DNA from: a virus
Direction: 5' to 3' (one strand)
DNA length: 29,054 bases
Virus record (IMG/VR): IMGVR_UViG_3300033388_002352
Span: 1-29,054 of that record
In this document: piece by piece, positions 1 to 29,054 of the stretch
Numbering within the stretch: the first letter of the stretch is position 1
Layout: the number at the start of each line of letters is the position of its first letter
Position numbers and translations under genes: made by a program
Notes under the pieces: generated by a model
The model's input: only the letters and a program-made list of their open reading frames with translations
Databases searched by the model: none
What the model was told of the DNA's origin: nothing

Positions 1-211
1 CGTTTAGATACATGGTTCCAATTGTTTCCGGGAACGCCTCATTATCTCCATCTACATAACTGTGCTCTGTCATAAACATTCCAAGCGTGGTTTTATCTTT
101 ATCCCCCGTCTCTCTTAAAATCCCTTGCTTCATTGACGAAGCGTTTTTATATATCTTAAGATTTATTTTCCATTTGCAGTCTTTAACTATGTCGAACACA
201 TATGCTTTCAC
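1..211 (-). CDS. Unidentified protein, N-terminal part (cut by window edge)
   Basis: About 70 codons of an open frame run off the left edge of the window, so the C-terminus is missing. The start is taken as GTG at 211 because AGGGG lies just upstream and because GTGA overlaps the stop codon of the preceding gene, a common arrangement for translational coupling. The visible N-terminus begins VKAYVFDIVKDCKWKINLKI and continues with a charged, soluble-looking sequence. There is no signal peptide or membrane segment. It is the last visible gene of the leftward early operon that contains the methyltransferase. No family is recognised, and the function is unknown. Confidence 0.6.
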   Translation of the reverse strand, partial: MKAYVFDIVKDCKWKINLKIYKNASSMKQGILRETGDKDKTTLGMFMTEHSYVDGDNEAFPETIGTMYLN

Positions 212-396
212 GCCCTTCCCCTTTGCACTTTAAATATAACCCACAGCAAACTATACCGCCCCGGATATATAGGTCGGTTCAGAAAATACCACTGCACACC
301 TGCGCCGCCTCCGATCTCCCATAGCTCCCACGTCCAAAATAGAAAGCGCCTGAATTCTTTTGTTGCGCTACAGAGTATTGCTGTTTTGTCAGTCAT
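208..396 (-). CDS. Small hypothetical protein (62 aa)
   Basis: The start at 396 (MTDKTAIL) is preferred over the longer open frame reaching 513, because AAGGG sits 7 nt upstream of 396 and the extra N-terminus would lie wholly inside the methyltransferase gene. With this start the gene overlaps the methyltransferase end by 8 bp and the next gene by 4 bp, matching the spacing of its neighbours. The product is rich in Trp and aromatic residues (WTWELWEIGGG) and basic at the C-terminus, with no clear membrane helix. I recognise no family. It is probably a small phage early protein, and could be a chance frame, though it fills an otherwise empty 180 bp. Confidence 0.5.
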   Translation of the reverse strand: MTDKTAILCSATKEFRRFLFWTWELWEIGGGAGVQWYFLNRPIYPGRYSLLWVIFKVQRGRA

Positions 397-1042
397 AAAC
401 CAACCCTTGTATCTCATCGCTCCCAAATAAATCACCCTGCGAAATATGCCGTTTAAATCTCGCCTCTTGCGCTTCAAAATAATCCTTGTCGAGCTCGCAA
501 CCCTCAAGGTCAAAGCCTAAATCGTGGCAGGCTATGCGGATTGAACCGCTGCCGATGTGGGAATCGAAAATTGACTGTCCGGGTTTTCCGTAGTTTTTTA
601 GGAGCCATTTGTAGAGGGCTACGGGTTTCTGGCAAGGATTTATCTTTCCCTTATAATCTCCATTAGCAAGTGGGTCGTGTTTAAATATCCTTACATTCTC
701 ATTAAAACTTGTCCATGCAAGTTCAGCCTCGGCATATGTCCGGTTTTTAAACCCCTCACCTTTATCCCATATCAAAAAGCATCTTGTCGGTGGGAGTAAA
801 AAATAATTACCGCCCCATATTATTTGATTCTGTGTAATCCTTGATAGTTCCGCAAAATATAACTCGTCAGGAATTGACTTGTCCCAATTCTTAATGTCAT
901 GTTTACGCTTTTCTCCCTTTTTCCTTCCCATGTTCATGTTTATGTCAATCCCATAAGGCGGATCACAAATTCCTAAATCGTAATACTTATCAGGAACCGT
1001 TTTCATAAACTCTTGGCAGTCAATCAGGTGTATCCTATTCAT
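389..1042 (-). CDS. DNA N6-adenine (or N4-cytosine) methyltransferase, beta type
   Basis: The 217-aa product is an S-adenosylmethionine-dependent DNA methyltransferase that modifies an amino group in duplex DNA. The catalytic motif IV, DPPYGI, is at residues 27-32. The AdoMet-binding motif I, FDSHIGSGS, is near residues 159-167, followed by GCELDKDYF. The order IV, then a variable recognition region, then I is that of the beta class. The start at 1042 is chosen because GGAGG lies 10 nt upstream; upstream extension would run through the HNH gene. It overlaps that gene by 8 bp. No specificity subunit is seen. In phages such enzymes usually protect phage DNA from host restriction or alter regulation. 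The recognition sequence cannot be predicted. Confidence 0.9.
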   Translation of the reverse strand: MNRIHLIDCQEFMKTVPDKYYDLGICDPPYGIDINMNMGRKKGEKRKHDIKNWDKSIPDELYFAELSRITQNQIIWGGNYFLLPPTRCFLIWDKGEGFKNRTYAEAELAWTSFNENVRIFKHDPLANGDYKGKINPCQKPVALYKWLLKNYGKPGQSIFDSHIGSGSIRIACHDLGFDLEGCELDKDYFEAQEARFKRHISQGDLFGSDEIQGLVYD

Positions 1043-1328
1043 TCGCCAACATCCTCCGCACATACCGAGCATGTTCAGCCTCGTGTGATCTGCCGCAAGC
1101 AAGCGAGGCATTGCAACTGATCGAGCAGGCAGACTTTAAATTGTATTCAGAATGGATTATGTGTTTTCCGTATTTCTTCAGGTTCGCTTTTGACTTGCTC
1201 ACGATATGAGCCAATTGACTTGACCCGTATAGCCTAATGCTTACACCGCAAGCCTGACAGGTGTAATTATCCCGTTCAAATATCGCCTCCCGTTTTTCGG
1301 TTGCTTCAAACTTTTCTTTGTCTGTCAT
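1035..1328 (-). CDS. HNH endonuclease-like protein
   Basis: This 97-aa protein has the pattern of an HNH nuclease with a four-cysteine zinc site: CQAC at residues 24-27, the catalytic-type His in LAHI (41), Asn 63 in the following helix region, and C68 with C72 (CSISCN). The length suits a stand-alone HNH domain. AGGAG lies 8 nt ahead of the ATG. It sits immediately upstream of, and overlaps, the DNA methyltransferase gene, so both should be made from one transcript. It could be a nicking or cleaving enzyme for phage DNA, part of a restriction-like pair, or a structural zinc protein that has lost activity. The fold assignment is fairly sure, the role is not. Confidence 0.75.
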   Translation of the reverse strand: MTDKEKFEATEKREAIFERDNYTCQACGVSIRLYGSSQLAHIVSKSKANLKKYGKHIIHSEYNLKSACSISCNASLACGRSHEAEHARYVRRMLANE

Positions 1329-1575
1329 TTATTTCACTCCTGATTTTTTCAGCAAGTACGTACATCAGCACCCAATCAAAAGCTATCTCATCGCCGTCTT
1401 CATATTCATCAGGGTCATTATTAACCATGCACCCATACTTGCACAGCTCAGTTTTTTCTTTTTTTGTCCACCCTTCATATAAAGAGTCGTCTACATCATA
1501 ACACCCGTGATTGCTAAATTCATCGCTTGCCAAATCCAATAAGTCTGCAACTAATTTTAATTCTTTACCTGTCAT
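1306..1575 (-). CDS. Hypothetical acidic protein (89 aa)
   Basis: A soluble, strongly acidic product (many D and E, for example NNDPDEYEDGDE near residues 52-63). GAGGCGAG precedes the ATG at a good distance. It overlaps the HNH gene by 23 bp and the upstream gene by 11 bp, so it is embedded in the leftward early operon. I recognise no domain. Acidic small early phage proteins are sometimes DNA mimics that inhibit host nucleases or restriction enzymes; that is only a possibility and nothing in the sequence proves it. Confidence 0.65.
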   Translation of the reverse strand: MTGKELKLVADLLDLASDEFSNHGCYDVDDSLYEGWTKKEKTELCKYGCMVNNDPDEYEDGDEIAFDWVLMYVLAEKIRSEINDRQRKV

Positions 1576-1831
1576 TTGCTCGCCTCATTCTTAATTCATA
1601 TTCATCTTCGGTTTCTATCATGTAATTAAGTTTAACAAAAGGCATTTCATATTCGCCCAAGGAAATATTCCCAACTCTCAAGTTAAACGTTACCGGCTTG
1701 TCCTCTTCTTTATATTGAACCATACTAACCGTGATTTCATCGTTGTAATCAAGTGGTCCAATCCCGCACATTTCTATTCCTTTTGCATTCTTGCTGATTG
1801 CCTCCAATAAATTCTTTACTGTTAATTTCAT
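1565..1831 (-). CDS. Hypothetical protein (88 aa)
   Basis: A small soluble protein beginning MKLTVKNLLEAI, preceded by GAGAGGATGGA. It has an alternating hydrophobic pattern (EITVSMVQY, VTFNLRVGNISL) suggesting a beta-rich fold, then an acidic C-terminus. It overlaps its upstream neighbour by 4 bp (ATGA). It belongs to the same leftward operon as the methyltransferase and HNH genes. No family or function is recognised. Confidence 0.65.
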   Translation of the reverse strand: MKLTVKNLLEAISKNAKGIEMCGIGPLDYNDEITVSMVQYKEEDKPVTFNLRVGNISLGEYEMPFVKLNYMIETEDEYELRMRRANDR

Positions 1832-2109
1832 TCCATCCTCTCCGCTATTTCCTTAACCCGATCCTCATCCTTGTGTAGAACGTGAAACTTGATATTGTCG
1901 TTCCCCCCTGCCCTTTCGAAAAACGTATCAGCCGCTATGTCAAAATGTTTTCTGACAAACGTTTTTAGAATAGGGTGCATCTTACACCCATCTATGTACT
2001 CATCAAGCAAATTGCAGAAACTTGTAAAAGCAAGTTCATAAATCGCCTTCGCTGCTGCTGCTTTCGTGAGCGATGTTTTACGCTCACCCTGTTCAAGTTG
2101 TATTCCCAT
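1828..2109 (-). CDS. Hypothetical helical protein (93 aa)
   Basis: The open frame extends to 2202, but the start at 2109 (MGIQLEQGERKTS) is chosen: AAGGAG sits 6 nt before it, and starting there removes an 83-bp overlap with the upstream gene, whose stop is at 2120. The product looks all-helical (SLTKAAAAKAIYELAFTSFC) and soluble, with a charged C-terminus. There is no recognisable domain. It sits between the cysteine-rich gene and the 88-aa gene in the leftward early operon. Confidence 0.65.
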   Translation of the reverse strand: MGIQLEQGERKTSLTKAAAAKAIYELAFTSFCNLLDEYIDGCKMHPILKTFVRKHFDIAADTFFERAGGNDNIKFHVLHKDEDRVKEIAERME

Positions 2110-2119
2110 GTGTTGCTCC

Positions 2120-2371
2120 TTAGAATAATTCATCCTGTTTTGATTCTGAGATAGGTATCTCAAGTTCTTTTGTAAACTCTCTGAACATCTCACAAGTTCC
2201 ATCGTTCTTTACAAGGTCATTTAAAATATTTGTTGCTACGCTGTTTCCACATGCCTCATAGTTGTAGTTCATTTGAACGCACGCAATCGGGCAAGGCTCT
2301 TCACCAAAGATGCATTGTTCACATTGTTCAGCAAAACACATGCCTTCTGATCCGTTTGAAAAATATGCCAT
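2120..2371 (-). CDS. Cysteine-rich small protein (83 aa), first gene of the leftward operon
   Basis: Seven cysteines fall in the first 60 residues (C12, C17, C20, C27, C31, C41, C60). The spacing CxxxxCxxC followed by CPIAC resembles a metal-binding or disulfide-rich module, but no known zinc-finger or ferredoxin pattern fits exactly. There is no signal peptide, so a cytoplasmic metal site is more likely than disulfides. AAGGAG lies 6 nt before the ATG. It is the first gene after a strong minus-strand promoter (TTGACT, 17 bp, TACAAT) and so should be expressed early. Function unknown. Confidence 0.7.
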   Translation of the reverse strand: MAYFSNGSEGMCFAEQCEQCIFGEEPCPIACVQMNYNYEACGNSVATNILNDLVKNDGTCEMFREFTKELEIPISESKQDELF

Positions 2372-2392
2372 AAAAACTCCTTTTTATTTTAC

Positions 2393-2428
2393 TTGCTTTA
2401 TTGTATGTTGTATGGTAGGATAAGTCAA
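2393..2428. promoter_or_regulatory. Overlapping divergent promoters with a shared operator-like motif
   Basis: On the minus strand, TTGACT (2428-2423), a 17-bp spacer and TACAAT (2405-2400) form a near-consensus sigma70-type promoter for the leftward operon. On the plus strand, TTGCTT (2393-2398), 17 bp and TAGGAT (2416-2421) form a weaker promoter for the recombination operon. The two footprints overlap almost completely, so RNA polymerase could occupy only one at a time. The motif ACCATACAA lies inside both, at 2416-2408 on the minus strand, and recurs at 4730, 5156 and 5254. A repressor bound there would block both directions. Confidence 0.6.
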
Positions 2429-2450
2429 GAATTATTTTTAAGGAGTGAAT

Positions 2451-3194
2451 ATGAAGATTGAAATTGAAGATGACAAGCAGATTGAATTAGTTGACGAACA
2501 AAAAGATGTTGTGCCGGTTGCTGCAGGTGCCGACCTTGTAGCTATCGCCCTCGGTAGCGGTGTAACCGATGTCGAAACACTGAAAGCCCTGATTGAAATG
2601 AAAAACGGTGAAGAGGACCGGAAAGCCAAAAGGGAATTTGATTTACACTTTGCTGAGATGCAGGCGGAGTTTACACCGATAAAACGGAACAAAAAAAGTG
2701 ACAAAGGAATGTACGCCCCTGTCGATGAATTGCAGAAACAGTACAACCCTATTATTACAAAGCACGGCTTTTCTTATACATGGGATGAACTTGAAAAAGA
2801 GGGAGGCGCACTTGACATCGTGCTGACTATTTCAGGATACGGCCATTCAAAAACAAATCACAAACTGCTTCCTGAATATATCCCGGACAAAGGCGGACAA
2901 TCAGGAAAGCCTATTATGAACGTGCTGCAGGCAGAGGGAACCCGGACAACATACGGACAGCGGTATACGTTTAAAAATGGGTTCGGGATTACTGAGTCTG
3001 ATACTGATACAGATGGCGGCATGTCATATGAGGACGGAGTGGAATACAGCACAGACATTCAGGCAATACGCACCGTAATACCGGAACAGCTACCGGAACT
3101 TTTTACAATGCTCTGGAAAAAACATGCTACTGACAAAGTAGCACGGGAAATTATGGGCAGAGAGAAAGACAAGCGGAAAAAGGAATTGAAATGA
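2451..3194 (+). CDS. erf: ERF-family single-strand annealing protein
   Basis: The 247-aa product matches the ERF superfamily of phage recombinases, which anneal complementary single strands and serve phage DNA recombination and repair. The family signature is visible in the middle: FAEMQAEFTPIKRN, then MYAPVDELQKQYNPIITKHG, FSYTW, and RTTYGQRYTFKNGFGI near residues 165-180. The C-terminal 60 residues are charged and basic (KDKRKKELK). The start is ATG at 2451 with AAGGAG 5 nt upstream; the GTG at 2445 lies within that ribosome site. It overlaps the exonuclease gene by ATGA, and exonuclease plus annealing protein is the classic two-component recombination pair. Confidence 0.9.
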   Translation: MKIEIEDDKQIELVDEQKDVVPVAAGADLVAIALGSGVTDVETLKALIEMKNGEEDRKAKREFDLHFAEMQAEFTPIKRNKKSDKGMYAPVDELQKQYNPIITKHGFSYTWDELEKEGGALDIVLTISGYGHSKTNHKLLPEYIPDKGGQSGKPIMNVLQAEGTRTTYGQRYTFKNGFGITESDTDTDGGMSYEDGVEYSTDIQAIRTVIPEQLPELFTMLWKKHATDKVAREIMGREKDKRKKELK

Positions 3195-3814
3195 TTATCA
3201 GGGATATTGAACAAGGGTCAAGCGAGTGGCTGCAGCTCCGTGTAAGCTGCGTTACTTCTTCCCAACTGTGGCGGATAATGCCGGGCAAAAGAGGCTATCT
3301 AAAAGAGCGTGAAAATTATATGGCAGAACTTGCATGTGAAAAGATCACAGGCTTACCGTATGAGCATTTTGTTACCGCTGACATGGAGCGTGGCTCTGAT
3401 CTTGAGTTTTTAGCACGTTCCGCATACGAAGCAAAAACAGGGATTATGGTTGAAGAAATCTGCATAGCTGAACATGATTCAATTCAAAACTTCAAGGGAT
3501 CTCCTGACGGCCTGATAACTGACGGAATAATTGAAATAAAAATGCCGAAAACTGCAAACCACTTTAAGACAATTACAACAGGCAATATTGATATGAAATA
3601 TATATATCAAATGCAGGGAAATATGATGTGCTGTAATGCCAAGGTTGCCGAGTTCATTTCATTTGATGACAGGGTTCCTGAACATTTACAATTGTTCATT
3701 GCCCGGGTTGACTATGATCCACAAATGGCATTAAACATTGATTCTGAAATCGAGAAATTCACCGCTGAATTGACAGCGATGATCGGGAAGTTAAATGAAA
3801 AGTGTTCCGATTAG
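3191..3814 (+). CDS. YqaJ/lambda-type alkaline exonuclease (PD-(D/E)XK)
   Basis: This 207-aa protein has the YqaJ viral recombinase layout: RDIEQGSSEWLQLR at the N-terminus, TSSQL near 22-26, ERGSDLE near 66-72, then GSPDG with D106, IEIKMPK with E115 and K117, and YIYQMQGNMM. Together D106, E115 and K117 form the metal-binding catalytic core of lambda-exonuclease-like enzymes, which resect one strand of duplex ends 5' to 3'. The length is usual for the family. Its start overlaps the ERF stop, so the two are probably co-translated and act together: resection followed by annealing. Confidence 0.92.
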   Translation: MIIRDIEQGSSEWLQLRVSCVTSSQLWRIMPGKRGYLKERENYMAELACEKITGLPYEHFVTADMERGSDLEFLARSAYEAKTGIMVEEICIAEHDSIQNFKGSPDGLITDGIIEIKMPKTANHFKTITTGNIDMKYIYQMQGNMMCCNAKVAEFISFDDRVPEHLQLFIARVDYDPQMALNIDSEIEKFTAELTAMIGKLNEKCSD

Positions 3815-4283
3815 AGGTACAGTAACAACAGGCACCCTGACTCTATATGGGGATGGGTGCCTCCATGTTTTATTCAGCGGCAGGTTTAAGGATCTGATCA
3901 TCGACGAGCTTACACAGCGAGGCATAAGCCCAAATTGTGCGCTTGAAATTACGGTTGATAAAGTGAACTCAAGCAAAACCGTAAAACAGAACAGCACATT
4001 CCATTTGCTGTGGGGTATCTATTGGAAATCCGGCCTTGCTTCTGACGTGTCAAAAACTGTTATGCGCAACCGGCTTAAATATGAATACGGTGTAACAGAA
4101 TACTTTGAAGCGAAAGACGGCACTGTTATAGCCACGCTGAAAAGCGTATCTGATTACACGCTGACAGAAGGTAGGCAGTTGATCTCCGGCACGATTGAGG
4201 AAATGCTTGTAATCGGTGTTAATGATCAGCGGTTCCAGGATATGGTCAAAGATTGGAATGAATATAAAAAGGAGTGGAAATGA
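3795..4283 (+). CDS. Unassigned recombination-operon protein, possibly NinB-like
   Basis: The 162-aa product overlaps the exonuclease end by 20 bp and ends in ATGA with the next small gene. After a beta-rich N-terminus (RGTVTTGTLTLYGDGCLHV) it has KQNSTFHLLWGIYW near residues 65-78, then a helical half ending KDWNEYKKEW. The QN.xFH.L pattern, the size and the position after ERF and exonuclease recall NinB-type recombination accessory proteins, but the match is weak. A single-stranded DNA-binding or junction-binding role would suit the operon; this is inference. Confidence 0.7.
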   Translation: MKSVPIRGTVTTGTLTLYGDGCLHVLFSGRFKDLIIDELTQRGISPNCALEITVDKVNSSKTVKQNSTFHLLWGIYWKSGLASDVSKTVMRNRLKYEYGVTEYFEAKDGTVIATLKSVSDYTLTEGRQLISGTIEEMLVIGVNDQRFQDMVKDWNEYKKEWK

Positions 4284-4384
4284 TAATTACATTAGCAAAG
4301 ATAACAGCCGGGATTATAGCAGGCGGCCTAGTAGTTGTGTTCTTCATGGCCTTCATAGATTATTGGTATAACCGAAAGTGTTAA
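4280..4384 (+). CDS. Single-pass membrane peptide (34 aa)
   Basis: A short gene with a strong AAGGAG 6 nt upstream, starting in the ATGA overlap with the preceding stop. It encodes a peptide of which residues 9-27 (TAGIIAGGLVVVFFMAFID) form a glycine-containing membrane helix, followed by YWYNRKC. Its last 32 bp overlap, tail to tail, the end of the convergent VRR-NUC gene. It is the last gene of the recombination operon. Its function is unknown; small membrane peptides made early by phages can act in superinfection exclusion or host inhibition, but no evidence here decides that. Confidence 0.6.
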   Translation: MIITLAKITAGIIAGGLVVVFFMAFIDYWYNRKC

Positions 4385-4706
4385 CGACCGCAGAAATGCC
4401 GGTATAATTCTTGATAGCTTTCTGCACATCTTCAACACTGCTGCACACTACAACACACTGGCCGCAATTGAAAAGATAGTCAAACATTTTTTTCTGTGAT
4501 TCGGATAGCTTTTCATCAGCCCGTTTTACCTCAATCCACATAATTAGATTCTTCCCAATCACAAGCAAGTCGGGCGTTCCCTTCTCACATAGGTGCATCC
4601 GCCCACCTCCGGCAGACTTGACAATGCCTGAGTTCATTCGGAAAACCTTGCACTTAATCAGTTCCAAATACGTGATAATGTCACGTTGAATTTCACTTTC
4701 GAGCAT
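4353..4706 (-). CDS. VRR-NUC domain nuclease
   Basis: The 117-aa protein is a compact PD-(D/E)XK nuclease of the VRR-NUC type. Visible elements in order are E5 in the first helix (ESEIQRDIITYL), RMNSG at 23-27, GTPD with D46, WIEVKR with E59 and K61, and LSESQ with Q71. These are the metal and scissile-phosphate contacts of the fold, and the length is typical of stand-alone phage VRR-NUC proteins, which act as structure-specific or Holliday-junction-type nucleases. GGGAGG precedes the ATG. It is transcribed against the recombination operon, and an ACCATACAA motif lies 24-32 bp upstream of its start. Confidence 0.9.
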   Translation of the reverse strand: MLESEIQRDIITYLELIKCKVFRMNSGIVKSAGGGRMHLCEKGTPDLLVIGKNLIMWIEVKRADEKLSESQKKMFDYLFNCGQCVVVCSSVEDVQKAIKNYTGISAVVNTFGYTNNL

Positions 4707-4729
4707 TTACATCCCTCCCGTATAACGGC

Positions 4730-4738
4730 ACCATACAA
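4730..4738 (+). promoter_or_regulatory. ACCATACAA operator-like motif upstream of the VRR-NUC gene
   Basis: Exact 9-mer copy of the motif found at 2416-2408 (minus strand) and 5254-5262 (plus strand). It lies just upstream of the VRR-NUC start, where a promoter would be expected, although no convincing -35/-10 pair is visible here. A nearby imperfect palindrome, ACCAC and GTGGT at 4766-4784, may be related. The call rests on repetition and position. Confidence 0.4.
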
Positions 4739-4803
4739 TCTAATGCCACTGTTTTGCATATTCATACCACCCATATATAGTGGTGTCTTAAATAGCCCTC
4801 ACG

Positions 4804-4858
4804 CACGCCCGTAACTCTATACGCTGTAACGAGTTACATCCTGCGGCGTGTTACGCTG
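4804..4858. repeat. Nested palindromes and iteron-like repeats in the 4707-4926 intergenic block
   Basis: This non-coding stretch is densely structured. CACGCC (4804-4809) pairs with GGCGTG (4845-4850). GTAACTC (4811-4817) pairs with GAGTTAC (4831-4837). TGTAACGAGTTACA (4825-4838) is a perfect 14-bp palindrome, apart from its GA centre. The hexamer TACGCT occurs at 4820, 4852 and 4876, and inverted at 4888-4893. Such repeats suit an initiator- or regulator-binding site or a replication origin; the flanking nuclease and RHH genes fit either. No coding frame with a ribosome site is present here. Confidence 0.5.
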
Positions 4859-4864
4859 CACACA

Positions 4865-4908
4865 AACACCTCGGGTACGCTATATGTAGCGTAGGAAGGG
4901 TGTTTTTT
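4865..4908 (+). terminator. Rho-independent terminator-like hairpin
   Basis: The inner stem TACGCTA (4876-4882) and TAGCGTA (4887-4893) encloses TATG. The outer arms AACACC (4865-4870) and GGTGTT (4899-4904) extend it across a mismatched segment, and six T follow (4903-4908). On the plus strand it could stop read-through from the recombination operon. On the minus strand it lies just after the RHH gene and could end that transcript, though its U-run is poorer. It shares its inner stem with the TACGCT repeats. Confidence 0.55.
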
Positions 4909-4926
4909 GTGGTGAAAAACCCACGA

Positions 4927-5160
4927 CTATTCCAGCCATTCACCTACATCCATGCCCTGCTCAGCAAGGCGGCCTATCAATGCAAGCCGGACAAACTCGG
5001 TAATTGTCCCACCCCTATAGGCGCACTCGGAGTCTTGTTTCGCCATGAGTTTTACAGCCTCTTTTAACCTCGGCTCCAGTAATGCGCTAACGTGCGCAAG
5101 TTCACTCTGTCTCTTTATCCATCTTGTATATGCGTTTTCTTCCATACAGTATGATACCAT
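4927..5160 (-). CDS. Ribbon-helix-helix (CopG/Arc-type) DNA-binding regulator
   Basis: The 77-aa product fits the ribbon-helix-helix fold: a short strand (HVSALLEP, residues 24-31), helix 1 (RLKEAVKLMAKQ), a longer loop with SECAYRGG, and helix 2 (TITEFVRLALIGRLAEQG). Such proteins bind DNA as dimers, inserting the paired strands into the major groove of short repeats. The start at 5160 has only a weak AAGG 10 nt upstream; MEENAY at 5145 is an alternative. Half-sites CATAC, GTATG and CATAC (5143-5162) overlap its start codon, suggesting autoregulation. The same ACCATACA word lies in the promoters at 2393-2428 and 5249-5277. Confidence 0.7.
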   Translation of the reverse strand: MVSYCMEENAYTRWIKRQSELAHVSALLEPRLKEAVKLMAKQDSECAYRGGTITEFVRLALIGRLAEQGMDVGEWLE

Positions 5161-5163
5161 ACA
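5143..5163. promoter_or_regulatory. CATAC/GTATG half-site cluster at the RHH gene start
   Basis: Three alternating half-sites, CATAC (5143-5147), GTATG (5149-5153) and CATAC (5158-5162), span the first codons of the RHH gene, and ACCATACA is at 5156-5163. Closely spaced half-sites are typical RHH operators. A further inverted repeat, ACTAC and GTAGT (5181-5201), lies just upstream near a possible minus-strand -10 (TATACA). Overlap of the operator with the coding start is consistent with autorepression. Confidence 0.45.
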
Positions 5164-5248
5164 TTTTCAGCCTTGTAAACACTACATATTTGTATAGTAG
5201 TTATTTTTAAAAAAAGTGCGAATTCGGGGAAATAACTACAACATTTTC

Positions 5249-5277
5249 TTGCTACCATACAATATCCGTGGTACACT
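5249..5277 (+). promoter_or_regulatory. Promoter with operator-like motif for the small-gene operon
   Basis: TTGCTA (5249-5254), a 17-bp spacer and TACACT (5272-5277) form a plausible promoter 31 bp ahead of the 5309 start. ACCATACAA (5254-5262) begins at the end of the -35 box, and TACCA (5253-5257) pairs with TGGTA (5269-5273) as an inverted repeat across the promoter. The layout mirrors 2393-2428, where the same motif overlaps the promoter core. Confidence 0.5.
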
Positions 5278-5308
5278 GATATTAGGTTAAAGATAAGGAG
5301 TTTACAGG

Positions 5309-5638
5309 ATGACTAAATTAAACGGAACAGAAAAACAGATTGAATGGGCTAATGCTATTAGAGATACTATGTTAAACGGATATAAAAAACAGGGATATAC
5401 AGTGCAAGAGGGGATTGCTCAATTATTAAGCAGGGCTGAAAATGATTTGAATGATTACAGAGAATATGCAAAAGACCCAACCGAAAAAATCACTGATGAA
5501 GAAATATCATCCCGTGAAACCAGGGTTTTGGTTGTTACTGAATTAAAATCAGAGATTGAAAACAATGATTCAGCAGCATGGTTTATTGACCATAAAGCAC
5601 CAATGTTTTTGACTAACGAAATCAATAAAAGGAGTTAA
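5309..5638 (+). CDS. Hypothetical protein, EKQIEWA family (109 aa)
   Basis: AAGGAG is 8 nt before the ATG. The N-terminus LNGTEKQIEWANAIRD and the C-terminal AAWFIDHK resemble a widespread bacterial and phage family of small proteins with a TEKQIxWAxxIR start and an ASWWIDNR-type end, for which I know no function. The protein is helical and charged. It is the first gene of the rightward small-gene operon, directly after the promoter with the ACCATACAA motif, so it is likely made early and under the same control as the recombination genes. Confidence 0.75.
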   Translation: MTKLNGTEKQIEWANAIRDTMLNGYKKQGYTVQEGIAQLLSRAENDLNDYREYAKDPTEKITDEEISSRETRVLVVTELKSEIENNDSAAWFIDHKAPMFLTNEINKRS

Positions 5639-5641
5639 CAA

Positions 5642-5839
5642 ATGAAATACATTATTGGATTAGGAACATGTAACGGTGAAGAAGAACAATTTTCAGCATG
5701 GATGCAGAACAGAGAGCCGAAGCTTGACATTGAAATCAAGAATACAAATTTAACTGGTCTGTTTGACGAAAACAACAACAGCGTTGATGAGGGTGAATAT
5801 TTCGGATACTACCCATGGGATAAATACTGTAACAGATAA
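5642..5839 (+). CDS. Hypothetical acidic protein (65 aa)
   Basis: Starts 3 bp after the upstream stop with AAGGAG in place. It is an acidic, Asn-rich soluble protein (NNNSVDEGEYFGYYPWDKYC). The pattern GTCNGEEEQF followed by an acidic body is not one I recognise. It is a member of the rightward operon of small early-type genes. A DNA-mimic or inhibitor role is possible for such proteins, but nothing decides it. Confidence 0.65.
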   Translation: MKYIIGLGTCNGEEEQFSAWMQNREPKLDIEIKNTNLTGLFDENNNSVDEGEYFGYYPWDKYCNR

Positions 5840-5869
5840 AATCACTCTGAAGAGATCTGAATGATCGAA

Positions 5870-5883
5870 ACGCCGGGAGGCGT
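5870..5883. other. Small perfect hairpin in the leader of the 5913 gene
   Basis: ACGCC (5870-5874) and GGCGT (5879-5883) enclose a GGGA loop in the 73-bp gap between two small genes. It has no T-run, so it is not a normal terminator. It could affect mRNA stability or spacing of translation. Confidence 0.35.
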
Positions 5884-6098
5884 CAGTGATAAACAATAAG
5901 GAGTTTAAGAGTATGAACGAAATTAAATTAACAGAGAATCAGAGAGCAATGATTTACGCAATCCAGAATAATTTTTGTGATACAAACAATGTTGACGGCA
6001 GAACAGCGCTGAGCCTGATTAACAGAAACCTGATTAAGAAAACGCTGTCTGGATTTGTAATGATCCAGACAATAGAATTATAACCCGGTCAGTGATAA
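5882..6098 (+). repeat. Direct repeat GTCAGTGATAA in two gene leaders
   Basis: The 11-mer GTCAGTGATAA occurs exactly at 5882-5892 and 6088-6098, each time just before an AAGGAG ribosome site. A degenerate form (GTCAGCGATGA) overlaps the start of the 6973 gene. It may reflect duplication of leader sequences or a shared translational signal. The span given runs from the first copy to the second. Confidence 0.4.
5913..6083 (+). CDS. Hypothetical protein (56 aa)
   Basis: The open frame extends upstream to a GTG at 5886, but ATG at 5913 (MNEIKLTENQRA) is chosen because AAGGAG lies 9 nt before it and the longer form would translate through that site. The product is small, polar and probably helical, with a possible winged-helix-like rhythm (NQRAMIYAI, GRTALSLINRNLIKK, GFVMI) as in small DNA-binding proteins; this is only suggestive. 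It is the third gene of the rightward operon. Confidence 0.6.
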   Translation: MNEIKLTENQRAMIYAIQNNFCDTNNVDGRTALSLINRNLIKKTLSGFVMIQTIEL

Positions 6099-6107
6099 GG
6101 AGTACCC

Positions 6108-6314
6108 ATGAAGACAATTGAACAGCTAAAACTTGCAGCCAAAGTCCGGGACGGCCTGACCAGAATATATAAACCACATGGGCATGATACTTGGCTTGAT
6201 TGCTACGAGTTTGACGGGTCCTATCATTCGCTTGTTTATGAACATGCGCACAATGAAAAGTCCTGTCATATGATTTGCATTGATGTTAATGGGAGGGTGT
6301 TGAAAGATGAGTAG
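6108..6314 (+). CDS. Hypothetical protein (68 aa)
   Basis: AAGGAG precedes the ATG by 5 nt. The sequence is rich in His, Tyr and Cys in the middle (HGHDTWLDCYEF, YEHAHNEKSCH), which could bind a metal, but no known motif fits. It overlaps the next gene by 8 bp. It is a small cytoplasmic protein in the rightward early-type operon. Function unknown. Confidence 0.65.
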   Translation: MKTIEQLKLAAKVRDGLTRIYKPHGHDTWLDCYEFDGSYHSLVYEHAHNEKSCHMICIDVNGRVLKDE

Positions 6315-6543
6315 CCGTGAATTCTCACATTACAAATACATCACCGCCGATGAAACGCTATATGTCAGGCTTGAACGGCGATGGATGTTTTGGGTGTACA
6401 TCGTATCACAATTTCACAGCAAAGAGGTGATTGGCGAAAGCGTTGTATATGGAACAAAGAAAGCTTGCAAGAAAGCGGCAGAGAAACGCACAGGGAAGCT
6501 TACGCCGCTGTCGACGTGGAATTATAGGAAGGGGAAGAGATGA
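6307..6543 (+). CDS. Hypothetical basic protein (78 aa)
   Basis: GGGAGGG precedes the start. The product is basic, especially at the C-terminus (KKACKKAAEKRTGKLTPL, then YRKGKR), with an aromatic N-terminal half (RRWMFWVYIVSQF) that looks like beta strands. It could bind nucleic acid. It overlaps the next gene by ATGA. No family is recognised. Confidence 0.65.
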   Translation: MSSREFSHYKYITADETLYVRLERRWMFWVYIVSQFHSKEVIGESVVYGTKKACKKAAEKRTGKLTPLSTWNYRKGKR

Positions 6544-6749
6544 ATATTAACATATTAGACATGACGCAGACTGATGTACACACCGCAAACGCCGGGAAAA
6601 TTTACTCGTTCCCTTCTGGAATGACTATACGGTTTTCTAATATGAAAGAGCATGAATTTCAACTATGGAATGAAATTATAGTGGCGTACTTAGAACAAGA
6701 ACTATCAGAGATAAAAGAGAAAGAGGATGCGCTATATGAAAAAAATTAG
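6540..6749 (+). CDS. Hypothetical protein (69 aa)
   Basis: It starts in an ATGA overlap with the previous stop, with AGGAAGGGG nearby. The N-terminal half is beta-like (NAGKIYSFPSGMTIRF) and the C-terminal half is a charged helix (LEQELSEIKEKEDALYEKN) likely to form a coiled coil. It overlaps the next gene, a possible RHH protein, by 14 bp. Function unknown. Confidence 0.65.
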   Translation: MNINILDMTQTDVHTANAGKIYSFPSGMTIRFSNMKEHEFQLWNEIIVAYLEQELSEIKEKEDALYEKN

Positions 6750-6915
6750 ATTCAGCGTAACTGATGATCAGTTCAGGATAATCCAGTTTGAAGCACAGGC
6801 GAAAGGATTAAAACATTCAGCATTTGCAAAGATGACAGTTTTCAACTATATAGCAAAATACCCCTGTAAGGGATTATTAAAAGATTTCCAGGCATGGATT
6901 GAATCGAACAAGTAG
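6736..6915 (+). CDS. Second ribbon-helix-helix-like small protein (59 aa)
   Basis: ATG at 6736 is preferred to 6727 because AGAGG is 9 nt upstream of it. The N-terminus has the RHH plan: strand KKIRFSVTDDQ, helix FRIIQFEAQAKG, turn with LKHSA, and helix FAKMTVFNYIAKYP. This is the same fold predicted for the 4927 gene, though the sequences are not close. It could be a transcription regulator for the operon or a partner of the other RHH protein. The C-terminal tail (LLKDFQAWIESNK) is a further helix. Confidence 0.55.
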   Translation: MKKIRFSVTDDQFRIIQFEAQAKGLKHSAFAKMTVFNYIAKYPCKGLLKDFQAWIESNK

Positions 6916-6939
6916 CTCTTTGCCACGGGCTATGTAGTC

Positions 6940-6945
6940 TATAAT
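6940..6945 (+). promoter_or_regulatory. Possible -10 box upstream of the 6973 gene
   Basis: A consensus TATAAT lies in the 57-bp gap before the 6973 start. The best upstream partner, around CTTTGC at 6918-6923 with a 16-bp spacer, is poor, so the promoter is weak or false. No other signal is seen in the gap. Confidence 0.25.
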
Positions 6946-6972
6946 CTTAGGGTATTTTACAGGAGGTCAGCG

Positions 6973-7179
6973 ATGACATACGACGATCTAAAAACAGTAT
7001 TTACAAGATTCGGGGATAATGAGCTATCACGGGGTGAATTGATTTGTGCCATCGGGTATTGGCAGATGAAAGAAACGCCTTTTCTATTGGCTGAATTGCC
7101 GAAACATAATTACCTGGTTAAGATAATTATTGCGCAGCCTGATGCAGAACCAGATATGTTATCACGCCTCCGGCTATAA
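6973..7179 (+). CDS. Hypothetical protein (68 aa), last gene of the rightward operon
   Basis: AGGAGG precedes the ATG. The product is soluble with a helical N-terminus (TYDDLKTVFTRFGDNELS) and a hydrophobic second half (YLVKIIIAQP). It converges with the leftward lysis genes: its last 53 bp are antisense to the C-terminal membrane segment of the 7127-7564 frame, and its stop lies 8 bp from that of the 7188-7571 frame. No terminator is visible between the two transcription units. Function unknown. Confidence 0.6.
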   Translation: MTYDDLKTVFTRFGDNELSRGELICAIGYWQMKETPFLLAELPKHNYLVKIIIAQPDAEPDMLSRLRL

Positions 7180-7564
7180 AAGACAGGCTACTGAATAAAA
7201 TTACTTGCTGCGTTTTCTGCGTGTTCAAGTTCTTCAAGTCCGTCGATAATTGACTCAATAAGTCCGAGAGTGTCTGTGTCTCCGAGGAGGCCTGCTCTAA
7301 TGAGTTCTGCTGCTCTGAGATTGTGATCTCGTGCTTCAGAACTGTATTTTGTAATAAGATTATTTTCTCGCCTGAGTTCTGTATTTCGATCAATGCTGAT
7401 TCGTAGTTCTTCTGCGATTCTATATGATTGCTCCTGAGCTGCATCAACATTGCCTTTAAACCTGCGTATTGAGATTTGCCCTTGTCCGATTGCAACGCCT
7501 GAGCATATGAGAAGGACAGACAGCACAGCAATAATAATAATACAAATCCTAATTTTCTTTTCAT
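7127..7564 (-). CDS. Spanin-like exported coiled-coil protein with C-terminal membrane helix (overlapping frame)
   Basis: The 145-aa frame has a clear secretion signal (MKRKLGFVLLLLLCC, possible cleavage after SYA at 19-21, or lipidation at C14/C15 although the lipobox is poor), a long periplasmic coiled coil (residues about 45-115, Q-, L- and E-rich), and a C-terminal membrane helix (VILFSSLSFIAGGVITYLVL). This topology resembles unimolecular spanins, which join inner and outer membranes in the last step of lysis. It overlaps most of the 7188-7571 frame, shifted by one base. A GAGG lies 9 nt before its ATG. Its last 61 bp extend beyond the other frame, so that membrane helix is not a by-product of it. 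Confidence 0.55.
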   Translation of the reverse strand: MKRKLGFVLLLLLCCLSFSYAQALQSDKGKSQYAGLKAMLMQLRSNHIESQKNYESALIEIQNSGEKIILLQNTVLKHEITISEQQNSLEQASSETQTLSDLLSQLSTDLKNLNTQKTQQVILFSSLSFIAGGVITYLVLHQAAQ

Positions 7565-7571
7565 CTGTCAC
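7188..7571 (-). CDS. Inner-membrane Rz-like (i-spanin-like) protein (overlapping frame)
   Basis: The 127-aa frame starts with GTG in a GTGA overlap with the endolysin stop and has GAGG 7 nt upstream. It has a short cytoplasmic N-terminus (MTDEKKIR), one membrane helix (residues about 9-28, IIIIAVLSVLLICSGVAIG), then a charged helical domain. That plan and its place directly after the endolysin match Rz-type inner-membrane spanin subunits. In lambda and many other phages the partner Rz1 is encoded in an overlapping frame, as may be the case here. Either frame alone could be the true gene; position and coupling slightly favour this one. Confidence 0.6.
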   Translation of the reverse strand: MTDEKKIRICIIIIAVLSVLLICSGVAIGQGQISIRRFKGNVDAAQEQSYRIAEELRISIDRNTELRRENNLITKYSSEARDHNLRAAELIRAGLLGDTDTLGLIESIIDGLEELEHAENAASNFIQ

Positions 7572-8194
7572 GCCCTCACCTCGAAAAATAATATGTCTTT
7601 CATGTCTGCGTAGAAAGCAGAGTCGGAGTTCTTGCCATCTACTATTCTGACACCGTCCCGGCCGTTACTTCCCTTGTTTGCACAGTACAATCTGCCGTCT
7701 GTTCCGTATCCGATAATCGGTGCTACGTGGTATTGTTTGTAGTTCCCGGCGATGATTACAGAGCCATCTTTTACAAGCGACCCCTTGTTACAATATGACG
7801 GTGGATGCTCGCTGACTTTCACGCCGTCCGCTGTCATGAGATAATCCATCAGCTTGATTGCACCAAGTGGCTTTTCCCATACTGCCCGTTCAATATCTTT
7901 ACGCCCAAGAAATCCGAAACAGGTTGCTACGTTATAATTGCAATATGTTTCTGAGTTCGGATTATGAACAAGTTTTACCTGTGGCGGCATAGCTCGATAA
8001 TCAACATAACATTCTATTGATTGTTTATAATTATAATTTCCGGGAAATGGTTCATTCTTTCTGTTGCCTTTGCTGACAGCCTGAAGGTATGCAAATCTAT
8101 TCTGCCCTGTATGTACGTCTTTCCAATAATCTTTGAACCATTTCGGAACATTAAATATTTGCGTTTCGTCGTTTGATAATATGACGTTTGACAT
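7568..8194 (-). CDS. Endolysin-like cysteine peptidase/amidase
   Basis: The 208-aa protein lies between the holin-like and spanin-like genes, the usual place of an endolysin. It has a papain/NlpC-CHAP-like arrangement: candidate nucleophile C85 in TYCNYNVATCF at the start of a helix, H156 in YHVAPIIGYG on a strand, and N173 in YCANKG as the third residue. The N-terminal 80 residues (with PKWFKDYWKDVH) show no known wall-binding repeats. There is no signal peptide, so release through a holin is expected. AAGGA precedes the start, and TAATG couples it to the holin gene. The family assignment is by pattern only; another lysozyme-unrelated peptidase is possible. Confidence 0.65.
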   Translation of the reverse strand: MSNVILSNDETQIFNVPKWFKDYWKDVHTGQNRFAYLQAVSKGNRKNEPFPGNYNYKQSIECYVDYRAMPPQVKLVHNPNSETYCNYNVATCFGFLGRKDIERAVWEKPLGAIKLMDYLMTADGVKVSEHPPSYCNKGSLVKDGSVIIAGNYKQYHVAPIIGYGTDGRLYCANKGSNGRDGVRIVDGKNSDSAFYADMKDILFFEVRA

Positions 8195-8376
8195 TATTCA
8201 GTTTCCTTTTTTCCGAACTTGGAAAGGATAGCCTCCGCAACATTACCGCCGATAAAGATACCGGTTAATACAAGCCAATGGATAGCGTCAAGCTTGTCAG
8301 TGAAAATAAATATTGCAGTCCCTATTGTGTAGGCTAGAAACTTACGACTGCTGATTCTGGATAGAAAACTTTTCAT
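8194..8376 (-). CDS. Holin-like two-helix membrane protein (60 aa)
   Basis: The start at ATG 8376 is chosen over GTG 8379 because AAGGGG is then 5 nt upstream, with a TGATG junction to the previous stop. Two hydrophobic helices are visible (FLAYTIGTAIFIF and IHWLVLTGIFIGG), separated by a short DKLD turn, with a basic N-terminus and charged C-terminus. Size, topology and the place between an XhlA-like protein and an endolysin fit a small class II holin that opens the inner membrane for the endolysin. Confidence 0.7.
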   Translation of the reverse strand: MKSFLSRISSRKFLAYTIGTAIFIFTDKLDAIHWLVLTGIFIGGNVAEAILSKFGKKETE

Positions 8377-8699
8377 CACAGCCCCTTTGATATAAAATAT
8401 GTTGTGACGAAAACAAGCACGGCAGTTATCACGCCGGTAATAATATTTTGCTTAACACCGCTTGATTGCTTGATGGTATCATTCAATACCTTAACCTGAT
8501 TCTCAAGTGTTGTTACCCGTGGATAGATTGCCCGGAAGTCGTCACGGAATTCTGAATCCTTATTTTCAAGATTACATACTCGCCTGTCTACACTCTCAAA
8601 ATCTTTTTGAAACAATTCTTTAAGCCCGACGATTTCTGTCCGGATGGTATCAATCAACGCCGTGATAAAACTTTTGTCTTGCTCTGTCATGTGTTCCAT
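8376..8699 (-). CDS. XhlA-like coiled-coil membrane protein (107 aa)
   Basis: The protein is an N-terminal amphipathic helix and coiled coil (VDRRVCNLENKDSEF, RVTTLENQVKVLNDTIKQ) followed by one C-terminal membrane helix (NIITGVITAVLVFVTTYFI, residues about 85-103). This is the plan of XhlA (hemolysin) family proteins, which assist holins in Bacillus and other phages. It is the first gene of the lysis cassette, downstream of its own promoter. ATG at 8699 is used; ATG at 8690 is an alternative that fits GAGGA equally well. A hairpin can cover the upstream GAGG. Confidence 0.7.
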   Translation of the reverse strand: MEHMTEQDKSFITALIDTIRTEIVGLKELFQKDFESVDRRVCNLENKDSEFRDDFRAIYPRVTTLENQVKVLNDTIKQSSGVKQNIITGVITAVLVFVTTYFISKGL

Positions 8700-8704
8700 T
8701 CCTC

Positions 8705-8736
8705 ACACCTCGCTAATAATACTATACAAGCGGTGT
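8705..8736 (-). promoter_or_regulatory. Leader hairpin that can sequester the lysis ribosome site
   Basis: In the mRNA, ACACCGC (8736-8730) can pair with GCGAGGTGT (8713-8705) with one bulged A and a 16-nt loop. The 3' arm contains GAGGTG, the likely Shine-Dalgarno sequence of the XhlA-like gene. An alternative hairpin, ATACAA with TTGTAT, shares part of the loop. This could delay lysis translation. Confidence 0.4.
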
Positions 8737-8743
8737 TTTGTAT

Positions 8744-8771
8744 ATTATACACTACTATTCACCGTTGTCAT
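8744..8771 (-). promoter_or_regulatory. Lysis cassette promoter
   Basis: ATGACA (8771-8766), a 16-bp spacer and a consensus TATAAT (8749-8744) lie on the minus strand between the membrane-HTH gene and the XhlA-like gene. Five of six bases match at -35 and all six at -10. The cassette can therefore be expressed separately from the tail genes upstream. Confidence 0.55.
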
Positions 8772-8809
8772 TATAAAGCCTTGATATACCAGATAATGCC
8801 ATTGCATAA

Positions 8810-9469
8810 TCATTGGCTTTCACTCGCTGAGTATAACTTTAGTTTTAGATTATCTTTGTATAATGATATTAATTGGTATGTGGTTTTAGCTTTGTATTCT
8901 TTTCTCATTCGTTGCAATTGTTTATTAACCTGGTTGTGGCTGATGCGTAACTCATACGCTATTTCTTTCGGCAGTTTCCCACGCATAAGCTTTTCCATGA
9001 CCTCAACATCTTCAATCTTTCTGACTACCTGAAGCTTAACCTTTTTCTTATCAAGAATGGTAAAGAATATAACCGCTGTTATGATATACCCAACGCCCAA
9101 AGTAATGACCGTTGAAATATCCATATCAATCAAGATGCCTTTTACAAGCACCTCGCACAAGGTAATGATGTAAATAATTATTTTTAAATCAGGATTAACA
9201 ATTAGCTGTACGGCAAAGCACATATACACCACGCCGCCAACATCGCCGAACCCATTCAAGAAAGTCATGATAGCGCTTAGTAATAGAAAGATAATTATCA
9301 AGGGTGTTTTCCATCTGTTGAATACCAGGAAAATTCCGATAGCTGCAAACGGGATAATGTTTGTAACCCAAAATATATCAGCCCGGCTTTCAAGACATAG
9401 CTTTACAATGTTAAATAATGATAGAGCAAAACAACTTGTGTATCCAACCCGGTTTAATTGTTCCACCAT
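8810..9469 (-). CDS. Multi-pass membrane protein with C-terminal LuxR/HTH-like DNA-binding domain
   Basis: The 219-aa protein has about five or six hydrophobic segments (residues about 10-26, 32-50, 56-72, 78-92, 95-114, 120-139), then a cytoplasmic basic linker (DKKKVKLQVVRK) and a helix-turn-helix region at 152-205: VMEKLMRGKLPKEIAYELRI, then SHNQVNKQLQRMRKEY. This resembles the LuxR/sigma-4 type HTH used by response regulators. No known ligand domain is seen. GAGGT precedes the start by 9 nt, and it overlaps the previous gene by 16 bp. It lies directly upstream of the lysis promoter, so membrane state or a signal might control lysis or late transcription. Function is inferred. Confidence 0.75.
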   Translation of the reverse strand: MVEQLNRVGYTSCFALSLFNIVKLCLESRADIFWVTNIIPFAAIGIFLVFNRWKTPLIIIFLLLSAIMTFLNGFGDVGGVVYMCFAVQLIVNPDLKIIIYIITLCEVLVKGILIDMDISTVITLGVGYIITAVIFFTILDKKKVKLQVVRKIEDVEVMEKLMRGKLPKEIAYELRISHNQVNKQLQRMRKEYKAKTTYQLISLYKDNLKLKLYSASESQ

Positions 9470-9753
9470 GTAGATGATACCTCGGCATCAATATATTCTG
9501 CCTTGATTTCTGATTCAAGTTCTTTCTGTTCAGCCGTGGTGTCTTCACCGTGGGCTTGTTCCCGATGTATCGCACAAAGTAAAGCGCCGTACTTGATGAC
9601 CTGTTCCGTTGCCGCCTTGACTCCTGCTGATGCTCGATCTTCATTGTCAACGAAGTAATCAGCGTTCAAATACTCAGCCTCTTCCTGTTCTCTGTCAATG
9701 ACAATCTGTAATTCTTTCTGAAAAATACTTGCCATCTTTTCTGATAAGTTCAT
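9454..9753 (-). CDS. Hypothetical helical acidic protein (99 aa)
   Basis: AAGGAG precedes the ATG. The protein is acidic and mostly helical (KMASIFQKELQIVIDREQEE, AEQKELESEIKAEY) with no membrane segment. It follows the fibre-type protein gene with 1 bp between and precedes the membrane-HTH gene. It might be a fibre chaperone or small virion component by position, but no family is recognised. Confidence 0.65.
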   Translation of the reverse strand: MNLSEKMASIFQKELQIVIDREQEEAEYLNADYFVDNEDRASAGVKAATEQVIKYGALLCAIHREQAHGEDTTAEQKELESEIKAEYIDAEVSSTWWNN

Positions 9754-9754
9754 C

Positions 9755-10258
9755 TTATCTCCTTTTAGTAACTACTTTCAAATAGCCTGCTGTTTTTGGG
9801 TCTACCCCTCCGGCAGTTGTCAACAACATTAAACCTGTTGCGCCTGTTTGCAGCGTGAAACTGTTAGTATCAATGTTTTTAAGTTCTATGCCATATGTTT
9901 CCGGTGTAGCGGAAAAGTAAAAGGATACATTCATATCAGTTATATCCCGTGCATCTGTATCTGCCCCTGTTGCTGAAAAGTAAACTGTCGCTTCTAACCC
10001 TGTTATGTTGTATCCAAGGTTGTGTGTAATAGTTGCAGTAACATTTTTTAACGCATTTGCTCCTGAATAATCAAGCCATGCAGACACGAAAGGGACAGGA
10101 TTCATGTATGCCAAATCATTCCACGCAGTTGTCCCGTCTCCAATTTTCCATAGACTTGTATCGGTTTCAAATGCCGGTTCACCTGCAAGCAAAGTGTCAT
10201 TTGCACTTGTGAAATCCCCTGCTGTATCTCGTTTCCATTGCTGTCTGTATAGTGCCAT
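9755..10258 (-). CDS. Tail fibre/receptor-binding-type protein with Mtd-like N-terminal repeat
   Basis: The open frame extends to 10369, but GGAGG 6 nt ahead of ATG 10258 and the stop of the upstream gene at 10260 fix the start. The 167-aa product begins with the motif common in phage tail fibres and major-tropism-determinant N-termini: QWKRDTAGDFTSANDTLLAG, EPAFETDTSLWKIGDGTTAW. The C-terminal half is beta-rich (residues 70-160) with Thr and Ala. It is probably a short receptor-binding or fibre-tip protein attached to the tail hub encoded just upstream. Confidence 0.75.
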   Translation of the reverse strand: MALYRQQWKRDTAGDFTSANDTLLAGEPAFETDTSLWKIGDGTTAWNDLAYMNPVPFVSAWLDYSGANALKNVTATITHNLGYNITGLEATVYFSATGADTDARDITDMNVSFYFSATPETYGIELKNIDTNSFTLQTGATGLMLLTTAGGVDPKTAGYLKVVTKRR

Positions 10259-10259
10259 T

Positions 10260-12143
10260 CTATCCTCCGTAATCCACAATCGCCGCCGTGGTGCTGTTGA
10301 AATCAAATATGTCTGTCGTGCTGTCTCCGTTGAAATCATGCACATAGGTAAAATCGGTAAGCACTTCAAACGCCCTTAACACAAGGCGCAATCTTCCATT
10401 CCTAATGTCCGGGATTGATTCCAACACCTCACACTTTAATTTCCCTAACCATGATGTCCCGTTTGTGTGATCAAGTTCAATCTGCACATTCTGCCCAATC
10501 TCAGGCTCTATGAACTCAAGCCGAACCGTCCCGGTTATTATATCACGTACTGCGTCAGATTTATTCATTATGTCCTGTGCAAATAATAATGCATCAGCAC
10601 TGTCTGTGTATAGCGTTTCGAATTCTTTGCTTCTGTTGGTGTCATACGTCCCCTTAACCGCAGCCTCTTTGCTGTCGTCAATCTCTCGGAGCCATAGCCC
10701 TGATGAAACATCTTGATCATATTTTACGCCAGCTTTTGAAATAACCTGATCAGCGTCATTGTCAAGCCGTGGGTCGTCAAGCCAATCATCGGTTTTTATT
10801 GTGGCTATTGGCAGGTTGTCAGCGTCAAATGTTCTCCATGTTAACAGCCCGTCAGGCTGTCTCAAAAATCCTGCTGCGCTTGTCTGCGCCAATTCTTCAA
10901 GTACTGAAATAACCGTTGTCGTCCCGTCTATAATTGCAACCCCGATGTTGTCGCTTGCTTTTGTCTGTTCAATTGTCCACTCGGCAGTATTAAAATTATT
11001 ACCCGTGTATGAAATGCTGGCAAAGTTTTCTAAAAGATGTTGCGCAATATCAAGTTGATTATCTATCAATACGGCGGAGCCGTCCACTATGCCGCCTCCG
11101 GTGTATGTGACTTCTTGCCCGGGGTCATAATCTGCAACCGCTAAAGCAAATAATCCAGTACTCCCGTCCGGCGCAGTGCTTGGCGTAACCGCAGCCCCAT
11201 CTACTTTTATCACAGCACCGGATACATAATAATCATATACTGAAGCGTCAGCAAATAGAAAAGCGTAGGTACTCGGTGAGCCTGTCTGCTCTTCCTGCAG
11301 GCTGATACATTTTACACCTGTTACCATTCCATAAAGAATTGGCGCAGGGGTAGACAATGCGTAATCATCAGCATCTGTATATACGGTTCCATCTATATAG
11401 TTGTTTGCGATTGTATTAGACAGAGCCTTTCTTGAATCCCGGATACTTAACGCCCATGTTCCGCTGCTCTGAAACGCTGATTTTATTACACGCCCTTCAT
11501 ATATCTTTTCAAAATATTCAAACGCTAAATCTTTTGTGCCTAAATAATAGTCTGCCGTACTGCCGAATAAGTTAGACCCCTTTCTATCATCATATGAATA
11601 ATCTGAGTTGTCGATATTCTGAACAAAACTATCAAACTGCATCTGCTGAAAAAAGATGGGGTCTTTCCGCTGTGGAAATTGTGGAGTGTTTTCTAAATCA
11701 GGTGAATAGTTTACCCCGTTTACATAATCATAATATTTGTTATCTGACAATCCAAGTACAGCCCCGATATTGATATCATAAATCAGCGGCGGATTATACA
11801 GGGCATCAAATCTCGCATAGATAATATCATTCACATCATCATATATAAAACTTGCGGCTGTTGCTAACGCTGTCGCTCTGCCGTCAATTGTATTTGTGTA
11901 GCTTGTAACCTCGGTTAAATCAGTCCCGTCTACAGTTACGGAATTAACAGATACTACCGGCAATGTCGGGGCGCCGTCTGTCAGATCTGTGTCAAAGTCA
12001 GAATAAGTCCCGCGCAAATCATACATCCAAATACCGGCAGAATCCACAAGCCAAAATGTTTGAGTTTGCCGTATGCCTACTTGTAAAGCTATTACAGGGT
12101 GTTGAGTTTTTAATGCTGTTAGCAGGGTGCTATTAAATGCCAT
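10260..12143 (-). CDS. Tail hub/tip structural protein with C-terminal EF-hand-like loop
   Basis: The 627-aa protein lies between the distal-tail genes and the fibre gene, the place of a siphovirus tail hub. It begins MAFNSTLLTALKTQHPVIAL and has a beta-rich body, with GFLRQPDGLLTWRTFD near residue 430 and a region ending EPEIGQNVQIEL, which resembles hub domains of phage baseplate proteins. The last 25 residues contain DFNGDSTTDIFD (603-614), a complete D-x-N-x-D-x-T-x-D-x-x-D calcium loop like half a dockerin. AGGA precedes the start. The structural role is likely; the exact family is not assigned. Confidence 0.7.
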   Translation of the reverse strand: MAFNSTLLTALKTQHPVIALQVGIRQTQTFWLVDSAGIWMYDLRGTYSDFDTDLTDGAPTLPVVSVNSVTVDGTDLTEVTSYTNTIDGRATALATAASFIYDDVNDIIYARFDALYNPPLIYDINIGAVLGLSDNKYYDYVNGVNYSPDLENTPQFPQRKDPIFFQQMQFDSFVQNIDNSDYSYDDRKGSNLFGSTADYYLGTKDLAFEYFEKIYEGRVIKSAFQSSGTWALSIRDSRKALSNTIANNYIDGTVYTDADDYALSTPAPILYGMVTGVKCISLQEEQTGSPSTYAFLFADASVYDYYVSGAVIKVDGAAVTPSTAPDGSTGLFALAVADYDPGQEVTYTGGGIVDGSAVLIDNQLDIAQHLLENFASISYTGNNFNTAEWTIEQTKASDNIGVAIIDGTTTVISVLEELAQTSAAGFLRQPDGLLTWRTFDADNLPIATIKTDDWLDDPRLDNDADQVISKAGVKYDQDVSSGLWLREIDDSKEAAVKGTYDTNRSKEFETLYTDSADALLFAQDIMNKSDAVRDIITGTVRLEFIEPEIGQNVQIELDHTNGTSWLGKLKCEVLESIPDIRNGRLRLVLRAFEVLTDFTYVHDFNGDSTTDIFDFNSTTAAIVDYGG

Positions 12144-12153
12144 TTATGAAATC

Positions 12154-12837
12154 CTATACCCACCCGGAGACATTATATATAATCGATGCCTGTACAGAAG
12201 TTATATTTGTATCTATAAAATCCCCTGTTGAATCTATCCCGCCAAGATGTATATTAGTGGCGTTTGTTCTTGAAATTAAACTTATGGTTGACGACTCCGT
12301 ACGCCCTGAATTAGTCCACAATAAGCATATTCCATATTCTTCACCGTCAACATCAAGCCACGGATCAAGCAAGTCATACAACTCCCCTCTTGTCATGCTT
12401 GCCTCACTGATAGTAATGACAGGCTTAAACAGGCTGTATATTCTCTGCTCTGACTTAGCGGCCATTACATATTTATTACTATATGTTGTTGCGTCTGTTC
12501 TGTACACAGCAAATAAAGCCCGGTTATTGCCGTTATACCATCCGTTTTTTACATCGCTCCAAGTCGGCGCAGTAGTTGAAAATATTACAGTACAGCTGGA
12601 TCCTGACGGTACGAAATAAATATATGCTTGCGTGTCGTCTGATATACCACTCCATCCTGTCAAAGTTTCTTCTGATGAGAATTCATACAGCTCTTGGCTG
12701 ATTTCTATGACTGCCCCGGCCTGCACTTTAGGCTCTGAGGTGTTGTCATAATTGGAAATGCTTACGGCCTCATATCCGAGTACTGCCTCTTGAAAGAAAT
12801 CTATAGCTACAGTTTTGCTTACTTGTGATCCTGCCAT
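12154..12837 (-). CDS. Tail-associated protein, unassigned (227 aa)
   Basis: GGGAGG lies 7 nt before the ATG. The protein is beta-rich, with many Ser, Thr and aromatic residues (TQAYIYFVPSGSSCTVIFST, WSDVKNGWYNGNNRALFAVY). It has no signal peptide. It sits 1 bp after the tape-measure fusion gene and 10 bp before the hub gene, so it is probably a component of the tail tip or baseplate. I recognise no specific family. Confidence 0.65.
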   Translation of the reverse strand: MAGSQVSKTVAIDFFQEAVLGYEAVSISNYDNTSEPKVQAGAVIEISQELYEFSSEETLTGWSGISDDTQAYIYFVPSGSSCTVIFSTTAPTWSDVKNGWYNGNNRALFAVYRTDATTYSNKYVMAAKSEQRIYSLFKPVITISEASMTRGELYDLLDPWLDVDGEEYGICLLWTNSGRTESSTISLISRTNATNIHLGGIDSTGDFIDTNITSVQASIIYNVSGWV

Positions 12838-12838
12838 A

Positions 12839-15800
12839 TTATTTGGCCTCCCTAATTGTCATTGGAAAAACAAACTCAGTCGCCCGTGTTTTTAATCCCC
12901 TGACTGCTTGCCCTTCTATTGTACCATAATACGGGGCTTCAAAGTCCATGCTGTTTTCCCATATTACGGCAAACACTGGTTTGTGTGTAAAGACTGTATT
13001 CATCATGCTCCTTATATTTGTCCGTTGCGTATTACTCATGTCAACAAAATTCACGGTAGCGGTTCTGTAAACATAATTGCTTGCACCTTTTATTTGTCCT
13101 GATCGTGTGACAGTTTTGATCCCCTCATAGTGATCGGTTATCTGCACATTAGGACGGAACCCCGGCATTTGTAAATAGGTTCCGAAAAACAGATATCCTA
13201 TTTCAAGGTTATCGGAGTTCCCGGCATCAGCAAGCGATAGCCTAAAAAATCTATATGCCTGTGTGCTTGCCGTAAAATGCATTATTGTTTCAGCTCTATA
13301 TGTAATCGTTTCATCAAAAGACGGCGCGCCCCATGAATCAGTGGCATTACCTTGTATTTTAATTGTCGCTCCGCTTGTAAAATTGTGTCCGGCAATTCCT
13401 ACAGTGTTAACCGATATTGTGTTCCCCACTCCTGCATCTATTATGACATACTCGGCTGTGTTCCCTGTGGCAAGCCAAAAACTACTTAAATACTGATCGT
13501 ATAAAAAAGCCTTCGGGTTTGGTATCTCTGCGCTTGACACCGTCCTCACCTGTCCATCAGCTATTCCCTCAGTGACAACTTTAAATATAGGCTCCTTGTC
13601 GATCTGAATCACGTTGTAAATAACCGGAGCCTGCGTGGTTGCTGTGGAGTCCTCGGTACCTGTTGCGCCCTCTTGAATAGAATTGTCTATGTCGTCCTCC
13701 GGTTCTTCAGGGGTTCCTATAAGATCGCCTACTCTCGGAGCATCGGTTACTGATGCACCCAAAGCCGCCGCACCTAATTTTAACGCTATCCCTGCAGCCC
13801 CTGCGGCTAATGCCAGCGGCCAGTTAGTCGGACCGAGTAAAGCAAGAGCGATTGCCTGCCCGATTATTTGATTTCCGATTGCATCGATAACCTGTGCGAT
13901 ACTTGCGGTTACCGCATCGCCGTAACTCGCATATGCTCCCTGTGATTTAAACAGACTGGCGTTTAAAGTATCAAGCCCGCTTGCGGCGGCTCCGAGTCCT
14001 GCTGCCGCCATGTCTTTATAGTTTAACTTCAGGGCTTCAATTGTATCGGCCTGTTCTTCAAGCTCCTCAGTTGTCTCACTTGTAGCAATTCCTAATAATG
14101 CCATATCGACAGCGCTTGCGCCAAGCCCTAAGTCAAGCTCGCTTAATCCGCCGGTTAATGCGTCTGCACTGAATATCATATTGTCGATTGACAATGCACC
14201 GATGTCTATGGATTTCGTTTCTGCTTTCGTTGCAAGCGTTGCGTCTGCAAACAACCCATTTAATCGTGATACTGTAGTTTCAACGGTTTCAAGCTGATCA
14301 TTAAAATTGCTATACCCTGTTGTCAATCCCTCTATTGGAATCAGTGAAAGCTCTTCCATTTCGGTGGTTATTGCTTCTATTGATTGCCTTGTTTCGTCGA
14401 TAACTTGCGGAACCTCTCCTGTCAATTCTGCAAGCCCGTCAATCAACGCTTGAAGGTTTGAAAGAGGAATTGATAAAAACTCTGTGTTGACCCCTGCCTT
14501 AATCAACTGATTTAGATATCTTTCTGTTGTTGAAATCTTTTCTTCAACCAATCCTATCTGGTCAGATAGCCCGGCAGTCTCCCTATCCTGCGCAATTCTC
14601 AAGCCCTCTTTATAATCGTCAAAGTATTTATTTAAAAGATCAATCCTTTCTTGTTCAGCGTCTTTCCTTTTTTCTTCTTCTATTAGTCTTGCCGCTGCGG
14701 CTGCTGCTAAAAAGGCCGCCTCTTCATCAAGCAGTCTTTGATATTCTGCTTCAGCATCCAGTTTAACTTGAGCTATTTCAGCCTCCCGCGCTTTTTGTTT
14801 TTTGAGTTCTTCGTTTTGTGCTATTGCTCTTTCAACTGCTACCCGGTAAGCATCATTTACACCTTCTGCATTTTTTGCCACTGTTAAAAATTGTGTGGCG
14901 GTTAGGCCAAGCTCTTCGTTTGCTTCTGCAATTTGTTCCGCTACAAGTTTTTCAGCACTTGCTAAATCATATACCCCGGTTAATCCGTAATATATCATGT
15001 CGGCTGCCCATTCTAAAGCTTTAGCTTGCTCTCGTATAGTATCCGTATTCTCTTCTTCACCTGTGTTTTTTTCTTTTAATAGGTCTACCTGATCTCTGAT
15101 TTCATCAGTTATAAACCCCTCATTCTGTGCCAACTCAATCGCCCGTGTTAATGAAATCCCTGTTTGTTCTGAAAAGGTTCTGATAAACTCTGCGCTGCCG
15201 TCTCCTGCGTCTCGCACCCTTTCCATTTCCGCAGCCAGCCTATCCACTGTTGCTTCATTCCGAACTGTCGCAATAACTCCTGCCAGTGCAAGTATTCCGC
15301 CTACTGCCAGAGTTATCCATCCAGCCGGTCCAGTCATAGCAAGCCCGGCAAGCTTTAGTGCCTGAAATACTTTTATAGCTTTTGTTACAGCAAGAAGCAT
15401 GGGACCGATTGCAGCGGCTACCCCGGCAACTCTCAAGATGGTTATTTTTGTTTCGTCGTCAAGAGCCCCGAACGCTTTTACAGCGTCTGAAACTCCGCCC
15501 ACAACTTCGGTTACTATAGGGATGAGATTCTCCCCCAATTCAGCAGCAACATTTGTTAAGTCAGCTTTTAATATTCTTTGTGCGTTTGCCAGGCTGTCTG
15601 AAGTATTTGTAAAGTCGTTTTGAGTCTGCGCAGTATCTTGCATGATAATGTTATATCGTGCTTGAACTTTCCGCTGTTCATCGGTAATGCCTGTTAGTTC
15701 ATCCAATCCGCTTGCCAATATTTCAGCCTTAATTGCGCTCTCAGAAAGGAGCACGCCAAATCGTCTTGCCGGTTCAGTTTCTCCACGCAACGCAGCGTTA

Positions 15801-16258
15801 AAAGATCCTAACGCTTCAGACACATCAACATCGAAAACACTCGCTACATCTGCAGCACGTTTTGTCAATTCAATTGTATCAAGCCCGACCTGATCAATCC
15901 CTTGGCCTGTTGTTTTCAGAAGTGTTCCGGTTACGGTTGCGAGTTGATTAAATTCAGCTTGAGCAAGCCCTGCAGATTGTGCGGCTATTTCGCCAAAATT
16001 GTTTATTGTTTCAGCAGCGTCCCCGAATACGACATCAATTGCATTGAGGCTTTCTCCTAAATCCGAAGCGGCTTTTACGGTAGCGGCTCCGAGCGCAAGC
16101 AGTGGAACCGTTACGCCAAGCGTTAACTTTGTCCCTGCCGCCCCTGCTTTCTTTGCGAACGCATCAACTCGGCTTTCAGACTTTGCTATTTTAGAATCAA
16201 AATCCGTTGTGTCCCCGGTAATTTTCCAGATCAGATTTCCAAGATCAGTGCTTGCCAT
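12839..16258 (-). CDS. Tape measure protein fused to a distal-tail-like protein (1139 aa)
   Basis: Residues 1 to about 900 are a tape measure protein: WKITGDTTDFDSKIAKSESR at the N-terminus, hydrophobic stretches near 48-62 and 280-335, a long Ala/Glu/Lys coiled coil near 470-560, and more hydrophobic segments near 780-820. It sets tail length and helps DNA entry. From V907 the sequence changes to a separate unit: SSAEIPNPKAFLYDQYLSSF, then a discoidin-like beta domain (VIIDAG, VGIAGHNFTSGATIKIQGNA), ending in a distal-tail-like region. That unit is normally its own gene. GTG at 13540, with GAGG closely upstream, could restart translation. The frame is open throughout. Confidence 0.85.
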   Translation of the reverse strand: MASTDLGNLIWKITGDTTDFDSKIAKSESRVDAFAKKAGAAGTKLTLGVTVPLLALGAATVKAASDLGESLNAIDVVFGDAAETINNFGEIAAQSAGLAQAEFNQLATVTGTLLKTTGQGIDQVGLDTIELTKRAADVASVFDVDVSEALGSFNAALRGETEPARRFGVLLSESAIKAEILASGLDELTGITDEQRKVQARYNIIMQDTAQTQNDFTNTSDSLANAQRILKADLTNVAAELGENLIPIVTEVVGGVSDAVKAFGALDDETKITILRVAGVAAAIGPMLLAVTKAIKVFQALKLAGLAMTGPAGWITLAVGGILALAGVIATVRNEATVDRLAAEMERVRDAGDGSAEFIRTFSEQTGISLTRAIELAQNEGFITDEIRDQVDLLKEKNTGEEENTDTIREQAKALEWAADMIYYGLTGVYDLASAEKLVAEQIAEANEELGLTATQFLTVAKNAEGVNDAYRVAVERAIAQNEELKKQKAREAEIAQVKLDAEAEYQRLLDEEAAFLAAAAAARLIEEEKRKDAEQERIDLLNKYFDDYKEGLRIAQDRETAGLSDQIGLVEEKISTTERYLNQLIKAGVNTEFLSIPLSNLQALIDGLAELTGEVPQVIDETRQSIEAITTEMEELSLIPIEGLTTGYSNFNDQLETVETTVSRLNGLFADATLATKAETKSIDIGALSIDNMIFSADALTGGLSELDLGLGASAVDMALLGIATSETTEELEEQADTIEALKLNYKDMAAAGLGAAASGLDTLNASLFKSQGAYASYGDAVTASIAQVIDAIGNQIIGQAIALALLGPTNWPLALAAGAAGIALKLGAAALGASVTDAPRVGDLIGTPEEPEDDIDNSIQEGATGTEDSTATTQAPVIYNVIQIDKEPIFKVVTEGIADGQVRTVSSAEIPNPKAFLYDQYLSSFWLATGNTAEYVIIDAGVGNTISVNTVGIAGHNFTSGATIKIQGNATDSWGAPSFDETITYRAETIMHFTASTQAYRFFRLSLADAGNSDNLEIGYLFFGTYLQMPGFRPNVQITDHYEGIKTVTRSGQIKGASNYVYRTATVNFVDMSNTQRTNIRSMMNTVFTHKPVFAVIWENSMDFEAPYYGTIEGQAVRGLKTRATEFVFPMTIREAK

Positions 16259-16259
16259 G

Positions 16260-16478
16260 TTATATCTTTCTCCTGCTTACCGTATGCACATCAAATAATC
16301 CGGGCTTTCGGACAGGCTCCCAAATAGTTCTTTTTATCTCTTTGGTAAATCCAGCGTATCGGCAGGCCGCCTCTGTTTGTGGTATATCCCATTCATGCAG
16401 ATATTCATTCACAGTTACTTTCTGCCAGTACTTATTTAACGCAGCTACCAAATTTCGCCAATGAAATTTTATGTTCCT
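16260..16478 (-). CDS. T domain of the tail assembly chaperone, reached by -1 frameshift
   Basis: This frame has no good start of its own (only TTG at 16451 without a ribosome site). It is open from the A9 slippery run at the end of the G gene. After a -1 slip translation would continue RNIKFHWRNLVAALNKYW and add 72 residues, giving a 212-aa GT protein. In lambda-like and many other siphoviruses G and GT chaperone the tape measure and recruit major tail protein. It lies between the G gene and the tape measure, as expected, and ends 1 bp before the tape measure start. Confidence 0.75.
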   Translation of the reverse strand, partial: RNIKFHWRNLVAALNKYWQKVTVNEYLHEWDIPQTEAACRYAGFTKEIKRTIWEPVRKPGLFDVHTVSRRKI

Positions 16479-16897
16479 TTTTTTTTAGGCTTTGCGTCTT
16501 TGACGTCTTTCTTTAGGCAGTCAATAACAAAATCATTTACATCATCTGTGCTGGTCTGATGTAACCACCATTCCGCATCATATGGGTATTTGTTTGTTTC
16601 GCAAAGCTCCTCAAGCATCTGTTCCCTGACATCCGCCATGTCTAAACTGAGTGATTTCATCTCCGCTTTAATTTCTTTTTGCTCTGCCCGGAACGTCCGT
16701 TTTAATTCTCGGACTTTCTTTCTGTCTGTAATATTCTCTTCAGCATCTTCCAGAAAGTCTTTCCGCCTTTCGTCAAGATCCCCACCCATTTCAATTATCA
16801 TCTGGGTTTTGTTCTGGAGGTCAGCGTAAAGCTGATGAACGTAATTATTCACCAGCTCTATATTAAATACTTTTTCTCTTACTGTCAATTTCAACAT
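16469..16897 (-). CDS. Tail assembly chaperone G
   Basis: ATG at 16897 is used because AAAGG lies 6 nt upstream and the major tail gene stops at 16899; the longer open frame to 16954 would overlap it. The 142-aa product is highly charged and helical (DERRKDFLEDAEENITDRKK, RTFRAEQKEIKAEMK) and ends KPKKKGT. It has the size and place of the G chaperone of siphoviruses, between the major tail protein and the tape measure. The 3' end carries the slippery run that yields the longer GT form. Confidence 0.75.
   Translation of the reverse strand: MLKLTVREKVFNIELVNNYVHQLYADLQNKTQMIIEMGGDLDERRKDFLEDAEENITDRKKVRELKRTFRAEQKEIKAEMKSLSLDMADVREQMLEELCETNKYPYDAEWWLHQTSTDDVNDFVIDCLKKDVKDAKPKKKGT
16478..16486 (-). 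promoter_or_regulatory. -1 ribosomal frameshift site (A9 run)
   Basis: The mRNA reads CCT AAA AAA AAA GGA ACA TAA in the G frame. It contains the heptamer A AAA AAA, on which both tRNAs can re-pair in the -1 frame. The T frame has a stop just before the run and is open after it, so the switch must occur here. Slippage of RNA polymerase on nine A is an alternative mechanism. Confidence 0.75.
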
Positions 16898-16898
16898 T

Positions 16899-17744
16899 TT
16901 ACGCCTTTGTAAACCATGAGAATAATTGTCTACCGTCTGTAAGCCCTGAATCAATTTTACCAGTTATGGATAATGGTAATACATCTACTCCATCGCTCGC
17001 AGCTCCTAAAAAGTTAAAAGCCAATCCGCCGCTGTTCGGGGTTCCTGCAAATACTTCAAGTTCATAATCAATATCACTGTCTGAATTAGTATGAGTAAAC
17101 TTGAGCTGATACGCTGTGAGTTCCTGAGTGCTTGACCCGGCATACAGGGTGGTGCTTGCTACTGGAACCATTGAGGTATACGCAATAGTAATTACCTGAT
17201 CCATAGTGGACAGAGCTGCCCCTGCAGTGTTGAAAACAATTGACTTCCCGCTTGGGCTGTTTGAATCGTCAACTTCTGTCCAGTCGACGTTTACAGTCAG
17301 CGCACCATCACTGGCCCCGGTTACACTGGCAATCACAAGAGCACTTGAATATTTTAATGCGCTTCCTCCTGTTTCGGTTATCACCATATTGTACGGGGTT
17401 ACATCAGAAGCACCGAGCGCAGGGATAACCTGATCATCAATCGAGCTTACAGACCCGGCGGCAGTTGCTACGTTTTCAAACGCTCCGGCACCTAACCTTT
17501 CGATATCATCAGGGTTAAAGTTAATCAATCCAAAATCCATTCCCATTTCCATTGATTTGATCTGGCTTAATACAACCCCGGCGTTCCCGGATTCGTATTC
17601 ATTTTCTTCCCAATTAAATGTCGCTGTTGTATCGCTTTCTGTTGCGCCAAGATCGGTATACGCCCCGGCTCCGCTTTCTTTGATACTTACTTTACATCCG
17701 TCCGGGATTCTCAGGTTCCCGTATTTAGTTGTTTGATTTGGCAT
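16899..17744 (-). CDS. Major tail tube protein
   Basis: The 281-aa product is beta-rich and soluble, beginning MPNQTTKYGNLRIPDGCKVS, with repeated Thr/Ser/Ala strands and the C-terminal TGKIDSGLTDGRQLFSWFTK. Its size, composition and place between the tail terminator gene and the G/GT chaperone identify it as the major tail protein of a non-contractile tail. AGGAGG lies 7 nt before the ATG, the best ribosome site in the tail region, consistent with high expression. Confidence 0.8.
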   Translation of the reverse strand: MPNQTTKYGNLRIPDGCKVSIKESGAGAYTDLGATESDTTATFNWEENEYESGNAGVVLSQIKSMEMGMDFGLINFNPDDIERLGAGAFENVATAAGSVSSIDDQVIPALGASDVTPYNMVITETGGSALKYSSALVIASVTGASDGALTVNVDWTEVDDSNSPSGKSIVFNTAGAALSTMDQVITIAYTSMVPVASTTLYAGSSTQELTAYQLKFTHTNSDSDIDYELEVFAGTPNSGGLAFNFLGAASDGVDVLPLSITGKIDSGLTDGRQLFSWFTKA

Positions 17745-17745
17745 G

Positions 17746-18135
17746 TTAACGCCTCCTAATTAAAACTTCTACCGGAGTATTATATACATCCGCTTTATCT
17801 ACCGGCGGTAATGTCGGCAGTATATCACATACTGCATGATAGTATTTACCATTCACAGTACTATTAACCCTATTCAATGCATCACTTGCAGCAGTGGCAA
17901 TATCCCGGCTGCCCGTGTATGTTTGTGATCTACAGTTTATAGACCATCTTACTTCAAACCATGATACGCCGCCGCTGAACGTTCCCGGCCTATAATAGTT
18001 TATCGTTTCCTGTGTCCTGTTTGACTGCGAAACAAGAACGTTTTCTGATATGTCTACAGCAGGAACAAGCGCAAGAACAGTGGCATCATTGGTCAGGATG
18101 TTGTCAATAAAATCTGCACCGTATCTTTCAGCCAA
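17746..18135 (-). CDS. Tail terminator/tail completion protein
   Basis: The 129-aa protein starts with TTG at 18135, with GTGGAG 7 nt upstream, and overlaps the previous gene by 8 bp. Its pattern (DFIDNILTNDATVLALVP, then VSWFEVRWSINCRSQTYTGS and a C-terminal PVEVLIRRR) matches the minor-tail/terminator group that includes lambda gpU-like proteins. These cap the growing tail and join it to the head. Its position between the gp10-like neck protein and the major tail protein supports this. The family call is moderate. Confidence 0.65.
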   Translation of the reverse strand: MAERYGADFIDNILTNDATVLALVPAVDISENVLVSQSNRTQETINYYRPGTFSGGVSWFEVRWSINCRSQTYTGSRDIATAASDALNRVNSTVNGKYYHAVCDILPTLPPVDKADVYNTPVEVLIRRR

Positions 18136-18604
18136 TTGTTTTCTCCACTGTCTTTTTTTTCCTGTAAGCGTTTATCATTTCGTCTTTCTGATACTTGGCC
18201 GCAACCGCTAACGCTTTTCCGCCGTCTAAAGTGATTTCTTTAGCAGGTCTTTCAAACGGTTTAGCTGACATGTTCCTTGTTCCAAATTCTATATACCAAT
18301 GGTCTGAATTAGTCCCCTGTATCCCGGTTACTTTTCCCGGTCTTACAGATACAGGTACATTAAGTTTATGCTCGCTCGGTGCTGGCTTTTTTGACGAATC
18401 GTTAAACCCCTCTTCTTCGCCCTTTCCGCTGCTCGTGAATACCTGATACATCAGACTATTTCTTAGCTGCCCGTATTTTATAGGGCACAACGCCTTTGCC
18501 TGTGAATTTAATGCTGCACAATTAGCAGTAACGCCTGCCTTGTTTCCAGCCTTCGCCCCAAGTTCTGCAAACACGTTTTTTGTAATCTTAACACTTGCAC
18601 CCAT
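18128..18604 (-). CDS. HK97 gp10-like head-tail joining protein
   Basis: The 158-aa protein has the HK97 gp10 family hallmarks: a helical N-terminus, ALCPIKYGQLRNSL near 38-51, and HWYIEFGTRNMSAKPFERPA near 107-126. These proteins form part of the head-tail junction of siphoviruses and lie next to the tail terminator. AAGGAG precedes the ATG by 8 nt, and TGATG joins it to the preceding stop. A basic C-terminal helix ends the protein. Confidence 0.85.
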   Translation of the reverse strand: MGASVKITKNVFAELGAKAGNKAGVTANCAALNSQAKALCPIKYGQLRNSLMYQVFTSSGKGEEEGFNDSSKKPAPSEHKLNVPVSVRPGKVTGIQGTNSDHWYIEFGTRNMSAKPFERPAKEITLDGGKALAVAAKYQKDEMINAYRKKKTVEKTIG

Positions 18605-18966
18605 CAGACAAGCTCCTTACGGTAAAGCAATGCTTCCACTTCATCAAATCTGTTTATATTATCCTTGCCCTCTATGAAACAGTCAACAGATTCAATTATA
18701 GCTTTTAATGTCTTTGTGATATCAAATGTTTTCCCGGTTGCATTTGTCATATCGTCAGGAATATATAAGATAGTCCCAACCTCAGAATTGACAAATTGAT
18801 TTGTATTGTTTAGCTGTATAGAGCTTGTCGTATATATCCAAACCCTACATGTAGATACAGTAGTCCATACCTCAGTTGTTTCCCCGGCAATCTTTGTGGT
18901 TGATAGCTCTTGAAATGTTGCTGTGAATGAGGGGAAATCGTCAAACGCATTTAAAATACTTGACAT
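18604..18966 (-). CDS. Head-tail connector/head closure protein
   Basis: ATG at 18966 is chosen over the open frame to 19008 because GGGGG lies 6 nt upstream and TAATG links it to the previous stop. The 120-aa product is beta-rich (TFQELSTTKIAGETTEVWTT, CRVWIYTTSSIQL) with a C-terminal VDCFIEGKDNINRFDEV. Its size and place, between the gp6-like connector and the gp10-like protein, fit a head closure (stopper) protein that seals the portal after packaging. The family is not fixed by a strong motif. Confidence 0.65.
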   Translation of the reverse strand: MSSILNAFDDFPSFTATFQELSTTKIAGETTEVWTTVSTCRVWIYTTSSIQLNNTNQFVNSEVGTILYIPDDMTNATGKTFDITKTLKAIIESVDCFIEGKDNINRFDEVEALLYRKELV

Positions 18967-19577
18967 TACATGCCCCCATGATACCTTGGCAAGCCCTTGA
19001 CGAACCATGCAGGCATTCCGTATTTAGCGTCAATGGCATTATCTGCTGCTGAGTACGATACATTGACGGGTCCCATCCTTTTAGCACTTACAGGATTTCC
19101 CGGGAGCGTAGTGCTGAGTCCTGCGATCTGATACCAGATTCCTTTTGACACAACATCAAAATACTGTATAGGAAATCCCAGAAATATTTTTAGCCCAGTG
19201 GTTGTCTCTGTTGCGTTGCTGCTGATTTGTATTTGTGGTGCATTGTCGCTTGTCGATGTTCCATCAGGAAAGATGTCTGCGATATATGCCCCGGTAGAAA
19301 TACCCGTGCCGGTAACCTGTGCTCCTGCCTCAATGTAGTCAAGAATATAATCATACCCTATGCCCTGTTGAGTCAGAGAATCATTGACATCCCGGAACAC
19401 AAGAATAAAATCACTGTCGGTTACGATGTTCCCATATATCAAATCATTCCAGTTTTTCCGGGTTATTGATTTTACCTTTGCTTCGATGAACGGGATCTGT
19501 GCTGTTATCGCTGCGTCATAATCAGCAACGGCAATTCCTAACTGAGTTTTAACCTGTGCTAATGTGATGATAGCCAT
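18966..19577 (-). CDS. HK97 gp6-like head-tail adaptor
   Basis: The 203-aa protein starts ITLAQVKTQLGIAVADYDAA and continues with AQIPFIEAKVKSITRKNW, the helical bundle typical of gp6-like adaptors that dock under the portal. The family is usually about 90-130 residues, so the middle beta-rich part (residues about 50-150, with TGTGISTGAYIADIF) is an insertion in this protein. GGGGGAG precedes the ATG. It is the first connector gene downstream of the decoration genes. Confidence 0.75.
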   Translation of the reverse strand: MAIITLAQVKTQLGIAVADYDAAITAQIPFIEAKVKSITRKNWNDLIYGNIVTDSDFILVFRDVNDSLTQQGIGYDYILDYIEAGAQVTGTGISTGAYIADIFPDGTSTSDNAPQIQISSNATETTTGLKIFLGFPIQYFDVVSKGIWYQIAGLSTTLPGNPVSAKRMGPVNVSYSAADNAIDAKYGMPAWFVKGLPRYHGGM

Positions 19578-19587
19578 TCACTCCCCC

Positions 19588-20160
19588 TTATTCATGCGGT
19601 ATCTCAAACCAATTTATATTATACTCAAATAATGTATCGTCCCCGTTTGTGTTGTCAATTTTAATTAAATAATCATACACGGGGTTTATCTCAAATGGCA
19701 ACCCCCCAGCGTTGGCTGCTCCTGCATCAGCCAGCGCTCCAGCGCCGCTTGAGGACGGTATCAATTGAGCCGTGAATTTTGTCCCTGGTGCCGTCACTTT
19801 CGCAGCGGCAACTAATTCAAGAGTTCCTTGTGCAACATTGGCGCTTACTCTTCTGTTTGAGGCTTCTATCTTTGTACGCCCCCCTGCTGTTAGTGTTGGA
19901 TTAACATAATAAGTTACCACAATCGGTCCAGCCTCGGCGGCAACAAACCCCAAGGGAGTAAAAACAAAATGCGTGTCTTTTATCGTCCGAGCATCAAAAT
20001 GTATATACATATCTGTAGCTGCTGTTGCTGTAATTACGTCTCTACCTGTAAACGCAAGTCCCAATATAAACAACTCTTCTTGTATACCAATCGTACGCCA
20101 TGAATTAGTTGAGGTACTGCGAAGCAATTCTAATATTTCAGTACGCCTATTACCACCCAT
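19588..20160 (-). CDS. Head decoration/fibre-type protein A (190 aa)
   Basis: This is a beta-rich protein with HFVFTPLGFVAAEAGPIVVT in the middle and a C-terminus VYDYLIKIDNTNGDDTLFEY followed by NINWFEIPHE. The pattern Y.L.I...N...T...I.WFE is shared with the next gene upstream (20192-20776) and with virion surface proteins encoded beside the capsid gene in other phages. It probably decorates the head or forms short head fibres. GGGA precedes the ATG. The specific family is not named. Confidence 0.55.
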   Translation of the reverse strand: MGGNRRTEILELLRSTSTNSWRTIGIQEELFILGLAFTGRDVITATAATDMYIHFDARTIKDTHFVFTPLGFVAAEAGPIVVTYYVNPTLTAGGRTKIEASNRRVSANVAQGTLELVAAAKVTAPGTKFTAQLIPSSSGAGALADAGAANAGGLPFEINPVYDYLIKIDNTNGDDTLFEYNINWFEIPHE

Positions 20161-20191
20161 TATTTATTCCCATCGTTCCCATTCACCCCCC

Positions 20192-20776
20192 CTATTTATT
20201 TGTGTGCTCATACCAGTCAATATACAGCGTTCCAGCATCATTGTCTGTTCCATATAATGACAGTTGGTACGTTGTGTTTTGTTTTAATATAATTTCATCC
20301 CTTGCTGCTGATGATCCGTTACCTGTCTGTCCTGTTGTAGAGCCTGCAATGTAGTCGTCCCACAAAGTAAGACCACCTGTTGCCAGTGTCGCGTCATAAT
20401 CTACCACGGCCGCAGTCCCAGCAATATTTGTGGTTACTGATACTTTTGTACTATTCCGCTGATGGTTAATTATTGGCAGTGTTCCGGTTGCTGTTGCCGC
20501 TCCTGCGGTTGGAGCTTCAATTAGCCTAAGCCTCCACCCTGATGTCCCTGTCCCAAGGAATAAGAAATGATCCCATTTTGCAGTGTCTGATGTTGTAAAC
20601 GATAGCGTCATCATATCGGTTGGGGTTGTTGCTGCTCCTACATCTGCCACGCTATATTGAACATAAAACCTGCTTCCCGCATGTGCTTCATGATGCGCAT
20701 AACCAATTGTGGTTAGCGCATTGGTTGTTTTATCAATCTGATTTTCTGCGATCTGCGTTTGTCTGTTTAAACTCAT
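20192..20776 (-). CDS. Head decoration/fibre-type protein B (194 aa), likely paralogue of protein A
   Basis: The protein is Thr- and Ala-rich and beta-like, with KWDHFLFLGTGTSGWRLRLI in the middle and TTYQLSLYGTDNDAGTLYID followed by WYEHTNK at the end. The middle and end align in pattern with the downstream 190-aa protein (HFxF..., Y.L...N...T...I.WxE), so the two may have arisen by duplication. AAGGCGG precedes the ATG. It is located between the capsid and connector genes, so it is likely a capsid surface protein. Confidence 0.55.
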   Translation of the reverse strand: MSLNRQTQIAENQIDKTTNALTTIGYAHHEAHAGSRFYVQYSVADVGAATTPTDMMTLSFTTSDTAKWDHFLFLGTGTSGWRLRLIEAPTAGAATATGTLPIINHQRNSTKVSVTTNIAGTAAVVDYDATLATGGLTLWDDYIAGSTTGQTGNGSSAARDEIILKQNTTYQLSLYGTDNDAGTLYIDWYEHTNK

Positions 20777-20794
20777 TATTCCGCCTTATAAAAT

Positions 20795-20810
20795 GCCGGG
20801 TTTCCCCGGC
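20795..20810 (-). terminator. Hairpin after the ConA-like gene, possible attenuator
   Basis: On the transcribed strand, GCCGGG and CCCGGC form a perfect 6-bp GC stem with a GAAA tetraloop. ATTTTAT follows, a weak U-tract. It lies between two genes of one operon, 7 bp after a stop codon, so it may reduce read-through and set expression levels below that of the capsid gene. Confidence 0.55.
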
Positions 20811-20816
20811 TATTAT

Positions 20817-21515
20817 TTACGCCTGAAATGCTTTTATATATGCAATCTCGCATGTGTTTGCAACGCCGTTTCCGTTGTGATAATCAATTGTTGGAGTTAC
20901 TGCATTTGTAGGCAGTCCCTCTGTAATTGTTGCCACCTCGGATCCGTCTACATAAACATGCAGAATTGTCCCATCATAATACATGCCGAGTACAATTGCA
21001 CTTGCGGCCAATGTTCCTACCGCAGTGGTAGACACTGCCGCACCGCCTGAATAAACAGACAGCTTAATTCCAGTTACCGCATCAAGTTTGCTGAAGAAAA
21101 TTCCAGCTCCGGTTACGGCTATTGCATGGGCTGTATCTACTGCAAAAATAGTAGTGTCAGTTTCAATCAATCCAAATGCAAAATCACACTGAGTAGCCTC
21201 CGATGGTGTTACTTTTGTTTCAATGTAAAATGGCTTTGATGTATTAACAGCGAAGTTTTCACCTTTAAGCTGCATGCTTACTCCGTCATAATCTCCGGCT
21301 GCATTTGTGATTGTAACCCAGCTATCAGCGGTTGCGCTGTTCGTTGGCGCACTCGTTCCTGAGCCATCAGAAATAACGGTAGTTGTCCATTCAGATGTTA
21401 TAACACACCCGGGACGGGACGCATACTTTTGCGCCTGTCCCAAAATGTCAAGCCATCTTATCGGCATTGCCTCGTTTTCTACAACGTAGGCATCGTTAAT
21501 TTTTTTTGTTTTCAT
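20817..21515 (-). CDS. Concanavalin-like surface protein (232 aa)
   Basis: From about residue 75 the sequence follows a LamG/ConA-like jelly roll: GVSMQLKGENFAVNTSKPFY, FYIETKVTP, FGLIETDT, GIKLSVYSGG, LGMYYDGTILHVYVDG. Such domains bind carbohydrates or act as structural lids. The N-terminus (MKTKKINDAYVVENEAMPIR) probably anchors it to the virion. GGGGGCGG precedes the ATG. It is encoded in the decoration block between capsid and connector genes, so a head-surface role, for example adhesion to polysaccharide, is likely. Confidence 0.65.
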   Translation of the reverse strand: MKTKKINDAYVVENEAMPIRWLDILGQAQKYASRPGCVITSEWTTTVISDGSGTSAPTNSATADSWVTITNAAGDYDGVSMQLKGENFAVNTSKPFYIETKVTPSEATQCDFAFGLIETDTTIFAVDTAHAIAVTGAGIFFSKLDAVTGIKLSVYSGGAAVSTTAVGTLAASAIVLGMYYDGTILHVYVDGSEVATITEGLPTNAVTPTIDYHNGNGVANTCEIAYIKAFQA

Positions 21516-21524
21516 AACCGCCCC

Positions 21525-22712
21525 CTACTCTTCAGTAGCGATCTGACCCGCTCCACTTGCTGCTGCTGCTGCTCCTGCTACAAATGCACTGCCGCCCCAG
21601 CCGGTATATCCTACACAAGTACAGTCTGGTGTTACGCTGTACTGTCCAGAAGTTGCTGCAGTTCCGCCAAACACATCATCTATAGCGCCGATTCCGTTTG
21701 TATTCCAGTTAAGAAATTCACACGCTTTGAAGTGCATCAATCCGCTAAAGCTGGCATTGTCAACAGATCTCACCGCACTCTTTCCTGAGTCAGAACTCTG
21801 GGAAATAAAGGCGCATCCTTCAAACCCTATTCGCCAACAGCCACCGTCAATTTTTACTTCGCCATTTGAATCTTCTTTTGCCACTGAGTCAGTTCCGAAA
21901 GTACAGTTGTAAAAGTTAATTTCTTCGGCTCCGTTTAATTCAACATCGCTTGGAGTGTCTGCCACTGCTCCCGGTGTTGCATGCCCAGCGCCTACAAAGT
22001 GAACATTCTCAAAAGCCATTCTTGCGCCTGTAATTTTGACACAGCCGATATCCTGTGCTGTTGAAAGCCAATTGCCGATTGAGAAATTAGCACAGTAAAT
22101 ATTAGACGCCTGAAAGTCAATCAAATAACTCAGGTAATTTGTCAGTGTGCTTGACCCGGCTGCTGCTGCTGTTTCTGGTGTAAATGTCGACGCCCCACAA
22201 GTAATTGTGCCTGCTGTTACTGCAGTTATAATTACATTTCCATCATTGGTATTTGATGTTGTATCGATTACGATTGTCTGACCTACTACAAAACCTGCTG
22301 TTATAAATCCGCTGTCTGAATCTGTCATTGTGGTTGTGGTTGGAAAAGCCAGCGTTGTAATTGCTCCTGATGTAACTGCCTTGCTTGCTATCCTTGCCCT
22401 CTGATACATTCTTGTCGGTGCGCATACGCCGTATATTGTAATCCCTTCTTTTACCCAATCAAGAGGGTATGTCATATATGATGTTGTTTCCGCTGTGCTG
22501 TTTCCACTTGAAACTAAACAGATACCGTCTCCGCGTTCATCAACACAAGCCGCATATGCATCATAAATATTTGTAAATGCTCCGCTTGTTCTGTTTACAG
22601 CGTTGGGATCTACAAAATGCCATTCACCCCTGATAGCAGGCAAGCCCGGATCAGTAAATGAGGTTCTTAGTGTAGGCGGTAACCCTGCCGCCTTATTGAA
22701 ATTATTTAGCAT
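21525..22712 (-). CDS. Beta-helix (pectin-lyase-like) virion surface protein (395 aa)
   Basis: ATG at 22712 is chosen because GGGGG lies 6 nt upstream and the capsid gene ends at 22723. The body shows beta-helix rungs with recurrent N, C and F positions (ASNIYCANFSIG, RMAFENVHFVGAG, EINFYNCTFGTD, WRIGFEGCAFIS, LMHFKACEFLNW), as in pectin-lyase-like folds. There are no obvious lyase active-site residues. The N-terminus (FNKAAGLPPTLRTSF) may be the virion attachment. Its position beside the capsid gene suggests a head fibre or an abundant decoration protein. Confidence 0.65.
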   Translation of the reverse strand: MLNNFNKAAGLPPTLRTSFTDPGLPAIRGEWHFVDPNAVNRTSGAFTNIYDAYAACVDERGDGICLVSSGNSTAETTSYMTYPLDWVKEGITIYGVCAPTRMYQRARIASKAVTSGAITTLAFPTTTTMTDSDSGFITAGFVVGQTIVIDTTSNTNDGNVIITAVTAGTITCGASTFTPETAAAAGSSTLTNYLSYLIDFQASNIYCANFSIGNWLSTAQDIGCVKITGARMAFENVHFVGAGHATPGAVADTPSDVELNGAEEINFYNCTFGTDSVAKEDSNGEVKIDGGCWRIGFEGCAFISQSSDSGKSAVRSVDNASFSGLMHFKACEFLNWNTNGIGAIDDVFGGTAATSGQYSVTPDCTCVGYTGWGGSAFVAGAAAAASGAGQIATEE

Positions 22713-22722
22713 TTCCGCCCCC

Positions 22723-23679
22723 TTAGCTTGTTGCCAATCCGGTAATTGTTCCGTGATATTCTTCGGGACCATAATCAAGCCCGATCTGTGAATAATAAAA
22801 TCCGCCCTTTTGTGCTGCAGTCAATCCGGTTGGAACCCATAATACATCACCGCCGAATTCAGTATCAGTTACAAACTGTTCGCCGTCAAACATAACAGGA
22901 ACAAATACAGGTCGGCAGTATGAAAGGTCAGCAATAAGCAGTTCATCTGTTTCCATCTGAGGAGCATATACAATGCCCATTGTTGCGAAATCTGTTTCAA
23001 TTGTTGCAATGTTTGCGCCGCCGTAATTTCTGTCAGGTGGTACATATTCATAAGCGTCTGTTATTTTCTGTTTGTTCCACGCATTTACAAAAATAACCGG
23101 CATGTCAAATACTGAACCATTTGTGGCCATGTCCCGTAGCAGTTCATCAATCAAGGCCTTGCCTAATGTTGCGCCCCCGGCTGCTACAGTGTTTGTGGTT
23201 ACTGCATTAACAATTCCCCTTGTAGCGACGTCTGTCCCTACGGCTGATTCTGCAACATAGGTTCCATTAAAAAATGAATACTCTGTATCAATTGCCATCT
23301 GCCGCAAGGCTCCCATTTTCTGAAAAGAAAGCTCATTGGTTACCGGCTGGCCTGCCTGAGTGTTGATTCCTGAAATTGTTCCATATGTGGATTGTTTTTT
23401 GAAGGTGACCGCAGCATCATATTTCATGATCTGGCATACATTTGTATCTTGCGCTCTAGTGTAGGTTGTCGGTGTTCCTGCTGCTGCCGATGTAGTCTCA
23501 GACTGCACATTCTGACTCGCAGCATCTAAACTATAAGGCTGTGCAAGCGGGAATGTAAATGCGGTTGATCTAACTCCGCCACTCAGGCCGCCGATTGTGT
23601 TTAAGAATGGAGTCTGATTCGCTCCGATTAGAAAAAGCTCGCCCCTATAATTTAGAGCATCGCTGTTAGTTGTTGCCAT
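22723..23679 (-). CDS. Major capsid protein (HK97 fold, DUF5309/SU10-like)
   Basis: The 318-aa protein has the pattern of the DUF5309/SU10-type capsid group: GELFLIGANQTPFLNTIGGL near residues 13-32, IDTEYSFFNGTYV near 130-142, LIDELLRDMATNGSVFDMPV near 175-195, and a C-terminal LIADLSYCRPVFVPV. These subunits assemble the icosahedral shell. It follows the scaffold gene, and GGGAGG 6 nt before the ATG sits in the arm of a hairpin. No N-terminal pro-domain is evident, so the separate scaffold protein should guide assembly. Confidence 0.85.
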   Translation of the reverse strand: MATTNSDALNYRGELFLIGANQTPFLNTIGGLSGGVRSTAFTFPLAQPYSLDAASQNVQSETTSAAAGTPTTYTRAQDTNVCQIMKYDAAVTFKKQSTYGTISGINTQAGQPVTNELSFQKMGALRQMAIDTEYSFFNGTYVAESAVGTDVATRGIVNAVTTNTVAAGGATLGKALIDELLRDMATNGSVFDMPVIFVNAWNKQKITDAYEYVPPDRNYGGANIATIETDFATMGIVYAPQMETDELLIADLSYCRPVFVPVMFDGEQFVTDTEFGGDVLWVPTGLTAAQKGGFYYSQIGLDYGPEEYHGTITGLATS

Positions 23680-23684
23680 AAAAT

Positions 23685-23712
23685 GGCCTCCCTATCAATT
23701 GTATAGGCGGCC
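23685..23712 (-). promoter_or_regulatory. Hairpin in the scaffold-capsid gap covering the capsid ribosome site
   Basis: In the mRNA, GGCC (23712-23709) and CCTAT (23707-23703) pair with ATAGG (23695-23691) and GGCC (23688-23685), with a small internal bulge and a 7-nt loop. The 3' arm includes the GGGAGG of the capsid gene. With no U-run it is not a terminator. It may protect the 5' end of a processed capsid mRNA or modulate translation. Confidence 0.4.
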
Positions 23713-23723
23713 AAATTGCCACC

Positions 23724-24389
23724 CTATTTATTTTCTAAAGCTGCTTGCTTTGCCAATTGCTCTTTTAACATAAAAGCCTTTGACCCTTCACCAGCTTTAA
23801 TTGCTTCGTCATACTGCGTTTGTAAATCTGCAGCAGTTTCCCTTGTTCCTCTGTCCGGGACATTCGGCGCAAACCGTGTTTTAATTTCTGCCTCAAGCTC
23901 CGTTTTCAGCTTGCTATCAAAATACCCCTTTTCCTCTTCAAGCATTTTGAGCGCATTGTCACCGTAGATATATAGCGTCTCAGCTCTCAGTGGATCATAT
24001 CCAATTTCTTTTGCCTTGGCTCTCAGGGATTCTTTCAACTGGTTTTCTCCAGTTGTTAAAAGCTGGTCCTGTTGCCACTCTTCAAGCTCTGCAATCCGTT
24101 TCTGTTCAGGTGTTAAATCCGGGTTTAATTCTTTTTCAAGTTTCCCCCGTTCTGCCTTCAGAATTTCCGGCAACTTTTCAGCCTGGAACTTTTCGTCGTG
24201 CTTTAAAACACGGCGGCTTGTTTCAGCATCTAACGCAGATTTAAAAACAGAATTTCTGTCTATAAATGCCAGTGCTGATTCAGCGGTTGTAATGTTCTTT
24301 AGAGGGTCAAGGTCTTTTACAAGCTCCTCGGCCTCCGCTACATTAGCACCCTCTTTTACGTTTGCTTTGATCCATTCAATAATGTCCAA
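23724..24389 (-). CDS. Capsid scaffolding protein
   Basis: The 221-aa product is almost entirely helical and highly charged (RVLKHDEKFQAEKLPEILKA, PEQKRIAELEEWQQDQ), with a C-terminal helix (LKEQLAKQAALENK). This composition, and the place directly before the capsid gene, identify a scaffold of the DUF4355-like group that is removed before DNA packaging. The start is TTG at 24389 with GGGGAG 7 nt upstream. It is the first gene after the promoter/operator at 24446-24475. Confidence 0.8.
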   Translation of the reverse strand: MDIIEWIKANVKEGANVAEAEELVKDLDPLKNITTAESALAFIDRNSVFKSALDAETSRRVLKHDEKFQAEKLPEILKAERGKLEKELNPDLTPEQKRIAELEEWQQDQLLTTGENQLKESLRAKAKEIGYDPLRAETLYIYGDNALKMLEEEKGYFDSKLKTELEAEIKTRFAPNVPDRGTRETAADLQTQYDEAIKAGEGSKAFMLKEQLAKQAALENK

Positions 24390-24444
24390 TGTATTTCTCC
24401 CCGGTCACGCTCTGCCCGACCACGATAATATAAATGTCTTTCTA

Positions 24445-24475
24445 TAGTGTATACACACTATATAGTGTTTGTCAA
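24445..24475 (-). promoter_or_regulatory. Consensus promoter with overlapping palindromic operator before the head genes
   Basis: On the minus strand TTGACA (24475-24470) is a perfect -35; TATACA (24453-24448, 16-bp spacer) or TACACT (24451-24446, 18-bp spacer) serves as -10. Across it lie three half-sites: TAGTGT (24445-24450), ACACTA (24455-24460) and TAGTGT (24463-24468). These give the 14-bp perfect palindrome ACACTATATAGTGT and a second inverted repeat with a 4-bp gap. The -35 overlaps the stop codon of the MuF gene. This looks like a regulated promoter for scaffold, capsid and tail genes. Confidence 0.65.
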
Positions 24476-25491
24476 GTTTTTACCCAGCCTTTCGCTGTCA
24501 GCTTCATCCCTTTGCTTTCCATGTATTCGTCATAATCATTAAAATCAATTATCTCACTTTCCCCTGTCAGCGGATTGGTTGCCCGCCTTAACTGTGGACT
24601 AACGCCCTCTACAATATCGATAACGGTACACCTGCAATTTACAGATTCTTTAGCGCTTGACATGTTGCCGGGATATGAGCCTGTAGCTGCGCCTACATGG
24701 AATTGACCGTCTTTATCTTCTACCTGATTATTCGCTGTTGCATGTGTCGGCCTGGTTGCCGCATCACTTGTTGCTAACCATTGCCGATCAATCCCTATCC
24801 CCTCAGATCGTGCGGCCTCAGTGCTTGCAAGATTCCCGGCATTCATCACCCTTGTCCCCTCGGTTCGTGCTACCCTCTCGCTGTTGTAACTTATTCCCCC
24901 GAATAGATCTCGCATCTCCCGTGCTGTTTTTGTGTAGCTCGTTCCCTGAATGAATTGCTGCGTCAATGTTCTCTGTATCTTGGTAAGGTTTTCGATGTTG
25001 TTTTTCTTCAGGGTATCAAGCAACGTTCCAGCCTGCGGAGTGTAATTGTTTCTTAGTCCATAAGTGTCTGTTAAATCGCCCCACTTTGCGGCAGTCCCGA
25101 AAACTGATTCTTGAATAACTCTATCATCTATCACGGTAAAAAGTTGCTCCGAATCTTTGACCCATTGCAACAAATAATTGTCCCTGTAAAAAGAATCAGT
25201 CATTGCCGTCAGGTTATTACTGATTGTTATATTCCGGGCTTTCTTAAACGCCACGCCGTATTCAATTACTACCTGCTCCCGTAGTCGCTCAAGCCTTTTA
25301 AACTGCGTCATGTAATTGTAGTATTCTTTTTTCGGAATCCCTGCTTCCTGAATCTTCAGATATAGAGTTTTCAGTTTAGCGTCAATATTTTTGTATGCGG
25401 CGGCGTATGCTTTGGCTATCTCTGTTTCACCATTTGCTATAATCAAATCAGAGTATTCAAAGATTTCTTTCTGCCCGTTGCTAAATGTCAT
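24472..25491 (-). CDS. MuF-type minor head protein (SPP1 gp7-like)
   Basis: The 339-aa protein has a helical N-terminal half and then the MuF signature: ARTEGTRVMNAGNLASTEAA, WLATSDAATRPTHATANNQV, and ESVNCRCTVIDIVEG near residues 280-295. SPP1 gp7 and Mu gpF-like proteins bind the portal and are packaged in low copy inside the head, where they help DNA ejection. It begins in a TAATG overlap with the portal gene and follows it, as in SPP1-like phages. No C-terminal toxin or enzyme domain is fused. Confidence 0.88.
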   Translation of the reverse strand: MTFSNGQKEIFEYSDLIIANGETEIAKAYAAAYKNIDAKLKTLYLKIQEAGIPKKEYYNYMTQFKRLERLREQVVIEYGVAFKKARNITISNNLTAMTDSFYRDNYLLQWVKDSEQLFTVIDDRVIQESVFGTAAKWGDLTDTYGLRNNYTPQAGTLLDTLKKNNIENLTKIQRTLTQQFIQGTSYTKTAREMRDLFGGISYNSERVARTEGTRVMNAGNLASTEAARSEGIGIDRQWLATSDAATRPTHATANNQVEDKDGQFHVGAATGSYPGNMSSAKESVNCRCTVIDIVEGVSPQLRRATNPLTGESEIIDFNDYDEYMESKGMKLTAKGWVKT

Positions 25492-27044
25492 TATACCAAT
25501 TTGCCCACTATTTTCATGGCCTTCTCTCTGCTGATATTAAAGAAAATTTCAATCTGGTTTATTGCTGTCTTTCGATCAATAAGCCCTTCTTTCATGGCCT
25601 CCACTATTTTCAGTGCACTCGTTATTTGAGTACCAGATAACACAACATCTTTGTCTATCTCTGCCGCTGCTGTATCTGTTCCGGTATCTCCCTGTGATTC
25701 GTCCCCTGATGTCAGCCCCTGCAGGAACTTGACAGACTGCTCTTTTTCAGCCGCTTCCATGGCCTCAATCTCTGCTGCAGGATCTTCAATTATGGTATGT
25801 GGTAGAACTTTTAAGATTGTCTCTTTTCTCACGCCAAGCCCTAACAGGCCTTGTGCTATCTGTAGCTTGACCAACGAGTCAACAGGCAGATTTCTTTTTG
25901 ATGTTACAACAGTCCGGTATTCATCAGTTTTAATGTTAGCTGTTCCGGCGTTCAAGACATCATTTAATAGTGCCGTTCTCATTTCAAACCCCATGTTGAA
26001 ATACTTCTCAATCTGAGTAGCGTTAAACTCCATGCCTAATAATTTGAAAGCCCGTGCTGTTCCTGATTCATCGCCGCCCGTAACTGCGATATTATTAAAA
26101 TCCACAACCTTGATTGTTTTGTGAAATAGCCGCTCCAATCTGTCCAAATGATTGTTTGTATATTCCGTAACGCCCTGCAGGTTTTTCTCCAGGTACATAG
26201 GCCATTTTTCATATGTCCCTAATTCATCGATAACTTTTAACTCTTCCATCTTCTGTACAAACTCAGGAGTAACCCGATCAGGGAATAGCGCCAACAACGC
26301 ATTAAATCTATCCATCTCGTTTTGGGACTTGCTCATCACGCTGTCATGTTTGTCAATCATTGGCTTTTCAGCCTGGAATAATGGTCCCCCTGCAGATGAT
26401 ATTTTAAACACGGCAATCGGCACAGATTTATATGGATAATTTTCTGTTTCGATATTCTTCCATTCTGAATCTTTGCCGCCCTTTTCCCACTTCTCAGAAT
26501 AGCCGGGGTAATAAACCGTGGCTGTCGTTTTCTTATCATCGGTAACAAACCGTATTGCTGCTGTAGGTTTTTTCTTAATATGGTTGTCCCACAGCACAAC
26601 CATTTCATCCATTCCGATAACTGCATATTCCGGGGTTAAGGTTGCGTTTGGCAAGTCCAATTCTTCAGACACCCAAAATAATAAATATGCTTCTCTATGG
26701 CTTAACGCTTTTTTGTATAGCTCGGTTGTGATGAGAAAATCTTTATTATATGTCTGAACTTTATTCATGTAAGATTGATATTCTTCTGTTTTCTTTTCGT
26801 CTGTATCTTGCTCTACAGGTTCGTAGGTAATAACAATATCGCTACCTGCATACCCGGTCATATCCTCAACTGCTGATTTCGCTAATGGAATCGGCAATCT
26901 ATTATCCGGGTCTTTCTTGCGCTGTGCTTTCAATATGGTTGGATTATACCCCTTCACATATTCATCGTTTTCTTGATATATCCGAGCCTGAGATTGTAAT
27001 TGACTATGCGCTTCGTTTATCTGGTTGGCTTTTAATGTTTCCAT
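25491..27044 (-). CDS. Portal protein (SPP1 gp6-like)
   Basis: The 517-aa protein fits the SPP1-type portal family: a helical N-terminus, NRLPIPLAKSAVEDMTGYAG near residues 48-67, a stem and wing region, DGRN-free central GDESGTARAFKLLGMEF near 328-345, and an acidic C-terminus. Twelve copies form the ring through which DNA enters and leaves the head. GAGGG precedes the ATG. It lies between TerL and the MuF gene in the standard order. The usual length for the family is about 450-520 residues. Confidence 0.9.
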   Translation of the reverse strand: METLKANQINEAHSQLQSQARIYQENDEYVKGYNPTILKAQRKKDPDNRLPIPLAKSAVEDMTGYAGSDIVITYEPVEQDTDEKKTEEYQSYMNKVQTYNKDFLITTELYKKALSHREAYLLFWVSEELDLPNATLTPEYAVIGMDEMVVLWDNHIKKKPTAAIRFVTDDKKTTATVYYPGYSEKWEKGGKDSEWKNIETENYPYKSVPIAVFKISSAGGPLFQAEKPMIDKHDSVMSKSQNEMDRFNALLALFPDRVTPEFVQKMEELKVIDELGTYEKWPMYLEKNLQGVTEYTNNHLDRLERLFHKTIKVVDFNNIAVTGGDESGTARAFKLLGMEFNATQIEKYFNMGFEMRTALLNDVLNAGTANIKTDEYRTVVTSKRNLPVDSLVKLQIAQGLLGLGVRKETILKVLPHTIIEDPAAEIEAMEAAEKEQSVKFLQGLTSGDESQGDTGTDTAAAEIDKDVVLSGTQITSALKIVEAMKEGLIDRKTAINQIEIFFNISREKAMKIVGKLV

Positions 27045-27080
27045 ACTTTATTCCCTCTCCCTTTATAATAGCACAGCTTA

Positions 27081-28286
27081 TCAATATATGCTAACTGTTG
27101 GAACACGCATTCCGGTTCGTTGTTTTATCATTGGGTAGAGCGCATACCGTATACCGTCCATGTGGTGATTATGTTTGTCCTCAACTTTCGGCGTAATGTC
27201 TCCGCTGCGTTTATCAATAATATAGCTGTATAATTTGAATTCGTCTATTGTGTGCTTACACCGGGGATGAATAACTATCCTGTCAAAACTTCGCATGAAG
27301 CTTATCCCGTCCTCAATCTTCAGCTTTTCCGGTCCCTGTATTTTAGGGTATCCATGCCGCCGCAAATAGTTAATAGTATCAGGCCTTGAACAATCACCCC
27401 TGATTATCCATTTCTCAGACTCAGGAATAGTCCGGTACATGTCCGGCAACTTGTCTATGTCTACCCCGTACCCGTGAGCCTCATAATCTATGTACAGTGT
27501 ATTGTCAAGAATATACAGCCTGTTTAGCGTTGACGGATCAGCAGAAAATCCATAGTCAGAACCAAACAAAAAATTAACGCCTTTCTGAGTTTCAAATGAT
27601 TCTACTGAAAACTTGCCCTTGAATATCTGGGCTTCAGATTGCTTGCGATATTCGCCTTCCCATATCCACAGGTATTTTTCAAAGTCAGTCCGCTTGTCAA
27701 ATTCCATTTCTTCCCGGAGTACTTCAGGGAAAAACGGGTTATCTCTATAGCTCATTGTTATTATATTTGTGTTTGGGTGTTGGTTGGTAACGAACCGAAC
27801 ATTCACAGGGTCTGTTTCAAGCTCTGGGTTAAAATCAATAAACCATTTTTGATGCTCTGTTCTAACAGTTGGAATAAGAATATCGAATGTATCCACTGAA
27901 ATCACATTGGCCTCTGCCAACCATACCCGGTCAATTCCCTCGGTAGATTTAACAGAACTCATATTTCTTGACAGCCCTTTAAATATAAACTCTGTTCCGG
28001 CTGTCGATCTTATGTAGTTATCGTGAATTGTAAAAAGTCCATCTAATTTGAACTTTGCGATAGTATCGGACAATACCCGGTGTACAGATTCTTTAATACT
28101 GTTCTGAATCTCTCTGCCGCATAGCCACAAATGTTTTTCTCTCGCAGCTTCCAAAATGGCATAATCAGCAATGCCCCATGTTGCCCCTTTTCCACGCCCG
28201 CCTTTGAGTACGTTGTATTTATAGTTTGTTGTGTATAGTGGCTTTAGTATTTCTGGTATCTGATATTTAACTTTTTGGGGAGACAA
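27081..28286 (-). CDS. terL: Terminase large subunit
   Basis: The 401-aa protein is the packaging motor ATPase and nuclease. The ATP site is GGRGKGATW (29-37), a deviant Walker A in which Lys lies earlier than in GGRGSGKS. The Walker B region is VWLAEAN with E125, and A124 replaces the usual acidic residue. The RNase-H-like nuclease shows D244 (GSDYGF), D298 (RGDCSRPD) and D377 (HHMDGIRYAL). The start appears to be TTG at 28286 with only GAG-type ribosome signals, overlapping TerS by 20 bp; no ATG is available nearby. Length is normal for the short SPP1/Sf6-like group. Confidence 0.9.
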   Translation of the reverse strand: MSPQKVKYQIPEILKPLYTTNYKYNVLKGGRGKGATWGIADYAILEAAREKHLWLCGREIQNSIKESVHRVLSDTIAKFKLDGLFTIHDNYIRSTAGTEFIFKGLSRNMSSVKSTEGIDRVWLAEANVISVDTFDILIPTVRTEHQKWFIDFNPELETDPVNVRFVTNQHPNTNIITMSYRDNPFFPEVLREEMEFDKRTDFEKYLWIWEGEYRKQSEAQIFKGKFSVESFETQKGVNFLFGSDYGFSADPSTLNRLYILDNTLYIDYEAHGYGVDIDKLPDMYRTIPESEKWIIRGDCSRPDTINYLRRHGYPKIQGPEKLKIEDGISFMRSFDRIVIHPRCKHTIDEFKLYSYIIDKRSGDITPKVEDKHNHHMDGIRYALYPMIKQRTGMRVPTVSIY

Positions 28287-28620
28287 ACTCTATCTCTATT
28301 TTGGGAATCTCTAACTTCCCGTTAATGCCTAATTCTTGTTTATCAGACCATCCAAGCTGTTTCAGTGAAAAGATTGCCATTGTCTTATCGATGGTATTCT
28401 CTAAAGCTTTGCGCTCAAGTTGAGCTTCCTTTTTGTCGATACATCTTTTTCTTAGTGTCGAGAACTCATCATAATCATATAAGTCTTGTCTCGAAATTTC
28501 GTTTATGTATGCAAACTCCACAAGGATAGGGATCTCTGTTTCATCAACGTATTTCTGCAATAACTGCTTGATTGCTTCGACGTCTTCTTTGTTATGATTT
28601 CTCGGTCTTCCGCCGGGCAT
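28267..28620 (-). CDS. terS: Terminase small subunit
   Basis: The 117-aa protein starts MPGGRPRNHNKEDVEAIKQL and has YDEFSTLRKRCIDKKEAQLE and AIFSLKQLGWSDKQELGING, a pattern typical of P22 gp3-like and related small terminases. These recognise phage DNA and stimulate the large subunit. GGAG precedes the ATG, and TAATG couples it to the gene before. It overlaps TerL by 20 bp, as small and large terminase genes often do. Confidence 0.9.
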   Translation of the reverse strand: MPGGRPRNHNKEDVEAIKQLLQKYVDETEIPILVEFAYINEISRQDLYDYDEFSTLRKRCIDKKEAQLERKALENTIDKTMAIFSLKQLGWSDKQELGINGKLEIPKIEIEFVSPKS

Positions 28621-28910
28621 TATTTTCTCCGCCTTTGCCTATTGCGTTTAATCGGTGTTGTGCTTTTAACTGTTTTGGCAGTCCCTCGAACATCCGCATA
28701 CGTAGGCGCTTTTACATATAAACGACACCGCATTCTATCAAGGATAATCATTGTTGCTATTACCGCTTTCCTCGCTCGTTGCTCTAATATCTCGTTCCAA
28801 TATATTAGAGTATTGGAATATTCAATAATGGTTTCTGTATATCCGCTTGAGGAAAATGTTATAATGTATGTCCCTGTTACATTCCCTGTAAAATCACACG
28901 TGCTTACCAT
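28620..28910 (-). CDS. Hypothetical protein upstream of the terminase genes (96 aa)
   Basis: AAGGA lies 7 nt before the ATG. The N-terminal 25 residues are beta-like (STCDFTGNVTGTYIITFSSS), the middle is helical (EILEQRARKAVIATMIILDR), and the C-terminus is strongly basic (KRNRQRRRK), suggesting nucleic-acid or head-surface contact. There is no membrane helix. It is co-transcribed with the packaging genes, with a 1-bp overlap to TerS. No family is recognised. Confidence 0.65.
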   Translation of the reverse strand: MVSTCDFTGNVTGTYIITFSSSGYTETIIEYSNTLIYWNEILEQRARKAVIATMIILDRMRCRLYVKAPTYADVRGTAKTVKSTTPIKRNRQRRRK

Positions 28911-28913
28911 TAT

Positions 28914-29054
28914 TTATTCCTTGTTGCGCTTTCCCGGCTTATTCTTCACCTCGATATAATCAGCTTTTACTTTGCGGTCTGTTCCGGTTGTATCTCTAAC
29001 AATAATATCATCATTGTCTATAGAAATTACAACCCCTTCAAAATCTCTATTATT
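28914..29054 (-). CDS. C-terminal fragment of an unidentified protein (cut by window edge)
   Basis: An open frame enters from the right edge and ends at 28914 with a basic C-terminus (KNKPGKRNKE), 3 bp before the next start. The visible 46 residues include VISIDNDDIIVRDTTGTDRK and VKADYIEV, a beta-hairpin-like pattern. It continues the leftward operon that includes the terminase genes. Too little is present to assign a family. Confidence 0.55.
   Translation of the reverse strand, partial: NNRDFEGVVISIDNDDIIVRDTTGTDRKVKADYIEVKNKPGKRNKE

Follow-up and report, generated by a model that had tools for sequence, protein, structure and literature searches.

Organisation of the locus

The window analysed here – a virus record taken at its full length of 29,054 bases – carries a gene cluster in which a plus-strand recombination operon, headed by a gene for an ERF-family single-strand annealing protein and followed by one for a YqaJ-family exonuclease, diverges from a minus-strand operon with a DNA methyltransferase at its far end (Table 1). 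Beyond the recombination genes lie two minus-strand genes, one for a VRR-NUC protein and one for a protein of 77 residues. A run of small plus-strand genes, which includes that for a 62-residue protein, starts after the last of four copies of a short word, ACCATACA, that recurs in the control regions of the cluster at what we call sites A to D.

The non-coding DNA between the VRR-NUC and 77-aa genes (4740-4926) contains several inverted repeats, three TACGCT repeats and a T-run. It folds better than most of its shuffles (z -2.06, plus strand), and an Rfam search that included it returned no match.

Table 1. Genes, recurrent sites and predicted promoters of the cluster, in window coordinates
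Feature	Position	Strand	Remarks
N6/N4 DNA methyltransferase	389..1111	-	far end of minus-strand operon
Predicted ERF/YqaJ operon promoter	2393..2421	+	TTGCTT-17-TAGGAT, TG-extended; weak consensus match (7/12)
Predicted methyltransferase-side operon promoter	2400..2428	-	TTGACT-17-TACAAT
Site A	2401..2416	-	ACCATACAA, then a second CATACAA head-to-tail; between divergent operons
ACCATACA, copy at site A	2409..2416	-	
ERF-family single-strand annealing protein	2451..3194	+	first gene of recombination operon
YqaJ-family exonuclease	3191..3814	+	
VRR-NUC protein	4353..4706	-	
Site B (ACCATACA copy)	4730..4737	+	ACCATACA(A), 24-31 bases upstream of VRR-NUC ATG (4706, -)
77-aa candidate repressor gene	4927..5160	-	coding signal; RHH by pattern only; no homologue found
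Site C	5142..5164	+	CCATACA-N8-CCATACA with GTATG between; over 77-aa gene start
Predicted 77-aa gene promoter	5151..5179	-	TTTACA-17-TATCAT, TG-extended; site C adjoins -10
ACCATACA, copy at site C	5156..5163	+	
Alternative upstream promoter, 77-aa gene (predicted)	5194..5222	-	TTCGCA-17-TACTAT, 8/12; message would include ATG 5160
Predicted small-gene operon promoter	5249..5277	+	TTGCTA-17-TACACT, TG-extended
Site D	5250..5266	+	TGCTACCATACAATATC
ACCATACA, copy at site D	5254..5261	+	
62-aa protein	6727..6915	+	NikA-like match of RHH type, weak; alternative candidate binder

A recurring word and the promoters predicted around it

The window contains four exact copies of ACCATACA, against two for a reversed-pattern control. 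An earlier note on this DNA had located three of these copies as we find them and the first one base away (at 2415-2408 instead of 2416-2409). It had also held that all of them lie in non-coding or start-codon DNA, which the gene map confirms for four of four: three sites are wholly intergenic, and the fourth, in site C, spans the ATG (5158-5160) of the 77-aa gene. With the count now run over the full record, the word cannot be called frequent in coding regions, since no copy falls inside a gene away from its start. Two further details hold as well, namely the extension to ACCATACAA in three of the four copies – the first of these at 2416-2408 – and the presence of CATAC/GTATG half-sites over the start of the 77-aa gene, found at 5143, 5149 and 5158. 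A sister word, CTATACAA, is present in three intergenic regions (5190-5197, 8722-8729 and 23699-23706).

Resemblance between the sites reaches beyond the word itself. Sites C and D share a 17-nt repeat (82% identical), B and C an 18-nt repeat (78% identical), and A and D an 11-mer, CTACCATACAA. Contiguous heptads of the kind found in omega-type operators are confined to site A, where an exact pair, CATACAA-CATACAA, occupies 2401-2407 and 2408-2414 on the minus strand; B, C and D have single or spaced copies.

The better set comprises sites A, C and D (words beginning at 2409, 5156 and 5254), each between the -35 and -10 elements of predicted promoters, so that an overlap with predicted promoter cores, originally claimed for two copies, is supported at three. 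Site A lies inside both of the divergent predicted promoters: its GTATGG adjoins the predicted -10 on the ERF/YqaJ side, and on the methyltransferase side it falls in the predicted spacer and overlaps the -10. Site D is situated in the spacer of the predicted small-gene promoter, adjoining its -35. Site B is the weakest of the four: the promoter scan detected no good promoter there, and the site ranked only ninth when left out in a leave-one-out scan. Across 2200-5700 that promoter scan found 12 promoters compared with 9.1 (sd 2.5) in shuffles, and because this overall count is close to the shuffle expectation we treat the promoters predicted at the sites as no more than plausible.

It is fairly unlikely that the word is mostly host core promoter sequence with no repressor involved. 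GTATGG would in that case be the TG-extended part beside the -10 at A and C, and TACAAT within CATACAAT the minus-strand -10 at A – a reading favoured by the three predicted promoters that are TG-extended, with TGG before the -10, and by the frequency of ATACAA in intergenic DNA generally, which holds 8 of its 42 copies in 3.9% of the bases. However, the word lies away from the -10 at B and D (at D it adjoins, on the opposite strand, a -35), the 17-nt repeat of C and D exceeds promoter elements, as does the heptad pair of site A, and the predicted minus-strand promoters at 8771-8744 and 24475-24446 lack ACCATACA.

A candidate regulator between the sites

Codon usage in the 77-aa frame (4927-5160) resembles that of the other genes, so a coding signal is present: only 0.2% of the windows in false frames reach its score, and 21% of those in true frames have scores no higher than it. 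By position, between the control regions of two sites and with one of them over its own start, this gene is the most likely candidate for the regulator. The layout is that of autoregulation, as operator-like site C covers both the ATG of the gene and its predicted -10, and site D lies a further ~95 bases upstream. The best promoter predicted for the gene would, however, place the start of transcription near 5144, downstream of the listed ATG at 5160; the gene may therefore begin at the ATG at 5145, with hardly any leader, or else its message may come from the weaker alternative promoter upstream.

The earlier note had named the product a ribbon-helix-helix (RHH) protein, and its sequence can indeed be read by eye as one strand (AHVSALLE) and two helices, matching that naming. 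The assignment found no support among known families and PDB sequences, although the protein may still have an RHH fold: no family was matched in Pfam, PHROGs or NCBIfam (the limits for Pfam and NCBIfam reaching E 10), and a search of PDB sequences gave no RHH chain and no credible chain of any kind, only three unrelated ones at E 0.78-0.87. A single-sequence AlphaFold2 model, no alignment being possible, is all-helical without a strand (pTM 0.40), and Foldseek returned no match to it; such a model is a poor test, as the model of the 62-aa protein, of low confidence, illustrates.

That 62-aa protein is one of several conceivable readers – along with a phage protein that went unrecognised or a factor of the host – should the operator be real and its binder not the 77-aa product, which we consider unlikely. 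Its NikA-like match (E 0.0086, below the cut-off) is a hint of RHH type that no other scanned protein gave, the 77-aa protein included, and its gene belongs to the small-gene run that begins after site D. Yet that match is sub-threshold and the fold model poor (pLDDT 54.4), and it is the 77-aa gene that shows the usual autoregulation layout, with one site over its start and another upstream.

Relatives of the phage and of its genes

Searches with the 77-aa protein in viral_contigs and genome_contigs yielded no relative, and tblastn against phages and plasmids gave E values of 0.6 to 5 among the matches listed, none of which was accepted as a relative. The Pseudomonas phage stretch behind one such match was dropped, as it offered only a partly overlapping hypothetical gene and no Pfam match.

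Searches with the ERF and YqaJ proteins led to one distant virus record (L005; YqaJ 41% and ERF 34% identity). The same ERF-YqaJ pair is found there at 9204-10666. A search of that whole record returned nothing matching the 77-aa protein, and ACCATACA occurs in it once, at chance level. Terminase searches brought up many relatives, with identities of at most 49%, and none in genome_contigs. A set of 34 related-phage records – 32 of the 80 terminase loci, on contigs of ~13 kb and up, together with L005 and L007 – contained no match to the 77-aa protein (0/34) and a single one to YqaJ, in L005 itself. At the nucleotide level, a 17-base pattern from site D had no match in viral_contigs, nor did megablast of window positions 1-25000 match any entry in phages.

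Recurrence compared with chance

Dinucleotide shuffles of the whole window contain on average 0.94 copies of ACCATACA, and at least four in 2 of 100. As the word had been picked after being seen, a further comparison allowed for any word: among 1000 shuffles of the intergenic DNA (1142 bases in 13 regions), 25 had some 9-mer in at least three regions and 32 some 8-mer with at least four copies. The real words that pass these two marks are Shine-Dalgarno words and ACCATACA(A). When genes were called automatically, no 9-mer other than ACCATACAA, apart from Shine-Dalgarno and simple ones, was present in at least three intergenic runs of the window; of 26 related-phage loci, 7 yield a word by the same 9-mer rule, mostly an A/T-rich one (loci below 14 kb did not enter this set, nor did L008, L088 and L089 or L001-L004, which are copies of the window itself).

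The flanks of the four sites agree at 32 of 84 comparisons, against a mean of 21.8 at random intergenic positions (P=0.0216), a test independent of the choice of core word; the leave-one-out motif scans are partly circular, since the core word was chosen as identical. Given the shuffle, flank and related-loci results, the excess of ACCATACA over chance is a real signal, albeit one of modest size. Chance recurrence in A/T-rich intergenic DNA, which the shuffles that do equally well and the shared words of the seven related loci might suggest, is quite improbable, as those shared words are mostly A/T-rich, the flanks here agree beyond the word and every copy falls within a single gene cluster, on its few control regions.

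A possible autoregulatory circuit

The best reading of the layout is that it works like those of known autoregulating small repressors. Arc of phage P22 is a small phage RHH repressor acting at phage promoters; the 77-aa protein differs in that its sequence matched none of the RHH chains of the PDB, a difference that extends to the first of the systems below.

Omega (ParB of pSM19035) is an RHH repressor and partition protein that binds unspaced, non-palindromic 7-bp repeats at a number of promoters, among them its own (PMC9499535). Site A, with its two unspaced heptads, is similar, whereas the omega sites consist of 7-10 repeats of WATCACW and those of the window of at most two, of CATACAA; nor is a ParA partner seen in the phage. 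F55 of the Sulfolobus virus SSV1 is a small RHH repressor acting on short tandem repeats at early promoters and at its own (PMC5569661). It shares with the case described here a small viral protein, a candidate site at that protein's own promoter and short repeats, but SSV1 is an archaeal virus, the repeat is different and no sequence relation was found. MobC of plasmid RA3 is an RHH autorepressor that controls its own promoter from an operator placed between -35 and -10 (PMC4175270), much as the sites here lie within predicted promoters. It differs in its length of 176 aa, its palindromic operator and its auxiliary role in conjugation.

We tentatively favour, with a chance somewhat short of even, a small autoregulatory phage repressor – most likely the 77-aa product – that binds the word and keeps polymerase off four units. 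The repeated word would form the core of an operator, roughly TGCTACCATACAATATC, to be read by this small phage-coded protein, and dimers bound between -35 and -10 would occlude RNA polymerase. The units so repressed would be the ERF/YqaJ and methyltransferase-side operons, the VRR-NUC gene (the weakest case) and the small-gene operon along with the gene for the repressor itself. We infer that the 77-aa protein is an RHH protein, that it binds and represses, and that the genes are early ones. The regulon under one repressor put forward in the earlier note is thus upheld in one part, the shared operator-like element at four transcription units, to which shuffles, flanks and the 9-mer rule lend modest support, and not in another, the RHH identity, for which no library gave a match.

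A bolder version, in which a DNA-binding orphan from a new family, lacking any detectable homologue, regulates itself and uses non-palindromic ACCATACAA boxes within the spacers of promoters to coordinate the units for recombination, methylation, nuclease and small genes, appears rather doubtful. If the favoured reading of a small autoregulatory repressor is true, recombination and DNA-methylation genes would be tied to a single switch, and a phage lineage for which no close sequenced relative was found would gain a regulator and an operator open to test. Small repressors that regulate themselves in this way are already well known, and as a means of controlling phage genes the circuit would be an ordinary one.

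Other dyads and palindromes in the window

Elsewhere in the window, 8719-8748 holds an 11-nt inverted repeat (91%, arms 8 nt apart) with the core TATACAA-N8-TTGTATA, an operator-like dyad that overlaps the minus-strand promoter predicted before the gene at 8376-8699 (ATGACA-16-TATAAT, 8771-8744). Around CAATTG, at 23684-23713, there is an overlapping palindrome (18-nt arms, 72%) before the gene at 22723-23679. A perfect 8-nt dyad, TATAGTGT-N4-ACACTATA, with a further overlapping copy, occupies 24443-24468, within the spacer of the minus-strand promoter predicted before the gene at 23724-24389 (TTGACA-18-TACACT, 24475-24446).

Follow-up and report, generated by a model that had tools for sequence, protein, structure and literature searches.

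A phage gene for a predicted six-helix membrane protein with a LuxR-type DNA-binding domain, located next to a lysis cassette

What could be the role of a multi-pass membrane protein with a DNA-binding domain encoded between the tail and lysis genes of a phage? This question is raised by gene 8810–9469 (minus strand), coding for a protein of 219 aa in an IMG/VR virus record of 29,054 bases, the whole of which was analyzed and is referred to below as the window. The preliminary description of this locus proposed a membrane-anchored regulator that may sense the state of the membrane, superinfection or a small molecule and time lysis or late transcription. This interpretation is partly supported by the present analysis, which revealed a multi-pass membrane protein with a LuxR-type helix-turn-helix (HTH) encoded directly upstream of a promoter-bearing lysis cassette.

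Genomic Context of the Membrane-HTH Gene

Reading frames run off both ends of the record, so the window is a fragment of an uncultured phage genome, and lysogeny genes may lie outside it; no integrase was seen in the fragment, both ends of which are open. The minus strand carries the structural set of a tailed phage (Terminase_3, SPP1-type portal, Mu F, SU10-type capsid and tape measure), while the early genes, including ERF and YqaJ, are located on the plus strand. The closest relatives of this phage are uncultured phages and one contig in a Melioribacter MAG.

Gene 8810–9469 is located between the tail genes and the lysis genes and is the last one in the tail operon. Profile matches identified a tail fiber gene with an Mtd_N domain (9755–10369, minus strand), followed by a gene for a 99 aa protein (9454–9753, minus strand) that overlaps the start of the membrane-HTH gene by 16 bp; translational coupling of the latter two genes via this overlap is likely. 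The membrane-HTH gene has an ATG start with an SD-like GAGG upstream and an intact frame of 219 codons, and the codon usage of this region suits this frame only. Directly upstream of the gene no promoter-like site scored above 9/12. Given that the gene closes the tail operon and overlaps the one before it, its product is probably made late. A promoter-like sequence, TTGATA-18-CATAAT at 8781–8810 (plus strand), reads antisense into the gene.

The lysis cassette (7127–8699, minus strand) begins with a gene for a 107 aa protein comprising a coiled coil and a C-terminal transmembrane (TM) segment (8376–8699), with a weak similarity to XhlA/haemolysin (phrog_937, E 0.001). It is followed by genes for a 61 aa holin-like membrane protein of no confident family (8194–8379) and a probable endolysin of 208 aa (7568–8194), to which this role is assigned by position; searches of Pfam, PHROG, NCBIfam and phages by tblastn gave no match for the latter. 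Two overlapping frames (7188–7571 and 7127–7564) with N-terminal hydrophobic segments, located at 7127–7571, resemble Rz/Rz1 spanins, which suggests a Gram-negative host. The overlap of these frames is nearly complete, and codon usage slightly prefers 7188–7571.

Membrane Part and Predicted Topology

The order of elements given in the preliminary description, about six hydrophobic segments followed by a basic linker and an HTH, was confirmed, with six membrane segments indicated by hydropathy, AF2 helices and the charge pattern. The membrane part comprises residues 8–139 (9053–9448, minus strand), with hydrophobic segments at approximately 8–26, 32–50, 55–73, 77–92, 95–113, and 119–139, the first of them being the weakest. 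The AF2 model contains helices at residues 2–27, 32–50, 56–71, 78–91, 95–112, and 118–141, although the whole-protein model is of low confidence (pLDDT 51). The loops assigned to the inside, NRWK and DKKKVK, contain lysine and arginine, while the outside loops carry aspartate or glutamate. This pattern fits a predicted N-in/C-in topology. The outside loops consist of only 3–5 residues and, therefore, the protein has no periplasmic sensor domain. The last membrane helix is followed by a basic linker, DKKKVKLQVVRKIE, which was recognized by its charges (residues 140–153; 9011–9052, minus strand) and is predicted to be cytoplasmic. The N-terminal part had no Pfam match at E <= 1, and a fold search with the low-confidence whole-protein model produced nothing usable for this region.

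LuxR/GerE-Type HTH Domain

The C-terminal part of the protein contains an HTH of the LuxR/GerE type (residues 155–202; 8864–9007, minus strand), the fourth helix of which extends to about residue 213. It was detected by the PF00196 (GerE) profile with 24.3 bits, barely above the Pfam cut-off of 23.5, and with 26.4 bits in a second search. The C-terminal 77 aa (residues 143–219) modeled alone form four helices with a core pLDDT of 80–88. Among the matches listed in a Foldseek search of the PDB with this model, 50 of 50 were LuxR/NarL/GerE-type proteins (probability 0.97–1.00), most of them superposed with an rmsd of 0.7–1.4 A over about 50 residues; for TraR, RhlR, SdiA, and GerE the values were 0.7–1.1 A. 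The E-values were weak (0.03–0.4), which is normal for a domain of 50 residues. The top match was VqmA of a phage (PDB 7dwm). The domain also retains the KEIAxxLxIS--V pattern, and its nearest readable sequence match outside this phage, a soluble LuxR-type protein, is 41% identical over 51 residues.

The HTH assignment of the preliminary description thus held in the structural models. Of its label "LuxR/sigma-4-like," the LuxR-like part agrees with both PF00196 and Foldseek, while the sigma-4-like part is unneeded. The protein bears a genuine LuxR-type DNA-binding domain.

Homolog Searches and Related Phages

No homologs of the protein, either host or phage, were found in the searches described below, a result that speaks neither for nor against 8810–9469 being an ordinary host gene. 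Searches of IMG/VR and GTDB genomes with 8-mer peptide patterns revealed no close relatives, and tblastn against phages and plasmids, with E-values as high as 10 allowed, produced HTH-only or chance matches, none covering 80% of the query. About 1,360 sampled genomes of five taxon groups contained no homolog among the matches read, which comprised all but two low-scoring matches of the first group and loci L187 and L214; with a single diverged query such empty results carry little weight. Thirteen related phage records read whole and the Melioribacter MAG also contained no homolog, with the window serving as the positive control. Consequently, there is no conservation that would support the coupling of the membrane part to the HTH or a particular target.

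Several matches were considered and rejected. Stomatin/SPFH proteins, which have one N-terminal membrane segment and a Band 7 domain, were matched in single genomes only (E 4e-3 to 2e-6) and were aligned over the membrane helices and the HTH, and Pfam found no Band 7 domain in the protein; a PDB sequence match to stomatin (E 0.42) was discounted likewise. A soluble LuxR protein in the genome sample was rejected as a homolog, as were the GerE matches in related phages, which are small soluble HTH proteins, some of them sigma-like or probable small terminases. When one host class was surveyed with GerE, matches were numerous, the majority in frames of response-regulator size.

Syntenic but distant phages were gathered through terminase-based and tail-protein-based searches. 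None of these syntenic relatives was found to have the gene beside its lysis genes. In six of them (L189, L194, L219, L220, L221, and L223) the slot past the tail tip holds tail fibers and either proteins with one or two TM segments or no such protein, some of these stretches being short or ended by a contig edge. Because these six relatives have no such gene past the tail tip, the gene is dispensable in its phage group. One of the loci examined (L002, 2065–4209) contains a 714 aa frame for the terminase large subunit with an intein-like insert after the DKHNHC motif.

Comparison With Known Regulators

DadR, a LuxR protein with 12 TM helices, activates transcription as a transmembrane regulator, as evidenced by gene deletion and complementation (PMC9734109), and the principle of a multi-TM LuxR regulator is therefore established. 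Like the protein 8810–9469, the DadR, HcdR, and CadR proteins of Coriobacteriia consist of an N-terminal multi-pass membrane domain and a C-terminal PF00196 HTH, but they contain 10–12 TM helices, whereas here six helices are accommodated in about 140 residues (PMC9734109). DadR-type genes adjoin that of a metabolic enzyme (PMC9734109), while 8810–9469 is a phage gene located between tail and lysis genes, with no sequence kinship shown. More generally, transmembrane regulators (TTRs) with one or more TM segments are common in bacteria (PMC10269533). As in TTRs, a recognizable DNA-binding domain and at least one TM region are present here in the same protein, with no separate kinase, and regulation from the membrane is predicted; however, 56% of known TTRs are single-pass (PMC10269533), while this protein is multi-pass and phage-borne. 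Phages are not mentioned in the text of the TTR survey (PMC10269533).

Phage genes for proteins with a LuxR-type HTH are known in ARM81ld and Apop (PMC6456758) and in phage VP882, whose VqmA (PDB 7dwm) activates lysis once bound to DPO. These receptors have a ligand-binding N-terminal domain. The protein 8810–9469 shares with LuxR quorum-sensing receptors the C-terminal HTH, but instead of an autoinducer-binding or PAS domain it has membrane helices, and no ligand domain was found. Another LuxR-type HTH protein, NVP1198B_45 of Vibrio phage 1.198.B, is encoded near the tail end, five genes from a putative endolysin (D-Ala-D-Ala carboxypeptidase). It is only about 106 aa long with no annotated membrane part, and its similarity to 8810–9469 is limited to 48 residues (33%, E 0.1). 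In this locus (L224, 3486–3806) and in a group of Vibrio phages, a small LuxR-HTH protein is encoded near the endolysin and TM-helix genes.

Other families could be rejected. The N-terminal part has no receiver domain match of the kind expected for a NarL-type response regulator. A phage holin has 1–3 TM segments and no DNA-binding domain, while this protein has six and an HTH, and separate holin-like genes follow. Membrane-anchored one-component regulation is also characteristic of ToxR, CadC, and TcpP, which have an N-terminal winged HTH, mostly one TM segment and a periplasmic domain. Here the HTH is C-terminal and LuxR-type, and there are six TM segments with outside loops of 3–5 residues, which excludes the ToxR/CadC family.

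Most likely, this is an architecture of multi-pass LuxR regulators known from bacteria (the DadR family and the TTR survey) and found here in no other phage. Known phage LuxR-type regulators have soluble ligand-binding domains, and the LuxR proteins known to span the membrane several times come from bacteria. With about even confidence, we propose that 8810–9469 encodes a phage-borne transmembrane one-component LuxR-type transcription regulator that would be made late and act with no periplasmic sensor. The six short-looped helices would keep the HTH close to the cytoplasmic membrane on its inner side. Because a periplasmic domain is absent, the input, if any, would come from within the membrane: the state of its lipids, its potential, a lipophilic molecule, or other membrane proteins acting as partners, for instance the holin. 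The output could be the binding of a putative dimer to phage (or host) promoters. If functional, a six-TM LuxR protein of a phage, encoded next to a lysis cassette, would link the membrane directly to the expression of phage genes.

Lysis Promoter and Candidate Binding Sites

The strong lysis promoter noted earlier just past the gene was found again as the sigma70-like site ATGACA-16-TATAAT (8744–8771, minus strand), scoring 11/12 and separated by 38 bp from the stop codon of 8810–9469. This is the best such site in its part of the window, directed into the lysis cassette, and one of two 11/12 sites in the window, along with 19384 (plus strand). No terminator-like site was found on the minus strand from gene 8810–9469 to this promoter, and read-through from the tail operon into the lysis genes is therefore possible.

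From the -10 element to about +19 this promoter is overlapped by an operator-like dyad, ATACTATACAA-8-TTGTATATTAT (8719–8748), the score of which was matched in 5 of 300 shuffles of its intergenic stretch. Both arms are copies of the motif TTGTATRGTAG with 1–2 mismatches, and the copy at 8729 (minus strand) is the fourth-best match in the window. Eight of the 17 occurrences of TTGTATR in the window are intergenic, although intergenic DNA makes up 5.4% of it (binomial 1e-6), and TTGTATRGTAG has three exact copies, all intergenic, versus 0.03 expected; the motif was chosen after viewing the data, so these statistics exaggerate its strength, while the placement on promoter elements is separate support. 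With one mismatch allowed, there are four copies, all four intergenic and on or near promoter elements. In the ERF-operon region, the copies TTGTATG-TTGTATGGTAG (2401–2418, plus strand) lie within the spacer and -10 element of the minus-strand promoter TTGACT-17-TACAAT (2428–2400). The early divergent region 5161–5308 contains TTGTATAGTAG (5190–5200, plus strand) and a second TTGTATGGTAG (5252–5262, minus strand), the latter overlapping a plus-strand promoter-like sequence TTGCTA-17-TACACT. Weaker copies are located at 4738, 8762, and 5164, all on the minus strand.

The motif resembles an operator recognized by a repressor that acts across the phage genome. Since the half-site of the lysis dyad is common to two early promoter regions, it points to such a repressor rather than to a lysis-specific membrane sensor, and it need not be the site of the protein 8810–9469. 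Accordingly, a small soluble phage repressor could bind the motif at the lysis promoter as well as in the ERF-operon and early divergent regions, the membrane-HTH gene being an independent cargo, and we give this explanation slightly less than even confidence. One candidate repressor, a 77 aa protein (4927–5160, minus strand), is encoded next to the best operator pair, 5190/5262, and appears ribbon-helix-helix-like, but this is seen by eye only; it has no family match, and its PDB matches are at chance level. The other, a 62 aa protein (6727–6915, plus strand), weakly matches the ribbon-helix-helix protein NikA (E 0.0086). The number and placement of the motif copies, including both arms of the lysis dyad, favor this explanation. 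On the other hand, the lysis copies are imperfect, none of the related loci retrieved contains the motif, and the membrane protein could be the binder instead. A small soluble repressor is at least as likely as 8810–9469 to bind the lysis dyad.

It is unlikely, by comparison, that the membrane-HTH protein is itself a lysis timer, repressing the promoter via the dyad 8719–8748 and releasing it once the membrane part is reshaped by accumulating holin, a collapse of membrane potential or a lipophilic signal. The gene immediately adjoins the region's strongest promoter-like site, the dyad is located where a repressor would need it, and input from within the membrane would be consistent with the lack of an outside domain. 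However, the half-site centers of a LuxR-type dimer are usually about 10 bp apart, and the 19 bp observed here is a poor fit. Moreover, the same half-site occurs at early promoters, no terminator stops read-through from the tail operon, and the relatives manage without this gene.

LuxR-type dimers normally recognize contiguous dyads of 18–20 bp. The window contains only one contiguous LuxR-box-like dyad, the 20-bp TATAGTGTATACACACTATA (24443–24462), located inside the structural operon on the -10 element of the minus-strand promoter TTGACA-18-TACACT (24475–24446); a dyad of this type was present in 6 of 1,000 shuffles of its stretch. For an HTH of the LuxR type it would be more suitable than the lysis dyad, and it is a candidate site, a lead obtained post hoc. 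For the proposed transmembrane regulator the likeliest targets would be, in order, the 24443–24462 dyad, the lysis promoter, and a host promoter. The operator motif and the LuxR-box-like dyad represent exact candidate DNA targets, which makes the control of the lysis promoter testable.

Alternative Roles of the Gene

These readings are not mutually exclusive, and the confidences attached to them do not sum to one. The end of a late operon is a usual place for cargo genes, and 8810–9469 occupies such a position. It could be a lysogenic-conversion (moron) gene, reprogramming host transcription from the membrane when a signal arrives from the host or the environment, with no connection to phage timing; we regard this as improbable, to the same degree as the lysis timer. 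Its absence from all related phage records searched and the common occurrence of bacterial transmembrane regulators with one or more TM segments (PMC10269533) are consistent with such a role, while the lack of its own promoter above 9/12 directly upstream, of an integrase in the open-ended fragment and of a host homolog argues against it.

An unlikely version of the transmembrane regulator is a membrane-embedded phage transcription factor that would read the state of the membrane (holin load, potential or lipids) and feed back on late or lysis promoters, a lysis clock working through transcription and lacking a periplasmic sensor.

Finally, the LuxR likeness could be accidental, the protein being a common multi-pass membrane protein whose tail is helical, such as one that assists lysis or excludes superinfecting phages. 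This would agree with the marginal GerE score, and a 6-TM protein encoded near holins could act as an antiholin or in exclusion. It is very unlikely, however, given that the domain alone matches dozens of LuxR-type structures, most of them within 1.5 A, and retains the KEIAxxLxIS--V pattern.
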